Assembly: GCF_024505085.1 (NCBI RefSeq)
Contig: NZ_JANIBC010000004.1
Coordinates: 145,275 to 209,274, forward strand
Direction of reading: 5' to 3'
Origin: Parvularcula maris
GTDB lineage: Bacteria; Pseudomonadota; Alphaproteobacteria; Caulobacterales; Parvularculaceae
Length of the DNA: 64,000 nt
Shown: positions 1 to 64,000 of the stretch, one piece after another
How positions within the stretch are numbered: the first letter of the stretch is position 1
Layout: every line of letters starts with the position of its first letter
Notes under the pieces: model-generated
Seen by the model: only the letters and a program-made list of their open reading frames with translations
The model's database searches: none
What the model was told of the DNA's origin: nothing
Program-made: the position numbers and the translations under genes

Positions 1-40
1 CGGTGAGCCGGGCGGACAGCTTTAATTTGGGGTATCGGGG

Positions 41-631
41 TTAGCCGAGTAGCCGCGACCAATCCTTTATCGTTAGCAGAAGGCGATCTTTTTCGGTTTC
101 TGCTAACGGGCAGCAATGAGCTATTGGGCCGCGCAAAATATTCAATGATCCGAGTATTCTGTGGACTGCAGGTTTGCTGGAAATAATATTACTAAAAATG
201 TCCCAATTCGCTGTTATTAGAACTGTCAGCTCTCCAAAGGTTGTATAATCGATGGATTGATCTGAGCGGACGGTTACTCCGCTGTCCAGCTCGGCTTTCT
301 GCCGACGTTTCACCTCATCCTTTATGTTCTGCGGTACCTTATCGCTGTTCCACCAGTCTTGCCCGCCTGCTTCAGGATCTGAAAGTGTTGAAGAACATAA
401 GTCTCTAATCGATTTTTCTAGGCAGTAGAAAATTTGATAGTAAAAGGCCATTTCGGCCGCCTCGGACCGAACGCGGCTTTCGAACTGCTCCAGAGCCGTT
501 TCGTTTTCTTCCTCAACTACGGTAGTTCCCATTAATCCGCTGATTCCGGTAGCAGCTTCCAAAGCGCGCAATTCATCGCCGAGCTGGAGAGCACTCATAC
601 CGAAAGCTCGTATACGTTCCTGTTGGTCCAA
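41..631 (-). CDS. Swt1-like HEPN domain protein, DUF5343 partner
   Basis: The protein has 196 residues, is helical and soluble, and has no signal peptide. Near the C-terminus it carries an R-x4-H motif (Arg167, His172 in RGPIAH) in a helix after a long amphipathic region. This is the signature of HEPN ribonuclease or RNA-binding domains of the Swt1-associated type. The start is TTG, 2 nt after the stop of the upstream DUF5343 gene, with an AAGGA ribosome-binding sequence inside the end of that gene. The two are therefore almost certainly translated together. Base composition is clearly more AT-rich than genes from 2.5 kb on, which suggests acquisition by transfer. RNase activity, toxicity or defence is inferred from the HEPN family; the real substrate is unknown. 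Confidence 0.7.
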   Translation of the reverse strand: MDQQERIRAFGMSALQLGDELRALEAATGISGLMGTTVVEEENETALEQFESRVRSEAAEMAFYYQIFYCLEKSIRDLCSSTLSDPEAGGQDWWNSDKVPQNIKDEVKRRQKAELDSGVTVRSDQSIDYTTFGELTVLITANWDIFSNIISSKPAVHRILGSLNILRGPIAHCCPLAETEKDRLLLTIKDWSRLLG

Positions 632-633
632 GA

Positions 634-1266
634 TCAGTCCTTTAGAAGATTTTCTTTAAGGCTCTTAAATATAGCGTTGAATACTGATATATCTGACGTT
701 GCCGGAAGATTAAGATTGATCGTATAAGACAGATTAATTCTATTCGACGATCCCACTCTTGTTTGAGGTATTATGGTTCCAATGTCATTATTGACCTCTG
801 ATCCCGTCTCTTCCATTTCAGCTGAAGCGGGATTTTCGCTGTCGAAAGCAGCATAATCTTTGAGGTTAGCGATAGTAGAAAGTGTAAGTGGAACACTTCG
901 TGCGTCTTCCGCTTGTCCTGTTACTTCCAGTATCAATCCCTTGAGTTCTTCAGGATCGAGCTCGTGCATAAATTCATTGTACTGATAAAGTTCGTCGTAG
1001 CCAATGCGGATTGCCTCAGCTGCTGCCCATCCTCGCGTGGTCTTATTTCGGAATTTGCGATACAGATCTGTCGGAGTTCCGTCTGCAGCTGCAAAACCTA
1101 TTTTTTTGAAGAATGCCGTGAGCTGATCGCCTGGACCGCCTTTTATGCCTAGTTTTGTTTTGACGAAATCTTGGCTCACCTTCGGCGGCGTTGGAGCAGA
1201 GATAATAGCTTCGAAACCCTTCCGTACACTGCCAGGAGAAGAAAGGTAGGGTAGTTTTTGAGTCAT
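634..1266 (-). CDS. DUF5343 family protein
   Basis: The protein has 210 residues. Its N-terminal half matches my memory of DUF5343: KLPYLSSPGSV at the start, then a winged-helix-like segment with KLGIKGG, then GTPTDLYRKFRN and the AEAIRIGYDELY block. The C-terminal segment SYTINLNLPATSDISVFNAI is also typical. The family has no settled function. It looks DNA-binding (helix-turn-helix-like) and is often found beside HEPN-type genes in variable islands. It is the first gene of a two-gene unit with the HEPN protein 2 nt downstream. Low GC, as in its partner. It could be a regulator or antitoxin-like partner, or a sensor subunit; the sequence does not decide. Confidence 0.75.
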   Translation of the reverse strand: MTQKLPYLSSPGSVRKGFEAIISAPTPPKVSQDFVKTKLGIKGGPGDQLTAFFKKIGFAAADGTPTDLYRKFRNKTTRGWAAAEAIRIGYDELYQYNEFMHELDPEELKGLILEVTGQAEDARSVPLTLSTIANLKDYAAFDSENPASAEMEETGSEVNNDIGTIIPQTRVGSSNRINLSYTINLNLPATSDISVFNAIFKSLKENLLKD

Positions 1267-1428
1267 TGCCGTGAGCCACCGATCATATGAGCACCAGAGG
1301 TTGCAGAATTCGAGTGGAATGCCAATAAGTCATTACAGCGAAACCAGGTGCTGCAGCTGACGGGTTGTAGAGCGAGGGTACGGTGCATTCCGGCTTCGTC
1401 TCCAAGCGCCCTACGGGCCGGGCTCATC

Positions 1429-1518
1429 GTAGGGTGGACGCTGGCAGGCGGCCACCTTTCCCGGCGGCGAGGTCGGCAAGGTGGCCGGCAGGTGGCCGGC
1501 TACCGCCGTCCACTCTAC
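1429..1518. repeat. Family C palindromic repeat
   Basis: It opens with GTAGGGTGGACGC and closes with CCGCCGTCCACTCTAC, and inner arms GGCCACCTT and AGGTGGCCGGC also pair. The whole folds as a long hairpin with a GGCAAGGTGGCC centre. Related elements lie at 2409-2487 and 44761-44840. It resembles extragenic palindromic (REP-like) repeats, with no coding capacity. Confidence 0.6.
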
Positions 1519-1565
1519 GAGACCGATTCCGCGGAGTGAACATGGAGCGGCCGCATCTCCCCGCC

Positions 1566-1692
1566 GTCATCCCGGAAAGCCGCCAGGCTTATCCGGGACC
1601 CATGGCCTGACCTTGCGGCTAGGGCACCGCGGCTGGGCGGCTTGAGGGGGCGGGTCCATGGGTCCCGGATAGGCTTCGCCTTCCGGGATGAC
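1566..1692. repeat. Family A palindromic repeat, full copy
   Basis: The left half begins GTCATCCCGGAAAGCC and reaches CCGGGACCCATGG. The right half is its inverse, CCATGGGTCCCGGAT to TTCCGGGATGAC, with about 45 bp between halves. Each half is itself a small hairpin (TCCCGGAAAGCC/GGCTTATCCGGGA). Copies recur at 2267-2395, 33034-33072 (half), 41832-41965 (diverged) and 51666-51777, always between genes. Confidence 0.75.
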
Positions 1693-2266
1693 GGGGGAGC
1701 AGGGGCCCTCCCGAAGGGATCAAAGGCCCTCACGCAGTGAGTAGGGCGGCTGCCCGTGTGCTGATCGTCTGATGTGCCTTCCTCTCCGGCAGCCGCGTCG
1801 GGGCGGCCCGCGTCGGTGGCCGCGCGGGTGCGGGCGGTCTCTTCGCGCCATAGGAACGCCTGGGATACGCACCCGCCCTACGGCGCTGCGCTCGACTTAT
1901 CCCCGCCGCTCCCTCTTCCCCTACAACACCCCCGTTGCGGCAAGACCGGGGCGGTAGGCGCCTGACCTTCCTGCTTGTCGCTGCGGCGGGTGTTGGTGCC
2001 TTCTGGGGTAGCGAGCCGGTGCGTCCGGTTAACGTAGCCGGAGGATCAGAGCAGCCATCGGGGCGAGCTAAGGATTGGCCCCCGCGTCCTTACTTACAGG
2101 ACGGTCCGCCGTACCGCGCGCATCGGTCAGGGGGTGGGAACCCTGCTAGGCCGAAGCCCTCAACAAACCTCTTCCCTCGCTTCGGCAACGAGGCGCGCGG
2201 AACACCCCGGACCAGCTTGCAACCGACCACGGGCGGGGGCTTCGGCGTGCGCGGCTTTCTCCCAGC

Positions 2267-2395
2267 GTCATCCCGGCCGTAGCGAAGCGGAGAGCCGGGA
2301 CCCATGGACCGGACGCTGACAACCACGAACGACCGCCGAACATACCCCAACCCTCCGTCCATGGGTCCCGGATAGCCTTCGGCTTCCGGGATGAC
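2267..2395. repeat. Family A palindromic repeat, full copy
   Basis: Same layout as the copy at 1566-1692: GTCATCCCGGCC on the left, GGGACCCATGG inward, then CCATGGGTCCCGGATAG and TTCCGGGATGAC on the right. The left half carries the GTAGCGAAGCGGAGAGCC variant also seen at 51666-51777. Confidence 0.75.
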
Positions 2396-2408
2396 GGCGG
2401 ACGGGAAC

Positions 2409-2487
2409 GTAGGGCGGACGGCGAAGCCGGCCGCGCCGAAACCAACCCCTCAACCCCGAACGCGGCCGGCTGCGCCGTCCGCCCTAC
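2409..2487. repeat. Family C palindromic repeat
   Basis: GTAGGGCGGACGGCGAAGCC at the left is matched in inverse by GGCTGCGCCGTCCGCCCTAC at the right, around an AT-poor spacer. It lies 14 bp from the family A copy and about 70 bp upstream of the VOC gene. Confidence 0.65.
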
Positions 2488-2558
2488 GCTCTCCCGCCTG
2501 ACGCCTTGCCGCACCTCCGCATTTCTCGTACCCCCGTGAGAAATCCTGGAGGCACCCC

Positions 2559-2981
2559 ATGTCATCGGCCATCGTCCATCTCGCCATCCCCGCCGGCAAT
2601 CTCGAAGAGACCCTGAAGTTCTACACGGACGTGCTCGGCTGCAGCCTTGGCAACTCCGAGAAGGGGCGCTGGCAGGACGTGAACTTCTGGGGCAACGAGC
2701 TGACCCTCCATCAGAGCGAGGAGCGCCTGCCAAACGTGCGCCACGACGTTGATATGGGCGCGGTGCTGGTGCCCCATTTCGGCGTCCACCTCACCCAGGA
2801 GGACTTCGACGGCATCAAGGACCGCATTGCCGAGGCGGGCCTCACCTATATCGACGAGCCCTACCGCCGCTTCGAAGGCGGTGAGTACGAGCAGGAGACC
2901 TTCTTCATCGCCGACCCCAACGGCAACGTCCTCGAGATCAAGACCATGAAGAACCCCGAGGTCCTCTGGCCGAAGAGCTAG
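2559..2981 (+). CDS. VOC (glyoxalase/bleomycin-resistance fold) protein
   Basis: The protein has 140 residues, the usual length for a single-chain VOC protein with two beta-alpha-beta-beta-beta modules. Candidate metal ligands fall at the expected spots: His7 (VHLAIP), His51 (TLHQ), His77 (FGVHL) and Glu126 (NVLEIK). The signature FIADPNGNVLEIK ends the second module. Family members are lyases, dioxygenases or drug-binding proteins; the substrate cannot be told from sequence. GGAGG 7 nt before the ATG supports the start. The gene stands alone after the repeat region and is followed 77 bp later by the BON-LysM gene on the same strand. Confidence 0.85.
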   Translation: MSSAIVHLAIPAGNLEETLKFYTDVLGCSLGNSEKGRWQDVNFWGNELTLHQSEERLPNVRHDVDMGAVLVPHFGVHLTQEDFDGIKDRIAEAGLTYIDEPYRRFEGGEYEQETFFIADPNGNVLEIKTMKNPEVLWPKS

Positions 2982-3058
2982 TGGGTTTTGGCAGGTAGGG
3001 CCTGAACGCCCTCGCCTTTTCCGTGTTCCCCTCCCGCAACAACGCAGGGGAGGACCCC

Positions 3059-3490
3059 ATGGAACTATTCACCTTCGAGCGCACCCGCGGCAAGGACAAG
3101 AAGCCCGAGAGGGACGACGGGAACTGGTTCTCCGACCTCTTCAAGCGCAACAAGCTTGACGACAAGGAGGTCAAGGCCGAGCCCAAGGGGGAGCGGGTCA
3201 TCCTCAAGGGCCGGGTCAAGGACCGCGAGACGGCGGAGAAGATCATCGTCGCCGCTGGTAACAATAAGGGCGTCTCGGAGGTCGAGAGCCAGCTCGAGAT
3301 CGAGAAGGACGACAAGCCGAAGAGCCAGATGTACACCGTGAAGTCCGGCGACACGCTCTCCAAGATCGCCCGCGAGTTCTACGGCGAGGCGAACAAGTAC
3401 CCGCAGATCTTCGAGGCCAACCGCCCCATGCTGGAGGACCCGGACAAGATCTATCCCGGCCAGGTCCTGCGTATCCCGCCGGAACGCTGA
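3059..3490 (+). CDS. kbp: BON-LysM protein (Kbp/YgaU family)
   Basis: The protein has 143 residues and no signal peptide. A BON domain spans about residues 40-82, and a LysM domain spans 91-140 with YTVKSGDTLSKIA and IYPGQVLRIP. The end strongly resembles E. coli Kbp (YgaU), a cytoplasmic potassium-binding protein of the same length (FEANRPML followed by DPDKIYPGQVL). I chose the ATG at 3059 because GGGGAGG lies 5 nt upstream; an in-frame ATG at 3023 has no ribosome-binding site and would add an un-Kbp-like leader. Highly charged N-terminus. The K+-sensing role is by homology. Confidence 0.85.
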   Translation: MELFTFERTRGKDKKPERDDGNWFSDLFKRNKLDDKEVKAEPKGERVILKGRVKDRETAEKIIVAAGNNKGVSEVESQLEIEKDDKPKSQMYTVKSGDTLSKIAREFYGEANKYPQIFEANRPMLEDPDKIYPGQVLRIPPER

Positions 3491-3493
3491 GCT

Positions 3494-3922
3494 TTGCTGT
3501 CCCAGGCCAGCGGCGAGCTGAGCTTCCAGACGAGGCGGCAGGGCTTCACCGATGTGACCCAGCCGCTCTCGACCTGGCTGACCGAGCACGGCGCGGGGGA
3601 GGGGCTCCTCACGCTTCTCCTGCGCCATACGTCGGCCAGCCTCGTGATCCAGGAGAATGCCGACGGCGATGTCCTGCTGGACCTCGGCGACGCGCTGGAC
3701 GGGATCGCGCCCCAGGACGGACGCTACCGCCATGGGGCGGAGGGGCCGGACGACATGCCCGCCCATATCCGCTCGGCCCTGACCTCGCCCACCCTTTCCA
3801 TCCCGGTGAGCGGCGGGCGGATGGCGCTGGGCATGTGGCAGGCGGTCTATATCGCCGAGCACCGGACCATGCCGCACAAGAGACGGCTGGCGGTTCACTT
3901 TCTGGGCGAACTTACCCCCTAG
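3494..3922 (+). CDS. YjbQ family protein (UPF0047)
   Basis: The protein has 142 residues, typical for YjbQ/UPF0047. Family blocks are clear: LTLLLRHTSASLVIQEN, then DVLLDL, RYRHGAEGPDDMPAHI, and WQAVYIAEHR near the end. Members show weak thiamine-phosphate synthase activity, but their true role is unsettled. The start is TTG, 3 nt after the kbp stop and without a clear ribosome-binding site, so translation is probably coupled to kbp. Several His residues (RHTSAS, RHGAEG, EHR) would form the shared metal or phosphate site. Confidence 0.85.
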   Translation: MLSQASGELSFQTRRQGFTDVTQPLSTWLTEHGAGEGLLTLLLRHTSASLVIQENADGDVLLDLGDALDGIAPQDGRYRHGAEGPDDMPAHIRSALTSPTLSIPVSGGRMALGMWQAVYIAEHRTMPHKRRLAVHFLGELTP

Positions 3923-4000
3923 GCGTCAGGGGCGTCATAGGATGGAGGCGTGCTTCCTTACGTCCCTTTCCAGCCATCCGGTTTTGTCTAACAGGGCAGG

Positions 4001-4354
4001 ATGAACGCTTATCTTCTCGCAGGCCTTCTAGGCCTCGCCCTGACCCTCATCGTCTACACCGTGGTGGGCTGGAAGAGCATCGGCCACTGCATGACCATGT
4101 GGCTGAAGCCGTCCTACTGGACGAGCTACAACACGGTGGAGTTCCTGGCCTGGGCGACCAAGGCCGCGGTCATCGTGCCGGGCCTCGTCTTCGGGATCGA
4201 GGTCTGGTGGCTACACATCCTGACGCTGGTCACCTCGGTGGCCCTGATCTGGGCTTCGATGCGCAAGCTGCTGCCGACCCTGGTGGCCTTCAACACCCTC
4301 TGGATCTTCCTCTCCATGACGGTGATCGTCAGGCACCTCCTGGGTGGAGGTTAG
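4001..4354 (+). CDS. Small four-helix membrane protein, unknown
   Basis: The protein has 117 residues with about four hydrophobic helices (near 3-22, 44-64, 66-86 and 93-112) and very short loops. Trp residues (GWKSIGHCMTMWLKPSYW) sit near the first loop. AGGG lies just upstream of the ATG. I do not recognise the family. It ends with a 4-nt overlap of the converging DUF4870-like gene, so the two stop codons share bases. GC and codon use match the core genome. Confidence 0.7.
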   Translation: MNAYLLAGLLGLALTLIVYTVVGWKSIGHCMTMWLKPSYWTSYNTVEFLAWATKAAVIVPGLVFGIEVWWLHILTLVTSVALIWASMRKLLPTLVAFNTLWIFLSMTVIVRHLLGGG

Positions 4355-4740
4355 AGCCCCCAGCCCGAGGGAAGCGGATAGGGCTCGCCCTTCTCGATGC
4401 GCATCAGCCCCCTGACGGAGCGTGTCAGGGTCATGAGGAAGAGCCAGACGAAGGCCAGGCCGGAAAGGATCATCAACGGAATGCCAATCGGCGCCAAGAG
4501 GAGCGTGAAGGTGAGGATCACGCCAAGCCAGAAGAGACCGGCATTGATGATGTTGCCGAGGAACGTCTTCCAGAAGACGCCGATCTGGTGCTCGTAATGG
4601 GTCCGCGCCACGGCATCATTGGTGCCGCGGAACAGATAGGCGAGGACCGCGCCCACCACAAGCGACAGGCCCGCCGAGAACAGGGCGACGATGTAGAGCG
4701 CGTAGACCGCGACGACCTTCCAGCGTGCTTCTTCTTCCAT
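4351..4740 (-). CDS. DUF4870-like membrane protein
   Basis: The protein has 129 residues with three or four membrane helices. The layout fits DUF4870: a helix, then AVARTHYEHQIGVFWKT before the next helices, and a polar tail with RSVRGLMRIEKGEPYPLP. That tail is common in alphaproteobacterial members. The start at MEEEARW is chosen because AAGGGGAA precedes it; the open frame extends upstream to 4998, but that part looks non-coding and overlaps the ndk promoter region. Function unknown. It lies divergent from ndk. Confidence 0.8.
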   Translation of the reverse strand: MEEEARWKVVAVYALYIVALFSAGLSLVVGAVLAYLFRGTNDAVARTHYEHQIGVFWKTFLGNIINAGLFWLGVILTFTLLLAPIGIPLMILSGLAFVWLFLMTLTRSVRGLMRIEKGEPYPLPSGWGL

Positions 4741-4885
4741 GGGTGAGATTTCCCCTTCTTCGGTTGCCGCCCAGCAGACCCCCATGTAATGGCGCCCCCG
4801 CACAGGAACAACGGACCCGGCGCAACAAAGCTCACCGGCGGGTCCGCGACCCTTCGAGACAAACCGCAGAACCCAAGGAGCCCAT

Positions 4886-5308
<423 letters not shown>

Positions 5309-5338
5309 GGAACTCTGTAACAGCCTGATGTCTTCACG

Positions 5339-5377
5339 CTTGGTAGAGGTTTAGCGGTTAGCCTTAACCCTACCAAG
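5339..5377 (+). other. Stem-loop downstream of ndk
   Basis: CTTGGTAG (5339-5346) pairs with CTACCAAG (5370-5377), and inner GGTT/AACC pair too. There is no T-run, so it is not a standard intrinsic terminator. It lies 31 bp after the ndk stop and 83 bp before the EF-hand gene, so it could protect the ndk mRNA end or sit in the leader of the next gene. Confidence 0.5.
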
Positions 5378-5459
5378 CAGTGAATCAAGCCTCACGACTT
5401 GATGACAAGTACGAACCTTTGCACGCCTTTTGCATTGCTTGCGGCAGGAGGCGTGTTTG

Positions 5460-5999
5460 ATGGAAAACCGCAACAAGCGCATGCTCAAGATCCTCGCCGT
5501 GACCGCGACCCTGACTGCAGGCTCCGCTTCGCTGGGTGAGGCTTTCGAGAACCCGTTCGGCGCACCCATCGACGTGCTGCCCGAAACGGAAGTCATGGTC
5601 GACGCCGCCAGAGCCTTCGACAAGATCGACATGAACCGCGACGGCCTCATCGACGAGGACGAGTACGCCGCCCAGCGTGTGGTCTACGCCCAGCTTGCCA
5701 GGTTCAACCGCCAGATCGCCATTGACGGCACCATCACCGTCCGGGTGCCCGTGCCGGAAGAGATCGGCCAGACCCTGACCTCGCCCGAGAAAGTGGCCCT
5801 CGATGCCGTGGCGCGCCGCGACTACCGGCTACGGGTCGGCGGTGGCGGTTTCGACCGCGCCGGATGGGAGGAAGCTCGCCTCGAGACCTTCTTCCTGAAC
5901 GACACCAATGGCGACGGCGAGCTGCGCGGCAAGGAGCTGAAGGCCTACGCCTCCTACTTCGCCGGACAGACCCTCGGCAGCGGCAGCGCGGGCTCCTAA
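5460..5999 (+). CDS. Exported EF-hand calcium-binding protein
   Basis: The protein has 179 residues. It has a basic start and hydrophobic stretch (KRMLKILAVTATLTA, ending about residue 28) that looks like a signal peptide. Two EF-hand loops follow: DMNRDGLIDEDEY near 47-59 and DTNGDGELRGKEL near 138-150, both with full acidic ligand sets. It probably binds calcium in the periplasm; no enzyme domain is visible. The start at MENRNK is chosen for the GCAGGAGG sequence 9 nt upstream. The gene converges on rlmB with a 4-nt overlap. Confidence 0.8.
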   Translation: MENRNKRMLKILAVTATLTAGSASLGEAFENPFGAPIDVLPETEVMVDAARAFDKIDMNRDGLIDEDEYAAQRVVYAQLARFNRQIAIDGTITVRVPVPEEIGQTLTSPEKVALDAVARRDYRLRVGGGGFDRAGWEEARLETFFLNDTNGDGELRGKELKAYASYFAGQTLGSGSAGS

Positions 6000-6754
6000 G
6001 TCCCCGCCATGCTCAGCGCGTAGAGCGTCACCGCCGCAGCGGTGGCGACATTCAGGCTCTCCACCTCCTCTCGCAGTGGGATCGATACCAGCGCGTCGCA
6101 GTGCCCGCGTACCCCCTCGCGAATGCCCTTGCCTTCGGCGCCCATGACCACAGCCACGGGACCGTCGGCGCGAAACTCGGGAAGGGGCACGGAGCCTTCT
6201 CCGGCCAGGCCCACCGTGGTGAAGCCCATCTCCTGGAGCGCTTCCAAGGAGCGGCTGATATTGACCGCCCGCACCACCGGCAGCGTCTCCAGCGTGCCCG
6301 CTGCCGCCTTGGCGAGCGCACCTGCAAGGGGCGGGGTGCGCCGGTCCTGAACGATCATCGCCTTAGCGCCGAAGCCTGCAGCCACGCGGATGATGGCGCC
6401 GATGTTCTGCGGATCGGTGACCTGATCGAGGACCACCACCGCGCCAGGGCCTTCTGGGCTGATGACATCCTTCAGCCGGGCACGGGGAAGGTCGGAGACC
6501 TGTGCGGCGATACCCTGATGGACAGCGCCCTGGTGCAGGAGCTTATCGATCTGGTGCGGCTTCAGGCTCTCGGCACTGCCGGGGATCTTGTGCTCGGCCT
6601 CCAGCCATGCGCTAGCATTGTCGGTAAGGGCTAGGCGCAGAAGGTCCCGCTTGGGGTTGCGGAGGGCGGCGAGAACCGCATGGCGCCCATAGAGCCAGAC
6701 GGGGCCGTCTTCACGGGGTTTCTCGGACCGGCGGTGCTGGGGTCGGGCAGGCAT
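5996..6754 (-). CDS. rlmB: TrmH/RlmB-type rRNA 2'-O-methyltransferase
   Basis: The protein has 252 residues. An N-terminal substrate-binding domain begins WLYGRHAVLAALRNPKR, and a SPOUT (knotted) domain follows. The three SPOUT motifs are LDQVTDPQNIGAIIR, VVMGAEGKGIR and IPLREEVESLNVATAAAVTLY (split here at its Asn). It likely methylates 23S rRNA G2251 using SAM, like E. coli RlmB. Other TrmH-family rRNA or tRNA targets cannot be excluded. No strong ribosome-binding site precedes the start. Confidence 0.9.
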   Translation of the reverse strand: MPARPQHRRSEKPREDGPVWLYGRHAVLAALRNPKRDLLRLALTDNASAWLEAEHKIPGSAESLKPHQIDKLLHQGAVHQGIAAQVSDLPRARLKDVISPEGPGAVVVLDQVTDPQNIGAIIRVAAGFGAKAMIVQDRRTPPLAGALAKAAAGTLETLPVVRAVNISRSLEALQEMGFTTVGLAGEGSVPLPEFRADGPVAVVMGAEGKGIREGVRGHCDALVSIPLREEVESLNVATAAAVTLYALSMAGT

Positions 6755-7123
6755 GGAGGCGGATTGGCGGAAGTTGAGGGGAGAGGGAAGGGGGCTATGC
6801 GAGCCCTACCGTTTATCAGATGCGGTTTCCCACGGCGAAGGCGCAGCCGCAGACCGTGGTACCCATCTCCTGAAGCCTGTCGAATGTCCGCCGGTGGGAG
6901 ATGGGTCCCACGGTCAAGCCGTGGGAAGCGTCAGAAGAAGAGCTGAGCGCTTCCACTACAGACCCTTCGAAGCTCGGCGGCGGAACGGGAAGGCACCCGA
7001 CCGGGTGCCCGGACCGTATGGTCCGCCCCATCGGAGGCGCCGCGCGCCGTGAGATAAAGGAGAAAACCATTTTCGAGACTGAGGCTCTTGCTGCCGAGCT
7101 GCTGCCGCAGCATTTTCGACCTG
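6755..7123. other. Gene-free region between rlmB and tRNA-Tyr
   Basis: No gene is supported here. At about 6828-6936 there is a nested palindrome: TACCCATCTCC and GGAGATGGGT pair, as do CCACGG/CCGTGG arms, and a tight hairpin TCCCACGG-tcaag-CCGTGGGA sits at its right side. A family E repeat follows at 6994-7053. The stretch lies 3' of the minus-strand tRNA-Tyr. Confidence 0.55.
6994..7053 (-). repeat. Family E repeat, 3' of tRNA-Tyr
   Basis: A GC-rich hairpin segment (ACCCGACCGGGT, GGACCGTATGGTCC) is followed by CGCCCCATCGGAGGCGCCGC and GTGAGAT. Nearly the same block sits at 13811-13868, 3' of tRNA-Ser. In both cases it ends about 120 bp beyond the tRNA 3' end, on the same side. Confidence 0.6.
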
Positions 7124-7146
7124 AAAAAGGTCCCCCGGACCTTTTT
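7124..7146 (-). terminator. Intrinsic terminator of tRNA-Tyr
   Basis: AAAAAGGTCC (7124-7133) pairs with GGACCTTTTT (7137-7146) around a CCC loop. Read on the minus strand it ends in a T-run 28 bp after the tRNA 3' end. It could also work on the plus strand. Confidence 0.8.
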
Positions 7147-7173
7147 CTTTCGCTGCGCGAAACCGGACGAAAA

Positions 7174-7259
7174 TGGTGGAGAGGGCTGGATTCGAACCAG
7201 CGTACGCATACGCGGGCAGATTTACAGTCTGCTGCCTTTAACCACTCGGCCACCTCTCC
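7174..7259 (-). tRNA. tRNA-Tyr (GTA)
   Basis: On the minus strand the gene begins GGAGAGGTGGCCGAGTGG. The anticodon stem-loop is GCAGA-CTGTAAA-TCTGC with anticodon GTA. It has a long variable arm, the T-loop GGTTCGAATCC and an encoded CCA. The 7-bp acceptor stem GGAGAGG/CCTCTCC is perfect. This is a class II tRNA as expected for Tyr in bacteria. Confidence 0.95.
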
Positions 7260-7330
7260 AGGCCGCTCGAGAGCGAAGCAGGCCCATAGAGCGATGGACG
7301 CTGGCGCGCAACCCATTGGTGGGAGGTTTT

Positions 7331-9046
7331 CTAGGCCGACAAAGGAGCTGGCCGCTGCCTCACATAGCGAAGCCACACGGCAAGGTTCGTCCCAACGAGA
7401 AGCACCGCCACCGCCCAGAACGGCAGGCCGAAGCCTTCCTTCGACGCGGCTCCCCACGGCGAGAAGAGAAGGTAGAGCCCGGCGACCGAGGAGGCGAGGC
7501 TGACCGATGTGGGCAGGAGCCCTTGCCAGGGGGTCATGTCGATGACTGCCTTACGCAACGGCTCTGCCCGTTCCGTCCGTGGCTTCCACCTCGCGATCAG
7601 CAGCATAAGGACGACCTCGGCAGCGAACAGGACGGCGTATTGATGGATGAAGTGGATGTCGAGGATTGGCCAGGGGGAGAAGCGAAGGAACCCATAGGCG
7701 AGGATGTGGAAGCCGATCGCCAGTTTAGCCGCGAGGGCGGGGACGCGCTTGGTGAAGATGCCCGTGACCACAATGGCGATGATCGGGATGTTGTAGAAGC
7801 CGGTAAAGACGCGGATCACCTGCCACAGCCCTGCTTCGGCGAAGGAGAGCATGGGCGCCGCCGCGAAGCTGAAGAGGGCGATCACCACGCTAGTGATCTT
7901 CGCCATGCGGATCAGCGCCGCCTCGTCCGGCACCGATCTCTTCAGCGGCGCCCAGATGTCGAGGGTGAAGAGGGTGGCGGCCGAGTTGAGGAGCGAGTTG
8001 AACGAGCTGAACACCGCTCCCAAAAGCACGGCGAGGAAGAAGCCGCCAAGCGCCGCTGGCAGAACATCGTCCACCAGCCTCGGATAGGCCTCGTCGATGC
8101 CGGCAAGGCCGGGGCCGTAGAGGTGGTAGGCGATGACACCGGGGACCATCATCATGAAGGGCACGGCCACCTTGAAGAAGCCCGCGAGGAGGACGCCCTT
8201 CTGGCTCTCCTTCAGAGACGCGCCGCCCAGGACCCGCTGGATGACATACTGGTTCGTGCACCAATAGAAGAGGTTGGCAAAGATCATCCCGGTAAAGAGC
8301 GTGCCGAAAGGCGTCGGGTCGTCCTTCGAGCCGATGGCGCTGAGCTTCTCCGGCTCGGCGGTCGCGATGATCTCGATGCCTCGCATCAGACTGCCTTCGC
8401 CCAAGGCCATCAGCCCCAGAGCGGGGACCAGCAGCCCGACGATCAGAAGCCCGACCCCGTTCAGCGTATCGGAGACGGCCACCGCCCTCAGCCCTCCGAA
8501 GACGGCATAGACCGCGCCGACGACGCCGATGACGATCACGGTCAGAACCAAGGCAGGGAAAGGAGCGAGCCCGGTGAGCTCCTCGACCCGGAAGAGGCGG
8601 ATCACCGCCAGTGAGCCGGAATAGAGCACCGAAGGGATGGTGACGAGGCCGTAGCCGAGGATGAAGAGGAGCGCCGCGAGCCGCCTCACCCCCTCATCGT
8701 AGCGGGAGGCCAGGAACTCGGGCAGGGTGGTGAAAGCGCCGGCGAGGTAGCGCGGCAGGAACACCGCCGCCATGGCGATGGCCGAGATGGCGGCGGTCAC
8801 CTCCCAGCCCATGGACGACAGGTTCGCTCCGTGGGCGGAGCCGTTGAGACCGATCATCTGCTCGGCGGAGAGGTTGGTGAGAAGAAGCGAGCCCGCGATG
8901 AACCCGGCGCTCAGCCCGTGCCCGGCGAGGAAGTAGCCCTCCTTGGTCGAGGCCTCGCCTCTAGTCTTGAGGTAGCTGACCCAGCCGACGAGCACCATGA
9001 ACCCAAGGCAGGTGAGAAGGGTGAGAAGAAGGCCGCAGCTCTGCAT
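7331..9046 (-). CDS. Sodium:solute symporter (SSS family)
   Basis: The protein has 571 residues with about 14 membrane helices. SSS features include the N-terminal YFLAGHGLSAGFIAGSLL segment and LTNLSAEQMIGLNG in TM2. The VYAVFGGLRAVAVSDTLNG block and FSSFNSLLNSAATLFTLDI also fit; the latter is the Na2-site helix. The closest types I know are SglT-like sugar or inositol transporters, but the substrate is not certain. It sits in the inner membrane and is driven by the sodium gradient, in keeping with a marine habit. Divergent from the M14 peptidase gene. Confidence 0.88.
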   Translation of the reverse strand: MQSCGLLLTLLTCLGFMVLVGWVSYLKTRGEASTKEGYFLAGHGLSAGFIAGSLLLTNLSAEQMIGLNGSAHGANLSSMGWEVTAAISAIAMAAVFLPRYLAGAFTTLPEFLASRYDEGVRRLAALLFILGYGLVTIPSVLYSGSLAVIRLFRVEELTGLAPFPALVLTVIVIGVVGAVYAVFGGLRAVAVSDTLNGVGLLIVGLLVPALGLMALGEGSLMRGIEIIATAEPEKLSAIGSKDDPTPFGTLFTGMIFANLFYWCTNQYVIQRVLGGASLKESQKGVLLAGFFKVAVPFMMMVPGVIAYHLYGPGLAGIDEAYPRLVDDVLPAALGGFFLAVLLGAVFSSFNSLLNSAATLFTLDIWAPLKRSVPDEAALIRMAKITSVVIALFSFAAAPMLSFAEAGLWQVIRVFTGFYNIPIIAIVVTGIFTKRVPALAAKLAIGFHILAYGFLRFSPWPILDIHFIHQYAVLFAAEVVLMLLIARWKPRTERAEPLRKAVIDMTPWQGLLPTSVSLASSVAGLYLLFSPWGAASKEGFGLPFWAVAVLLVGTNLAVWLRYVRQRPAPLSA

Positions 9047-9173
9047 GGAGGAGGCCTAGCGCGGTTTGCGGCCCATGCCAGCGGCGTTGCGCAGGATCAT
9101 CTTTCCGCAGCACACCCTTTGACCACGAAGTTCGCGTAGGCCATCAAGACGACGGGTATATTGGGAGTTCGCC

Positions 9174-11786
9174 ATGCGCGGTTGTCTGACGGTTCTGCTC
9201 GCTCTTTTCTGGGGTACGGCCAGCGCCCTGCCCATTGAGGCGTTCCAGCTCGACGGCGTCGAGTACGACGACAGCATCCAGACGCCGGACGAGTTCCTGG
9301 GCTACGGCCTCGGCGAGCGGCCCATCCGACACGACAAGCTGGTCGAGTATCTGAGCGGGCTCGCCGAAACCTCCGACCGGATGCAGGTCGAGACCATCGG
9401 GTACACCCATGAGGGGAGGCCGATCCTCTTCTTCGCGGTGAGCTCTCCTGAGAACCTCCTGAACCTCGAGGAGATCCGCGAGTTCCACCTCGCCGCCCTT
9501 CGCGGTGAGCCGGTGCCGGAGGAGCAGCCGGCGGTGATCTGGATCAATTACGGCGTCCACGGCGCGGAGAGCGCGGGCATGGACGCATCGGTTCCCGCCC
9601 TCTACCATTTCGCCGCCGCCCAAGGGGAAGAGATCGAGGAGCAGCTCGACGACGCGGTGGTGCTGGTCGTGGCGATCCTCAACCCCGACGGCCACTCCCG
9701 CCGGGTCGACCACGTCGAGACCTTCGGCGGTGAGGTGCCGGTCACCGACCCCGCCCACGCCCAGCACGACCTCTGGACCGAGGCGCGGACCAACCACTAC
9801 TGGTTCGACCTCAACCGCCAGTGGCTCCTCCTGTCCCAGCCCGAGGCCCAAGCCTGGGTCTCGAAGTGGCAGGAGTGGAAGCCGCAGGTCTCCGCCGACT
9901 TCCACGAGATGGGCTCGCAGTCGACCTTCTACTTCCACCCCGGTGAGCCGAAGCGGAAGAACCCCCTCATCCCCGACCAGGCCCGCGAGCTGACCAAGGA
10001 CATCGCCGAGTACCACCGCGAGTTCCTGGACAGCGAAGCGCGCCTCTATTTCACTGAGCAGGGCTTCGACAATTTCTACATCGGCAAGGGATCGACCTAC
10101 CCGCAGGTGAATGGCGGGCTGGGCATCCTGTTCGAGGTGGGCGCGGCGAGGGGCGGGGCTGTCGAGAGCCCGTCCGGCGAGCGTTCCTATGCGGACAATA
10201 TCCGCACCCATTTCCGCACCACCCTCTCCACCATCGAGGGGACGCTGGCGGCCAAGGACGAGATCGAGGCCTATCAGCGCGAGTTCTTCGAAAGCGCGGC
10301 TACGGAGGCCCAGCGTGATGCGACCAAGGGCTATGTCATCAGTGCGGGGAAGGACAAGGGCCGGATGACGCGGTTCCTGAACCTGCTCTCGACCCACGAC
10401 ATCGTCGCTCACCGGCTTGCCGAGCCTCTGGATGTGAACGGTCAGGTCTATGAGCCCGAGGACAGCTATGTGGTGCCTTTGCAGCAGCCCCAGTACCTGA
10501 TGATCCGGGGCATCTTCGACCGGGTGACCGAGTTCGAGGAGAACATCTTCTACGATGTGAGCGGCTGGACCCTGCCGCTCGCCTTCGACCTACACCACGC
10601 GCCGCTCAAGAACCGTGTGTCGCGCGGTGATGCGGCGGGCCGCTACGACCAAGACCTCCTCGGTGAGCTCTGGGAGGGGGAAGAGGAAGAGACGCGCCGG
10701 AACCTGGCGGAGAGCAGCTACGGCTACGTCATGCCGTGGGCGGACCGCCGCGCGCCCGGTGCGCTCTACAAGCTTCTGGACGAGGGGCTCCTTGCCCGGA
10801 TCGCCCGCGAGCCCTTCGAAGTCAGGACGCCGGAAGGCATCGAGACTTTCTCCGCCGGAACGGTCTTCATTCCCTTCGCCCGTCAGGAGCAGTCCGAGGA
10901 AGAGATCCGTACGCTGCTCGAAGAGGCGATGAACGAGTTCGGCATCGACGTCCTGCCTGTCAGTTCTGGCGCCGGCGATGTGGCGACCGCCTCCTTGGGC
11001 GGGGCCAGCTTCGAGCCGGGGCGGGAGCCGTCCGTCGTTCTGCCCTATGATGGAGGACTGGCCCGCTACGATGTGGGGGAGGTGTGGCACCTTCTCGACC
11101 ACGACCTCAACATGCCGGTGACCCTGGTGCATAAGGACCGCCTCGGCGGCCTCGACTGGTCGCGCTACACCCACCTTCTCATGGTGGGCGGCGGCGCGCA
11201 GCTTCCTCAGGGCACGGCGGACCGTGTCGGCCAGTGGATCCGCGAGGAGGGCGGCACGCTGGTCGCCATGCGGCAGGCAGCCGTCTGGGCACAGAACACC
11301 TATCTCGAAGACGGCCAGGAGACCAGCGAGGACGAGGGGCCGGAAGACGGCAGGACCCGCCTCAACTACGCCGAGATGGGCACGCGGGACGCGGAGCATG
11401 TGGTGGCGGGCTCGATCGTCGCCACCGACATCGACACCACCCATCCGCTAGCCTTCGGGTACACGGACCGTGACCTGCCGAGCCTGCGCAATACGTCGCT
11501 CACGCTGACATGGCCGGAGGACAACCCCTACGCCGTGGTCTCGGCCTATAAACCGAGCGGCAGCGTCCTTCTCACCGGCTACATGTCCGAGCGCCGCCGG
11601 GGCGAGATCGCCGAGACCCCCGCCGTGATCGCCGAGCGCTACGGCCGCGGGGCGGTGGTCCTGATGGCCGACAACCCGGTCTTCCGCGGCTTCTTCCACG
11701 GTACCGAGCGGCTTCTGGTCAACGCGATCTTCTTCTCGAACCTGATCGACCGGCCCTCCGGCGATTACACGGCGGTGGAGGAGTAG
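9174..11786 (+). CDS. Exported M14 zinc carboxypeptidase, large
   Basis: The protein has 870 residues. A signal peptide (MRGCLTVLLALFWGTASA) is followed by an M14 domain. The zinc motif HxxE is in NYGVHGAESAG near residue 128. LNPDGHSRR, DLNRQW and the HEMGSQSTFYFHP segment follow at the expected spacing. The last 250 or so residues look like a class-I glutamine-amidotransferase-like fold (LLMVGGGAQLPQGT, LVAMRQAAVWA), as in many large M14 proteins of Gram-negatives. It should trim peptides in the periplasm or outside the cell. A GGGAG sequence precedes the ATG. Confidence 0.9.
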   Translation: MRGCLTVLLALFWGTASALPIEAFQLDGVEYDDSIQTPDEFLGYGLGERPIRHDKLVEYLSGLAETSDRMQVETIGYTHEGRPILFFAVSSPENLLNLEEIREFHLAALRGEPVPEEQPAVIWINYGVHGAESAGMDASVPALYHFAAAQGEEIEEQLDDAVVLVVAILNPDGHSRRVDHVETFGGEVPVTDPAHAQHDLWTEARTNHYWFDLNRQWLLLSQPEAQAWVSKWQEWKPQVSADFHEMGSQSTFYFHPGEPKRKNPLIPDQARELTKDIAEYHREFLDSEARLYFTEQGFDNFYIGKGSTYPQVNGGLGILFEVGAARGGAVESPSGERSYADNIRTHFRTTLSTIEGTLAAKDEIEAYQREFFESAATEAQRDATKGYVISAGKDKGRMTRFLNLLSTHDIVAHRLAEPLDVNGQVYEPEDSYVVPLQQPQYLMIRGIFDRVTEFEENIFYDVSGWTLPLAFDLHHAPLKNRVSRGDAAGRYDQDLLGELWEGEEEETRRNLAESSYGYVMPWADRRAPGALYKLLDEGLLARIAREPFEVRTPEGIETFSAGTVFIPFARQEQSEEEIRTLLEEAMNEFGIDVLPVSSGAGDVATASLGGASFEPGREPSVVLPYDGGLARYDVGEVWHLLDHDLNMPVTLVHKDRLGGLDWSRYTHLLMVGGGAQLPQGTADRVGQWIREEGGTLVAMRQAAVWAQNTYLEDGQETSEDEGPEDGRTRLNYAEMGTRDAEHVVAGSIVATDIDTTHPLAFGYTDRDLPSLRNTSLTLTWPEDNPYAVVSAYKPSGSVLLTGYMSERRRGEIAETPAVIAERYGRGAVVLMADNPVFRGFFHGTERLLVNAIFFSNLIDRPSGDYTAVEE

Positions 11787-11798
11787 GACGCTGCCCTT

Positions 11799-12150
11799 CA
11801 ACCATCTCTCCCTTCGGGAGAGATCGACATCTTGGATGTCGAGTGAGGGCGAATGTTGAGCCGAGCTCGGAATCAAGAACGGCGTTCATATCGTTTGCAA
11901 TCAGACGAAACGTACGCGCTGGTGGCCGCTCCCCCTCAGCCTGTCGGCAGCTCCCCCTCGGGGAGGGGGAGCGAAATCGAGAGCAAGCGCTGGTTCTGCT
12001 TCCCTCCCCCACGAGTGGGGGAGGTGCCCGAAGGGCGGAGGGGGCCACCTGCGTTCGCAGACAACCCGAACATTCAAGAACGATCTTCCCTAGGAACTTC
12101 TCCGCGCAGCCTTCGACCTCTCCCGAAGGGAAAGGTGGGCACGGTCGCGA
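11799..12150. repeat. Cluster of family B/D palindromic repeats
   Basis: This holds most of the 478-bp gap between the M14 peptidase and SDR genes. It starts with CTCTCCCTTCGGGAGAG and GTCGAGTGAGGGC (family B-like). Then come CTCCCCCTCGGGGAGGGGGAG and CCTCCCCCAC-ga-GTGGGGGAGG (family D), and it ends with CTCTCCCGAAGGGAAAGG. No coding frame here looks real. Confidence 0.6.
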
Positions 12151-12264
12151 AGTCGAAAGGAAGGCATTCGAGCTAGGTCCAGGACCCGCTGTCCGAACCC
12201 TTGGCCAAAGGGGGCGGCGCTGGCTAAGCCGCCTCCAACGAACAAAGCCAAGGAGGCAACGGCC

Positions 12265-13032
<768 letters not shown>

Positions 13033-13044
13033 AGGGAGATAGGC

Positions 13045-13695
13045 ATGGCTGTCACCTTTTACGACTATCCCGGCGCGCCGAGCCCCAGGCGCGCTAAGAT
13101 GGCCCTGATCGAGAAGGGTCTGGACCACGAGACGATCGTGATCGACCTGGCCGAGAAAGAGCAGCTCACGGACGAGTTCAGGGCCGTGAACCCTGCCTGT
13201 ACGGTGCCTGCGTTGAGGCTCGAAGACGGAACGTTGCTAGGCGACAACCAGGGCATCATCGCCTGGCTCGACGCAGCCCAACCCGAGCCGCCTCTTTTAG
13301 GCCGCACACCGACGGAGCGAGGGCTGGTGGCGAGCTGGACCGCCCGCTGCGAGTTCGAAGGCCTGATGGCAGTGGCCGAAGTCGTCCGCAACATGGCGCC
13401 TCAGATGAAGGGGCGGGCCATGACGGGGCCGCAGAACTACGAGCAGATCCCAGAGCTTGCCATGCGGGGCGCGGCCAGGCTGCAGCACTTCTGGGCCGTC
13501 CTGGACGAGCGCCTCGCTGACCGGAGCTTCATCGCCACGGACGATTTCACCTGGGCCGACATCACGGCGGTGGCGACCTTCGACTTCTCCAAGGTGGCGC
13601 GCCAACGTCCCGGCGACGAGTTCAAGAACCTCCACCGCTGGCGCGAGGCGGTGGGGGAGCGGGAGAGTGTGGCTGCGACGTTGCCGAAGCGGTAG
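13045..13695 (+). CDS. Glutathione S-transferase
   Basis: The protein has 216 residues. The thioredoxin-like N-terminal domain reads FYDYPGAPSPRRAKMAL, with the Ser of SPRR at the catalytic position, then VPALRLEDGTLLGDNQGIIAW, where the cis-Pro and GDNQGI bind glutathione. A helical C-terminal domain contains FTWADITAVA, the usual N-capping block. It would conjugate or bind glutathione with electrophiles. GGGAGA precedes the ATG and the gene lies 12 bp after the SDR gene, so they form a likely operon. A perfect 42-nt palindrome follows. Confidence 0.92.
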   Translation: MAVTFYDYPGAPSPRRAKMALIEKGLDHETIVIDLAEKEQLTDEFRAVNPACTVPALRLEDGTLLGDNQGIIAWLDAAQPEPPLLGRTPTERGLVASWTARCEFEGLMAVAEVVRNMAPQMKGRAMTGPQNYEQIPELAMRGAARLQHFWAVLDERLADRSFIATDDFTWADITAVATFDFSKVARQRPGDEFKNLHRWREAVGERESVAATLPKR

Positions 13696-13725
13696 GTAGA
13701 GAGGCAGATGCCGCGGCCCCCTCAG

Positions 13726-13767
13726 CCTCCTCTTCGCTCCCCCACATGTGGGGGAGCGAAGAGGAGG
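13726..13767. repeat. Perfect 42-nt palindrome
   Basis: The sequence from CCTCCTCTTCGCTCCCCCAC to its exact inverse complement has arms of 21 bp and no spacer; the centre is CACATGTG. It sits 30 bp after the GST stop codon. There is no T-run, so it is not a standard terminator. The core CTCCCCCAC/GTGGGGGAG is shared with the family D unit near 12010. Confidence 0.9.
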
Positions 13768-13810
13768 CGAGAGAAGGGTAACGAACAGCCATCCGAACCC
13801 TCTTCCCAAG

Positions 13811-13868
13811 CGACCGACCGGTCGCCGGGCGGTCAGCCCGCCCCATCGGAGGCGCCGCGCTGTGAGAT
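13811..13868 (-). repeat. Family E repeat, 3' of tRNA-Ser
   Basis: CGACCGACCGGTCG hairpin and GGGCGGTCAGCCCGCC lead into CCCCATCGGAGGCGCCGCGC and GTGAGAT, matching 6994-7053. A further related hairpin (GGCCGGTCAGGCCGCC, then GCGCCTTCGGCGC) sits at about 13935-13970, between this copy and the tRNA. Confidence 0.6.
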
Positions 13869-13984
13869 CGAGGATGGCGGGCACTGAGGGAGAAAGCTCG
13901 AACTTGCGATCCCAAAGCTGCGACTGCGGCTCGGCCGGTCAGGCCGCCCCCGCGGAGCGCCTTCGGCGCGTGAGCGAAAAGGAT

Positions 13985-14075
<91 letters not shown>

Positions 14076-14126
14076 GGCTCGGGTCCGGTGCCCCTTAGGG
14101 CAACAGTCCAGAGAGCGAAAGCCTGC

Positions 14127-15308
14127 TCAGGCCTTCAGAAGGCCGGTTTGGGCGGCGGCGGTCCGGCTGCCTGGGAAGACGGTCTCCTCCAGGTGACCCT
14201 CGGGAATGCCGAGATGGCTGCCCAGGACGCCCTTCAGCACGCTTTCAGTAGACACTGTCGGTCTCACGTCTCGGCCATCGAGAAGGTCCTGTGGCCTGAG
14301 CCCGGCCCAGTCGCCCATAATCCGTCCGCCCTCGACGGCGCCGCCGAAGAGGAAGCTGACCCCGCCCGTGCCGTGGTCGCTGCCGCGGCTGCCGTTCTCC
14401 GCTGCGGTGCGCCCGAACTCCGACACGGTCATCACCACCGTATCCTTCCAGGCGCTGCCAAGGCCCGTCTGCAGGTTGGCGACGGCGCGGTTGAGCGAGG
14501 GCATGAGTTTCAAGCTCTTCTGAAGGAGTTGAGAGTGGCTGTCCCACCCCTCGCTCGACAGGATGGCGATGCGAGGCCCGTCCGGCTTGGCCAGCAGCCT
14601 CCCCGCCACGAGAGCGGAACTCGGAAGGTCCCTGCCGCTGGAGATACCGTTGCGCTCCTGAACGCCAAGGTCTGACACGGCGCTTTCCAGTAGCTCCGCA
14701 TCCAGCGTACCCAAGAGCACCGGGTCGTCGGCATACATCTCTTCAACCCTCGCCAGGAAGTCGTCGCTAGGCGGCTTCATGGTGGTGGGCGCGAAGTGCC
14801 AGACCTGCGCCTTGCCGTTCATCGCGAGGGGGTAGTTCAGCCCCATCGAGAGACCCGAGGGCTGGGAGGGCATGGCACGGAGGGCGCGGTTGAGGAAACC
14901 CGAAGAGCTGCCGTAAGGACGGTTGCTGCCGTTTTCGAGCTGGTTCTGGCCGTCGAAGTGGCTACGGCCGCGGTATCCCGTGGCGATGGCCGGGAAGACG
15001 ATCAGCTCCTTCTGGCGGTAGAGCTTGGCAAGGGCGCCGAGCTCTGGGTGCATACCGAAGAGACCGTCGAGCTTGAGGGCGCCGCCTTCCTGTCCCGGCG
15101 TGGGGATACGGGTCGCCTTGCGTAGAGCCTTGTACTGAGGATCACCGTAGGGGGGTAGGACGTGGATGCCGTCCTGCGCGCCGCGCTGGATGATCAGCAC
15201 GAAGCGTTTTTCGGTATTGGGGGAGGCGAAGGATACCCCTGGAAGCGCAAGGCCCGCAGCGGCGGCCCCGCCCAGAAAGAGGCGGCGGTCCATCATCATC
15301 TTGCTCAT
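14127..15308 (-). CDS. DUF1501 protein with Tat signal
   Basis: The protein has 393 residues. The leader MDRRLFLGGAAAAGLALPG carries the twin-arginine motif, so it is likely exported folded. DUF1501 features follow: VLIIQRGAQDGIHVLPPYGD, then GYRGRSHFDGQNQLENG, SSEGWDSHSQLL and VSEFGRTAAENGSRGSDHG. The fold is sulfatase/alkaline-phosphatase-like, and the Asp/His residues in those blocks look like metal ligands. The substrate is unknown. Its start overlaps the stop of the DUF1800 gene by 4 nt (ATGA), the standard pairing for these families. Confidence 0.92.
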   Translation of the reverse strand: MSKMMMDRRLFLGGAAAAGLALPGVSFASPNTEKRFVLIIQRGAQDGIHVLPPYGDPQYKALRKATRIPTPGQEGGALKLDGLFGMHPELGALAKLYRQKELIVFPAIATGYRGRSHFDGQNQLENGSNRPYGSSSGFLNRALRAMPSQPSGLSMGLNYPLAMNGKAQVWHFAPTTMKPPSDDFLARVEEMYADDPVLLGTLDAELLESAVSDLGVQERNGISSGRDLPSSALVAGRLLAKPDGPRIAILSSEGWDSHSQLLQKSLKLMPSLNRAVANLQTGLGSAWKDTVVMTVSEFGRTAAENGSRGSDHGTGGVSFLFGGAVEGGRIMGDWAGLRPQDLLDGRDVRPTVSTESVLKGVLGSHLGIPEGHLEETVFPGSRTAAAQTGLLKA

Positions 15309-16672
15309 CTGCGTTGAAACTCCGGTGAGGCGAGGATCAGTCCGACGGCGTCCTTGGCTGATGCAGCTCCGAAGACGGCCCTGTCGGTCCGTTTGCTGAC
15401 GACGGGGCCGATCGTGTCTTCGAACACCCTGACGGAAAGGAGCGGCGGACGCAGTTTTCGGGACAGAAGCGCGATATAGGCGAGCCGCCGCTGCACGCCT
15501 GCCGCCGTGAGCCAGGCTTCCTCGCGGTCGCTGAAGCCTTCGGGGGAGGGGGGGCGGAGAGGCGCCTGGCCGAGATTGTGAAGGATGCCAGAGCGGCCCG
15601 TCGGCTCGGGCAGGTAGTCGATCAGCGCACGGTCGGCAGCGGTCACGAAATCGACCATGGTCTTGGCCTTGGCGAAGGGCTGCTGCCAGGCATGGGGCAG
15701 GTCGATCAGCGCTTCGTAGACGGAGGGTAGGTTGCCGCCCGTGCGCAGGAACACCGTCTCGATCCTTTTGACCGCACCCCCCGGCGGATCGTCAGCGACG
15801 AAGTGCCGGACTAGCTTGGTGGCGATGTGCCTCGCGGTCGCGGGATGGGCGGCGAGGTCTTCGAGCACCTTGAGGAGTTCTTGATGCCCTTCCTCCTCAT
15901 AGGTCTTGCCAAGGACCGTTTTCGGCCCCCGCTCATGATAGGCGGAGAAGAACACGCCGCCGCCGATCCTCCGCTCCCCGAACCCGCCGATCTTTTCAGC
16001 GTAGCGAGCCTCATCGCCCAAGGTTTTTGGAGAGGTGAACGACCAGCCGGTGTAGACCTTGGCCAGTGCGACCACGTCGTCCTGCGTGTATCCTCCGTTC
16101 ACCCCTAAGGTGTGGAGCTCCAAAGTTTCCCTGGCGAGGTTTTCGTTCATCCGAACCTTGCGAAGCTCTCCGAGCGGGGAGTTCGGTCCGAAGGACAAGT
16201 GGTTGTCGAGATAGCCGATCATCACCGGATGGGTGAGAGCGGCGACGAGGAGATCCTTGAACGACCCGAACATATAGGGGCGGATGGCGTCGGCGTAGTG
16301 GTCCGTAATGACCGATGAGATGGCTCTGCTGTTGTTGCCCACCGCGAAGTGGTTGCCCCAGAAAGCGGCCAGTCGCTCCGCATAAGGTCTTTTGCTGATT
16401 TGCCGCTGATGGAAATGGTCGTCCACCAGCAGTTTGATCTCGTCGAAGTACCCCCTCCTGATGTCGCCCCGCTCTTCCTTCGGCGCGAGGTGGAGGTTGG
16501 CTAGTTTGTCCGCGGCAGAAAGGCGCTTCTCGCCCGTCCGTAGCCTGGGCAGGGGACCGCTCAGTTGGGCTCGAAGCCAGCCCTGCGGATCGCCTGCTGC
16601 CTGGCTCATCTCGCCAGGATGAGGGCCGAGGCCGAAGCGGTGGCAGGCGATAAAGGCGTTCTTGCTCGTCAT
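15305..16672 (-). CDS. DUF1800 protein
   Basis: The protein has 455 residues. DUF1800 blocks are visible: ACHRFGLGPHPGEM at the start, RLAAFWGNHFAV, NENLARETLELHTLGVNGGY, DVVALAKVYTGWSF, and FHQRQISKRPYAERL. Members always sit beside DUF1501 proteins; their joint role is not settled, though an exported complex is likely. First gene of the two-gene minus-strand operon. A hairpin terminator lies 69 bp upstream, so transcription starts in that gap. Confidence 0.92.
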   Translation of the reverse strand: MTSKNAFIACHRFGLGPHPGEMSQAAGDPQGWLRAQLSGPLPRLRTGEKRLSAADKLANLHLAPKEERGDIRRGYFDEIKLLVDDHFHQRQISKRPYAERLAAFWGNHFAVGNNSRAISSVITDHYADAIRPYMFGSFKDLLVAALTHPVMIGYLDNHLSFGPNSPLGELRKVRMNENLARETLELHTLGVNGGYTQDDVVALAKVYTGWSFTSPKTLGDEARYAEKIGGFGERRIGGGVFFSAYHERGPKTVLGKTYEEEGHQELLKVLEDLAAHPATARHIATKLVRHFVADDPPGGAVKRIETVFLRTGGNLPSVYEALIDLPHAWQQPFAKAKTMVDFVTAADRALIDYLPEPTGRSGILHNLGQAPLRPPSPEGFSDREEAWLTAAGVQRRLAYIALLSRKLRPPLLSVRVFEDTIGPVVSKRTDRAVFGAASAKDAVGLILASPEFQRR

Positions 16673-16740
16673 GAGCCTTGCCTAGCACACAACGCGCCAA
16701 AGCGGGACAGAAGCCAGAAGTTGTCTTACGGCTCCTTATG

Positions 16741-16773
16741 AAAAGACCAGCCGGACGTTGCATCCGGCTGGTC
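16741..16773 (-). terminator. Intrinsic terminator after the permease-aminopeptidase gene
   Basis: GACCAGCCGGA (16745-16755) pairs perfectly with TCCGGCTGGTC (16763-16773). On the minus strand the stem is followed by TTTTC. It lies 16 bp after the stop of the 16790-20392 gene. Confidence 0.85.
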
Positions 16774-16789
16774 GCTCTCTCGAACTCCG

Positions 16790-19700
16790 CTAGGCGGTGT
16801 CGTCGCCCTCGTCGGGCCTGACGACGTTGTTTTCGGGACGCCGGTCGATCAGCTTGTTGTAGGGATCGGCCCCTATATGGGTCGGGCGCTCGTCCACCGT
16901 GAAGGTGAAGCTCTGCTCGCCCGACACAACCTCCCGGCGTTCGAAGGCGATGATGTGCTCGTCGCCGCTGACGACGTCCTTCGGATGCTCCGAGAACGCA
17001 GCAATGTCGATCGTGATCGAGAGAGGCTCTTCGGTCTCGTTGCCCTGGCCGTCGGAAACGAGCTTCTTCGCGTCAACTTTCATGCTGACATCGAAGCGTC
17101 CGTCCTCACGCTCGGTGACGTTCGCGGACAGCACCTCGACATCGTAGAGAACGATACGCTCGAAGAGGTCGGTGATGAGCTGCTCGTGCTCTTCGCCTGC
17201 CTCCTCGCGCAGGATGGCGAGGAAGTCCACCGTACGCGGATAGGGATCGGACTTGTAGCCCCACTCCGTCAGCATACGCCTGATGGCACGGTTGAGCGTC
17301 TCCTCGCCGATCTGGTCGCGCAGGAGGTAGAGGACATGCCCGCCCTTCTGGTAGTGGATGTACTGCTGGTTCTCCACCCGGTAGAGCGGCATCTCCTCGA
17401 TCGGCTCATTCGCCCTTCCGGAGAGGTAGCGGTCGAGCTCGTAGCGCAGGAAGCGGCGCATCTGTTCGGGGCCGTAGAGGTCCTCCATGACCAGGAAGGC
17501 GCCGTACTGTGCGAAGCTCTCGATCAGCATGGTGGCGCCCTGGACGGGAGCCGCCGAAAGCTGGTGGCCGAACCACTGGTGGGCGACCTCGTGCGCGGTC
17601 ACATAGGTGATCGCGTCGATATCGGCCGCCTCGGGGCTGTCGTCCACCTTCAGGATGAAGCCGATATTCTCCGAATACGGCACGGTGTTCGGGAAGCTCT
17701 GCGCGAAGCTCGCATAGGGGAACTCCTGGATGCGCATCTGCCGGTACTGGAAGGGGGTGAAGACGTCGGTGAACTTGTCGAAGCTCAGCCGCATGGCCTC
17801 GATCATCCGCTCCACATTGTAGGGGTGCTTCTGGTCGTAGAAGACCTGAAGCTTCACGTCCTCCTGCCCCTCGGGTGCCTCCCAAACATCCTCGGCAACC
17901 TCGTAGCGGGCCGACTGGATCGAGTAGAAGTTCTGGATCGGGGTGTCCTGCTCGTAGACGAAGGTCCTCCGGTCTCCCTCCACGGTGTCGCTGACGAGGT
18001 AGCCGGGCGTCACCGCGATCTGGTCGGCATCCGTCGTGATGACGGCGCGGAAATCCACCCAGTCCGAGCCGGAGAAGAGGCCCCTCGACCAGTAGCGCTC
18101 GTCTTCCAGCTTCGCGGCACGGGGCAGCTCTTCGAGGCCGCGCTTGCGGCGCTCGGCCCGGTCGGTGAGGATCTTCTCCTCGCCCCAACCGATCTGAGCC
18201 AGGTTCGAGCTGTCGATGAAGGTGCCGTTCTCGCGGACGGGGCTGAGATTGTTGCCCGACCGGAAGCCCGGATTGCTGATCTCCACCGTCGACTTCATCA
18301 CCCGCCTCTCACCGGGCTGGAGCGCCGGATCGAAGGTGAAGATGTAGTGGTTGAAGCCCTCATCCTCCGTGGTCACCCTAGCGCCCTCGACCTCGTGGGC
18401 CTGGACTTCCGATAGGCGGGCATAGTCCACCTGCATGGTCGCGATGGCTTCGTCCGTCTGGTTCTCCAGCACGTACTCCGTCGACAGAACGGCCCGGCGC
18501 TCCTTCGGGTAGAGGTCCGCGTCGAGATCGACGGAGACGATCTCAGGCTGCGGGTCCCACTCGTACTGGCGGTAGGTCCGCTCGAACTCCTCTGCGGCGT
18601 CGCGGCGCGCTTCCGCCTTCTGGTACTCGTTGAGCACGTTGGTGTTGTAGTAGACGAAGCCGCCCATGGCCGCGAAGGCTGCCAACGAGCCGGCGAAGAC
18701 CGCCTGGCCCCGCCCGCCTAGGCGGCTCGGCAGGCGTTTGATGCGTGAGAGCATGGGATCGAGGCTCCCTCGGCTCCAAAGGCCGAAGGTCAGCATGCTC
18801 AGGGCGATGACGAACAGACCCCAATAGACCGACATGACCGACGAGATGCCGAGATAAGGTCCGTACTCGTTCATATCCGAGTAGTTGATGTTGATCCCGG
18901 AGCCGAAATTGTAGAGCCAGTGGTCGAAACCCACCTGATCCATCACGATGGAGCCGACGAAGTAGGCAAGGAAGATGCCGATACCGACCCATTTGTTGTT
19001 CGCCGCCACCTGCACGAACAGGGCGAAGGCAGCGAGGAAGGTGAAGCTGACCAGTGAGTAGAAGAAGCCCCTGACCGCGTACTGACCAAGCTCGATGAAG
19101 GTGAAGCCCTTGGCGAGCTGGACGGCGATGGCCGTGCCCGACGCGAAGACCGTCATCAGCAGGAGGACCATGGCGACGGCGGCGAACTTGGCGCCGACGA
19201 AGACCCAGGAGGGAGTGGGGGTCGCGTCCACGATCTCGTTGAACTTGAAGCCCCGCTCGCGCCAGATCAGCTCGGAGGTGTAGTAGACCGCGACGATGAT
19301 CGGCACGAAGGCGAAAGCGCCTTCCACCGCACCGATCATCAGCCTCGTGATCGGGTAGCTCTCGGTGCCGTACATGTTGCCGAGGTTCAGAAGCGAACCC
19401 ATCGTGTTGGCGATGGAGAGGATCAGCACCACCCAGAACGCCACCGAGCGCATGATGCCGAAGCTCTCGAAACGCACGCGGGTCGCGAACTGCTTCAGCG
19501 CTGCGTTCCTAGACGGGGTGACCTTGGGCAGGTCGACGACGCGGAGCGCCGCGGCGGCAACGCTCTTCTCCGCCTTCTTCTTGCCGCCGAAACTCAAGCC
19601 GCCAAGTCCCTTGGGGAAGGCGAGGTTCACCAGGAGAAGCAAGACCGCCAGCCCGCCATAGAGAAGCCGGTTCTGCAGCAGCAGGCCTTCTAAAGGGATC

Positions 19701-20392
19701 ACTTGAGTGTTCTGTTCCTGGGCGGTCCAGTAGCGGGTGATCTCACCGGCGGCGCCGAAGCCGAAGGGTTCGAGCAGGGCTGCCAGCGTCCTGGTTTCGA
19801 GCTCCGAGGTGAGGGAGGTGGCCGTGACCCAGCCGATGAAGATCGCCACCAGCGCCACCCAGGTGGCCATGGTGGAGCGGGTGAGGTTGGCGACCGTGAA
19901 CAGGATCGTGCCCAGAACGGCGAGGTTCAGCACGCCGAACACCAGGTAGATGTAGAAGTAAGGTCCGACGATCGCCGGACCCATCTGCTCCTGGTCGAGC
20001 CAGGGCATCATGGTGCCGATCCAGAAGGCGAGGGGTACGGACAGGAAGCAAAGCGCCGTGGCGACGAGGCCGCCGAGATACCGCCCGAGCAGCATGGTCC
20101 GCGCCGGCACCGGCATGGCGCCGAACACCTCGGCAGTCTTCAGCGCCTTGTCCCTGGTGACCGTGGTGGCCATGAAGACCACCGGCATGAAGATGGCGAT
20201 CACGCCCATCACCGCGATGGTGGAGAAGGCTGCGGAGGGTGAGTTGATGTTGACCGCCTCGGAAGAGCCGATCTGAAGCTGGTCCACGGTGACGGCACCG
20301 AAGACGAGCAGGAAGAAGAGAACGAAGATCGCGAGGAACGCCGCGCCGCGGAGCTGATAGGCCAGCTCGAACCTAAAGACCGAGCCCAGCAT
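16790..20392 (-). CDS. ABC permease fused to M1 aminopeptidase
   Basis: The protein has 1200 residues. The first 600 or so hold about 12 membrane helices of ABC-2 permease style, starting MLGSVFRFELAYQLRG. A helix near 590 (AVFAGSLAAFAAMGGFVYY) leads into a periplasmic M1 gluzincin domain with the zinc motif HEVAHQWFGH near residue 934. The third ligand Glu follows in MLIESFAQYG, 18 residues on. The ATPase partner is the adjacent upstream gene, 1 nt away. The fusion is widespread in Gram-negatives; substrate unknown, possibly peptide turnover or export. It ends at an intrinsic terminator. Confidence 0.93.
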   Translation of the reverse strand: MLGSVFRFELAYQLRGAAFLAIFVLFFLLVFGAVTVDQLQIGSSEAVNINSPSAAFSTIAVMGVIAIFMPVVFMATTVTRDKALKTAEVFGAMPVPARTMLLGRYLGGLVATALCFLSVPLAFWIGTMMPWLDQEQMGPAIVGPYFYIYLVFGVLNLAVLGTILFTVANLTRSTMATWVALVAIFIGWVTATSLTSELETRTLAALLEPFGFGAAGEITRYWTAQEQNTQVIPLEGLLLQNRLLYGGLAVLLLLVNLAFPKGLGGLSFGGKKKAEKSVAAAALRVVDLPKVTPSRNAALKQFATRVRFESFGIMRSVAFWVVLILSIANTMGSLLNLGNMYGTESYPITRLMIGAVEGAFAFVPIIVAVYYTSELIWRERGFKFNEIVDATPTPSWVFVGAKFAAVAMVLLLMTVFASGTAIAVQLAKGFTFIELGQYAVRGFFYSLVSFTFLAAFALFVQVAANNKWVGIGIFLAYFVGSIVMDQVGFDHWLYNFGSGININYSDMNEYGPYLGISSVMSVYWGLFVIALSMLTFGLWSRGSLDPMLSRIKRLPSRLGGRGQAVFAGSLAAFAAMGGFVYYNTNVLNEYQKAEARRDAAEEFERTYRQYEWDPQPEIVSVDLDADLYPKERRAVLSTEYVLENQTDEAIATMQVDYARLSEVQAHEVEGARVTTEDEGFNHYIFTFDPALQPGERRVMKSTVEISNPGFRSGNNLSPVRENGTFIDSSNLAQIGWGEEKILTDRAERRKRGLEELPRAAKLEDERYWSRGLFSGSDWVDFRAVITTDADQIAVTPGYLVSDTVEGDRRTFVYEQDTPIQNFYSIQSARYEVAEDVWEAPEGQEDVKLQVFYDQKHPYNVERMIEAMRLSFDKFTDVFTPFQYRQMRIQEFPYASFAQSFPNTVPYSENIGFILKVDDSPEAADIDAITYVTAHEVAHQWFGHQLSAAPVQGATMLIESFAQYGAFLVMEDLYGPEQMRRFLRYELDRYLSGRANEPIEEMPLYRVENQQYIHYQKGGHVLYLLRDQIGEETLNRAIRRMLTEWGYKSDPYPRTVDFLAILREEAGEEHEQLITDLFERIVLYDVEVLSANVTEREDGRFDVSMKVDAKKLVSDGQGNETEEPLSITIDIAAFSEHPKDVVSGDEHIIAFERREVVSGEQSFTFTVDERPTHIGADPYNKLIDRRPENNVVRPDEGDDTA

Positions 20393-20393
20393 G

Positions 20394-21290
20394 TTACGCG
20401 GCCTCCGCCTGGGCGCCGGTGAAGATCGCGCCGCGGATGGTGGCGAAGTAGACGTCCTCGAGGTTGGGCGAGACCTCTTCGAAGCCGTCGCCGGGATGGC
20501 TCTCGCTATAGACCCGGATCACGGTCTGGCCTTGAACGAGGCGTGCGCTGATCACTTTGTGCCGGTTCTGGTGGTCCTCGAGGTCGGCCTTGGCGATCAC
20601 CTTGCGCCAGATGCGGCCCTCGACGGTTTGAACCAGCTCCGAAGGCGAGCCCTTCGCCGCGATCCGGCCCTGGTTCATGATCGCCATCTGCGAGCAGAGG
20701 TCCGAGACATCCTCGACGATATGGGTGGAGAGGATGATGACCACGTTCTCGCCGATCTCGGAGAGGAGGTTGTGGAAACGGTTGCGCTCTTCGGGGTCGA
20801 GGCCGGCGGTGGGCTCGTCGACGATGATCAGCTTAGGATCACCGAGGAGCGCCTGGGCGATACCGAAGCGCTGGCGCATCCCGCCCGAATAGGTGGCGGG
20901 GGCCTTCTTGCGCGCCTCCCATAGGTTCGTCTCGCGCAGGAGCTTTTCGACCACGTCCTTGCGCTCGCGCCCGTTCGAAATGCCCTTCAGCACCGCGAGG
21001 TGGTCGAGCAGCTTCATGGCCGAGATGCGGGGGTAGACGCCGAAATCCTGGGGCAGGTAGCCGAGCTGCCGCCTGACCGGCTCGGGGTTCTTCAGGACGT
21101 CGATGCCGCCGAAGGTGACCTGGCCCCGGTCGGCGTCCTGCAGGGTGGCGATGGTGCGCATCAGCGAGGACTTGCCCGCGCCGTTCGGCCCCAGAAGGCC
21201 GAACATGCCGAGACCCACATCGAGGTTCACATGGTCCAGCGCCTTGACGCCGTTGGGGTAGGTCTTGTTCAGGCCTTCGATCTTCAGCAT
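20394..21290 (-). CDS. ABC transporter ATP-binding protein
   Basis: The protein has 298 residues. Walker A is GPNGAGKSSLM, the signature is YSGGMRQR, and Walker B is KLIIVDEPTAGLDP, followed by the H-loop STHIVEDV. The C-terminal 80 residues have no clear motif. It powers the permease-aminopeptidase encoded right after it (1-nt gap), so the two form one transporter. The 125-bp gap upstream, with AT-rich TATCGTTTGCCGGTAAATAT, is the likely promoter. Confidence 0.95.
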   Translation of the reverse strand: MLKIEGLNKTYPNGVKALDHVNLDVGLGMFGLLGPNGAGKSSLMRTIATLQDADRGQVTFGGIDVLKNPEPVRRQLGYLPQDFGVYPRISAMKLLDHLAVLKGISNGRERKDVVEKLLRETNLWEARKKAPATYSGGMRQRFGIAQALLGDPKLIIVDEPTAGLDPEERNRFHNLLSEIGENVVIILSTHIVEDVSDLCSQMAIMNQGRIAAKGSPSELVQTVEGRIWRKVIAKADLEDHQNRHKVISARLVQGQTVIRVYSESHPGDGFEEVSPNLEDVYFATIRGAIFTGAQAEAA

Positions 21291-21415
21291 GGATGTGCCC
21301 TCTCTCGCGCTGCGCCGCGGTGCATCATATATCGTTTGCCGGTAAATATGGACGTCTCGTTAGCTACCGCAAGGGGGCTCGGACCAGCATCTGCAATTTC
21401 GCAAGATCGGTCCCC

Positions 21416-22066
21416 TCAGGGGGCAGCCCGGCGAAGCGCCGCCATATCCCCACCGCAGATGGCTTCTTCCACTTCGATGATCCGCTCGATCGGCCAGTTC
21501 CACCAGGCGGTCTCTTGCAGCTCCCGGATGACCGTGTCGGGGAACCGCTGCCGCACGACCCGGCCGGGATTGCCCGCGACCACGCTGTAGGCAGGGACGG
21601 TTCCGCCCACCACGGCCCCCGCGCCGACGATGACGCCGTTGCCGATCACCGCGCCGGGCAGAACGGTGGCGCCCCGCCCGAGCCACACATCGTGGCCGAT
21701 CACCGTATCCGGCCCCGGTCCGGGGAGAGAAACGCGGTCCTCCTTCGCCCCCTCATCGAAGACGGCGAAGGGGTAGGTGCTGAACCCGTCATAGCGGTGG
21801 TTCGCCGAGGAGGTGATGAAGGTGACGCCATCGGCGATCTGGCAGAACCTGCCGATCACTAATCTTTCCGGAGAGAAGTCATAGAGATAGGGAGCGAGCC
21901 GAGCCGCCCAGTCCCCCGGCGGATCGAAGCTGCTGGCATAGCTGTACTCACCGACCTCGATACGAGGGTGGTCGATGACGGGCTTCAGAAAGACCGTCCC
22001 GGCATGACGGCTGCCATCGGGCAGCGGGACGGGATGCGTGGTATGGGGAGGGGGAAAGGCAGGCAT
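21416..22066 (-). CDS. CatB/Vat-type hexapeptide acetyltransferase
   Basis: The protein has 216 residues with a left-handed beta-helix. Hexapeptide repeats run from RLVIGRFCQIADGVTFI through TVIGHDVWLGRGATVLPG and VIGNGVIVGAGAVVGG. The loop SSANHRYDGFSTYPF contains the catalytic His of xenobiotic acetyltransferases (CatB/VatD). The end PGRVVRQRF is also typical. It moves acetyl groups from acetyl-CoA to an OH group. Whether it confers antibiotic resistance cannot be said; many chromosomal homologues do not. Confidence 0.9.
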   Translation of the reverse strand: MPAFPPPHTTHPVPLPDGSRHAGTVFLKPVIDHPRIEVGEYSYASSFDPPGDWAARLAPYLYDFSPERLVIGRFCQIADGVTFITSSANHRYDGFSTYPFAVFDEGAKEDRVSLPGPGPDTVIGHDVWLGRGATVLPGAVIGNGVIVGAGAVVGGTVPAYSVVAGNPGRVVRQRFPDTVIRELQETAWWNWPIERIIEVEEAICGGDMAALRRAAP

Positions 22067-22205
22067 GACAAATCCTTCGCTGGCGCTGAGTAGGGTGGTT
22101 CAGGCAGCAGGTTTGTTCATGGCTCCCTCCATTGGCTGTGGGCTGGTTAGTCGTTAGTAGGCCGAAATGTCCAGATGCAACTTCGTTGAAGACCCTGGCA
22201 ACTAG

Positions 22206-22355
22206 CGCCTCCCTCTCCCGCTTGCGAGCGAGGGACCGAGGGTGAGGGTGTCCTGAGCGCCCATTCTATTGCAAACGCCGAAAACGGCTTCGCCGAAGCC
22301 CTCACCCAAAGCCTGCTGACGCGGCCTTTGACCTCTCCCGTGAACGGGAGAGGTG
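22206..22355 (+). repeat. Family B repeat, left copy beside ABC1 gene
   Basis: It opens CTCCCTCTCCCGCTTGCGAG, then GGGACCGAGGGTGAGGGTG, a variable middle, CGGCTTCGCCGAAGCCCTCA, and closes CTCTCCCGTGAACGGGAGAG. An inverted copy lies at 23771-23917, and the match extends outward into flanking ACTAGCG. The 84 bp to the ABC1 start and the 139 bp upstream to the acetyltransferase gene hold nothing else I can name. Confidence 0.75.
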
Positions 22356-22439
22356 AGAACGAAGAGGAGAGACACTCCGCCGCCCTGTTTCTCCCCAGCC
22401 CGCCCCCTATGTCCTCACAAACACCTGGAGGGCACCCCC

Positions 22440-23756
22440 TTGAGCCGTGACAGAGACAGCCTCGCCGTTCCCAGCCGCCGCTTGGGTAGGCTCGCGCGCT
22501 TTACAGGCCTCGGCACCTCCATCGCCGGGAACATGCTGGCCGAGGGGGCCAAGCGGGTGGCGCGCGGCGAGCGGCCCAGCGTCGAGGGCCTGCTGCTCAC
22601 CCCGGCCAATGCGCAGAAGCTCACCGATCAGCTCAGCCAGCTCCGCGGCGCGGCCATGAAGGTCGGGCAGCTCCTCTCTATCGGCGGTGACGATATGCTG
22701 CCTCCCGAGCTTGCCGAGATCCTTGCGAAGCTGAGGGACCAGGCCCACCACATGCCGCCCCAGCAGCTCCGCCGTGTGCTGAACGATGCTTGGGGCGCGG
22801 GCTGGATGGCGAAGTTCGAGAAGTTCGACCCCCGACCCATCGCTGCCGCCTCCATCGGCCAGGTTCACCGCGCCAGGACCAGGGACGGCCGCGACCTCGC
22901 CATCAAGGTTCAGTACCCAGGCGTGCGAGAAAGCATCGACAGCGACGTCGACAACGTCCTGACCCTGATCAAGCTCTCCGGCCAGGCGCCCAAGGGCGTC
23001 GACATGAAGCCGGTCTTCACCGAGGCCAAGGCCCAGCTGCACGAGGAAGCGGACTACCTCCGCGAAGGCGCCATGATGGCCCGCTTCGGCGAACTTCTGG
23101 CGGGAGATGACGCCTTCGTCGTGCCGAGCTTCCACGAGGACCTGACCACGAAGGACGTCCTCGCCATGTCCTTCGAGAAGGGCCAGCCCATCGAGGACCT
23201 CCTCAGCCGCGACCAAGCCGTGCGCAACCATGCGGTGGAGCTTCTCTTCGACCTTGTCATTCGCGAGCTCTTCGAGTTCAAGCTGATGCAGACCGATCCC
23301 AACTTCGCCAACTACCGCTACCGTCCGGAGACGGAGGAGATCGTGCTTCTCGATTTCGGCGCGACGCGCGAGATCGCGCCCGAGCTTTCGGAAGGGTACC
23401 GCAAGCTCGTCGGCGCGGACCTCACCGGCGACTGGCGCGCAATCGACCAGGCGGCCCGCTCGATCAACCTCTATTCGGGCGAGCTCGACAAGGATCAGGA
23501 GGCGGCCCTCGAGGGCATGTTCCTGGCCGCCGTCGAGCCCCTGCGCCATGACGGCCCCTACGATTTCGCCGCCTCGGATGTGACGCTCAGGCTGCGCGAC
23601 TACGGCATCGCGCTGCGCGAGACCAAGTTCGACCACGCGCCGAACCCGGTGGTGATGTTCCTCCATCGCAAGATCGGCGGCATGTACATGCTGGCGACGA
23701 AGCTGGAGGCGAACGTGAATGTCAGGGAGCTTCTACGCAGGTACGGCTTCGATTGA
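22440..23756 (+). CDS. ABC1/AarF kinase-like protein
   Basis: The protein has 438 residues. UbiB/ABC1 family marks are MKVGQLLSIGGDDMLPPEL (the KxGQ motif, near 73), AAASIGQVHRA near 137, AIKVQYPGV with the ATP-binding Lys, and LLDFGATREI near 303. Such proteins bind ATP and act in ubiquinone or lipid metabolism at the membrane; this one lacks the C-terminal helices of true UbiB. The start is TTG at 22440 with GGAGG 9 nt upstream. A frame from 22353 would run into the repeat and is rejected. It is flanked by inverted family B repeats. Confidence 0.88.
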   Translation: MSRDRDSLAVPSRRLGRLARFTGLGTSIAGNMLAEGAKRVARGERPSVEGLLLTPANAQKLTDQLSQLRGAAMKVGQLLSIGGDDMLPPELAEILAKLRDQAHHMPPQQLRRVLNDAWGAGWMAKFEKFDPRPIAAASIGQVHRARTRDGRDLAIKVQYPGVRESIDSDVDNVLTLIKLSGQAPKGVDMKPVFTEAKAQLHEEADYLREGAMMARFGELLAGDDAFVVPSFHEDLTTKDVLAMSFEKGQPIEDLLSRDQAVRNHAVELLFDLVIRELFEFKLMQTDPNFANYRYRPETEEIVLLDFGATREIAPELSEGYRKLVGADLTGDWRAIDQAARSINLYSGELDKDQEAALEGMFLAAVEPLRHDGPYDFAASDVTLRLRDYGIALRETKFDHAPNPVVMFLHRKIGGMYMLATKLEANVNVRELLRRYGFD

Positions 23757-23770
23757 CCTTCACTCATGCT

Positions 23771-23917
23771 CACCTCTCCCGTTCACGGGAGAGGTCGAAA
23801 TCTATTTGATTTCGGGTGAGGGCCTCGGCGAAGCCGTTCTGCCGCGCTTTTGGTAAAAGCGGTGCTCAGAACACCCTCACCCTCGGTCCCTCTCCCGCTT
23901 GCGGGAGAGGGAGGCGC
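23771..23917 (-). repeat. Family B repeat, right inverted copy
   Basis: Reading the minus strand it repeats the left copy: CTCCCTCTCCCGC, GGGACCGAGGGTGAGGGTG, CGGCTTCGCCGAGG, and CTCTCCCGTGAACGGGAGAG. With the 22206-22355 copy it brackets the ABC1 gene as inverted repeats about 1.4 kb apart. Confidence 0.75.
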
Positions 23918-23994
23918 TAGTCGCCAAGGATAGGAACTGGCATCTCACCGCGCCGCAGCATGACAGGCCGCGCGCTTTCAGCTAGCTCCGCCCC

Positions 23995-25368
23995 ATGCTT
24001 TCCGTCCTCGATCTCTTCCGCGTCGGCATCGGTCCCTCCAGCTCCCACACCGTTGGCCCGATGCGCATCGGGCGACGGTTCCTGGCGCAGCTCTCCGGGG
24101 AGGAGCGCGGGCGGATCGCCGAAGTCTATGTCCAGCTCCAGGGCTCCCTCGCCCTGACCGGCGAGGGCCACGGTACACTGACGGCCACGGCGCTGGGGCT
24201 GATGGGCCAGGACCCCGAAACCTACGACCCACAAGCGGGCGAGGCGGGGCTGGCGCGCATCGAGGAGGAGGGGGTTCTCTGCCTCTTCGGCGAGCGGGAT
24301 ATTCCGTTCACCACCAAGCGCCATATCGACCTTGCGGGCGACGTCATCCCGCCGCTCCACCCTAACGGCATGAGGCTGCGCGCGCTGGACGAGGACGGCG
24401 CGCCCGTGGCGGAGGGGCAGTTCTATTCCACCGGCGGCGGCTTCATCGCTTCCGAAGCTCAGCTCCAGAAGCCTGCCGAGGACGATATCGTCCCCACCAG
24501 GACCGTTGTGCCGCTCCCCTTCTCTTCAGGGGCGGAGCTTCTCTCCATCTGCCGCGAAGAGGGTCTCTCCATCGCGGAGGTGGTCCTTGGCAACGAGGAC
24601 GCCTACCGCCCCCGCGTCGAGACGGAGGAGAAGTTCGACCTCATCGCGAAGGTCATGTTCGACTGCATCGACAGGGGCCTCTCGACAAGGGGCGAGCTGC
24701 CGGGGGGCCTTCACGTCAAGCGGCGAGCGCCGGACCTCCACGACAAGGTCCTCGCCACCCCCATGGCTAACGAACCCGAGCGCCTGTTCGACATCCTCAA
24801 CGTCTACGCCATGGCCGTGAACGAGGAGAACGCAGCCGGCGGCAAGGTCGTCACCGCACCGACGAACGGTGCGGCGGGAATCATCCCGGCGGTCCTCCGG
24901 CGCTATTGCCCCGAAGGCGAAGCATCCGACCGTGCACGGCGCACTTTTCTCGTCACCGCGGGCGGCATCGGGCTTCTTTACAAGCAGCGCGCCTCGATCT
25001 CCGGGGCAGAGATGGGCTGTCAGGGGGAGGTGGGGGTGGCCTGCTCCATGGCCGCTGCGGGCCTCGCCGCCGTCTGGGGCGGCACGCCCCAGCAATGCGC
25101 CTGCGCCGCCGAGATCGGCATGGAGCACAATCTGGGCCTCACCTGCGATCCTGTCGGCGGCCTCGTCCAGATCCCCTGCATCGAGCGCAACGCGATCGGC
25201 GCGGTGAAGGCGGTCAACGCCGCGCGCCTTGCTCTGCACTCGGACGGCCCCGGCAAGGTCTCCCTCGACCAGGTCATTGAAACCATGCGCCAGACCGGCC
25301 TCGACATGTCGAACAAGTACAAGGAGACAAGCCAGGGCGGCCTCGCAGTCAACGTGATTGAATGCTGA
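23995..25368 (+). CDS. sdaA: L-serine ammonia-lyase
   Basis: The protein has 457 residues, a single-chain enzyme with the beta part first ([20 protein letters not shown]) and the alpha part after. The Cys residues for its [4Fe-4S] cluster are in [29 protein letters not shown] and IPC. It deaminates serine to pyruvate and ammonia in the cytoplasm. No clear ribosome-binding site is visible; the ATG at 23995 starts where family members begin. It is a single-gene unit after the family B repeat. Confidence 0.96.
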
Positions 25369-25477
25369 ACGAAGTCTGAGCGCCACCCATAGCTTTCTCC
25401 CCAGCCCCTCAACCGCCCCTCAAACCTGACTTGCTAACCCACACCCTCGGCACCTTTTGGAACGAGGGAGCGGCACC

Positions 25478-25726
25478 ATGGTTCAGCGGCGCGAAGCACA
25501 AAGCCTTGTGGACCGCTACCAGCGCCTCGGCTGCCTCGAAGCGGTCAGGCGGAAGAATGCGGTCAGCCCCGACGAGGTGAGCCGCTGGTGCGGCCTGCCC
25601 ATGCGCCATGTGCTGCGCCACTTAGCGGCACTGGAGCGCGATGGAGAAGTCCTGCGTGACGGCGCGTTGTTCAGACCCGCTGTGACGGCTGCAACACCCG
25701 CACGGACCGTTGCCGTGATCGCCTAG
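25478..25726 (+). CDS. Small winged-helix protein, unknown
   Basis: The protein has 82 residues. VSPDEVSRWCGLPMRHVLRH followed by LAALERDGEVLRDGALFRPA looks like a winged helix-turn-helix of the ArsR/MarR style, with the wing at the end. The ATG at 25478 has GAGGGAG upstream; the frame opens at 25457 but without support. No ligand domain is present, so it might be a minimal regulator or part of a larger complex. It ends with a 4-nt overlap of the converging PPK2 gene. Confidence 0.65.
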   Translation: MVQRREAQSLVDRYQRLGCLEAVRRKNAVSPDEVSRWCGLPMRHVLRHLAALERDGEVLRDGALFRPAVTAATPARTVAVIA

Positions 25727-26550
25727 CTGATCACCCAGTCCTCAGGGTGCCAATCGACCTTGGGCGCCTTCGGGTTCATCTCTTCGAGGGTCTGGCGGAC
25801 GATGCGCGCCACGGCTGCGTTGCGGCGGCTCTTGCTGTCGGACGGCACCACATACCAGGGCGCATGTTCGGTCGAGCAGCGCTGAACCATCAGCTCGTAG
25901 GCACGCTGATAATCGTCCCACAGAGCGCGGCTGTCAAGATCGGCCTTGGAGAACTTCCACCGCTTGTGCGGCTTGTCGAGCCTTGCTTGGAGGCGCTCCT
26001 TCTGCTCCTCTTTGGAGATGTGCAGGAAGAATTTCAGTACCTTCGTCCCGGTACGGCAGAGATAGCGCTCGAAGGCGTTGATGTCCTCGTAGCGCGCCTC
26101 GACCTCCTCCTCGGACTGCAGGCCCAGCACCTTTACGGCCAGGACGTCGCCATAGTGTGAGCGGTCGAAGATGCCGATATGCCCCTTGCGCGGCACGGCC
26201 TTGTGAATGCGCCAGAGATAGTCATGGGCCAGCTCCTCCGTGTTCGGTGCCTTGAAGGCGGTGACCTCCATCCCCATCGGCGAGGTGTGCGCGAAGACGG
26301 ACTTCACCGTCCCGCCCTTGCCGGCCGTGTCCATGCCCTGCAGCACGACAAGAAGGGAGCGCTGGCCCTCCGCGTAAAGACGGTCCTGAAGCTCGTCGAT
26401 GGCCCATGCATCGGCCTCGCAGGAGGCTTTCGCCGCTTCCTTATCGGCGAAGAGGTCGTCCAGGCGGGTGGGGGCGGCGGCGATGTCGAAGGACGCGGCC
26501 TCAGGGCGGAGCGCATCGTGGACGGCGGCGTAGGAGGGCTGATCGGTCAC
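25723..26550 (-). CDS. ppk2: Polyphosphate kinase 2 family protein
   Basis: The protein has 275 residues, fitting one-domain PPK2. Walker A is GMDTAGKGG (72-80) and Walker B is GIFDRSHYGDV (126-136), with lid residues in FLHISKEEQKERLQARLD. Short PPK2 proteins phosphorylate AMP, ADP, GDP or similar using polyphosphate. The exact class (I, II or III) cannot be fixed by eye. Role: nucleotide recycling under stress. The 273-bp gap before dps is the shared promoter region. Confidence 0.92.
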   Translation of the reverse strand: MTDQPSYAAVHDALRPEAASFDIAAAPTRLDDLFADKEAAKASCEADAWAIDELQDRLYAEGQRSLLVVLQGMDTAGKGGTVKSVFAHTSPMGMEVTAFKAPNTEELAHDYLWRIHKAVPRKGHIGIFDRSHYGDVLAVKVLGLQSEEEVEARYEDINAFERYLCRTGTKVLKFFLHISKEEQKERLQARLDKPHKRWKFSKADLDSRALWDDYQRAYELMVQRCSTEHAPWYVVPSDSKSRRNAAVARIVRQTLEEMNPKAPKVDWHPEDWVIS

Positions 26551-26823
26551 GGGACGAAGGGTAGGATGTGGAGAGGCCCTGTCCAGTTATTAGGACAGTA
26601 GGTAGACGGCCCTTCCTCCTTTCTCAAGAACGAACCGCCGCCAAGGCAAGAGGATTTCGAACACGGTCCACACAGGAGACTGACGTCAGCAGAACTTCTT
26701 ACAAGCCTCCCTCAAAACCAGCTGAGCAGGCGCCCATCGACCCTCCCGATACCCCTCACCACAACTATCAATTGGACCGAACGGCCTCCCGCCTCCACAT
26801 TGCCTCCAGACAAGGAGGCCATC

Positions 26824-27270
26824 ATGACCGATCGCCAGAACACTGCCGCCGCCCTCACCGACCTTCTCGGTGAGACCTACGCCCTCTATCTCCGGGCCCA
26901 CGGCTATCACTGGAACGTGGAGGGGCCGAACTTCGCCAGCCTCCATGCCCTGTTCGAGGAGGACTACCGCGCCCTGTTCGAGAGCCTGGACGAGATCGCC
27001 GAGCGCATCCGAGCCCTCGGCGCCTACGCTCCCATGGGCGGCGAGCTGAGACGGATCGCGGCCCGCTATGCGGAAGACAACGAGGTGCCGAGCGCCAATG
27101 CCATGGTGCAGAACCTGCTGTCCGGCCACGAAAGCTGGCTTGAGGGTGCCCGCGCGGCGCTGGACGTGGCGGAGGAGGCGGGCGACCCGGCCACTGAAGG
27201 GCTGCTCGGCGAGCTGATAACGGCGCATGAGAAAACGGCGTGGATGCTGCGCTCCAGCCTGGAGCGCTAG
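26824..27270 (+). CDS. dps: Dps family ferritin-like protein
   Basis: The protein has 148 residues. The ferroxidase signature HGYHWNVEGPNFASLHALFE is near 26-45 and holds the His, Asp and Glu ligands at the dimer interface. The rest is a four-helix bundle ending HEKTAWMLRSSLER. Dps dodecamers store iron and shield DNA from peroxide. AAGGAGG 6 nt before the ATG decides this start over 26800. The 273-bp AT-richer upstream gap is divergent with ppk2; no OxyR site was recognised. Confidence 0.94.
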   Translation: MTDRQNTAAALTDLLGETYALYLRAHGYHWNVEGPNFASLHALFEEDYRALFESLDEIAERIRALGAYAPMGGELRRIAARYAEDNEVPSANAMVQNLLSGHESWLEGARAALDVAEEAGDPATEGLLGELITAHEKTAWMLRSSLER

Positions 27271-27570
27271 CTACTCCGCGGGAGACGCCACCGGCTTCTG
27301 CCCTTCATAGTCCCGGTGGGGGCTGGTGCGGTCGAGCGCCTGCCCCACCTTTCCGGGCATGTGCTTCGCGGCATAGGTCGCGTGCTTGTCCACCGTGTCG
27401 TTGTAGGTGCGGTTGAAGCGTACCCAAGCGGCCATGCGCGGGCTGTGCATGATCATCAGGCCGAGCCCGAAGAAGGCCAATACGAAGCCAAGCGGCACGG
27501 GCGAGATGGTGAGGATCACCCCCATTACGGTTAGAAACCCGCCGACACCCAGCATGAATACGCGCTTCAC
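27271..27570 (-). CDS. Small two-helix membrane protein, PGPGW-like
   Basis: The protein has 99 residues. A hydrophobic hairpin (GGFLTVMGVILTISPVPLGF and VLAFFGLGLMIMHSPRMAAW) is followed by a basic, cytoplasmic tail. The SPVPLG turn resembles the PGPGW turn of a small membrane family; this is a resemblance, not a firm match. The GTG at 27570 is chosen because GGAAAGG precedes it; ATG at 27555 is the alternative. It converges on dps, separated by one base. Confidence 0.65.
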   Translation of the reverse strand: MKRVFMLGVGGFLTVMGVILTISPVPLGFVLAFFGLGLMIMHSPRMAAWVRFNRTYNDTVDKHATYAAKHMPGKVGQALDRTSPHRDYEGQKPVASPAE

Positions 27571-27650
27571 GGCCCACCACCTTTCCGATGGAGAGGAACA
27601 AGTTGCGGCAGTGGAGAGTTCCCCAAAAGAGGAGGCGGCGCATGTACCGT

Positions 27651-27849
27651 CTCCCTCTCCCATTTACGGGAGAGGGACCGAGGGTGAGGGGGCTTCGCAA
27701 GCGGTTTGCGCAGCAAACGAAAGGGCCGGGGGACTATTTCGAACCGGAGAAAGCTGTCGCAGCAGCAGATGCAGCAAGACGGCTTCGCCGAAGCCCTCAC
27801 CCAAAGCCTGCTGACGCAGCCTTTGACCTCTCCCGTGAACGGGAGAGGT
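27651..27849 (+). repeat. Family B repeat before glyS
   Basis: It opens CTCCCTCTCCCATTTACGGG, then GGGACCGAGGGTGAGGGGGC, a longer unique middle, then CGGCTTCGCCGAAGCCCTCA and CTCTCCCGTGAACGGGAGAG. It fills most of the 331-bp gap upstream of glyS, so the glyS promoter is either within it or in the last 50 bp. Confidence 0.75.
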
Positions 27850-27901
27850 AGCTATCCCGGCTGTTGCGGCGCACCACGGGGCGTTCTATGGCGCGAGCCC
27901 T

Positions 27902-30196
27902 ATGGCTGATTTTCTCCTCGAGCTCTTCTGCGAAGAAATCCCTGCGCGGCTTCAGGCCAAGGCGGCGGGTGACCTCGAACGCCTACTTGTGGGCAAGCTC
28001 GAAGAGGCCGGGCTGAAGGGCGGCAGCGCCGAGAGCTTCTACGGCCCCCGCCGCCTGACGCTGTCGATCACAGGTTTGCCCGAAGCCTCGCCGGACAGCC
28101 GCGAAGAGCGCAAAGGGCCCAAGGTCGGCGCGCCGGAGAAGGCCGTGCAGGGCTTCCTGCGCGGCGCGGGGCTGACCGATATTTCCCAGGCTGAGGTGCT
28201 GGAGACTAAGAAGGGCGAGGTCTATGTCGCCATCATCGAGACCAAGGGCCGCCCCGCCGGCGAAGTGATCGCCGAGGCGCTCGCCGACGTCGTCCAGAAC
28301 TTCCCCTGGCCCAAATCCCAGCGCTGGGGGTCCGGCGACCTTCGCTGGGTGCGCCCTTTGCGCCGCGTGCTCCTGACCCTGGACGGCGAGGTGGTGCCCT
28401 TTGCCATCGAGAACGAGGGGCAGGGGGTGAAGGCTTCGGACGAGACCGAGACCCACCGCGTGCTCGGCAGCGGCGTGGTGAGTGCTCGCGACCTGGCTTC
28501 CTATGAGAAGGCCCTGACGGTAGGCCACGTGATCCTCCGCGCTGAAGAGCGCCGTAGGCGGATCGAAGAGGGCGCGGCCAAACTCTGCGCTGACGAAGGT
28601 CTGGAGCTGGTCGAGGATGAGGGCCTCCTGCGCGAGGTCACCGGCCTCTCCGAATGGCCGACCGCTTACATGGGCCGCTTCGACGAGGCGTTCCTGCAGC
28701 TTCCCGACGAGGTCATCACCGCCGCCATGCGCGGGCACCAGAAATATTTCTCCGTGCGCGATCCGAAAACGGGCCGCTTGGCGCCGAGCTTCGTCTGCGT
28801 CGCCGATATCGAGGGCGACGAGCGCATGATGCGCGGCTACGAACGTGTGCTGACGGCCAGGCTGTCCGACGCGCTGTTCCTCTACCGCAACGACCTGTCC
28901 AAGCGGCTGGAGAGCCACGCCGAGAAACTCTCCGGCGTCACCTTCTTCGAGGGCCTCGGCACGATCGCCGACAAGGTGGAGCGGGTGGCCGCCCTCGCGC
29001 GCGAGCTGGCCCCCGCCTGCGGCGCCGATCCTGACGAGGCTGAGCGTGCGGCAAGGCTCGCCAAGGCCGACCTTGCCTCGGAGATGGTCTACGAGTTCCC
29101 CGAACTCCAAGGCCTCATGGGCCGCTACTACGCGCTGGAGCAGGGCGAGAGCGAGGCCGTGGCTGACGCCATCCGCGACCACTACAAGCCCCAGGGGCAG
29201 TCGGACGATCTGCCCACGAACAAGATCGGCGTGGCGGTGAGCCTGGCGGACAAGCTGGACACGCTGGCCGCGTTCTGGAGCATTGACCAGAAGCCTACGG
29301 GGTCAAGGGATCCGTTTGCGCTTAGGCGTGCGGCTTTGGCGGTGATACGGATGATACTAGCTTTTGAGATTAGACGGAGTACTAACGATATGCTGCTACG
29401 AGCTAGCTCAAAAGCAAAGCTCATACAGTTCGAGCACCTCAAGCGCACTGTCCGTCGAAGGAACGAGAAAGCTCAATACGCCGCGGAAAGAGAGAGGTTA
29501 GGTAGTAGTGCAACGCGCGATGAGGTCTTAGCGTCCTTTCTTCGAACGCAGGCCAATCTGGCAGTCAGCGCACTTGAAATGACAGAAGACGAGGCAGAAC
29601 AGCAGTTCACAGACGAACAACTGCGCCTACGGGAAGAGGCAGTATCAGAAGCTGTTGAGCAAGCTATCCCGATTGCCACCGACCTCCTCACCTTCTTCCA
29701 CGACCGCCTGACCGTCTATTTCCGGGACCAGGGCTTCCGCCACGACCGCGTCGCTGCCGCCCTCGAGGAAGGCGCGGACGATTTCGTGCTGGTGGAGAAG
29801 AAGCTGCGGGCGCTGTCGGACTTTCTCGACACGCCCGAAGGCGCGGACCTCTCCGCTGCCTATAAGCGCGCCGCGAACATCCTCAAGGCCGAGGAGAAGA
29901 AGACCGGCCTGCCGGACGCTGACCCCGACCCCTCCCTCTTCGAGCAGGAGGAGGAGCGGGCGCTGCACGCCGCCCTCGAAACTGCTGAAACGAAAGCGCA
30001 AAGCGCCATCGCTGAGGAAGACTTTGCCTCGGCCATGGCCGCGCTATCTGCCGTTCGGGGGCCGCTCGATGCGTTTTTCGAAGCCGTCACCGTCAACGCA
30101 GAGGACGAAGGGTTGCGCGCTAACCGCCTGGCACAACTCTTGCGTTTGAAGACAACCGTACAAAAGGTGGCCGATTTCGATCGGCTCGAAGGATAG
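27902..30196 (+). CDS. glyS: Glycyl-tRNA synthetase beta subunit, with low-GC insert
   Basis: The protein has 764 residues; alphaproteobacterial GlyS is usually nearer 690. It begins MADFLLELFCEEIPARLQAK and carries the known blocks RGHQKYFSVRD, FLYRNDLSKRLESH, GTIADKVERVA, and KLDTLAAFW...DPFALRRAALAVIR, then DLLTFFHDRLTVYFRDQGFR. Residues about 480-592 are an extra, charged, helical block in AT-rich codons (see 29335-29685). The alpha subunit gene glyQ is not adjacent. ppdK follows by 11 bp, the common alphaproteobacterial order. It charges tRNA-Gly and needs GlyQ for catalysis. Confidence 0.96.
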   Translation: MADFLLELFCEEIPARLQAKAAGDLERLLVGKLEEAGLKGGSAESFYGPRRLTLSITGLPEASPDSREERKGPKVGAPEKAVQGFLRGAGLTDISQAEVLETKKGEVYVAIIETKGRPAGEVIAEALADVVQNFPWPKSQRWGSGDLRWVRPLRRVLLTLDGEVVPFAIENEGQGVKASDETETHRVLGSGVVSARDLASYEKALTVGHVILRAEERRRRIEEGAAKLCADEGLELVEDEGLLREVTGLSEWPTAYMGRFDEAFLQLPDEVITAAMRGHQKYFSVRDPKTGRLAPSFVCVADIEGDERMMRGYERVLTARLSDALFLYRNDLSKRLESHAEKLSGVTFFEGLGTIADKVERVAALARELAPACGADPDEAERAARLAKADLASEMVYEFPELQGLMGRYYALEQGESEAVADAIRDHYKPQGQSDDLPTNKIGVAVSLADKLDTLAAFWSIDQKPTGSRDPFALRRAALAVIRMILAFEIRRSTNDMLLRASSKAKLIQFEHLKRTVRRRNEKAQYAAERERLGSSATRDEVLASFLRTQANLAVSALEMTEDEAEQQFTDEQLRLREEAVSEAVEQAIPIATDLLTFFHDRLTVYFRDQGFRHDRVAAALEEGADDFVLVEKKLRALSDFLDTPEGADLSAAYKRAANILKAEEKKTGLPDADPDPSLFEQEEERALHAALETAETKAQSAIAEEDFASAMAALSAVRGPLDAFFEAVTVNAEDEGLRANRLAQLLRLKTTVQKVADFDRLEG
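29335..29685 (+). other. Low-GC in-frame insert within glyS
   Basis: Codons here include ATA, CTA, TTA, AGA and AGT, rare in the surrounding GC-rich gene. The switch in composition is sharp after VIR at 29347 and again before IATDLLTFF at 29680. The encoded residues are strongly charged and look like a coiled coil (ERERLGSS, TEDEAEQQFTDEQLRLREEA). The frame stays open across it. It sits just before the conserved DLLTFF block. Confidence 0.7.
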
Positions 30197-30207
30197 GACT
30201 GAGGATC

Positions 30208-32907
<2,700 letters not shown>

Positions 32908-33212
32908 TTCTGCTGCTGGAGAAACAGGCCCTGTTGCTTGTAACTTGAACCATCATCCCGGACTCGATCCAGGATCCATAGCTTGAAGCTGAGCAAGAAG
33001 GGCTGCCGTTTTTCGGTGTTGCACACGCCCGGTCCATGGGTCCCGGATAAGCCTTCGGCTTTCCGGGATGACGGCTTCGGAAGGCGTTCACACGCTTACA
33101 GCCTCGCACGACCTCCCACTCTTACCTGTTCGTTTCCTCATGTGACCCCTGGTTGCGAACACCCTACGGGACCCCACCTCTCTCAAACGTGAGGGCATCA
33201 GGGAGAAACCAT
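32908..33212. other. Gene-free region after ppdK
   Basis: No gene is supported. It holds a right half-copy of family A (33034-33072) and a diverged left half near 32948-32990 (CATCATCCCGGACTCGATCC). No T-tailed hairpin was seen for ppdK. The last 80 bp, with a purine-rich leader, serves the SleB-like gene. Confidence 0.5.
33034..33072 (+). repeat. Family A half repeat
   Basis: CCATGGGTCCCGGATAAGCC, then TTCGGCTTTCCGGGATGAC: the right half only, with its own small hairpin (CCCGGATAAGCC/GGCTTTCCGGG). The left half has diverged. Confidence 0.65.
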
Positions 33213-33983
33213 TTGGGCAGACAGGGTCGGGGCAGCCTCAAAGGGCGCAAGCGGGGCATGGGTCTGGCGGCAGGAGCCGTAGCAGCGGCGGCGGCATCCA
33301 CGAGCTTCTTCTCCATGGGCAGCGCGACCGTGAGCCATTCGGTTCCCGAGTGGCAGACCTTTCTGTTCCACGACGCCGCGCTCGAGCTTTCCGCCTTTGA
33401 CGAGAGCCCGCTGACCAGCGCCATCGACCTTCTGACAGAGGCCGGTTTCGACGGCGGTTCGATCGCTAGCGAGCTGGTCGCTCGCGGCGTGCCGGGTGTC
33501 AGTTTCGTCATGGACGAGATGCCTGCCGAACCCAGCGAAAAGCAGGCGGCGGAGCGTTTCTGCCTCGCCCAGGCCATCTACTACGAAGCGCGCAATCAGC
33601 CTGTCACGGGCCGCTTGGCCGTGGCCGATGTGGTGCTGAACCGCGCCGACGACCACCGCTTTCCCTCCACCATCTGCGGCGTGGTCTTCCAGGGCGTGGG
33701 CAAGGACTATGCGTGTCAGTTCAGCTTCGCCTGCGACGGCAGTATGGACAAACCGCGTGAAGCGAAGGCCTGGGAGCAGGCCGAGAAGCTGGCCGACCTC
33801 GTCTATCGCGGCTTCCGCCCGGCGGTGACGGGTTTCGCCACCTTCTACCATGCCGACTATGTCGATCCGTCCTGGTCGCGCCGCTACGACGAGACCCAGG
33901 TGATCGGCGACCATATCTTCTACCGCCTGCCCGACAGCATCGAGCTGGCCGCCGCCGATCTGGGTATGGCCGCTGCGAGCTAG
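33213..33983 (+). CDS. SleB-like cell wall hydrolase
   Basis: The protein has 256 residues. A basic start (GRQGRGSLKGRKRGMG) and hydrophobic Ala-rich stretch form a membrane anchor or signal. The Hydrolase_2 domain begins FCLAQAIYYEARNQPVTGRL with its catalytic Glu, then DVVLNRADDHRFPSTICGV, CQFSFACDG and TGFATFYHADYVDPSW. Family members cleave peptidoglycan as lytic transglycosylase-like or amidase enzymes. The start is TTG, with CAGGGAGA 7 nt upstream; the ATG at 33258 is an alternative that would cut off the basic leader. Confidence 0.85.
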   Translation: MGRQGRGSLKGRKRGMGLAAGAVAAAAASTSFFSMGSATVSHSVPEWQTFLFHDAALELSAFDESPLTSAIDLLTEAGFDGGSIASELVARGVPGVSFVMDEMPAEPSEKQAAERFCLAQAIYYEARNQPVTGRLAVADVVLNRADDHRFPSTICGVVFQGVGKDYACQFSFACDGSMDKPREAKAWEQAEKLADLVYRGFRPAVTGFATFYHADYVDPSWSRRYDETQVIGDHIFYRLPDSIELAAADLGMAAAS

Positions 33984-33992
33984 GGCCGAAGC

Positions 33993-34838
33993 CTAGCCTG
34001 CGAGGTCCATGCCGATATCGAGGGCGGGCGCCGAGTGGGTGAGGGCGCCGACCGAGATCACATCCACACCCGTTTGCGCGATGGCGCGGACCGTATCGAG
34101 GTTGACCCCGCCCGAAGCTTCCAAGATCGCCTGCCCGGAGTTCAGCTCCACCGCCTTCCGCAGCTCGTCCGTACTCATATTGTCGAGAAGGATGATGTCG
34201 GGCTTTGCGGGAAGGGCCTCTTCTAGCTGCGCCAGCGTGTCCACCTCCAGCTCGATTTTGACCGTATGCCCCGCATAGGCGCGGGCCTTGGCCACGGCAT
34301 CAGCGATGGAGGCGCTGGCGGCGACGTGGTTGTCCTTGATCATCACCGCATCGGACAGGCTCATCCGGTGGGTCATGCCCCCGCCCATCCGTACCGCGTG
34401 CTTCTGCACGAGGCGCAGGCCCGGCAGGGTCTTGCGTGTGGCGGCGATCCTCGCCGCGGTGCCTTGGGTTTCCGCGACATAGGCAGCCGTAAGTGTGGCA
34501 ATGCCGCTGAGATGGGTGAGGAAATTGAGCGCCGTCCGCTCCGCCGTCAGAAGCGAGACGACAGGCCCTTCGGCTCGCATGATGGTTTCGCCGTGCTCGC
34601 CGTGCTCGCCGTCCTCGATCAGCAGGCTGAGTTCGATCCGAGGATCGACCAGCGCGAAGGCGATCCGTGCCAGCGCCGTACCTGCGACCACGCCGCCTGT
34701 TCTCAGTCGCAGTGCCGCGCTTCCCTCAGCGGCTCGGTCGATGGTGGAGAGGCTGGAGAGATCGCCGCCCTGGGCCAGATCCTCATTGAGCGCGGCTCGC
34801 ACGAGGGGTTCGAGTAGGCTGCTCGGCAGATCGGTCAT
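33993..34838 (-). CDS. nadC: Nicotinate-nucleotide pyrophosphorylase (carboxylating)
   Basis: The protein has 281 residues. Family blocks include ALNEDLAQGGDLSS, LLTAERTALNFLTHLSGIAT, ATRKTLPGLRLVQKHAVRMG (basic active-site pocket), MIKDNH and ILEASGGV. It makes nicotinate mononucleotide from quinolinate and PRPP. Residues near 80 read EDGEHGEHGE, from a 9-bp tandem repeat in the DNA at 34588-34618. Last gene of nadA-nadB-nadC; its start overlaps the nadB stop by one base. Confidence 0.97.
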   Translation of the reverse strand: MTDLPSSLLEPLVRAALNEDLAQGGDLSSLSTIDRAAEGSAALRLRTGGVVAGTALARIAFALVDPRIELSLLIEDGEHGEHGETIMRAEGPVVSLLTAERTALNFLTHLSGIATLTAAYVAETQGTAARIAATRKTLPGLRLVQKHAVRMGGGMTHRMSLSDAVMIKDNHVAASASIADAVAKARAYAGHTVKIELEVDTLAQLEEALPAKPDIILLDNMSTDELRKAVELNSGQAILEASGGVNLDTVRAIAQTGVDVISVGALTHSAPALDIGMDLAG

Positions 34839-36376
34839 CAGACCACTTCCTTCATGCTGATACGGGCCTCGCCCGTTTGGGGGTCGATGGTGGTAAGGGT
34901 GTGCTGCGCTGTGGGAGCGAGTTCAGGGTGATCGGCGCGCTGATGGGCACCGCGGCTTTCTTCCCTCGCAAGGGCTGCCGTAAGGATGAGCTCCGCAGTC
35001 CGTCTGGCGAGAGTGCCCCCCACGGTCTCCGCGCTCTGCTGACGGATGATGCCGACCGCTTCTTTCAAACCGCCTGCGCTGCGCAGGAGCCCGGCCTTCT
35101 CCGCCATCAAACGTCGCAGGGGCTGGAGGCTTTGGGGCGGGTGGTGCCGCCGGGGCAGGGGAGGCGGCGCTGGGGTCGCTCTCTCTTCCCTTCCTCCCAA
35201 ATGACAGGCAGCCCTGGTGCCGAACACGATGGCCTCCAGAAGGGAGTTCGAAGCCAGCCGGTTGGCGCCGTGCACCCCGGTCGAGGCGCACTCGCCGACG
35301 GCATAGAGGCCGGGCACCGTGCTTCGTCCTTCAAGATCGGTCAGTACACCGCCCATATGGTAGTGGGCGGCGGGCGCCACGGGGATCAGCTCACGGCTCG
35401 CGTCGATGCCGGCTTCGGCGAGGGCGGCGTTCACGGTGGGAAAGCGTTCGGCGAAGCTCTCGCCCAAGGCTTCGCGCGCATCGAGGAAAGCTCCGCCGGT
35501 CGCGGCAAGCGCCTTCGCCACGCCCCTCGCCACCTCGTCGCGGGGGGCGAGCTCACCATCGGCGTGAAGCTCGGGCATGAAGCGGTGGCCGTTCGCATCG
35601 AGAAGAATGCCTCCGGCTCCCCTGATCGCCTCGGTTGCGAGGGGCGCCGGGTCACGTCCGAGATCGAGGCCCGTGGGGTGGAACTGCACGAACTCCAGGT
35701 CGCGTAGGGCCGCCCCGGCTTCCGCGGCGAGCGCGATGCCGTGCCCCAGGCTGACCAGCGGGTTGGTGGTGACAGAGAAGAGGCCGCCGACGCCCCCTGA
35801 AGCCAGGACGATGTCGCCGGCCTCGAGAAGGAGAGGCCTCTGCCCCTCGATGTCCCAGCACAGACAGCCTGCCGCGCCGCCGTGATCGTCCGTCAGCAGC
35901 TTCTCGGCGACGACCCGCTCATGGATGGTGATGCTAGGAGTGGCGGCGGCTCGCGAGACCAGCGCGCGCATGATGGCGGCGCCTGCTTCGTCGCCGCCCA
36001 CATGGACGATGCGGTCCGTACCGTGCGCGGCCTCCCGCCCGAGGACGAGCTCGCCGCCTTCGTTGCGATCGAAGGCGACACCGGCCGTCTCCAGCGCGGC
36101 GACCGCGCCGGGCCCCTCCTCCGTCAGAACCCGGACGGCTTCTGGTGAAGAGAGACCGACACCGGCTGCGAGCGTGTCCTCGGCATGGGCGTCGGCGCTG
36201 TCGCCATCTCCGACCGCGGCGGCCAGCCCCCCCTGCGCCCAGAGGGAGCTGCCCTCGCCTAGCCTTCCTGCGGTGATCAGGGTGACCGGGCGGGGCGCCA
36301 TCTGAAGCGCCGTCCACAGCCCGGCGATGCCCGCACCGATGATGAGGCAGCCGCCCTGTGCCCGTGCCGCCTCCAC
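34838..36376 (-). CDS. nadB: L-aspartate oxidase
   Basis: The protein has 512 residues. The FAD motif IIGAGIAGLW is at 12-21. SSLWAQGGLAAAVGDGDS, EFVQFHPTGL, PAAHYHMGGV and HGANRLASNSLLE are the conserved substrate and flavin blocks. It oxidises aspartate to iminoaspartate, the NadA substrate. Middle gene of the operon, 15 bp after nadA and overlapping nadC by one base. The C-terminal part (about 395-440) is Pro- and Arg-rich, less conserved. Confidence 0.97.
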   Translation of the reverse strand: MEAARAQGGCLIIGAGIAGLWTALQMAPRPVTLITAGRLGEGSSLWAQGGLAAAVGDGDSADAHAEDTLAAGVGLSSPEAVRVLTEEGPGAVAALETAGVAFDRNEGGELVLGREAAHGTDRIVHVGGDEAGAAIMRALVSRAAATPSITIHERVVAEKLLTDDHGGAAGCLCWDIEGQRPLLLEAGDIVLASGGVGGLFSVTTNPLVSLGHGIALAAEAGAALRDLEFVQFHPTGLDLGRDPAPLATEAIRGAGGILLDANGHRFMPELHADGELAPRDEVARGVAKALAATGGAFLDAREALGESFAERFPTVNAALAEAGIDASRELIPVAPAAHYHMGGVLTDLEGRSTVPGLYAVGECASTGVHGANRLASNSLLEAIVFGTRAACHLGGREERATPAPPPLPRRHHPPQSLQPLRRLMAEKAGLLRSAGGLKEAVGIIRQQSAETVGGTLARRTAELILTAALAREESRGAHQRADHPELAPTAQHTLTTIDPQTGEARISMKEVV

Positions 36377-36391
36377 CGGTCCGTCTACTCC

Positions 36392-37483
36392 CTAGCGGTG
36401 CTCGACAGCGACGACATCGCCGCCGTGACCGACGGTAAACGCCGCGGGCGAGGCGGGGGGAGGCAGGTCGATCATCCGCTGCACCGCGACCCGCGCGCGC
36501 TCGGCCACGGCCTCATCCACATGAACCTCATGGGTCATGGTCTCGAGGGACATCTGAATGCCCTCCAGGGTGATTCGCTTCATATGAGGGCAGAGGTTGC
36601 AGGGGCGGACGAACTCGACGCCGGGGTTCTCCAGCGCGACGTTGTCGCTCATCGAGCACTCGGTGACGAGCACCACTTGGCGCGGCTGCTTCTTCTGGAC
36701 GTAGCCGGACATGGCGGCGGTCGAGCCTGCGTAGTCCGCCTCCGCCAGCACCTCGGGCGGGCATTCGGGGTGGGCGAGGACAACCACCCCCGGATTACCT
36801 GCGCGGATCTCGCGGATGTCCTCAGCGGAGAAACGCTCATGCACCTCGCAGGAGCCAGCCCAGGTGATGACCTTCTTGTCGGTCATGCGGGCGACGTTTT
36901 TCGCCAGGTACTGATCGGGAATGAGAATGACCTGGTTCGTCCCGAACTCGGCGCAGATGTGCTCCACGACCTGCACGGCGTTCGATGAGGTGCAGCAGAT
37001 GTCCGTTTCCGCTTTCACCTCAGCGGTAGTGTTCACATAGGTCACCACCGGCACGCCGGGGTAGCGCTCCTTGAGAAGACGCACATCACTACCGGTGATA
37101 GAGCTGGCCAGTGAACATCCCGCCTCAAGGGAAGGTATTAACACTTTTTTTGCAGGCGCGAGGACTTTGGAAGTCTCGGCCATGAAATGAACGCCACCTT
37201 GGACGATGACGTTCTGTTTAACCTTAGCCGCCTCACGGGCGAGTTGGAGGCTGTCCCCGCGAATGTCTCCGACCACCGCAAAGATCTCAGGGGTCATGTA
37301 ATTGTGAGCAAGTATCACCGCATCGCGCTCCTCCTTGAGCTGCAGGATACGCGCGACAACGGGCGCCATCACTTTCCATTCAAACTCTGGAACCTTAGCC
37401 GAAACAAGGGGATAGAGATGATCGGTGGCAGCGCTCACCGCGACCGGGGAGAGGTGGCTCTGCTCGTGGTCAAAGGCAGCCAT
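36392..37483 (-). CDS. nadA: Quinolinate synthase
   Basis: The protein has 363 residues. It contains the three Cys ligands of its [4Fe-4S] cluster: in [21 protein letters not shown] and [14 protein letters not shown]. Other blocks are [29 protein letters not shown] and VLAHPECP. It condenses iminoaspartate with DHAP to quinolinate. The ATG at 37483 is chosen because CTGGAGGAAG precedes it; the longer frame to 37555 has no support. First gene of the operon. A 15-bp palindrome 92 bp upstream is a candidate operator. Upstream sequence is AT-richer than average. Confidence 0.96.
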
Positions 37484-37574
37484 CAAGCTTCCTCCAGTTT
37501 TGCTCACTGAGAGTATATGACCCTCTGATGAAGGCCGCGCAAGAGCTAACTGCACTGCGTTTGGGGGCGGGGTT

Positions 37575-37589
37575 GTCTCGAATTGAGAC
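37575..37589. promoter_or_regulatory. Candidate operator palindrome upstream of nadA
   Basis: GTCTCGAATTGAGAC is a 15-bp palindrome (arms GTCTC and GAGAC around GAATT). It lies between the divergent nadA and metalloprotease starts, 92 bp from nadA and 110 bp from the protease. A NUDIX-wHTH regulator of the NAD type is encoded nearby. That the regulator binds here is inference. Confidence 0.4.
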
Positions 37590-37698
37590 GCATGGTTTTA
37601 CGCACCGGTAACGCCCAGCGGACTTGTTGGCAGGTATCGGTTCCGCATATCGAGGCGCAGCTCAAGAAAAGTTGAAGAGCGCAAGGCAGGGAAGATTT

Positions 37699-40395
37699 AT
37701 GCAACCCCAAAGTGCAGTCTCTAACGCTACGCAAGCTAGCGACGCGACCTTCTTTGAAGGTTTCGAAGTATTCCAGGATCATCCGTTTTTGTGCGCGTGC
37801 AGCGGCTGCGAGCATGATCATTCAGAGGTGGAGAGCTACGATCCTGCTTGGCAGGGCGCTGAGCAGACCGGTAGTTCCGTAGGCGGACTAGGCGGTTTCT
37901 TCTCCGACGTCGGCGTGGCGATCCTCTCTTCCACCCCGAACTTCGGCTACTCGATCGACGTGGTCGATGCGGCGGGCTCCCTCAGCAACAGCGTGCTGTC
38001 CCAGTTCCAAGCCGTCGTCGACGCCGCCATGAAGACCTGGGCCTACTATCTCGGTGGCCACAAGAACGCCAATATCGAGGTTCAGGTGAATGTCGGCGGC
38101 ACCTCCGCTGTCGCCTCCGCCGGCCCCGGCGCCATGTATTTCGGCGACTATGTTGACGCCAACGGCTCGGGCAAGATCGACAATGGAGACTACCGCCTCG
38201 TCACCACCGGCACCCTGATGGAGCTGCAGACCGGCAACGATCCAAACTCCGGTGCGGACATCGTCGTCTACGTCAATGAGAGCCTGCTGACGAACAACAA
38301 GTTCTTCTTCGATCCCACCCTCTCGAAAGCCGTGCCGAACGGCGCGATCGACTTCTACTCGGTCATCCTTCACGAGCTCGGCCATGGTCTCGGCTTCATC
38401 GGCCTCAACGGCGAGGCGGGACAGTCCAGCACCCGTAACTTCACCGTAGACGGAAAGACGGTGAGCGTGGGCTACGGCACGGCGCTCGACTACTACACCC
38501 GCGTCGGTAAGGACGGCGTTCCCCGTTTCGAAGGGCCGAACGCCTCGGACGCCTATGGCGACGGTATCGCGGTCGAGTACAAGACCGGCAGCTCCGGCTC
38601 GGACCTCTCGCACTTCCTCGGCAACTCGCTGAACGGGGTGAAGAGCGACCTGCGGCACACGCTGATGAACCCCTTCACCGTGTCCGGCGACCGGGTCGAG
38701 ATCGGCCAGCTCGAGCTCGAGTTCCTGCGCGACATCGGCTACACCATCGCCAATGATGCTCGCCGGTTCACCAACAGCATCGACGGCGCCAACATTCCGA
38801 CGGTGAAGGTTCGCTCCGATGTGGACGTCACGTCGGCCAACGACTTCAAGTTCCGTGTGGTGCTGAACGAAGCCTACGGCTCCAGCTCAGCCTCCGTGTC
38901 CGTCGGCTACGAGGTCGTGGGCGCGAACGGCAAATCGGTGACCGGCCGCGTGATCTTCGCTCCGGGCGACCTGATCGAGACGCTTACGGTGGACGGTGAG
39001 GCCCTGTTCGGTGCCGGTCTCAAAAACTTCGGCGGCACGCTGACGATCAAGCTGTTCAACCCCTCCAACGCCGACCTCGGCAACGGTAACCTGCAGCAGA
39101 CCTTTAAGTTCTCCCCAGACGGCGGCCCGGCACCTGCTCCCGAGCCGGAGCCCACGCCCGAGCCGACGCCGGAACCGGAACCAACCCCGGAACCTGAGCC
39201 TGCGCCGGAACCCGAGCCGACCCCCGAGCCCAAGCCTAGCGGCGAAGGTCTGCCTTCCCCAACAAGTTTCGTTGCCCACGAGGAAATTCGCGGCACATCG
39301 TCTGGTGATCGTCTCGTCGGTGGCGAAGGTGACGAGAAGATCTTTGGTCTTGGCGGCAACGATTACCTCTTCGGAAGCTACGGTTCAGATCTGCTGATCG
39401 GCGGGGAGGGTAACGACTATCTCAGTGGTCAGGGAGGTGGCGATTATTACCTCGGCGATAGTCACCATGACCTGAACACTGACGACCGTAATACTTTCGT
39501 TCTCTATCCAAGCGAACAAGAGACGATTGTACGGTTCGAGCTCTCCAATGCGATAAGCCGCAACACCGATGCACTGGCGTTCAACACCGGTCGGCTGGAA
39601 GGCTCGTCGCTTTCGAAATCCGTGCAAGACGCCCTTTCCGGCGCTCTCCGCGAACTCTCCGACTTCACCAAACTAGCCGATGCGCTGACCAATGACGGGA
39701 AATCGCAGAGCTATGTCGAAGCCTCGGGTACGACGGTGAAGTTCGTGATCAACGAGACCTTCTCCTTCGTGATCCTTAACCTTCACAGCGACGACCAGGA
39801 CGTGGCTAAAGCGTTCTCCGCCTACGCCGATCTCAACGTTGCCAATATCAGCACCGGTCTGATCAGCGTCGAGGGTTCGACGAGGCCTGATGTACTTCTT
39901 GGTACGGTTGGCGACGACTTTATCAGTGGCGGAAGGGGCGCTGATCTGATCGTCGGCGGTGCAGGTAACGACGTGATGCGTGGCGGTCACCAGGAGGATA
40001 TCTTCTCCGCTGGCAACGGTCTCGATACGATCGAGGACTTCGAGTTGTTCACGGACAACTTGGTCCTGGAAACGCAGATCGCCGTACGAGCCAAGAACGG
40101 TGCAGCCCAGCTTCTGGATTTCGTCAAAGACGGTATCTCAAGCATTCGAGACCTGCTGGACTTCACGGACCTTGTGTCCAACGACGGCAATAGCGACACT
40201 TTCGTCAGCATTGACGGGAACGACCTCCTTCTGGTCCTCGACCGCTCTGGAAGCACGGTCACCGATGGTGTTCGCTTGGAAGGCATCGTTGGCGACCGCG
40301 TAGATCGGGCGGACCTTCTGGCTGCTGGAGCGACAGACGCTTCCGGCAACCTGGCTGCGACCTGGGACGTCTTCGATGACGCCATGGTAGCTTAG
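37699..40395 (+). CDS. Secreted RTX-type zinc metalloprotease
   Basis: The protein has 898 residues and no classical signal peptide. The zinc motif HELGHGLGF begins at residue 225. A Pro-Glu-Thr linker (EPEPTPEPTPEPEPTPEP repeated) lies near 480-513. Glycine-rich RTX repeats follow at about 534-587 (GGEGDEKIFGLGGNDYLFG) and 739-771 (GGAGNDVMRGG). This is the plan of type I-secreted calcium-binding proteases; no inhibitor or T1SS genes are nearby. It resembles the metalloprotease NF038122-type family. Start at ATG 37699 (AGGGAAG upstream); the frame opens at 37624. Ends at a strong terminator. Confidence 0.85.
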   Translation: MQPQSAVSNATQASDATFFEGFEVFQDHPFLCACSGCEHDHSEVESYDPAWQGAEQTGSSVGGLGGFFSDVGVAILSSTPNFGYSIDVVDAAGSLSNSVLSQFQAVVDAAMKTWAYYLGGHKNANIEVQVNVGGTSAVASAGPGAMYFGDYVDANGSGKIDNGDYRLVTTGTLMELQTGNDPNSGADIVVYVNESLLTNNKFFFDPTLSKAVPNGAIDFYSVILHELGHGLGFIGLNGEAGQSSTRNFTVDGKTVSVGYGTALDYYTRVGKDGVPRFEGPNASDAYGDGIAVEYKTGSSGSDLSHFLGNSLNGVKSDLRHTLMNPFTVSGDRVEIGQLELEFLRDIGYTIANDARRFTNSIDGANIPTVKVRSDVDVTSANDFKFRVVLNEAYGSSSASVSVGYEVVGANGKSVTGRVIFAPGDLIETLTVDGEALFGAGLKNFGGTLTIKLFNPSNADLGNGNLQQTFKFSPDGGPAPAPEPEPTPEPTPEPEPTPEPEPAPEPEPTPEPKPSGEGLPSPTSFVAHEEIRGTSSGDRLVGGEGDEKIFGLGGNDYLFGSYGSDLLIGGEGNDYLSGQGGGDYYLGDSHHDLNTDDRNTFVLYPSEQETIVRFELSNAISRNTDALAFNTGRLEGSSLSKSVQDALSGALRELSDFTKLADALTNDGKSQSYVEASGTTVKFVINETFSFVILNLHSDDQDVAKAFSAYADLNVANISTGLISVEGSTRPDVLLGTVGDDFISGGRGADLIVGGAGNDVMRGGHQEDIFSAGNGLDTIEDFELFTDNLVLETQIAVRAKNGAAQLLDFVKDGISSIRDLLDFTDLVSNDGNSDTFVSIDGNDLLLVLDRSGSTVTDGVRLEGIVGDRVDRADLLAAGATDASGNLAATWDVFDDAMVA

Positions 40396-40421
40396 CGGGC
40401 GCTTAGCGTTCAAAAGAACAA

Positions 40422-40455
40422 GGCGGCAGGGCGAGAGCACCCTGCCGCCTTTTTG
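40422..40455 (+). terminator. Intrinsic terminator of the RTX protease gene
   Basis: GGCGGCAGGG pairs with CCCTGCCGCC around CGAGAGCA, followed by TTTTT (40450-40454). It lies 26 bp after the stop codon. Confidence 0.92.
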
Positions 40456-40629
40456 TTGCCTCGTGTCGGTACACCGAAGGTTTCCTCTCGCGCTTAGGTC
40501 GTGACAGACAGGAGGAACTGTACATTCACCCTATCCTCGGGTTTTCGCGCTATCTACGGACTGAGCGGACCTGGGTTGCTGGCGTAGAAACGCGATATGC
40601 TCAGTCAGGGTTCGAGCGAGGCATTGCAG

Positions 40630-40803
40630 ATGATCAGGTTCGGTAAACTGCTTCTAGTCGGTATGGCTGTTGTCTGTGTCGTCCTAACGAATATCGGTGC
40701 CTTCAGCGGAAACAAGCAGTTGTCTCTGATAGCAGGATGCATCGGTTCGTTGTCGATCGTCACGTTTGCCGGTCTGGCTGTGCGGCGAAGACCAAATGCA
40801 TGA
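40630..40803 (+). CDS. Tiny two-helix membrane protein, unknown
   Basis: The protein has 57 residues: a basic start then two hydrophobic segments (LLLVGMAVVCVVLTNIGAF and LIAGCIGSLSIVTFAGLAV) and tail RRRPNA. The frame opens at 40597, but ATG 40630 fits the membrane start better. No family recognised. Support comes from the strong plus-strand terminator 61 bp downstream (40864-40898), which implies a real transcript here. The upstream 140 bp are AT-richer and could hold a promoter. Confidence 0.45.
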   Translation: MIRFGKLLLVGMAVVCVVLTNIGAFSGNKQLSLIAGCIGSLSIVTFAGLAVRRRPNA

Positions 40804-40853
40804 TCGCTTCTTCTGTCTTAGGTCGGCCAGCTAAGGTTCCGACCTAGAACGGA

Positions 40854-41765
40854 TCACGACCGCAGCCGCGGCAGGGTCAGGCCTGCCGCGGCTTTTTTCT
40901 GTCCGGCCGCAGGGCGGTAGACGGCGGCTGGGCGGCCGCCCGTGCCCTTTACGGTCTTGGACGTCTTCACCACCAGCTTCTGCGCCTCAAGAGCTCTGCG
41001 GAAGTTCTGCTTGTGCACTTCGAACCCCAGAATGCCCTCTACCGCCGTCTGCAGCTTACCCAAGGTGAACTGGGTGGGCAGGAGCTCGAAGACCACCGGG
41101 CGGTAGCGCAGTTTGCCCCTGAGCCGCCCGATGGCGGTCGCTAGAATGCGCCGGTGGTCGGAGATCATCGCCTCGCCGAAGAGCTCGGGGCCGTCGGCGC
41201 CGTCGCGGTCGCGGTGCGCCTCGGTGACGAGCTGCGCCTCATACATCAGCTCGTAGCGCTCAAGCGCCCGCGCCTCGTCCCAGGAGGAGCGGGGGAAGGT
41301 CGCCAGCAGCCTTTTGCGCCTCGCCTCGTCCGCCCCGGCCCAGGCCTTGAGCCGCGCGAGGAGGGCATCCTCCTTTTCGCCCCGTCGGTCCTCCCAGGGG
41401 AAGAACTCGTACCAGGGCCGCCAGGCTGCGCTCTCCAGGTTGGGTTCAGCGGCGCTGGGGGAGAGCCCCAGATAGCCCACCGAGACGATCCGGTCCGCCT
41501 CGTCGCCCAGCACCAGCGAAGCCCGCGGCGCCTCACGGCCTCGGTCGCCAAAGGTGTAGAGCTGCTCGGCATAGCCCAGCGGCACCGCCGTCTGGCGTTC
41601 GACGAAATCCCTTAGCGCCAGCTCGAAGGTGCGGTGCTCCGCCGGGTCGAACCGTCCGAACGGCAGCCCCCAGCCGCCGGGACGGCGTACGCACAACACA
41701 TGCGGCTCCCCCCCGATCAGGGTGACCAGCGCCACATTGAGCCCGATGACCAGCCTTCGTTCCAC
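40854..41765 (-). CDS. NUDIX-winged-helix NAD regulator (NrtR/NadQ type)
   Basis: The protein has 303 residues. The N-terminal half is NUDIX-like (LNVALVTLIGGEPHVLCVRR, WGLPFGRFDP, then ELALRDFVERQT), but the NUDIX box lacks its REExxEE core, so it is probably a sensor and not a hydrolase. The C-terminal part near 210-285 is a winged helix (LPTQFTLGKLQTAVEGILG, VHKQNFRRALE, GGRPAAVYR), as in NrtR and NadQ repressors. Such proteins sense NAD-related ligands and control NAD genes. nadABC lies 3.4 kb away. Start GTG; a palindrome overlaps it. Converges on the small membrane gene. Confidence 0.8.
   Translation of the reverse strand: MERRLVIGLNVALVTLIGGEPHVLCVRRPGGWGLPFGRFDPAEHRTFELALRDFVERQTAVPLGYAEQLYTFGDRGREAPRASLVLGDEADRIVSVGYLGLSPSAAEPNLESAAWRPWYEFFPWEDRRGEKEDALLARLKAWAGADEARRKRLLATFPRSSWDEARALERYELMYEAQLVTEAHRDRDGADGPELFGEAMISDHRRILATAIGRLRGKLRYRPVVFELLPTQFTLGKLQTAVEGILGFEVHKQNFRRALEAQKLVVKTSKTVKGTGGRPAAVYRPAAGQKKAAAGLTLPRLRS
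40864..40898 (+). terminator. Intrinsic terminator inside the end of the NAD-regulator gene
   Basis: AGCCGCGGCAGG (40864-40875) and CCTGCCGCGGCT (40882-40893) form a perfect 12-bp stem followed by TTTTTT on the plus strand. It lies within the last codons of the converging regulator gene. Confidence 0.88.
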
Positions 41766-41778
41766 ACACTGCGTGTGG
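41762..41778. promoter_or_regulatory. Palindrome over the regulator start codon
   Basis: CCACAC-actgc-GTGTGG has perfect 6-bp arms and contains the GTG start of the NUDIX-wHTH gene. It could be a self-regulation site; binding not shown. It shares no core with the nadA palindrome. Confidence 0.3.
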
Positions 41779-41831
41779 GCAATTCCGGTGCGTCATTCAA
41801 GCGCGGCGCTTGTGATCCTGCCCCCTGGAAC

Positions 41832-41965
41832 GTCATCTCGGAGCGGCGAAGCCGAGCCCGAGATCCAGAATCGAAGCGTCTGACCCGGTAAGTGCTTGCC
41901 CAGAAACGTCTACCCTGGCCGATTATGGATTCCGGGCTCGACCTACGGCCGCCCCGGAATGACGA
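41832..41965. repeat. Diverged family A-like repeat
   Basis: Left end GTCATCTCGGAGCGGCGAAG and CCCGAGATCCAGAATC, right end GATTCCGGGCTCGACCTAC to CCCCGGAATGAC. Same plan as family A (GTCAT...ATGAC ends) with different inner bases. It fills the gap between the HD hydrolase and regulator genes. Confidence 0.5.
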
Positions 41966-41975
41966 GCCCGAACGA

Positions 41976-42560
41976 CTACTCCCGCAGCTCCTCGAACCTA
42001 GCCAAGTATAACGCCTGGCTCTCCTCCGTGGAAAGAATGTCGATCTCCAGCGGCTCCACGCTTCTTGGCACGGGAAAGAGCTTCTTCGCCTCGGTCTTGC
42101 CGAAGCCCGCGATCTGGGTGGCCTCGAAATAGGCGCAGGCGCGGTCGGCTTTCTTGATGAGCTTCTCGACGTGCTCCGGCAGCTCCGCAGGCAGGCCGAA
42201 GCGCAAGTGGATGGCCCGCTGCAGGCCCGCTTCCACCTGCCGATAGGTCGCGCCCAGCGCCCGCTTGAAGGGCGAGATCATGTCGCCGATGACGTATTCG
42301 GGCGCGTCGTGGAGAAGGGAGGCAAGACGCCACTCGCGCTTCCAGTCGGGTTTGATCTGCCCGCAAAGGTTCTCGACAATGACCGAGTGCTGCGCCACGT
42401 TGAAGGGGCGTGTGCCGATGGTTTGACCGTTCCACCTCGCCACCCTGGCGAGGCCGTGGGCGATGTCCTCGACCTCGATGTCGAGGGGGGAGGGGTCGAG
42501 GATGTCGAGACGGCGCCCGGACAGCATGCGCTGCCAAGCACGTGGAGGCGTTTGGGACAT
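41976..42560 (-). CDS. HD-domain hydrolase (YfbR-like)
   Basis: The protein has 194 residues. HD motif ligands are in FNVAQHSVIV (His58) and LLHDAPEYVIGDM (His84-Asp85), with the last Asp in IKKADRACAYFEA. The start MSQTPPRAWQRMLSGRRLDI resembles alphaproteobacterial members that have AWQRM near the N-terminus. YfbR cleaves 5'-dNMPs; activity here inferred. The frame is open up to 42809, but the extension is low-complexity and overlaps the helicase gene end. Convergent with nothing; it follows deaD on the same strand by 82 bp. Confidence 0.85.
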   Translation of the reverse strand: MSQTPPRAWQRMLSGRRLDILDPSPLDIEVEDIAHGLARVARWNGQTIGTRPFNVAQHSVIVENLCGQIKPDWKREWRLASLLHDAPEYVIGDMISPFKRALGATYRQVEAGLQRAIHLRFGLPAELPEHVEKLIKKADRACAYFEATQIAGFGKTEAKKLFPVPRSVEPLEIDILSTEESQALYLARFEELRE

Positions 42561-42642
42561 AAGCGGGTTGATAGCGGCGAAGCTTGAAGGGGTCACCCAC
42601 GGGTTTTCCGCCCCGCAAGGCTCGCCCCGCATGCCGAAGCCG

Positions 42643-44532
42643 CTAGCCCGGACGTTTGCGCGGGTTCTTGCCGCTTCCGTCAGCAGCGCGGTGCTTCTTG
42701 AAGGGCTTGCCTCCGTCTTTCTTCTTGTAAGACGCGGAAGTTTTGGCAAAGGCGGCACCCGGCTTCGCCTTGCGCCGCCGCTTGAAGGACTTTTCCTTCT
42801 GCTCAGCACGCGGTTCAGAGGACGCGGCTTCCGAGGCGCCGCGTTCTTCGCGAGGCTTCCACGGCTTCTTGGAACGCTCCTGCTTGCCTCGGGGGGAGAA
42901 GTTTTCTCGGCGGTCCTGCCCGCCCTGTGGGGGCGGTCCGTCCGCGAGGGCTACCGTGATGCCGTCCTCAAGGACCGGGTCCTCCTTGATGCGGCCTAGG
43001 AAAGCGGAGGCTTTGTGAGGATCCAAGCCGACGAAGGTCTCGTGCTCCAGAACGCGGATCGCGCCGATCGCCCCCTTGGTGAGGCCCCCGGCCTTGCAGA
43101 GCATGGGAAGAAGCCAGCGGGGCTCGGCCTTCTTCTTGCGCCCCACGGAGAGGGTGACCCAGACAGCATCCGCATCCTCCCGGCGGATGGGACGCTCACG
43201 GACCTTATCGAGCGGTTCGACCACGGACAGCTCCTCCGGCGCGGAGCGGCCCTGAAGGTGCAGCTCGATGAGGGCTGCGGCGAGCTGCTCGGCGGGGTGG
43301 CTGGCGGCGAGCGTCCTGGCGAGCTCGGTCACCTCCTTCGGCTCGTTGAGGGCGGGGCTTTCGAGCAGCCTCTCCTCGTCCTTGGCGCGGACCTCGTCGG
43401 CGCTCGGCGGGTTGCCCCAGTCGGCCTCGACCTTGGCGTCGGAGAGAAGCCGCTCGACGAACCTTCTCGCCTTGGGCGGTACGATGAGGACGCTCGTACC
43501 CTTCCGCCCGGCTCGCCCCGTCCGGCCCGAGCGGTGCAGCAGCCCCTCGCGGTTCTTCGGTAGGTCGGCGTGGATGACGAGCTCGAGCCCTGGCAGGTCG
43601 ATGCCGCGCGCGGCCACGTCGGTGGCCACGCAGACCCTGGCCCGCCCGTCGCGCATTGCCTGGAGGGCGTGGCTGCGCTCGGTCTGGGTCAGCTCGCCGG
43701 ACATGGAGACCACCGAGAGCCCCCGGTTGGCGAGGCGGCTGGTCAGCCGCGCCACCGCCGCCCTGGTCGAGCAGAAGACGATGGCGTTCTCCGCCTCGTA
43801 GTAGCGCAGCGTGTTGATGATCGCCCGCTCGGTGTCGAACTGGGCGGTGAGAAGCGCGCGGTAGGCGATGTCGCCGTGCTGCTCGGCGGGGCTGGCGAGG
43901 GAGACCCGCACGGCGTCCTGCTGGAACCTGCCTGCGAGCTTGGCGATACCGCCGCCCACCGTGGCGGAGAACATCAGCGTCCTTCGGCCCTCGGGGCAGG
44001 CGTCCAGGATCGCCTCCAGCTCCTCGCGGAAGCCGAGCTTCAGCATCTCGTCCGCCTCGTCCAGCACCGCGACCTTGAGGGCCGCAAGGTCAAGGGAGCC
44101 GCGCGAGATGTGGTCGACCAGGCGACCCGGCGTGCCGACGACGATATGGGCGCCGCGGGAGAGGGCCTGGCGCTCGGCCCGCATGTCCATGCCGCCGACG
44201 CAGGTGGCCACCCTCGCGCCTGCCGGGCCGTAGAGCCAGGTCAGCTCCTTGGCGACCTGCATCGCAAGCTCCCTGGTGGGCGCCACGATGAGGGCCGAGG
44301 GCAGGGAGGCTTCGGGAAGCCTGTCCTCCTCGCCCAGAAGGTCTGGCCCGATGGCCACGCCGAAGCCCACGGTCTTGCCGGAGCCGGTCTTAGCCGAAAC
44401 GAGGAGATCCTGGCCCAGAAGGTCGGGCGACAGCATGGCCGCCTGCACCTCGGTCAGGGTCTCGTAGCCCTTCTGCGCAAGAGCGCGGGCAAGGGCGGGA
44501 TGCAGCCCTTCGGCGGCGGCGGTGCTGGTCAT
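42643..44532 (-). CDS. DEAD-box RNA helicase with DbpA-type RNA-binding domain
   Basis: The protein has 629 residues. Motif I is AKTGSGKT (47-54), then PTRELAMQ, TPGRLVDH, VLDEADEML, FSATV, ATDVAARGID and HRSGRTGRAGR. A DbpA-like RNA-binding fold near 455-530 (VWVTLSVGRKKKAEPRWLLP, IGAIRVLEHETFVGL) follows. The last 90 residues are a basic, disordered tail (KPWKPREERG, KRRRKAKPG). It resembles DeaD/CsdA: ribosome assembly or mRNA unwinding, often cold-induced. 304 bp upstream holds its promoter. Confidence 0.93.
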   Translation of the reverse strand: MTSTAAAEGLHPALARALAQKGYETLTEVQAAMLSPDLLGQDLLVSAKTGSGKTVGFGVAIGPDLLGEEDRLPEASLPSALIVAPTRELAMQVAKELTWLYGPAGARVATCVGGMDMRAERQALSRGAHIVVGTPGRLVDHISRGSLDLAALKVAVLDEADEMLKLGFREELEAILDACPEGRRTLMFSATVGGGIAKLAGRFQQDAVRVSLASPAEQHGDIAYRALLTAQFDTERAIINTLRYYEAENAIVFCSTRAAVARLTSRLANRGLSVVSMSGELTQTERSHALQAMRDGRARVCVATDVAARGIDLPGLELVIHADLPKNREGLLHRSGRTGRAGRKGTSVLIVPPKARRFVERLLSDAKVEADWGNPPSADEVRAKDEERLLESPALNEPKEVTELARTLAASHPAEQLAAALIELHLQGRSAPEELSVVEPLDKVRERPIRREDADAVWVTLSVGRKKKAEPRWLLPMLCKAGGLTKGAIGAIRVLEHETFVGLDPHKASAFLGRIKEDPVLEDGITVALADGPPPQGGQDRRENFSPRGKQERSKKPWKPREERGASEAASSEPRAEQKEKSFKRRRKAKPGAAFAKTSASYKKKDGGKPFKKHRAADGSGKNPRKRPG

Positions 44533-44836
44533 GGCGTGGTTTCCGGCGGCGCGCGGGGCCGAGCATACCGGCCGCTGCGCCGCGATGATCGTCGGCGAAA
44601 GCGCGCGCCTAGCAGATCATGCTCGCCATAGCGAGGGGGTTCCGAGAGGCGGGGGTGTTTGTTCGTTCATGGAGGGGGCAGCCGCTTGGTGCTTGCCTCC
44701 CCTCCCACAGATTGCTTAGCGACCGTGGGAAACCGCCCAAAGAGAGCACCAAGCCGTACGGTGGATGTAGGATGCGGCCACCTTCGCAAGAACGAGACGT
44801 GGTCAGGTGGCCGGCTGCCGCCGTCCACCTTGTGGT
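44533..44836. other. Gene-free region between helicase and TIR genes, with family C repeat
   Basis: No gene is supported. The right part (44761-44840) is a family C element: GTGGATGTAGGATGCGGCC, AGGTGGCCGGCTGCCGCC and GTCCACCTTGTGGTCTAC. It touches the TIR stop codon. The part nearest the helicase gene must carry the helicase promoter. Confidence 0.55.
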
Positions 44837-45676
44837 CTACGACTTAATATCTACACCGAATTCCTCTATCAAGGGTCGATTAGGTGCAGTCCAGAAACCG
44901 GTTTGCGGAATAGGCCTGTACTCAGAAGCGTCCCCACGGTGCAAAAGAGCGACGATTTTCAACTCTGCTGGGCCTTTCTTTACTAGGTCAACCAAAAGAG
45001 GACGTTGTGGCGTTATTACGCCGCCGTGTTGCGTGAATGTGAAACCATTGGTTCTAAAATTACTAACAACAAGATCAGGATTGAATCCAATAGAGTACAT
45101 CGGATTACCTTGGATCCTTAGTTCCAATTCATCCTCGTTATTCAGAGTTAGAAGCACAAAGTCTAAGTGGGGCTCAAGAAGGTGAGATGCACGAATTTTG
45201 ACTTTCATCTCTTCTCTTGGGTTGCCTGATAGATGAAAAGACAGGTTCTCAAATTGCTCTTCACTGGGCTTGAAAGTGGAACTTCCTGAGATAACGCTTT
45301 CGATGTCGTGGATTGCCCGTTCAACCCCCTTCGTATGTAGATCGATATAGACGCTTTGCATAAGCAATGGCGGCATTTCACAACCGTCCATCCGCACAGG
45401 TATAATTCGGCAATTCCCTGATGTGGCTTGCATTAACGCCGCGTGCCATTCCAGTTGGACCATTTTGCTAGCCATGCTGCTACGGCTCACAAAAAGGAAA
45501 AAGAAGTCAGGGGCGTTCATCCCCTCGTTCATTTTCGCAATGATGCCATCGCCTGGTTGCATCGACCAACTGTCATAGAAGACCGCATCCTGGCCATACA
45601 TATGACGTAGACGAACCGCTATCGGTTCGACCAAAGGCTTGTCATTATGGTTATGGCTTAGGAAAACCTTAACCAT
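44837..45676 (-). CDS. TIR-domain protein, translationally coupled to KAS III
   Basis: The protein has 279 residues. Residues 1-125 are a TIR domain of the TIR_2 type: [20 protein letters not shown], then AVFYDSWSMQPGDGIIAKMN, DFFFLFVSRSSMASKMVQLE and IIPVRMDGCEMPP. Glu76 (QLEWHAA) is at the catalytic Glu position of TIR NADases. Residues 150-279 are a beta-rich domain I cannot assign. The ATG overlaps the stop of the upstream ketoacyl-synthase gene (TGATG), so translation is coupled. GC is far lower than the neighbours: likely acquired. An NAD-cleaving defence effector is plausible but unproven. Confidence 0.82.
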   Translation of the reverse strand: MVKVFLSHNHNDKPLVEPIAVRLRHMYGQDAVFYDSWSMQPGDGIIAKMNEGMNAPDFFFLFVSRSSMASKMVQLEWHAALMQATSGNCRIIPVRMDGCEMPPLLMQSVYIDLHTKGVERAIHDIESVISGSSTFKPSEEQFENLSFHLSGNPREEMKVKIRASHLLEPHLDFVLLTLNNEDELELRIQGNPMYSIGFNPDLVVSNFRTNGFTFTQHGGVITPQRPLLVDLVKKGPAELKIVALLHRGDASEYRPIPQTGFWTAPNRPLIEEFGVDIKS

Positions 45677-46791
45677 CAGCAAGCCCGCACCACAATAGAC
45701 CCAGCCGAGTACCCCGCGCCAAACCCAGAGATCACTCCCAAGCTCCCGCTCTCCATATCATCCTTGTACTTATGGAAAGCGATGATCGAACCCGCCGAGC
45801 TCGTATTGGCGTACTCGTCGAGGATGACGGGGGCCTCGTGCGCCTCGGGGTCGCGGCCCAGGAGCTTCTTGGCGATCAGGAGGTTCATGTTGAGGTTGGC
45901 CTGGTGCAGCCAGAAGCGGCTGACCTCCGCCGTGTCGATGCCGTTGTCGCGCAGATGCTCCTCGATCATGGCGGAGACGAGGGGGACGACCTCTTTGAAG
46001 ACCGAGCGCCCGTTCTGCTTGAAGAGCTTGTCCGTCTTCGGATCGCTGAGGTCGATGACCGCGTCCTCGCCGGGGTTGAGGAAGCCGAAATTGTTGCGGA
46101 TATTGTTGGAGAACTGGGTCTTGAGCCGCGTGTCGAGGATGTCGAAGGCGCCCTTCGGGGCCTCGCCCTCGGGCCGTCCGATGATCGCGGCGGTGGCGAC
46201 GTCGCCGAAGATGAAGTGGCCGTCCCGGTCCTTGAAGTTGATATGGGCGGTGCAGATCTCCGGGTTGACCATCAGCACACGGCGCGCGCCCGTGGCGAGC
46301 AGCCCCACGGCGGTCTGGATGCCGAAGCTGGCGCTCGCGCAGGCCACGTTCATGTCGAAGGCGTAGCCGTCGATGCCTAGAGCATCCTGCACCTCCACCG
46401 CCATGGCGGGGTACTGGCGCTGCATGTTGGAGGCGGCGCAGATCACCGCATCGATGTCCTGGGGGCCTAGATTCGCCCGCTCCATCGCGTCCCTGGCCGC
46501 CTTCACCGCCATCTCGGCCATGATGGAGAGCTCGTCGTTGGAGCGCTCCTCGAAGTTCGGGCGCATGCGATCGGGGTCGAGGATGCCCTCTTTCTCCAAG
46601 ACGTAGCGCGCCTTGATGCCCGAGGCCTTCTCGATGAAGGGGGCGTTGGAGGGCTCCAGCTTCTGGTCCGGGTTCGCCTCGTTCCAGCGCGCCACATAGG
46701 CGTTGTAGGCCTCCACCAGCTCCTCATTGGAGATGGACTGCTCGGGCGTGAAAAGACCGGTGGAGAGGATGCAGGCGATGGCGGGCTTCAT
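45676..46791 (-). CDS. Beta-ketoacyl-ACP synthase III family
   Basis: The protein has 371 residues, longer than E. coli FabH (317). The catalytic triad is Cys151 ([11 protein letters not shown]), His296 ([11 protein letters not shown]) and Asn329 ([10 protein letters not shown]). The insert [19 protein letters not shown] near 31-49 and [11 protein letters not shown] are seen in FabH-like homologues of unsure role. It condenses an acyl-CoA with malonyl-ACP, or starts a special lipid. The TIR gene begins inside its stop codon. A family B repeat lies upstream. Confidence 0.9.
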
Positions 46792-46856
46792 AGGACCTCG
46801 CGAGGGTTGTTTGGGGCCTTGTGCGCCTTATCGGGGAGGGGGGCAACCGGGGTCAT

Positions 46857-47000
46857 CTCCCCTCTCCCGCTTGCGGGAGAGGGGCCGGGGGTGAGGGGGT
46901 TCTGAGCACCGCGCTGCATAGTTTACACAGCAGTACGGCTTCGCCGATCCCCTCACCCGAAATCGAAGATTTCGACCTCTCCCGTGAACGGGAGAGGTGG
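46857..47000 (+). repeat. Family B repeat
   Basis: CTCTCCCGCTTGCGGGAGAG, GGGGCCGGGGGTGAGGGGG, middle, CGGCTTCGCCGATCCCCTCA, CCCGAAATCGAAGATTTCGA and CTCTCCCGTGAACGGGAGAG. It fills the 215-bp gap between tag and the ketoacyl synthase gene. Confidence 0.75.
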
Positions 47001-47006
47001 GGCGTT

Positions 47007-47576
47007 CTACGACAGCTCCCCGTGCCGGAAGCAGCAGGTCAGGTGGTCGTTCACCATGCCCACGGCCTGGGCGAAGGCGTAGACGATGACCGGGCCGCAG
47101 AAGGTGAAGCCTCGTTTCTTGAGGTCTTTCGACATCTGCTCGGAGATAGGCGTCTTGGCAGGCATGTCCTCGATCCGCTCGAGGTTCGTTTGTACTGGGA
47201 TGCCGCCCCAGTAGCTCCACAGCCATTCGGAGAAGCTCTCCTTCTCCATGACCTCAAGCCAGGCGCGTGCGTTCTTGCGGGCGCCCTCGATCTTCAGCCG
47301 TGAGCGGATGATGCCGGGGTTTGCCAGCAGCTCCTCGATCTTGGCCTCGTCCCAGCGAGCGATGGCCTCCGGGTCGAAGCCGTCAAACGCCTCGCGAAAA
47401 TTCTCGCGCTTGTGTAGGATGGTGCGCCAGGAGAGCCCTGCTTGGAAGCCGTCGAGGACCAGCTTCTCGAACAGGGCGCGGTCGTCATATTCGGGCACAC
47501 CCCACTCGGTGTCGTGGTAGTGCTCGTAGAGAGCGTCGCCGTTGGTGGGCCAGGGGCAGCGGGTTGGGTTAGTCAT
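47007..47576 (-). CDS. tag: DNA-3-methyladenine glycosylase I
   Basis: The protein has 189 residues. It begins TRCPWPTNGDALYEHYHDTE with WGVPEYDDRALFE, then LDGFQAGLSWRTILHKRENF, ANPGIIRSRLKI, and MVNDHLTCCFRH at the end. Cys7 and the C-terminal His/Cys make the zinc clasp typical of Tag. It removes 3-methyladenine from alkylated DNA. Its start overlaps the end of the upstream small gene by 8 nt. Last gene of the csaA-to-tag run. Confidence 0.96.
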   Translation of the reverse strand: MTNPTRCPWPTNGDALYEHYHDTEWGVPEYDDRALFEKLVLDGFQAGLSWRTILHKRENFREAFDGFDPEAIARWDEAKIEELLANPGIIRSRLKIEGARKNARAWLEVMEKESFSEWLWSYWGGIPVQTNLERIEDMPAKTPISEQMSKDLKKRGFTFCGPVIVYAFAQAVGMVNDHLTCCFRHGELS

Positions 47577-47961
47577 CTCGTTTTCTTCTTAAAGAGATAG
47601 AACCACCGCCTGTTCTATCCCAAACTAACCAAGCCCCTAGACCTGCACTTACTCCGCATGCAGCAAAAACCAGCATCGTTTCTACATCCTGATAAGGAGG
47701 TGGCCGGAAAACAATTGAAGTCGCAGCGGTAGACAGTAAGCCACCGAGAATAGCGGTTGACCACCATCTTGGAGCAGCGAAGCGAAGATGTAGTAGCGCT
47801 AAAGGCAAACCCACGATAAAAATGAAAGGAAGGGCAACAATGAAGCCGATCATCAGTACGAGTATCGTCTGTTGCCCACTAGATGTATGAAATATAAGCG
47901 GTAGTGCCGCAGCGGCAGAACTTACAACGATACCAAGAGCGAAACGATTGGCTAAGCGCAT
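47569..47961 (-). CDS. Low-GC four-helix membrane protein, unknown
   Basis: The protein has 130 residues with about four membrane helices (near 7-25, 30-58, 67-86, 96-114) and a basic tail ISLRRKRDD. No family recognised. It is clearly AT-richer than ygfZ upstream and tag downstream. It overlaps tag by 8 nt and starts 26 bp after the ygfZ stop, so it was placed inside the operon without breaking it. Function unknown. Confidence 0.7.
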   Translation of the reverse strand: MRLANRFALGIVVSSAAAALPLIFHTSSGQQTILVLMIGFIVALPFIFIVGLPLALLHLRFAAPRWWSTAILGGLLSTAATSIVFRPPPYQDVETMLVFAACGVSAGLGAWLVWDRTGGGSISLRRKRDD

Positions 47962-47987
47962 AGTTGGTGTTTCATTTTTGCCAGCAC

Positions 47988-48788
47988 TTACCCAAGATAA
48001 GCCGGCTTTCTGATCTTCAGGCTCAGATCGAACCCGTTGTGCAAGGCAAAGGCCTCGGCGCCTTCCAGCCGGTCCATACGCATGACCGCGAGACCCTCGC
48101 CGCCGATCATGCTCGTCACTGTGCCGACGATGCCCTGGCGCTGGCGCAGGGTCGTGCCGCGGGGGAGGTCTGCATCGCCGTAGACCTTCAGTGTACGCTT
48201 TCGCACCTCGCCCTTCCTGAACATGCGGCTGGCGACCTCCTGACCGACGAAGCAGCCCTTCTTGTAGTTCACTGCGCCCAAGAGATCGAGATTGGCGTCC
48301 ATCGGGAAGATGTCCCCGGACTGGTAGTCGAGGCCGAACTCAGGCACGCCGAGGCGCCTCAGAAGGTGAAAGTAGGTGGGGCTCTTCGGGCCCGAAACCA
48401 ACGGCCCCAGGGTGAACCAGCGGTGGCCCAGCCCGTCGAGGCGGGGGTCGAGGCCCGCATCCTCCGGCGCCTTGCCCTCCGGCGCGACAAAGACCCCGCC
48501 CGGCACCTTCTCGAAGGTGGCCTTACTGCGCATCTTGTAGAGGTTGAGCTGCTTGACCAGCGGTGCGCCCCGGCCCTGGAAGACGTCGATCAGGAAGCCA
48601 TTGGTCAGACGGTGCAGGAACATCACGTCCATGACCTTGCCCTGGGGCGTCAGAAGGCAGGCGAAGACGATGTCGCCCGGCTTCCTGCCCGAGACGTCGG
48701 CGGAGAGGACGGAGTTGAGAAGCTGTTCGGCGTCGGGGCCTTCGGCACTGATGAGGTCCCGCGCGAGCGCTGTCGGCTGGAAACTCAT
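47988..48788 (-). CDS. ygfZ: YgfZ folate-binding Fe-S assembly factor
   Basis: The protein has 266 residues. The family motif K-G-C-x-x-G-Q-E is present as KKGCFVGQEVASRM near residue 180. Other marks are LLNSVLSADV, FACLLTPQGKVMDVMFLHR and GVPEFGLDYQSGDIFPMDANL. It binds tetrahydrofolate and helps make or repair some Fe-S enzymes, as in E. coli YgfZ. The start at MSFQPTALARDL overlaps the lipoprotein stop by 4 nt (ATGA). The longer frame to 49082 is a shadow. Confidence 0.95.
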   Translation of the reverse strand: MSFQPTALARDLISAEGPDAEQLLNSVLSADVSGRKPGDIVFACLLTPQGKVMDVMFLHRLTNGFLIDVFQGRGAPLVKQLNLYKMRSKATFEKVPGGVFVAPEGKAPEDAGLDPRLDGLGHRWFTLGPLVSGPKSPTYFHLLRRLGVPEFGLDYQSGDIFPMDANLDLLGAVNYKKGCFVGQEVASRMFRKGEVRKRTLKVYGDADLPRGTTLRQRQGIVGTVTSMIGGEGLAVMRMDRLEGAEAFALHNGFDLSLKIRKPAYLG

Positions 48789-49123
48789 AGGGGCGGCAGG
48801 CTCTCCTCTTCGACCGCGGTGGAGCGGCCCACCGGCCTCAGCTCGATCACGGCGTCCTTGGCACCCAAGGGCACGGTGAGGCGCACGGGGCGGTAGCCGA
48901 GCTTGGCGATCTGCACCTCCACCGTCATGCCGTAGTCGATGCGGCAGGGGGTGAGGCACTCGCCGTGGGGGTAGGTGAGGGTCGCCCCGGTCGGCAGGCT
49001 GTCGATCACCACCCCCGGCACCGGCGCCTCGTCCTTCGGCCGCGCGAAGCTCAGCCCCTCGGGCAGGCTGACGGTCTGGCACGCGGCCAGCGGTAGAAGG
49101 AGGAGGGGCAGAAGACGCTTCAT
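48785..49123 (-). CDS. Small PEGA-like lipoprotein
   Basis: The protein has 112 residues. MKRLLPLLLLPLAACQTVSL is a lipoprotein signal with lipobox LAAC (Cys15). The mature part, VVIDSLPTGATLTYPHGECL then CRIDYGMTVEVQIAKLGYRP, is PEGA-like, a small beta domain often found at cell surfaces. Its start overlaps the metC-like stop, and its end overlaps the ygfZ start, both by 4 nt (ATGA). Function unknown. Confidence 0.85.
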   Translation of the reverse strand: MKRLLPLLLLPLAACQTVSLPEGLSFARPKDEAPVPGVVIDSLPTGATLTYPHGECLTPCRIDYGMTVEVQIAKLGYRPVRLTVPLGAKDAVIELRPVGRSTAVEEESLPPL

Positions 49124-50280
49124 GGCGCGGGCAGGGGCTCCTGGTTGGCGGCGGCGAAGGCCTGGTCGAGATCGGCGGTAAGGTCCTCTATCGCTTCTAG
49201 CCCGGCATGGAAACGCAAGACTTGTCTCTCTTCGCGCCACGCGCCTTGGGAGCGGCATGTCGCGGGCCAGGCCGGAAGGCAGAGGCTCTCATACCCGCCC
49301 CAGCTATAGCCCAAAGCGTAAAAGTTTAGTTTGTCGATGAACCGTCTCGTATAGGCCTCGTCGCCCCGCTTCAGCACCACCGAGAAGAGCCCCGAGGCGC
49401 CGGTGAAGTCACGCTTCCAGAGCTCATGCTGGGGGTGGCTGGGAAGACCAGGGTGGAGGACGCGGGCGACCTCCTCGCGCTCTTCGAGCCAGCGGGCGAG
49501 AGCGAGGCCCTGAACCTCGTGCTCGGCGAGGCGGATATGCAGCGTCCTCATCCCGCGCAAAACGGTATAGACGTCGTCGGGCGAGGTGGCGTTGCCCAGA
49601 AGCTGCGCGGTCTTGAAGATGGTCTTGGCCGCCTTGGCCGTGCGGCTGGCGATGGTGCCGAGGAAGACGTCGGAGTGTCCGCCGAGGTACTTCGTAGCGC
49701 TCTGAATGCTGATCGTCGCGCCGAGCTGCAGCGGCTTGTAGAAGTGCCCCGCGCCCCAAGTGTTGTCCACGGTGACGGGGACGTCCCCCGCCGCCTCGCA
49801 GATGGCGGGCAGGTCCTGAAGCTCGAAGGTGAGGGAGCCAGGGCTCTCGCAGTGGATGAGGGCGGTCTTCTCAGTGATCAGCTTGCGGATGCCGCCGCCG
49901 ATCAGAGGATCGTAGTAGCGGACATCGACGCCCCTTGGCGCCAGGTACTGGTCGCAGAAGGCCCGCACCGGGTCGTAGGTGCTGTCCGTGACCAGAACCT
50001 CCGTACCCGGCTTGGCGTAGGCGAGGATCGCCATGTTGACCGCCGAGAGGCCGGAACTCGTCAGCGTGACGCCCTCGGCGCCTTCTAGCGCCATCACCGC
50101 CTCGCGCAGGGCTTCGTGGGTGTCGGTGCCGTGGCGGCCGTAATATTTGGGACGGCCCCGCCCGCGGAAATCGTCATAGGACGGAAAGACCACGGTCGAG
50201 CCGCGCTCGACGGCCGGGTTCACCATGCGCAGCCCCTCATGGGGGCGGCCGAGATGGCAGAGCTTGGTCTCGTCCTTCAT
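49120..50280 (-). CDS. metC: Cystathionine beta-lyase
   Basis: The protein has 386 residues. The PLP-binding Lys is in IQSATKYLGGHSDVFLG. Family marks are VNPAVERGSTVVFPSYDDF, GRHGTDTHEAL, VTLTSSGLSAVNMAI and TVDNTWGAGHFYKP. The pattern around ATKYLGGHSDVFLGT is nearer to MetC than MetB, so cystathionine to homocysteine is the likely reaction. Start ATG overlaps the GNAT stop (ATGA); an in-frame GTG is 9 nt further. Operon member. Confidence 0.9.
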   Translation of the reverse strand: MKDETKLCHLGRPHEGLRMVNPAVERGSTVVFPSYDDFRGRGRPKYYGRHGTDTHEALREAVMALEGAEGVTLTSSGLSAVNMAILAYAKPGTEVLVTDSTYDPVRAFCDQYLAPRGVDVRYYDPLIGGGIRKLITEKTALIHCESPGSLTFELQDLPAICEAAGDVPVTVDNTWGAGHFYKPLQLGATISIQSATKYLGGHSDVFLGTIASRTAKAAKTIFKTAQLLGNATSPDDVYTVLRGMRTLHIRLAEHEVQGLALARWLEEREEVARVLHPGLPSHPQHELWKRDFTGASGLFSVVLKRGDEAYTRRFIDKLNFYALGYSWGGYESLCLPAWPATCRSQGAWREERQVLRFHAGLEAIEDLTADLDQAFAAANQEPLPAP

Positions 50281-50822
50281 CCGCGCCACTCAATCAGGCC
50301 CTTGGCCTGGTCGTAGATGGTGAAGCCTTCGCGCTGGTAGAGCTGCAGTGCGCGGGGGTTGTCGAGGGTGCAGGTCTCGATGATGACGCGCCCGCGGCGA
50401 AGCTGCCAGGCGAGCTCGGTGATCTCACGAAAGAACCAGCGGCCAAGGCGCTGGCCCTGCATATGGGGGAAGAGGCCGAAGAACTTGATCGCCGCCTCGC
50501 CGTCCTTGCGCGCGTCGATCTCGCCGAAACCTGCAGGAGAGCCTTCAGCATAGAGAACGTAGATATAGGTCTGCGGGTCGTCCGTATGCTTTCGCAGCGC
50601 CTCGTCGTTCATGTAGCGGCGCGAAATCCAGCGGTGCGGCTCGCCTACGCCGTTGAAGAGGAAGCGGTAGAAATCGGGATGCGGCTTCTCCGCCCGCATC
50701 AGCGCCAGCGCCCTGCCGGGGCGGGGCAGGGGGGTCTGCGCGCGGGGGCTCGTCTGCTCGAGGTAGCGGATCGTCACCTCGTGGCGCTCGAGGGGTTCGG
50801 GAGCTCTGGGGGCGGCGCTCAT
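50277..50822 (-). CDS. GNAT N-acetyltransferase
   Basis: The protein has 181 residues. The acetyl-CoA-binding loop is in FFGLFPHMQGQRLGRWFF near 115-132, with the NPRALQLYQREGFTIYD beta-bulge block near the end. Substrate unknown; sequence does not tell amine, amino acid or protein targets. It overlaps the upstream hypothetical gene and the downstream metC-like gene by 4 nt each (ATGA). Confidence 0.9.
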   Translation of the reverse strand: MSAAPRAPEPLERHEVTIRYLEQTSPRAQTPLPRPGRALALMRAEKPHPDFYRFLFNGVGEPHRWISRRYMNDEALRKHTDDPQTYIYVLYAEGSPAGFGEIDARKDGEAAIKFFGLFPHMQGQRLGRWFFREITELAWQLRRGRVIIETCTLDNPRALQLYQREGFTIYDQAKGLIEWRG

Positions 50823-51304
50823 TGCAATTGCTCTAGCGTTTCAAAGGGAGGAAGACACCCACCGTGCTCTATCCGGATAGGCTTCTCGGTCTTAGACACA
50901 CCTTGCCGCAAGCGGACTAAACTCGCAGTTACTTCCTCGATTAGGTCCTCATTCGCAAGGCAGACAGTGAGCACATACTCGTTGTTTCTATCGCTGAGCA
51001 GAAATGGCTGATACTTTGAAACGCGAGCTAGCCGACTGTGGGTCAACCATCCATCTTGAAGTGATGGAGAAGCACACTGTCCGTATAGGTAGGAAACGAA
51101 CGATCCGCGCCAATCGTCTGCCTGTTCAAGAGATAGGGTGAAGCTGCAGCTGCCTGCCTGTAACGGCTCCGAAATCTCCATCGGTTCAAGACGGCCTTTG
51201 CCGGGAGAAAACATCACGGTGAGCAATAACAGCAGCAGACCAACCAGCCCTGCTAGTATAGCCCCTAGGAGGAAACCTGCCGTCTGTCGTAAGGCCCAAA
51301 TCAC
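50819..51304 (-). CDS. Low-GC membrane-anchored protein, unknown
   Basis: The protein has 161 residues. One strong helix ([20 protein letters not shown] near 10-29) anchors it, and an extracytoplasmic domain follows with four Cys residues ([21 protein letters not shown] and GGCLPPF), which may form disulfides. No family recognised. It is AT-rich next to csaA and the GNAT gene, yet overlaps both: GTGA at its start with csaA and ATGA at its end with the GNAT gene. The scar-free fit is notable. Confidence 0.7.
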
Positions 51305-51648
51305 GACATCCTCGTCCCGTTGGGCACCGGGGTGTCAGGCCCGGCCAACACCACCTCGCCGTTCTCGTCCTCGAAGCCCAGGACCAGCACCTCCGACACG
51401 AAGGGGCCGATCTGGCGCGGGGCGAAGTTGACGACGGCCATGACCTGGCGGCCCGGCAGGTCCTCAGGAGTATAGTGCTTTGTGATCTGGGCGGAGGACT
51501 TCTTCTCGCCGATCTCGTCGCCGAAATCCGCCCAAAGCTTGATCGCGGGCTTACGCGCCCCGGGGAAGGGTTCGGCGCGCAGGACCGTTCCTACACGGAT
51601 GTCGAGGGCCTCGAAGGTGGCGAAGGGGGTTTGGGGCGTTACAGGCAT
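51301..51648 (-). CDS. csaA: CsaA tRNA-binding domain protein
   Basis: The protein has 115 residues, the full size of Csa[21 protein letters not shown], then [34 protein letters not shown] and [20 protein letters not shown] are the family blocks. It is an OB-fold domain like the C-terminal domain of MetRS; it binds tRNA and has been linked to protein export as a chaperone. First gene of the minus-strand run that ends with tag. Confidence 0.94.
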
Positions 51649-51665
51649 GGCATTCTCCTCCCTTC

Positions 51666-51777
51666 GTCATCCCGGCCGCAGCGCAGCGAAGAGCCGGGAC
51701 CCATGGACCGACCGCTGCTCTTGCACAAACCGGCGGGTCCATGGGTCCCGGATAAGCCTGCGGCTTTCCGGGATGAC
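51666..51777. repeat. Family A palindromic repeat, full copy
   Basis: GTCATCCCGGCCGCAGC and GAGCCGGGACCCATGG on the left, CCATGGGTCCCGGATAAGCC and GGCTTTCCGGGATGAC on the right. It fills the gap between csaA and cysK. Confidence 0.75.
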
Positions 51778-51790
51778 GGAAGGAAGCTTG

Positions 51791-52777
51791 TCACGCCATC
51801 CACCCCGGCACGGGCAAGCCCTTCTCGCGCAGGAACGCTGGGTTGAAGAGCTTGCTCTGATACCTGTTCCCATAGTCGCAGAGGATGGTGACGATGGTGT
51901 GCCCCGGCCCCATCTCGCGGGCGAGGCGGATCGCGCCAGCCACGTTGATGCCTGCCGAACCGCCGAGGCACAGGCCCTCTTCTTCGGTCAGCCTGAAGAG
52001 GATCCCCAGCGCCTCCTCGTCGGGAATGCGGTACGCCTTGTCGACCTTCACCCCTTCGAGGTTCGCCGTCACTCGGCCCTGACCGATGCCCTCCATGACC
52101 GAGGAGCCTTCGGTCGAGAGCTCGCCGCGCGTGTACCAGTCGTAGAGCTTGGCGCCGTAGGGGTCGGAGATGGCGATGGTCACTTCCCTTTTGCGCTCCT
52201 TCAGCGCCAGGGACACCCCGCCCAAGGTTCCGCCCGAGCCCACGGCGCAGGTGAAGCCGTCGACCTCGCCGCCGGTCTGCTCGAAGATCTCCGGCCCGGT
52301 GGTGCGGTAGTGCGCGTCGCGGTTGGCCGTGTTGTCGAACTGGTTGGCCCAGATGGCGTTCTCCGTCTCCTCGGCCACGCGGCGCGAATAGTGCACATAG
52401 TTGTTCTGATCGGCGTAGGGGACAGCGTCGACCTCGATCAGCTCGCCGCCGAGAAGCCTGACCGCGTCCTTCTTCTCCTCGGACTGGGTCCGGGGCATGA
52501 CGATCTTCACCTTGTAGCCCTTGGCCTTGCCGACGAGGCAGAGGCCGATGCCGGTATTGCCGGCGGTCCCCTCGACGATGATCCCGCCCGGCCTCAGCGA
52601 GCCGTCGGCCTCGGCCGCCTCGACGATGCCGAGGGCGGCGCGGTCCTTCACCGACTGGCCGGGGTTCAGGAACTCCGCCTTGCCTAGAATGGTGCAGCCG
52701 GTCTCCTCCGAGGCACGGCGAAGCTTGATGAGGGGCGTGTTCCCGATGGCGCCGAGAACCGTGTCGTGAATGGTCAT
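51791..52777 (-). CDS. cysK: Cysteine synthase A
   Basis: The protein has 328 residues. The PLP Lys44 is in NPGQSVKDRAAL. Other blocks are TAGNTGIGLCLVGKAKGY (phosphate cradle), GSGGTLGGVSLALKE and GSAGINVAGAIRLA. It makes cysteine from O-acetylserine and sulfide. ATG at 52777 is chosen over a GTG 9 nt upstream; neither has a clear ribosome-binding site. Slightly different from E. coli CysK (AYADQNNYVHYSRRVAEE region is typical of the alphaproteobacterial clade). The metC-like gene is close by. Confidence 0.94.
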   Translation of the reverse strand: MTIHDTVLGAIGNTPLIKLRRASEETGCTILGKAEFLNPGQSVKDRAALGIVEAAEADGSLRPGGIIVEGTAGNTGIGLCLVGKAKGYKVKIVMPRTQSEEKKDAVRLLGGELIEVDAVPYADQNNYVHYSRRVAEETENAIWANQFDNTANRDAHYRTTGPEIFEQTGGEVDGFTCAVGSGGTLGGVSLALKERKREVTIAISDPYGAKLYDWYTRGELSTEGSSVMEGIGQGRVTANLEGVKVDKAYRIPDEEALGILFRLTEEEGLCLGGSAGINVAGAIRLAREMGPGHTIVTILCDYGNRYQSKLFNPAFLREKGLPVPGWMA

Positions 52778-52962
52778 GGGCGCCACTTAGGGCGCAGCGC
52801 CGCCGGGATGAAGAGAGGGACTGCGAAAGGCTGTGTTGCCGCCGTGGTCGCAAGATATTGGCGACCTATCGCAAACCGCGTGCTGTGACATTTCTGCAAC
52901 GACTTTTGGTTAACTTAGTGCTTCTCAGATGTGACAGATTGTCAAAACGTCCGAAAATATCA

Positions 52963-53000
52963 CACCCTACCGCGGCGGTGGCATGTTCCGCCGCGGGGTG
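52963..53000 (+). other. Strong hairpin in the TonB-receptor leader
   Basis: CCGCGGCGG pairs with CCGCCGCGG around TGGCATGTT, with outer CACC/GGTG. It sits 46 bp before the TonB receptor ATG, in the likely 5' untranslated region, and lacks a T-run. The 120 bp before it (GGTTAACTTAGTGC and so on) are AT-rich and would hold the promoter. Confidence 0.6.
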
Positions 53001-53045
53001 TCGGGGTGACCTCAGTTCACGCCTCGATTGATGAAGGGCAATATC

Positions 53046-56000
53046 ATGTCAGGGAATAGAGACCTGCTGCGGCTCCTCGCCGCCAGCACGATGCTGACTG
53101 CGTTCGCGACGTCAGCCATGGCGCAGGACGCACCCATCGAGATCACACCGCAGGCCGAAGAAGCCGAAGAGCGCGGCGATGAGATCGTGGTGACCGGCTC
53201 ACGCTTGCGCCGCAACGAGTTCAACTCCATCTCGCCGGTGCAAGTCATCGACGCCGATACGTCTCGCCTTTCCGGTCTGGCGACGGCGAGCGATTTCATC
53301 ACCCAGTCCCCGGTGGTTACTGGTGCGCAGCTCGACAGCTCGATCAACGCCGGCTCGCCGACGGCTGCCGTTGAAGGCGTCGGCGCCGGTGGTGTCGGTG
53401 CCAACAACGTATCGCTGCGGGGTCTCGGCCCAGAGCGCACACTGCTTCTCGTGAACGGCCGCCGCCTGGCGCCGTCCGGTGTGCGCGGCGCGCCCGTCGC
53501 CCCCGACCTCAACCTGATCCCCGGCTTGGCCGTCGAGACGGTCGAGCTTCTCACCGATGGCGCCTCCTCGATCTACGGCTCCGACGCCGTGGCAGGTGTG
53601 GCCAACATCATCCTGAAGAAGGACTTCGAAGGCTTCGAGGTCGCCGGTCAGTGGAGCCAACCCTTCGAGGATGGCGGCCGTGTGGCACAGATCGGTTTCT
53701 TGGCCGGTACGGGCAACGACCGCGGCAGCGTCATGTTCGCGGGTGAGTACTTCCACCGCGAAACGGTGCTGGTCGGCGACCGTCCAGACTTCAATGACTG
53801 CCTTCGCGACATCGACCTGGCGGATAACGGAGAGATCTTCTCGGTCTGCGCGGATGCCCGCCCGGCCAACGCCGCCGTCACCCTGCCGCAGTTCTTTGTC
53901 TACAGAACGCCTGGCTTCACCAGCGACGGCCTGCCCGAGGGCTTCTCCACCAACGCCGACCTCGTGGCGCGGGGCATCAACCGCCGTACCTTGGACGTAT
54001 ACGGCCTTCAGGACGAGGAGCGTGCGACCCAACTTCTGGCCGGTGTCGAGCGCTATAACATCTTCACCAGCGGCGACTACGAGATCATGGAGAACCTCGA
54101 GTTCTACTTCGAGGCCTCTTTCGCTCAGCGTACGGTGGAAGAAGATCTCACCAACGAACAGATCTTCCCCGGCGTTCCCGGCCTGATCCCGCAGGAAGAC
54201 GAGAACGGCAACATCATCGTCGATGTGGACGACGTTGACGAGGACGGTGACCGCAACGAACCGCTTCTTGTCGACAACCCGCTCAATCCGTTCGCTGGCG
54301 ACGCGCTGCCGGTGGTGTCGAGCCTGTCCCTTCCCCAGGAGCGTGAATCGACCGTCTCGAACCTCCGCCTGGTCGGCGGGTTCACCGGTGACATCCCGCC
54401 GCTTGCGGACAAGAACTGGGTTTACGACGTCGGTCTGACCTTCGACCGGTCCTACGGCACGGCTACCCAGCCGATCCTTCGTGAGGACGCGCTGCGGCAG
54501 TCCCTCGACACGCTACGTCTCGACTCCGATGGCAACCCCATCTGCGGCACGCCGCGGACGGCCTTGACCTTCGGCTTCCTGACGCCTGAGGACTGCGTCG
54601 TCGTCGACTTCTTCAACGACAGCCTCTACACCATCACGGGCGGTATCGGCGACTTCGCCACCCCGGAGGAGCGCGACTTCCTACGTGGCCGCGCGTTCAA
54701 CACCACCGAGATCGAACAGCGCCAGGCCTACGGCCTCTTCACCGGCGACATGTTCGACATGCCTGCCGGCACGGTCGGCCTCGCCCTCGGCATCGAGTAC
54801 CGCGAGCTGGAGATCGAGTCGCTCAACGACATCGTGCGCCAGAACGGGCTCGCCGCTTCGGAGGTTCCCGACATCGAGAACGACACGATCGGCCGTACCT
54901 GGCTGTTCGAGGTCTTCGGCGAGACGGAAGTTCCGATCCACGAAACCGTCTCCGTCAACCTTTCTGGCCGGTACACGGAAGAAAAGAACTTCGGCAACAA
55001 GTTCACCTACTCGGTGAAGGGTAATTTCGAGCCCACCGATTGGCTGCGCTTGCGCGCGACCTACGGCACCACCTTCCGTGCTCCGAACCTGCGCGACCAG
55101 TTCCTCGCAGGCCAGGCAGGCACGATCGGCGGCGGTAACGACCCCTGCCTTGTTCCGAACGACGCCAATGACGGCGGCACTTACGACCCGACGGGCGACC
55201 AGCGTCCGCAGGCCCTCCTCGACCAGTGTGTTGCGGACGGTGCCGACCCCACGGCTCTCGGCCTGGGCGCCGTCACGGGCATCCCGATCCAGACGGGCGG
55301 CTCTGTGGACCTCGAGGCGGAGACTTCGGACAGTCTGACGGCCGGTGTCGTGTTCGATGCCAAGCCGTTCACCGACGCCTTCGATTTCGACCTCTCGGTG
55401 ACCTATTTCGAGATCGACATCGAGGACACCGTGCAGGAGACCTCCGCAGCCGGAACCCTCGGGGCGTGCTACAGCGCCAATCCCGACCCGAACGCCTGTG
55501 CCCGCGTCACACGGAACCCCGGCTCGGGTACGGTTTCCCTCGTGAGGGCGCCGTTTATCAATATCGGCTCGGTCAAGACCTCCGGTATCGACTACGTGGC
55601 CCGTTTCGGCATGGACCTCGACGGCTTCGGCGAGACCTTCAACGACACCCGTCTCGGTCTCACCTTCGCCGCCACCCAGACGCTGGAGTACGATCAGGAC
55701 GTCGATCCGAGTGACGACTTCGTGGAGAACTTCGCTGGCACGATCGGCTTCCCGGAGTTCAGCTTCCTGAGCAATATCACCGTCGAGAGGGGAGCGTTCA
55801 CCGGCCTGTGGCGCTCGCGCTACTTCGGCAAAGGTCAGCAGGAGGCATCCGACGACTTCGCCGACACCACCGGTGACGAGTTCGGCGCCACGGCCTGTGA
55901 CATTGCCGGCTATGTCGGTCAGTGCCGCGACGTGGACTTCGTCGACAACTACGTGATGCACGACGCTTCGGTGAGCTACGCCGCCGACTCCTGGACCATC

Positions 56001-56144
56001 ACGGCCGGTGTGCAGAACGTGTTCGATGCGGCCCCGCCGCTCGTCGACCAGGGCGAAGCTCCTGCGCGGACGAACATCGTCGTGCAGTCCGGCTACGACC
56101 TGATCGGTCGCCGCGCGTTCATCAACGCACGGAAGACCTTCTAA
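53046..56144 (+). CDS. TonB-dependent outer-membrane receptor
   Basis: The protein has 1032 residues. A signal peptide (RLLAASTMLTAFATSAMAQ) leads to the plug: DEIVVTGSRLRRNEFNSISP, then SLRGLGPERTLLLVNGRRLA and VDGA-like LLTDGASSIYGSDAVAGVAN. The large barrel ends in LIGRRAFINARKTF, with the final Phe for BAM insertion. DxD-rich loops (VDVDDVDEDGDRNEP) may bind calcium. Plug and size suit the group that takes up sugars, peptides or other large nutrients; the ligand is unknown. AAGGGC before ATG 53046. Ends at two hairpins. Confidence 0.93.
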   Translation: MSGNRDLLRLLAASTMLTAFATSAMAQDAPIEITPQAEEAEERGDEIVVTGSRLRRNEFNSISPVQVIDADTSRLSGLATASDFITQSPVVTGAQLDSSINAGSPTAAVEGVGAGGVGANNVSLRGLGPERTLLLVNGRRLAPSGVRGAPVAPDLNLIPGLAVETVELLTDGASSIYGSDAVAGVANIILKKDFEGFEVAGQWSQPFEDGGRVAQIGFLAGTGNDRGSVMFAGEYFHRETVLVGDRPDFNDCLRDIDLADNGEIFSVCADARPANAAVTLPQFFVYRTPGFTSDGLPEGFSTNADLVARGINRRTLDVYGLQDEERATQLLAGVERYNIFTSGDYEIMENLEFYFEASFAQRTVEEDLTNEQIFPGVPGLIPQEDENGNIIVDVDDVDEDGDRNEPLLVDNPLNPFAGDALPVVSSLSLPQERESTVSNLRLVGGFTGDIPPLADKNWVYDVGLTFDRSYGTATQPILREDALRQSLDTLRLDSDGNPICGTPRTALTFGFLTPEDCVVVDFFNDSLYTITGGIGDFATPEERDFLRGRAFNTTEIEQRQAYGLFTGDMFDMPAGTVGLALGIEYRELEIESLNDIVRQNGLAASEVPDIENDTIGRTWLFEVFGETEVPIHETVSVNLSGRYTEEKNFGNKFTYSVKGNFEPTDWLRLRATYGTTFRAPNLRDQFLAGQAGTIGGGNDPCLVPNDANDGGTYDPTGDQRPQALLDQCVADGADPTALGLGAVTGIPIQTGGSVDLEAETSDSLTAGVVFDAKPFTDAFDFDLSVTYFEIDIEDTVQETSAAGTLGACYSANPDPNACARVTRNPGSGTVSLVRAPFINIGSVKTSGIDYVARFGMDLDGFGETFNDTRLGLTFAATQTLEYDQDVDPSDDFVENFAGTIGFPEFSFLSNITVERGAFTGLWRSRYFGKGQQEASDDFADTTGDEFGATACDIAGYVGQCRDVDFVDNYVMHDASVSYAADSWTITAGVQNVFDAAPPLVDQGEAPARTNIVVQSGYDLIGRRAFINARKTF

Positions 56145-56159
56145 GTCTGAAGCTACGAC

Positions 56160-56185
56160 GCCCTGCGGAGTTGTCTCCGCAGGGC
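56160..56185 (+). terminator. Hairpin after the TonB receptor gene
   Basis: GCCCTGCGGAG and CTCCGCAGGGC form a perfect 11-bp stem with a TTGT loop. No T-run follows, so it may help the next hairpin or protect the 3' end. Confidence 0.6.
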
Positions 56186-56190
56186 AAGCT

Positions 56191-56229
56191 AAAAGGCCCG
56201 CAAACCTGACGAGGTTTGCGGGCCTTTTT
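56191..56229. terminator. Two-way intrinsic terminator
   Basis: AAAAGGCCCGCAAACC pairs with GGTTTGCGGGCCTTTT. The A-run and T-run at the two ends let it stop transcripts from both the TonB receptor (+) and the converging peptidoglycan-binding protein (-). Confidence 0.92.
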
Positions 56230-56263
56230 GTTGGTGAAACTCGTATCTAGAGCAGCGTGGAGA

Positions 56264-56977
56264 TCAGCCGCCCTTCTTGCCGAAGGGGCTGGAGACCGGC
56301 TCCATGTCGATCTTGGGCATGGGCGCTTGAGCGGCGGGGCGGCCGGGGGCTTGCGCCTGGCGCTGTCCGGGGCCTGCGGGGGGCACCTGGCCTGCGAAGA
56401 CCGCGATCATGGTGCGGGTGTCCGGGAAGCCGGTGGCGGGGAGGCCCATCTGGGTCTGGTAGGCGGCGAGAGCCTTCTGGCTGCCGGGGCCGAAATCGCC
56501 GTCCACGGTGATGGCCTGACCGCTATCCTTGAGGCGCTGCTGCAGGCGGCGGATGACCGTGGGGTACATGGCCGTCTCCTGGCCCGCGACCTTGATCGGC
56601 CTCATCTGCTCGGCCTTGGTCACGCGCTCGCCGCCAAGCCCGCGGATGAGCTGGGTGGCGGCGACGGCCACGGGCTGCTGGGGCATCTGGTTGCAGGTGG
56701 CGGCCAGCGCGTTGGCCAGCACCTGGTCGTCCTGCCAGCTCACGAGGTCGTAGGCGCCGTCCATAAACATGTTGGCGGCGGAGAGGTAGCCCGAAAGCCA
56801 GGTCATCACGAGGGGCGCTTCCTGGCTGCCCTGCTCGGCGGACTGGAGGAACGCGCCGCAGGGAAGAAGGCCGATGCCCTTCACGGCGTAGCGGCCATCG
56901 GGATCGCCTGCGTGCGCCGTGCCCAGCATCGGCAGTAGGGCTGCGGCGGCAAGAACGGTCTTCTTCAGCGAAGGCAT
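56264..56977 (-). CDS. Exported peptidoglycan-binding-domain protein
   Basis: The protein has 237 residues. The signal is SLKKTVLAAAALLPMLGTAHA. A domain of unknown type (about 25-140) contains two Cys (LLPCGAF and ATCNQM). A PG_binding_1 domain near 142-200 follows: VIRRLQQRLKDSGQAITVDG, DFGPGSQKALAAYQTQMGLP. The end is Pro- and Gln-rich. It should bind the cell wall in the periplasm. ATG at 56977 is chosen because GAGGAG precedes it; the frame opens further up to 57073. Confidence 0.85.
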   Translation of the reverse strand: MPSLKKTVLAAAALLPMLGTAHAGDPDGRYAVKGIGLLPCGAFLQSAEQGSQEAPLVMTWLSGYLSAANMFMDGAYDLVSWQDDQVLANALAATCNQMPQQPVAVAATQLIRGLGGERVTKAEQMRPIKVAGQETAMYPTVIRRLQQRLKDSGQAITVDGDFGPGSQKALAAYQTQMGLPATGFPDTRTMIAVFAGQVPPAGPGQRQAQAPGRPAAQAPMPKIDMEPVSSPFGKKGG

Positions 56978-57171
56978 AAAACAGCTCCTCAACTCATGGG
57001 GCGTCTGGTTCTGCGTGATCGAATGGATCGGCACCCCGCCCGAAGATGCCCCCTGCGGCCGCTCTTTCAACACGAGAGCGTTACAATTTCTAGGTGGTGG
57101 AGATGGGGAATTGGAAAGGCGTTCGCGGGTGTGCTCTTCCGAAAGGGCCGCGGATCGCCTATCTGCCGCGG

Positions 57172-58341
57172 ATGGAACCTGTCTCGCTCAGCAAAGCCGC
57201 TGCCTCCCTCGACCTCGGCGTGCCCAAGGGCTCGCGTGTGGTCGTGGCCATGTCCGGCGGGGTGGACAGCACGGTCACGGCGGCCCTGGTCAAGGCGGCG
57301 GGCTACGATGCCGTGGGCATCACCCTGCAGCTCTACGACCACGGGGTCGCCATCCAGAAGAAGGGTGCCTGCTGCGCCGGCCAGGACATCGCCGATGCGC
57401 GGGCCGCGGCCGATCAGATCGGCATCCCCCACTATGTCCTCGACTATGAAAGCCGGTTCTCTGAAGCCGTCATGGAGGACTTCGCCGACACCTACCTCGC
57501 AGGGGCGACGCCGATCCCCTGCGTGCGCTGCAACCAGAGCGTCAAGTTCAAGGACCTCCTCGGCACGGCCCGAGACCTCGGCGCCGAGGCCATGGCGACG
57601 GGGCACTATATCCGCCGCGAGCTGGGGCCGAGCGGTCCCGAGCTTCACCGGGCAGAGGATGCAGGCAAGGATCAGAGCTACTTTCTCTTCGCCACCACGC
57701 GGGAACAGCTCGATTTCCTGCGCTTTCCCCTCGGCGCCTACCCGAAAAGCGTGACCAGGAGCCTCGCGGGGGAGATGGGGCTGGCGGTGGCCGACAAGCC
57801 GGACAGCCAGGACATCTGCTTCGTGCCGGAGGGCAAGTACACCTCCGTGGTCGAACGGCTGCGCCCAGGCTCGGCCGAGCCAGGTGAGATCGTCAGTAAG
57901 TCAGGCGAGGTGCTGGGCCGCCACGCAGGGGTCATCCACTACACGGTGGGCCAGCGGCGTGGCCTCGGCATTGGCGGGATGGAGGAGCCCCTCTACGTGG
58001 TCGGCATCGATGCGGCGAAGCGTCAGGTCATCGTCGGCCCGCAGGAGGCGCTGCTGACGAGGCGTGTGCTGCTGAAGGAGCTCAACTGGATCGGCGACGG
58101 CGCGGACATTCCCGACGGTTTGCCGATCAGGGTCAAGCTTCGCTCCACAAGGCCCCCGGCCCCAGCGCGGCTAGGGGTATTGGGCGGACAGCCCTATGTC
58201 GATCTGGAGACGCCCGAGGCGGGGGTCGCGCCGGGCCAGGCCTGCGTCTTCTACGGGGCTGAAAGCTCGCGCGTGCTTGGCGGCGGATGGATCACCGGCA
58301 CGGTGGCGGCCGCGGACATGCCGGAGCGATCCGCAGCCTGA
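57172..58341 (+). CDS. mnmA: tRNA 2-thiouridylase MnmA
   Basis: The protein has 389 residues. The ATP-pyrophosphatase motif SGGVDS is at 28-33, the catalytic Cys is in [16 protein letters not shown], and the second Cys in [11 protein letters not shown]. The C-terminal beta domain ends with [15 protein letters not shown]-like [17 protein letters not shown]. It puts sulfur on U34 of tRNA-Lys, -Glu and -Gln. The ATG at 57172 fits family N-termini better than the open frame from 57094. Convergent with a small gene 7 bp on. Confidence 0.95.
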
Positions 58342-58348
58342 GGAACGG

Positions 58349-58651
58349 CTAGTCGTTCAGCTCGAGACCGGTCGGCTTCTTCGGAAGGTCCATCTCGGGC
58401 AGAGCGGTCGTCTCCGACTGCGCCTCCAGATGGGCGGCGATGGCGTGGGCGGCCTGATCGTCGAGGCGGGTGCCCGGCTCCGCCGCGCCTGCGGTGAAGT
58501 CGGGTGTCTCGGCAAGATCGCCCTCCGTCTTCAACGAGACGCTCTCCAGTGGGGGAGCGGAGCGGAGGGAACGGCGGGCGAGGTCGCAGGACTGGCCGAT
58601 GGCGGCCCCGAGGCGGTCGAGCTGCTCGATATAGAGGTCAAACGGGTTCAT
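58349..58651 (-). CDS. Small acidic protein, unknown
   Basis: The protein has 100 residues. MNPFDLYIEQLDRLGAAIGQ starts a helix, then a charged low-complexity part rich in Glu, Pro and Ala. No membrane segment or known domain. AAGGAG 7 nt before ATG 58651 supports the start; the frame extends to 58705 without support. It lies 90 bp from the next small gene on the same strand. It may be a phasin-like or scaffold protein, but that is a guess. Confidence 0.65.
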   Translation of the reverse strand: MNPFDLYIEQLDRLGAAIGQSCDLARRSLRSAPPLESVSLKTEGDLAETPDFTAGAAEPGTRLDDQAAHAIAAHLEAQSETTALPEMDLPKKPTGLELND

Positions 58652-58741
58652 GATGGCTCCTTGTCCAAGCGCCATTCTGCGCCTTCTCGCACCTGCAGCA
58701 TACACCGTATGCTGTAACCTAGCCGGAACGTGAGTCCCGCT

Positions 58742-59053
58742 TCAGGCGACCCATTCGGCGAGGCGCGCATCGGTCAGCGCGGGCTCGAACCCCGGTACCG
58801 CTGGCTCCTGCTCGGACGCGCGAGACAGGCGGGTCAGGATGCTGTCCGCATGGGCATTGAGAAGGCGCAGGCCCTCCTCGCGGTGCTCTTGGGTAGCACC
58901 GGAGGCCGGGTCCTGCCGGGCGAAGACGCTCGGCGCCATCATCATCCGCCAGAAGCTCATCTGAAGGTCGAAGCAGCAGCGTTGACTGTCGAGAAAGGAA
59001 CAAAAGACATCCTGAGCCGGATTCTGTTCCGCGGTTTCTTTCTGGTTTGTCAT
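58742..59053 (-). CDS. Small helical protein, unknown
   Basis: The protein has 103 residues. It begins MTNQKETAEQNPAQDVFCSF with a helix carrying CSFLDSQRCCFDLQMSFWRM, three Cys and aromatic residues. A tail with helical segment LLNAHADSILTRLSRASE follows. TAGGAG precedes the ATG. No family recognised; helix style is somewhat like phasin or polyhydroxyalkanoate-linked proteins. Same strand as the 58349-58651 gene, but no direct overlap. Confidence 0.65.
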   Translation of the reverse strand: MTNQKETAEQNPAQDVFCSFLDSQRCCFDLQMSFWRMMMAPSVFARQDPASGATQEHREEGLRLLNAHADSILTRLSRASEQEPAVPGFEPALTDARLAEWVA

Positions 59054-59220
59054 GACTTGCTCCTACCTGCACTGCAAAGAACGCCCTCGGCACAAGAAAA
59101 GCAACAGTGAACAAGTCACATAGTGTGGAACCAAAGGGGCGCGAAACGTGCGCAAGCGCCTGTTGAAGCGCGTGGCGGGCGCTGCCATAAGCCGCGGCGA
59201 AACCAGACCGGACGGCTGCC

Positions 59221-60414
59221 ATGAACATCCACGAGTACCAGGCCAAAGAGCTTCTGAAATCCTACGGCGCGCCCGTCGCGAACGGTGTCATCGTCATGAA
59301 CGCCGCCGAGGCCGAGGCGAAGGCGAAGGAGCTCCCCGGCCCCCTCTGGGTGGTGAAGGCGCAGATCCATGCAGGCGGCCGCGGCAAAGGCCACTTCAAG
59401 GAAGCCGCCGCTGGCGAGAAAGGCGGCGTGCGCCTCGCCAAGTCCGCCGAAGAGGCCGCCGAGCAGGCGAAAAAGATGCTAGGCAACACCCTGGTCACCA
59501 TCCAGACCGGCGAAGAGGGCAAGGAGGTCGGCCGTGTCTATTTCGAGGACGGCGCCGACATCGAGAAGGAGCTCTACCTCTCCGTCCTGGTCGACCGCGG
59601 CACCGGCAAGGTGGCGTTCATCGCCTCCACGGAAGGCGGCATGGACATCGAGGCCGTCGCGGAAGAGACCCCTGAGAAGATCGCCACCGTCACCGTCGAG
59701 CCGAAAGACGGCGTCACTGACGAAGTCGCCAACAAGATCGTCAGCGCGCTGAAGCTCGAAGGGCAGGGCGCCGATGACGGCCGCGAGCTCGTGCGTACCC
59801 TCTACAAGGCCTTCACCGAGAAGGACATGGCGATGCTGGAGATCAACCCGCTGATCGTCATGCCCGACGGCCGCCTCAGGGTGCTCGACGCCAAGGTCGG
59901 CTTCGACCCCAACGCCTCCTTCCGCCACCCCGACATCGAGAAGCTCCGTGACGAGAGCGAAGAGGACGAGCTGGAGCTCAAGGCCAACGAGTTCGACCTC
60001 GCCTATGTCAAGCTCGACGGCAATATCGGCTGCATGGTCAACGGGGCCGGCCTCGCCATGGCGACCATGGACATCATCAAGCATTACGGCGCCGAGCCCG
60101 CCAACTTCCTCGATGTCGGCGGCGGCGCCACCAAGGAGAAGGTGACCGAGGCCTTCAAGATCATCACCTCCGACCCCGGCGTCGAGGGTATCCTGGTCAA
60201 CATCTTCGGCGGCATTATGCGCTGCGACGTCATCGCCGAGGGCGTCCTGGCCGCCGTTCAGGAAGTCGGCCTCAAAGTGCCGCTGGTGGTCCGCCTGGAA
60301 GGCACCAATGTCGACGAGGGCAAGGCCATCATCAACGGCTCCGACCTCGACGTGATCTCGGCCGACGACCTCGAAGACGCCGCCAGCAAGATCGTCAAGG
60401 CGGTGAAGGGGTAG
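59221..60414 (+). CDS. sucC: Succinate-CoA ligase, beta subunit
   Basis: The protein has 397 residues. It begins [20 protein letters not shown], an ATP-grasp enzyme. [16 protein letters not shown] (nucleotide site), [53 protein letters not shown] and [13 protein letters not shown] are all clear. It makes ATP (or GTP) from succinyl-CoA in the TCA cycle and needs the alpha subunit SucD. sucD is not next to it or elsewhere in the window, which is unusual. A DUF547 gene follows 105 bp later. Confidence 0.97.
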
Positions 60415-60519
60415 GCCTCCGCCGAGTAGAAAATCTCGTGCCCCTGGCGCTTGCAATCAGCGTGTAAAGACACCAGCATTGCAGGACGTTCAGGGGATTT
60501 GGAGACGGTGGTGGAACCT

Positions 60520-61644
60520 ATGTCGAGAAGGCTGCAGACAAGCTGGTCATGGACCTTGATCAGCTTGTTGCTCCTGGCGCTGTGCTTCGATCAGGCTTCG
60601 GGTCAAGATAGGGATCGTCTCGAACTCTTCGAACCGCGACCCACGAACAGTCGGGATATCGACTACACCGTCTTCAACGAGTTCTTGGAGACCTACGTCC
60701 TCAATACGGGACCTTCTCTACGCAAGCGGTTGGGTCCGCCTCCGAAGGTGACGGGGACGAACACCCGGCGCGGCCATCACTCTCCGTACAGGCTTGAAGG
60801 CAACAAGATCGTCTTCTCTTTGATGGCCGTTCCGGAGCGAGGCCTTCCACGCGAGTATGTCGACACACTCGTCAAGATCGCCAACCAAACCGACCTTCAG
60901 GCCTTTCCCCGCAACGAGCAGTTGGCGTTCTGGTTCAACCTCCACAACATGCTGGTGATCAGGGAGCTTGCCGAAAACTATCCTGTCCCGCGGCCCGGTG
61001 CCATCAAGCCGAAAGGCAACAGGGAGCGGCTGCACCAGGCGAAGCTGGTGACGATCCGCGGCGTCGATCTATCGCTCGAAGATATCCGTATCGGGATTGT
61101 CTATCGCTACTGGACCGACCCCAGGGTGATGTACGGCTTCTTCCATGGCGATATCGCCAGCCCCAATATTCGATCGGAGGCGTGGAGCGGCAGGAACGTG
61201 TCTCGCCACCTCAGTGAGAACGCCACCGAGTTCGTCAACTCCCTACGAGGCATCAACGATACGTTCGGATCCGTTCGCGTGTCGCCTATCTACAAGGAAG
61301 CGGACGGGACGCTGTTCGATCCATGGGAGCCCAGCCTCCGTCAGCATCTCATGCGGTTTGCCGACGCGGAGGTACGGTTAGTCGTCAGCGGTGCCGAACG
61401 CCTTCGCGTCGGGAATCGCGAGACCGCCATCGCCGACCTTGCAGGGGGCTACCGAGAGGTCGTGAACAGCCCCATTCAGATGGCGGAGTTCGGCGGCGGG
61501 TTGGCAACGAAACTTCCTCCGAGCGCGGTCGATCTCAGGCGCGAGATCTACCGCAAGAATGTAGAACTCTACCAAACCCGTGGCCGTGTCGTGATCGTCG
61601 ATGAGGGTAGCGAAGTCTCCAGCGAAGGGGACAAGGTAGAGTAG
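60520..61644 (+). CDS. Exported DUF547 protein
   Basis: The protein has 374 residues. A signal (SWTLISLLLLALCFDQASG) is followed by DUF547, with NEQLAFWFNLHNMLVIRELA as its hallmark and RVMYGFFHGDIASPNIR after it. The enzymatic role is unknown; some homologues sit with lipid or peptidase genes. ATG at 60520 chosen over an open frame from 60451, since the signal starts there. Composition is a bit more AT-rich than sucC. A 151-bp gap to the next gene holds no terminator I can recognise. Confidence 0.85.
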   Translation: MSRRLQTSWSWTLISLLLLALCFDQASGQDRDRLELFEPRPTNSRDIDYTVFNEFLETYVLNTGPSLRKRLGPPPKVTGTNTRRGHHSPYRLEGNKIVFSLMAVPERGLPREYVDTLVKIANQTDLQAFPRNEQLAFWFNLHNMLVIRELAENYPVPRPGAIKPKGNRERLHQAKLVTIRGVDLSLEDIRIGIVYRYWTDPRVMYGFFHGDIASPNIRSEAWSGRNVSRHLSENATEFVNSLRGINDTFGSVRVSPIYKEADGTLFDPWEPSLRQHLMRFADAEVRLVVSGAERLRVGNRETAIADLAGGYREVVNSPIQMAEFGGGLATKLPPSAVDLRREIYRKNVELYQTRGRVVIVDEGSEVSSEGDKVE

Positions 61645-61795
61645 CGTCCGGACCGGAAGCCAGCCCGTAGGACGAACCACGAAACTTCCGGTTTTCGTCC
61701 TGTCGACGGTTTGTCGGTGCGGGTAGTGGTCCTGACGGACGGTCTATCCCATCCGTGCTACACGGAAGGCTTGTCAGGACAGAGGTCCGGGCAAG

Positions 61796-62545
61796 ATGAA
61801 GCTGGATCGGTTCCCTGCTTCGAGCTGGAAACCCCTAGAGCGACTTAAGGGGCGACCAGTGAGCAGGATGGTGATAGCGGCAGGCCTCGCCGCATCTGCG
61901 GTGCTACTACTTCTCGGTAAGGACTATCTGCACGCATCCTTAGCGGGCTCGGTCGGGGGACGGGATTGTCCTGCGGCGCTGATCCAGGAAGCCACAGCGC
62001 GTGCCGCTCGGACCTTCCCCAACGACAACGCCGAGCCGGTCATCCGCTGCATGAAGGGGCCTGCGCTGGGTCTTCGTGTCGATTACGGTGCGAGCCACTT
62101 TCTTCCGGTCCTGCCCACACTCATCCTTTTGGGGCCGAAGGGGCAGAACACGGATGTTCTGGCCCATGAGCTTGTCCATGCAGAGGTCCGGGCGAAGACA
62201 GGGGCGCTGGTACGGTCCTACGGGCTGCCGACCTGGTTCGATGAGGGGCTGGGGATGCAGGCTGACGAGCGTGCACCGTTTCAGGACCTCGGCGATCTCG
62301 CACCTTCTCCCGGTGACTTTCCCGAGCTCGGCGAGATAGGTCGCCCCTCCACATTCTTCCGTGCGGGGAGGCAGAGCAGGCTGAACTACGGCTTCGCCCG
62401 CTGCGTGGTGGCGGGTTGGCTGGAGGCTGAGGGCACCGATCTGGACGGGTTTTTGAAAGACCAGAGCCTGCTCGGAAAGTTTCCGACCGACCGTTTCGAA
62501 CCCCACGCGGCGGCCTGCCGGGAGAGGTTGTCACAGCATTCCTGA
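61796..62545 (+). CDS. Membrane-anchored HExxH peptidase-like protein
   Basis: The protein has 249 residues. One N-terminal helix (VIAAGLAASAVLLLLGKDYL) anchors it. HELVH at 124-128 (VLAHELVHAEVR) with Glu150 in TWFDEGLGMQ 22 residues later gives the zinc set of a gluzincin (peptidase MA-like). The rest has four Cys (DCPA, IRCMKG, FARCVV and AACRE), possibly disulfides. It is a likely periplasmic protease or a processing factor; substrate unknown. No known partner in the neighbourhood. Confidence 0.75.
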   Translation: MKLDRFPASSWKPLERLKGRPVSRMVIAAGLAASAVLLLLGKDYLHASLAGSVGGRDCPAALIQEATARAARTFPNDNAEPVIRCMKGPALGLRVDYGASHFLPVLPTLILLGPKGQNTDVLAHELVHAEVRAKTGALVRSYGLPTWFDEGLGMQADERAPFQDLGDLAPSPGDFPELGEIGRPSTFFRAGRQSRLNYGFARCVVAGWLEAEGTDLDGFLKDQSLLGKFPTDRFEPHAAACRERLSQHS

Positions 62546-62632
62546 TAGGGTCCGGGATGACGGTTGGAGGTGCACACGGCCCCTAGGGCAGCTCGCGAGG
62601 CATACTGTCATCCGGCGGGGCGCACGGTGCGC

Positions 62633-62657
62633 GGCGGCACACTCTCGGTGTGCCGCC
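62633..62657. terminator. Hairpin between HExxH and CHRD genes
   Basis: GGCGGCACAC pairs with GTGTGCCGCC around TCTCG. It lies 19 bp after the CHRD stop (minus) and 88 bp after the HExxH stop (plus). No clear T-run, so a weak or Rho-linked end. Confidence 0.45.
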
Positions 62658-62676
62658 TTACTGGGTAGGCTGAGGC

Positions 62677-63366
62677 CTAGGCAGCCTTGCGCCGACGTGC
62701 GGCACCGAAGGCGGCGAGGGCCGAGCCGAACAGGATCACCGCGCCCGGAACGGGGACTTCGGAGAGCTCACCGGCCAGGGCGGGCAAGGAGGCGATGAAC
62801 TCGCCGTCCTCGTTCACACCGTGAATGACGATCTCACGCAGGAACAGGGGCAGGAGGTCCTCGACGCCGTAGCTGTCATTGCTGTCGCCCACATTGGCGA
62901 AGAGGGTCTGCGCGTTGGGCGCACTGAAGTCGAAGGTGCGGTCGTAGTCGATGCTCGTGCCGCTTTGGAAGTTGTTCGAGTTGGCTGAGCCGCTATCGGC
63001 CAGCGGCAGGATGATGGGGCCGTAGGCGGGGGCGCCCTCCGGCACGGTCAGGATGCCGTCATTGTTCGTATCGAACTCACTCTCCGGCACCGGCGTCACG
63101 CTGTCGATCGGGTCGCCGTCCACACCGTCACTGAACCGACCGTGGATGTGCATGACATGCAGGCCGTCATCGAGACCCGACGCCTGGATCTGCACCCGCA
63201 GGGTGTTGGCGACGTCGTCATACACAACAGTGGCGTTGCCGCTGCCGCCGCTGTCGTTCAGCTCGGTAAAAGTGGTGGTGTAGGTGAAGGTGGCGGCGTT
63301 CGCCCCGGCGCTCAGCGCTAGAATGGAGCCGGCGACGCATGCGCCTTTGACAATCAATCTCAACAT
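62677..63366 (-). CDS. CHRD-domain protein with C-terminal sorting signal
   Basis: The protein has 229 residues. A signal peptide (VAGSILALSAGANA) is followed by a CHRD domain with TVVYDDVANTLRVQIQASGL and DGLHVMHIHGRFSD. A calcium-style DTNNDGILTVPEG sits within. The C-terminus EVPVPGAVILFGSALAAFGA with RRRKAA is like PEP-CTERM/VPLPA-CTERM tails: a short Pro motif, a helix and Arg. The exosortase that would cut it is not in the window. Likely exported or on the cell surface. Confidence 0.82.
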   Translation of the reverse strand: MLRLIVKGACVAGSILALSAGANAATFTYTTTFTELNDSGGSGNATVVYDDVANTLRVQIQASGLDDGLHVMHIHGRFSDGVDGDPIDSVTPVPESEFDTNNDGILTVPEGAPAYGPIILPLADSGSANSNNFQSGTSIDYDRTFDFSAPNAQTLFANVGDSNDSYGVEDLLPLFLREIVIHGVNEDGEFIASLPALAGELSEVPVPGAVILFGSALAAFGAARRRKAA

Positions 63367-63516
63367 CTCGTTTTCCTCCCGTTTTCTTCTTGGGTGTTCA
63401 GCTTTGGGACGGATCGGGACCGCATAGCAACGGAACGGCCCATCACGAGGAGGAGAGATGCAAAGAAAATCAAAAGGTTCTGGCCGTTCTATCCAAGACG
63501 ACCTCCAGATATGAGA

Positions 63517-63543
63517 AAGGCGAGGCAGAATCTGCCTCGCCTT
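63517..63543 (-). terminator. Terminator of the CsbD gene
   Basis: AAGGCGAGGCAGA and TCTGCCTCGCCTT form a 13-bp palindrome with one central base. On the minus strand it ends TTTCTC and lies 20 bp after the CsbD stop. Confidence 0.75.
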
Positions 63544-63563
63544 CTTGCAGCGGCTTTCGCAGC

Positions 63564-63752
63564 CTATTTCTTGGAGAACGCGTCCTTCACGTTGCCCCAG
63601 GCTTTCTTGAGCGAGCCTTTGCGCTGGTCGTTCTCGCCTTGGCGTTCGAGGCTTTCATCGCCTGTTGCCGCGCCGACGGTCTCTTTGATCTGACCGCCTA
63701 GCTGGTCAGCGGAGCCTTCGGCCTTGGTTTCGGTGGACGTTTGATGTGCCAT
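63564..63752 (-). CDS. CsbD family stress protein
   Basis: The protein has 62 residues, the standard length. KAEGSADQLGGQIKETVGAA then ERQGENDQRKGSLKKAWGNV is the CsbD pattern: charged, hydrophilic, helical. In other bacteria CsbD-like proteins are induced by general stress and need no known partner. AAAGGAGG lies 11 nt before the ATG. It starts 15 bp after the DUF1206 stop, so the two genes are likely one operon, ended by the hairpin at 63517-63543. Confidence 0.92.
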   Translation of the reverse strand: MAHQTSTETKAEGSADQLGGQIKETVGAATGDESLERQGENDQRKGSLKKAWGNVKDAFSKK

Positions 63753-63767
63753 GTGAGCGAGCCTCCT

Positions 63768-64000
63768 TTAGCTTGCTACTGAGCGAACACTGTTCTTCGC
63801 GCCCTGTTCCGGATCGGGGATGATCCGGTAGCGGGCCTGAAGGAAGCTGTAGAAGGCAAAGCCCAAGAGCCCGATAGAGATCGCGCCGAGAAGGATCGCG
63901 CCGTAGGGCTGCTGCTGGAGCCAGGAGAGCGCACCGCCGACGCCCTTGGCGTTGTCGGGGTTCGTCGTGAAGGCCGCATAGAGCAGGAACGCGCCGATGA
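63768..64000 (-). CDS. DUF1206 membrane protein, 3' part only
   Basis: The window ends inside this gene, so only the last 77 codons are seen. The frame reads AFLLYAAFTTNPDNAKGVGG, then ALSWLQQQPYGAILLGAISI and GLLGFAFYSFLQARYRIIPD, which is the third repeat unit of DUF1206 (two helices with LQQQPYG between). The stop TAA is at 63768-63770. DUF1206 proteins have six membrane helices and unknown function. Operon with CsbD, 15 bp downstream. A different minus-strand frame in the same stretch (63776-63979) is Ser/Arg-rich and spurious. Confidence 0.85.
   Translation of the reverse strand, partial: IGAFLLYAAFTTNPDNAKGVGGALSWLQQQPYGAILLGAISIGLLGFAFYSFLQARYRIIPDPEQGAKNSVRSVAS

Follow-up and report, generated by a model that had tools for sequence, protein, structure and literature searches.

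A TIR-domain gene that overlaps a ketoacyl synthase III gene in Parvularcula maris is a putative, horizontally acquired single-gene defence NADase

The analysis presented here suggested that a small TIR-domain gene of Parvularcula maris, which starts inside the stop codon of a ketoacyl synthase III (KAS III) gene, was probably acquired horizontally and probably encodes a TIR NADase that acts in phage defence as a single-gene system. In this reading, the C-terminal domain is a fast-evolving sensor or oligomerisation domain, and KAS III is a bystander. We favoured this reading because no TIR gene was found in congeneric genomes, because KAS III orthologues were found in nearly all of them and were followed by different genes, and because the GC content of the TIR gene was foreign. 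In addition, relatives of this lone gene occurred in four phyla and on viral contigs, some of them in phage or defence settings; the catalytic glutamate was kept; and the TIR half was consistently more conserved than the C-terminal half. Coexpression with KAS III, NAD+ cleavage, sensing, and a role in defence are all four what we infer from these patterns. The two genes are located in a window of 64,000 nucleotides, which is the whole stretch of DNA that was analysed, and the features of the window are listed in Table 1.

The TIR start codon and the KAS III stop codon share one base

The ORF coordinates confirmed that the KAS III stop codon and the TIR start codon have a single base in common (TGATG, on the minus strand), as the initial annotation had noted. 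An in-frame TTG located 6 nt upstream (ORF start at 45682) was a possible alternative TIR start; the alignment of relatives fitted the ATG and not the upstream TTG. The one-base overlap alone was unremarkable because four other pairs of same-strand neighbours within about 6 kb also overlapped, by 4 to 13 nt each when ORF starts were assigned mechanically. With one base shared by stop and start, the overlap is of a kind that would allow coupled translation of KAS III and TIR, and this part of the initial annotation stood. No clear Shine-Dalgarno sequence was seen by eye before the TIR start. A search of the minus strand from 44500 to 47000 gave no promoter-like site; the TIR gene may still have a separate promoter. 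The difference in base composition that had been noted between the two genes was also real, as the GC content of the TIR gene was 46.5% (48% at third positions) versus 63.9% for the KAS III gene (91% at third positions). The mean GC content of the window was 63.8%.

The KAS III protein matched NCBIfam NF005703 (PRK07515) with 582 bits versus a cut-off of 304, and all three residues of the triad (Cys151, His296, and Asn329) were located by motif. We take PRK07515 to be the PA3286 group. A second KAS III, which was 31% identical, was found on another contig of the genome. Ralstonia FabW, a homologue of Pseudomonas PA3286, was reported to condense acyl-CoAs with malonyl-ACP, and a Ralstonia FabW mutant was reported to be viable (PMC4549310). 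Damage to the KAS III C terminus, or its replacement by an insertion, was ruled out because the final residues (RAC) matched those of three close congeners.

Table 1. Coordinates of features in the 64,000-nt window
Feature	Position	Strand	Description
KAS III gene	45676-46791	-	371 aa; NCBIfam PRK07515 type; stop TGA at 45678-45676
TIR gene	44837-45676	-	279 aa; ATG at 45676-45674; TIR domain at residues ~1-130, C-terminal domain at residues ~137-279
REP-like palindromic repeat	44754-44829	.	Diverged copy directly behind the TIR stop
DEAD-box helicase gene	42643-44532	-	DEAD, Helicase_C, and DbpA domains; next gene downstream of TIR
YfbR/HD-like nucleotidase gene	41976-42809	-	Conserved gene beyond the variable gap behind KAS III
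NrtR-type regulator gene	40854-41765		Pfam NrtR_WHD
RTX-repeat protein gene	37624-40395		Large protein; Pfam HemolysinCabind
Swt1-like HEPN and DUF5343 genes	41-1266		AT-rich pair, 2 nt apart
REP-like repeat copies	1433-1513
Overlapping pair	47007-47576 / 47569-47961	same strand	Mechanical ORF table
Overlapping pair	49120-50289 / 50277-50822	same strand	Mechanical ORF table
Overlapping pair	50277-50822 / 50819-51304	same strand	Mechanical ORF table
Overlapping pair	50819-51304 / 51301-51648	same strand	Mechanical ORF table

Relatives of the TIR protein are found in distant phyla and on viral contigs

When a three-row alignment was searched against a collection of 84,980 genomes, each from a different species, 15 cellular loci were obtained. 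Twelve of the loci formed a first subfamily, whose members matched the window protein in both the TIR domain and the C-terminal domain. The hosts of this subfamily were Caulobacter, Phenylobacterium, Microbulbifer, Marinobacter, Legionella rowbothamii, Aliidiomarina (a broken copy), Prolixibacter, Tenacibaculum, Bacteroidales, Ignavibacteria, Candidatus Gracilibacteria, and an alphaproteobacterium (a partial copy at a contig end). The remaining three loci formed a second subfamily, and homology between the C-terminal domains of the two subfamilies was not supported (hhalign probability of 1.4, E of 0.036). Viral contigs carried four members of the first subfamily (L109, L110, L112, and L113) and one member of the second (L088). 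One locus came from a Marinicaulis genome, which belongs to the host family, and it appeared under two handles, L033 and L085. No name for a family combining the TIR domain with this C-terminal domain was found in the open literature on TIR proteins; one may still be published.

Alignment A7 consisted of 16 rows, with the broken Aliidiomarina copy (L084) and the second subfamily left out. The relatives in A7 were 36 to 47% identical to the window protein and came from Pseudomonadota, Bacteroidota, Ignavibacteriota, Candidatus Gracilibacteria, and viral contigs; the nearest row was L110, a viral contig, at 47%. In a first tree, the window protein was grouped with three alphaproteobacterial rows (support of 95/97). 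In the tree with viral rows, these four proteins and L110, L112, and L113 formed a seven-member group (support of 94/94), in which the window TIR protein was on a long branch (1.45). Matches in the plasmid collection were confined to the TIR part, with no record that covered 80% of the query, and L080 as the query gave none at 1e-20. The phage collection and two further scans of viral contigs yielded no relative of the TIR protein.

Two of the family members had unusual reading frames. The Gracilibacteria gene (L082, 3571-4356) contained two in-frame TGA codons and, because these are read as glycine under table 25, it fits a host with a changed code. In the Aliidiomarina copy (L084, 5974-6785), a frame change had split the gene into overlapping ORFs, one of 86 aa and one of 209 aa.

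A conserved TIR half is joined to a fast-diverging C-terminal half

Residues 4 to 116 of the window protein matched Pfam TIR_2 (88.2 bits versus a cut-off of 28). This was the only TIR_2 match in the genome at E <= 0.001, and all 15 family members matched TIR_2 at E <= 0.1. Glu76, which the initial annotation had named as a retained catalytic residue, was invariant in the 16 rows of A7. The two halves of the protein differed in tempo. Specifically, the median pair identity across the 120 pairs of A7 was 61% (51 to 83%) in the TIR half (residues 1 to 130) and 27% (16 to 64%) in the C-terminal half (residues 137 to 264), and the TIR half was the more conserved one in every pair. Because the C-terminal domain diverges fast, our guess is that it may have a sensing function. 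A conserved TIR domain with a diverging C terminus is what would be expected of a pathogen sensor; relaxed or weak constraint would look similar.

The C-terminal domain itself was, as first described, unassigned; it had no recognised match in Pfam, PADLOC, and PHROGs or, for the window protein, in NCBIfam. All Pfam, PADLOC, and PHROG matches of the window protein at E < 0.05 fell in its TIR part. PADLOC gave ten matches, all within residues 1 to 114; for the other family members, the PADLOC results were counts of matches without residue ranges. Non-TIR Pfam matches were found in one family member each, with a best E of 0.005, and were taken as chance. A profile of the C-terminal domain gave a single match in the PDB (E of 0.35), two weak matches in 384 other genomes of the class sample (E of 9e-5 and 0.0014), and none in 397 other genomes of the phylum sample. 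The phylum sample shows only that the domain is rare because named genomes of the same phylum carry it.

The nearest solved relatives match the TIR domain only

By profile, the nearest solved relatives were Cat1 and a TIR-NLR protein, and both matched the family in the TIR domain only. Among PDB entries, Cat1 (CRISPR-associated TIR 1, PDB 9mud) matched the family profile A5 best, with an E of 9.8e-9 over profile positions 3 to 95. Like the window protein, it has an N-terminal TIR domain and a similar length (263 aa; PMC12162218). When the alignment was read by eye, Glu76 was opposite a Glu in Cat1 and Asp35 was opposite Cat1 Asp33. Cat1 is described as working with type III CRISPR, and its C-terminal domain as a CARF domain responsive to cA4 (PMC12162218). 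No sequence sign of CARF was found in the window TIR family, and the PDB profile match stopped at the TIR domain.

The TIR-NLR of P4-like satellites is described as a TIR protein that is encoded on a mobile element and acts against phage as a single gene (PMC9122126). On the reading favoured here, the window gene resembles it in this respect. The window family matched the N-terminal TIR domain of this type (PADLOC TIR-NLR; PDB 9m0n). However, TIR-NLR has a STAND NTPase and TPR repeats in an 824-position model, whereas the window protein has 279 residues, only residues 1 to 95 of which matched; neither the NTPase nor the repeats were found. Finally, the best PADLOC match of the window protein was PDC-S66 (E of 1.8e-9), which 14 of the 15 members matched. 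The window protein matched PDC-S66 in the TIR domain only, at positions 151 to 240 of a 282-position model, and thus the domain order differed.

The mechanism that we consider most likely starts with the horizontal acquisition of the TIR gene, which in one lineage would have inserted immediately downstream of KAS III. There the KAS III transcript probably carries the TIR gene too, with termination and reinitiation at TGATG. During an infection, the C-terminal domain would most likely recognise a phage component or set the oligomerisation state. Cat1 is reported to cleave NAD+ only when ligand-driven assembly has stacked its TIR domains (PMC12162218). The C-terminal domain of the window protein may, by analogy, hold the TIR domains apart, or join them upon a phage cue. 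The TIR domains would then assemble, Glu76 would help to cleave NAD+, and the infected cell would halt and no longer support the phage.

A more specific version of this mechanism is possible, and we regard it as a tentative one. The protein may be a minimal one-protein receptor, whose C-terminal domain activates the TIR NADase through direct binding to a variable structural protein of the phage, and prophages may use it as a weapon against superinfection. The C-terminal fold would then possibly be one that has not yet been described. If this receptor reading is true, the family would represent a sensor-plus-effector TIR system of very small size, spread over at least four phyla. The family is worth attention for its combination of a conserved enzyme half, a fast-diverging half, a lone gene, and an occurrence in distant phyla and on viral contigs. 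Such a pattern is how a pathogen-sensing receptor would be expected to look, and the small size of the protein would make tests quick.

Some relatives are located beside phage, defence, or mobile-element genes

Several of the viral relatives were located among phage structural or lysis genes. In L109, the TIR gene was 1.3 kb upstream of genes for the small and large terminase subunits and the portal; in L112, it adjoined a piece of a tail tape-measure gene; in L113, an endolysin gene was about 1 kb away; and in L088, from the second subfamily, it adjoined tail genes. In the case of L110, the TIR gene was flanked by two ORFs read as serine recombinases, and no phage structural gene was seen by eye in the stretch around it. 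Among the 15 cellular loci, a tRNA gene was found only at L073, where the TIR gene was 170 bp behind tRNA-Ser.

For the defence-neighbour check, ten proteins were hand-picked by eye from seven loci. The TIR gene adjoined the PADLOC candidate PDC-M48B (489 bits) in the Marinobacter locus L078, an LmuB-like ATPase (65 bits) in L075, and a DNA methylase or DNA methyltransferases in L077, and the PADLOC candidate PDC-S02 (476 bits) was about 5 kb away in L080. Four of the ten proteins had no PADLOC match, two had only weak ones, and three were without a Pfam family. The hand-picked neighbours show that defence-type neighbours exist, not how common they are, and several relatives, such as L074 and L087, were in settings that were unremarkable by eye. 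The proposal that the C-terminal domain senses lipid or the state of the membrane gained no support; several relatives were beside phage, defence, or mobile-element genes.

No gene recurred next to TIR in the 15 cellular loci. A conserved partner gene was rejected because the 166 ORFs of these loci contained only four cross-locus similarities besides TIR, each involving two loci (two regulator-like pairs, one tRNA-binding-like pair, and one that included an ArdC-domain protein in L081), and none was adjacent to TIR in both loci. The foreign GC content of the TIR gene was not general across relatives. In five of 14 relatives (L073, L074, L078, L082, and L083), the AT content of the gene exceeded that of its flanks by 9 points or more, and in the other nine it was within 6 points of the flank value.

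It seemed unlikely that the TIR protein instead serves in regulation or as a scaffold, or that it is a passenger without a present use. The putative role in defence was drawn from sequence and context, and the L084 copy, which is broken by a frame change, indicates that the gene is dispensable at least there. However, the patchy distribution across phyla, the copies that lie close to candidate defence genes or in regions of phage structural genes, and a catalytic Glu that was intact in all 16 rows argue against a non-defence role.

A Thoeris-type role would leave the effector elsewhere in the genome

The TIR protein could also be a Thoeris-type (ThsB-like) protein that makes a signal for an effector encoded elsewhere in the genome. 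ThsB is likewise a TIR-domain protein, and weak ThsB profile matches (E of 0.004 to 0.02) were found over the TIR domain of the window protein; one ThsB model matched up to nine of the 15 members, and Pfam ThsB_TIR matched three. Nevertheless, we consider a Thoeris-type role improbable because no second gene recurred beside the 15 cellular relatives and because the window family has an additional C-terminal domain. To our knowledge, ThsB is without such a domain. There was no ThsA partner beside the window TIR gene, whose neighbours are KAS III and the DEAD helicase. STALD and ThsA_Macro had no match in the genome of P. maris, a weak argument given that the control genomes also gave none. A staphylococcal Thoeris system was reported in 2025 to sense capsids (PMC12578639).

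The position behind KAS III is taken by different genes in congeners

The initial annotation had proposed a functional tie between TIR and KAS III, and it suggested looking for the same overlap in related genomes. A KAS III orthologue (72 to 88% identity) was found in eight of nine congeneric genomes; the ninth was an assembly of about 700 contigs in which the best match was 29% identical. None of the nine contained the TIR gene, and the pair was found only in the P. maris genome among the genomes searched. Cross-checks with tblastn gave the same picture. No KAS III match at E <= 0.01 was found in 45 TIR loci (43 distinct places, as two loci were repeats), and no TIR match was found in 37 KAS III loci (29 distinct places, as eight were repeats). 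Many of the flanks in these cross-checks were only about 1.5 kb, one KAS III gene ran off the end of its contig, and the set did not extend to the viral loci L109 to L114. Among the 166 ORFs of the 15 TIR loci, the best KAS III match covered 38 residues with an E of 0.61 and was taken as chance.

The gene order glycosylase, KAS III, HD nucleotidase, NrtR-like regulator was largely kept among congeners, and the gap between KAS III and the HD gene was variable across the congener loci L038 to L045. The next same-strand ORF behind KAS III was a flavin reductase gene in two congeners (at +2 and +7), a low-molecular-weight phosphatase-like gene in one (+3), a RidA-like gene in one (+9), an orphan of 150 aa in one (+9), an orphan of 86 aa at an uncertain, overlapping position in one, and the HD gene itself in one (+71). 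In the eighth congener, an overlapping 109-aa ORF was taken as chance, and the opposite strand carried a long ORF. Hence, five of the eight congeners had a gene no more than 10 nt behind KAS III (+2 to +9), and these genes were of four kinds. Because such varied genes follow KAS III so closely, the spot reads as a small operon site that is re-tenanted, with the TIR gene as one more putative lodger.

Thus, among the genomes searched, the pair was restricted to this one and KAS III occurred elsewhere without a TIR gene, which is largely the outcome that the initial annotation had set against its own proposal. The one-base overlap and the shared strand would suit a functional unit, with the TIR NADase under the control of KAS III or of the lipid that it makes and with a C-terminal domain that senses the state of lipid or membrane, but we rejected this as highly improbable on the basis of the single genome with the pair, the cross-checks without a match, and the other genes 2 to 9 nt behind KAS III in five of eight congeners. 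KAS III looks like a bystander, at most a supplier of the transcript, and the pairing looks accidental. It teaches little beyond the borrowing of a host transcript by an acquired gene.

Other features of the neighbourhood

The acquisition of TIR and the downstream helicase gene as one block was not favoured because the helicase gene was GC-rich (69%) and had close homologues (63 to 71% identity) at other places in six of the eight congeners searched, a set without G009. We rejected the idea that a specific attachment site marks the end of the TIR gene, as the sequence directly behind its stop proved to be a diverged member of a palindromic repeat family that is dispersed in the genome. The exact arm pattern of this REP-like repeat occurred 13 times in the genome versus 0 times for a reversed-pattern control; the diverged copy behind TIR was not counted among the 13.

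Copies of the same repeat near the start of the window were close to the AT-rich pair of genes for a Swt1-like HEPN protein and a DUF5343 protein. This pair looks like a second acquired, possibly defence, module.

The NrtR-type regulator is native because a homologue was found near the HD gene in all eight congeners with KAS III. The NrtR family controls NAD synthesis and responds to ADP-ribose. In the window, the regulator gene was 3 kb from a TIR gene whose product would be expected to turn NAD+ into ADP-ribose. The large RTX-repeat protein contained, by eye, a zinc-protease-like HExxH stretch, and a 41% identical homologue was present in one of eight congener loci.
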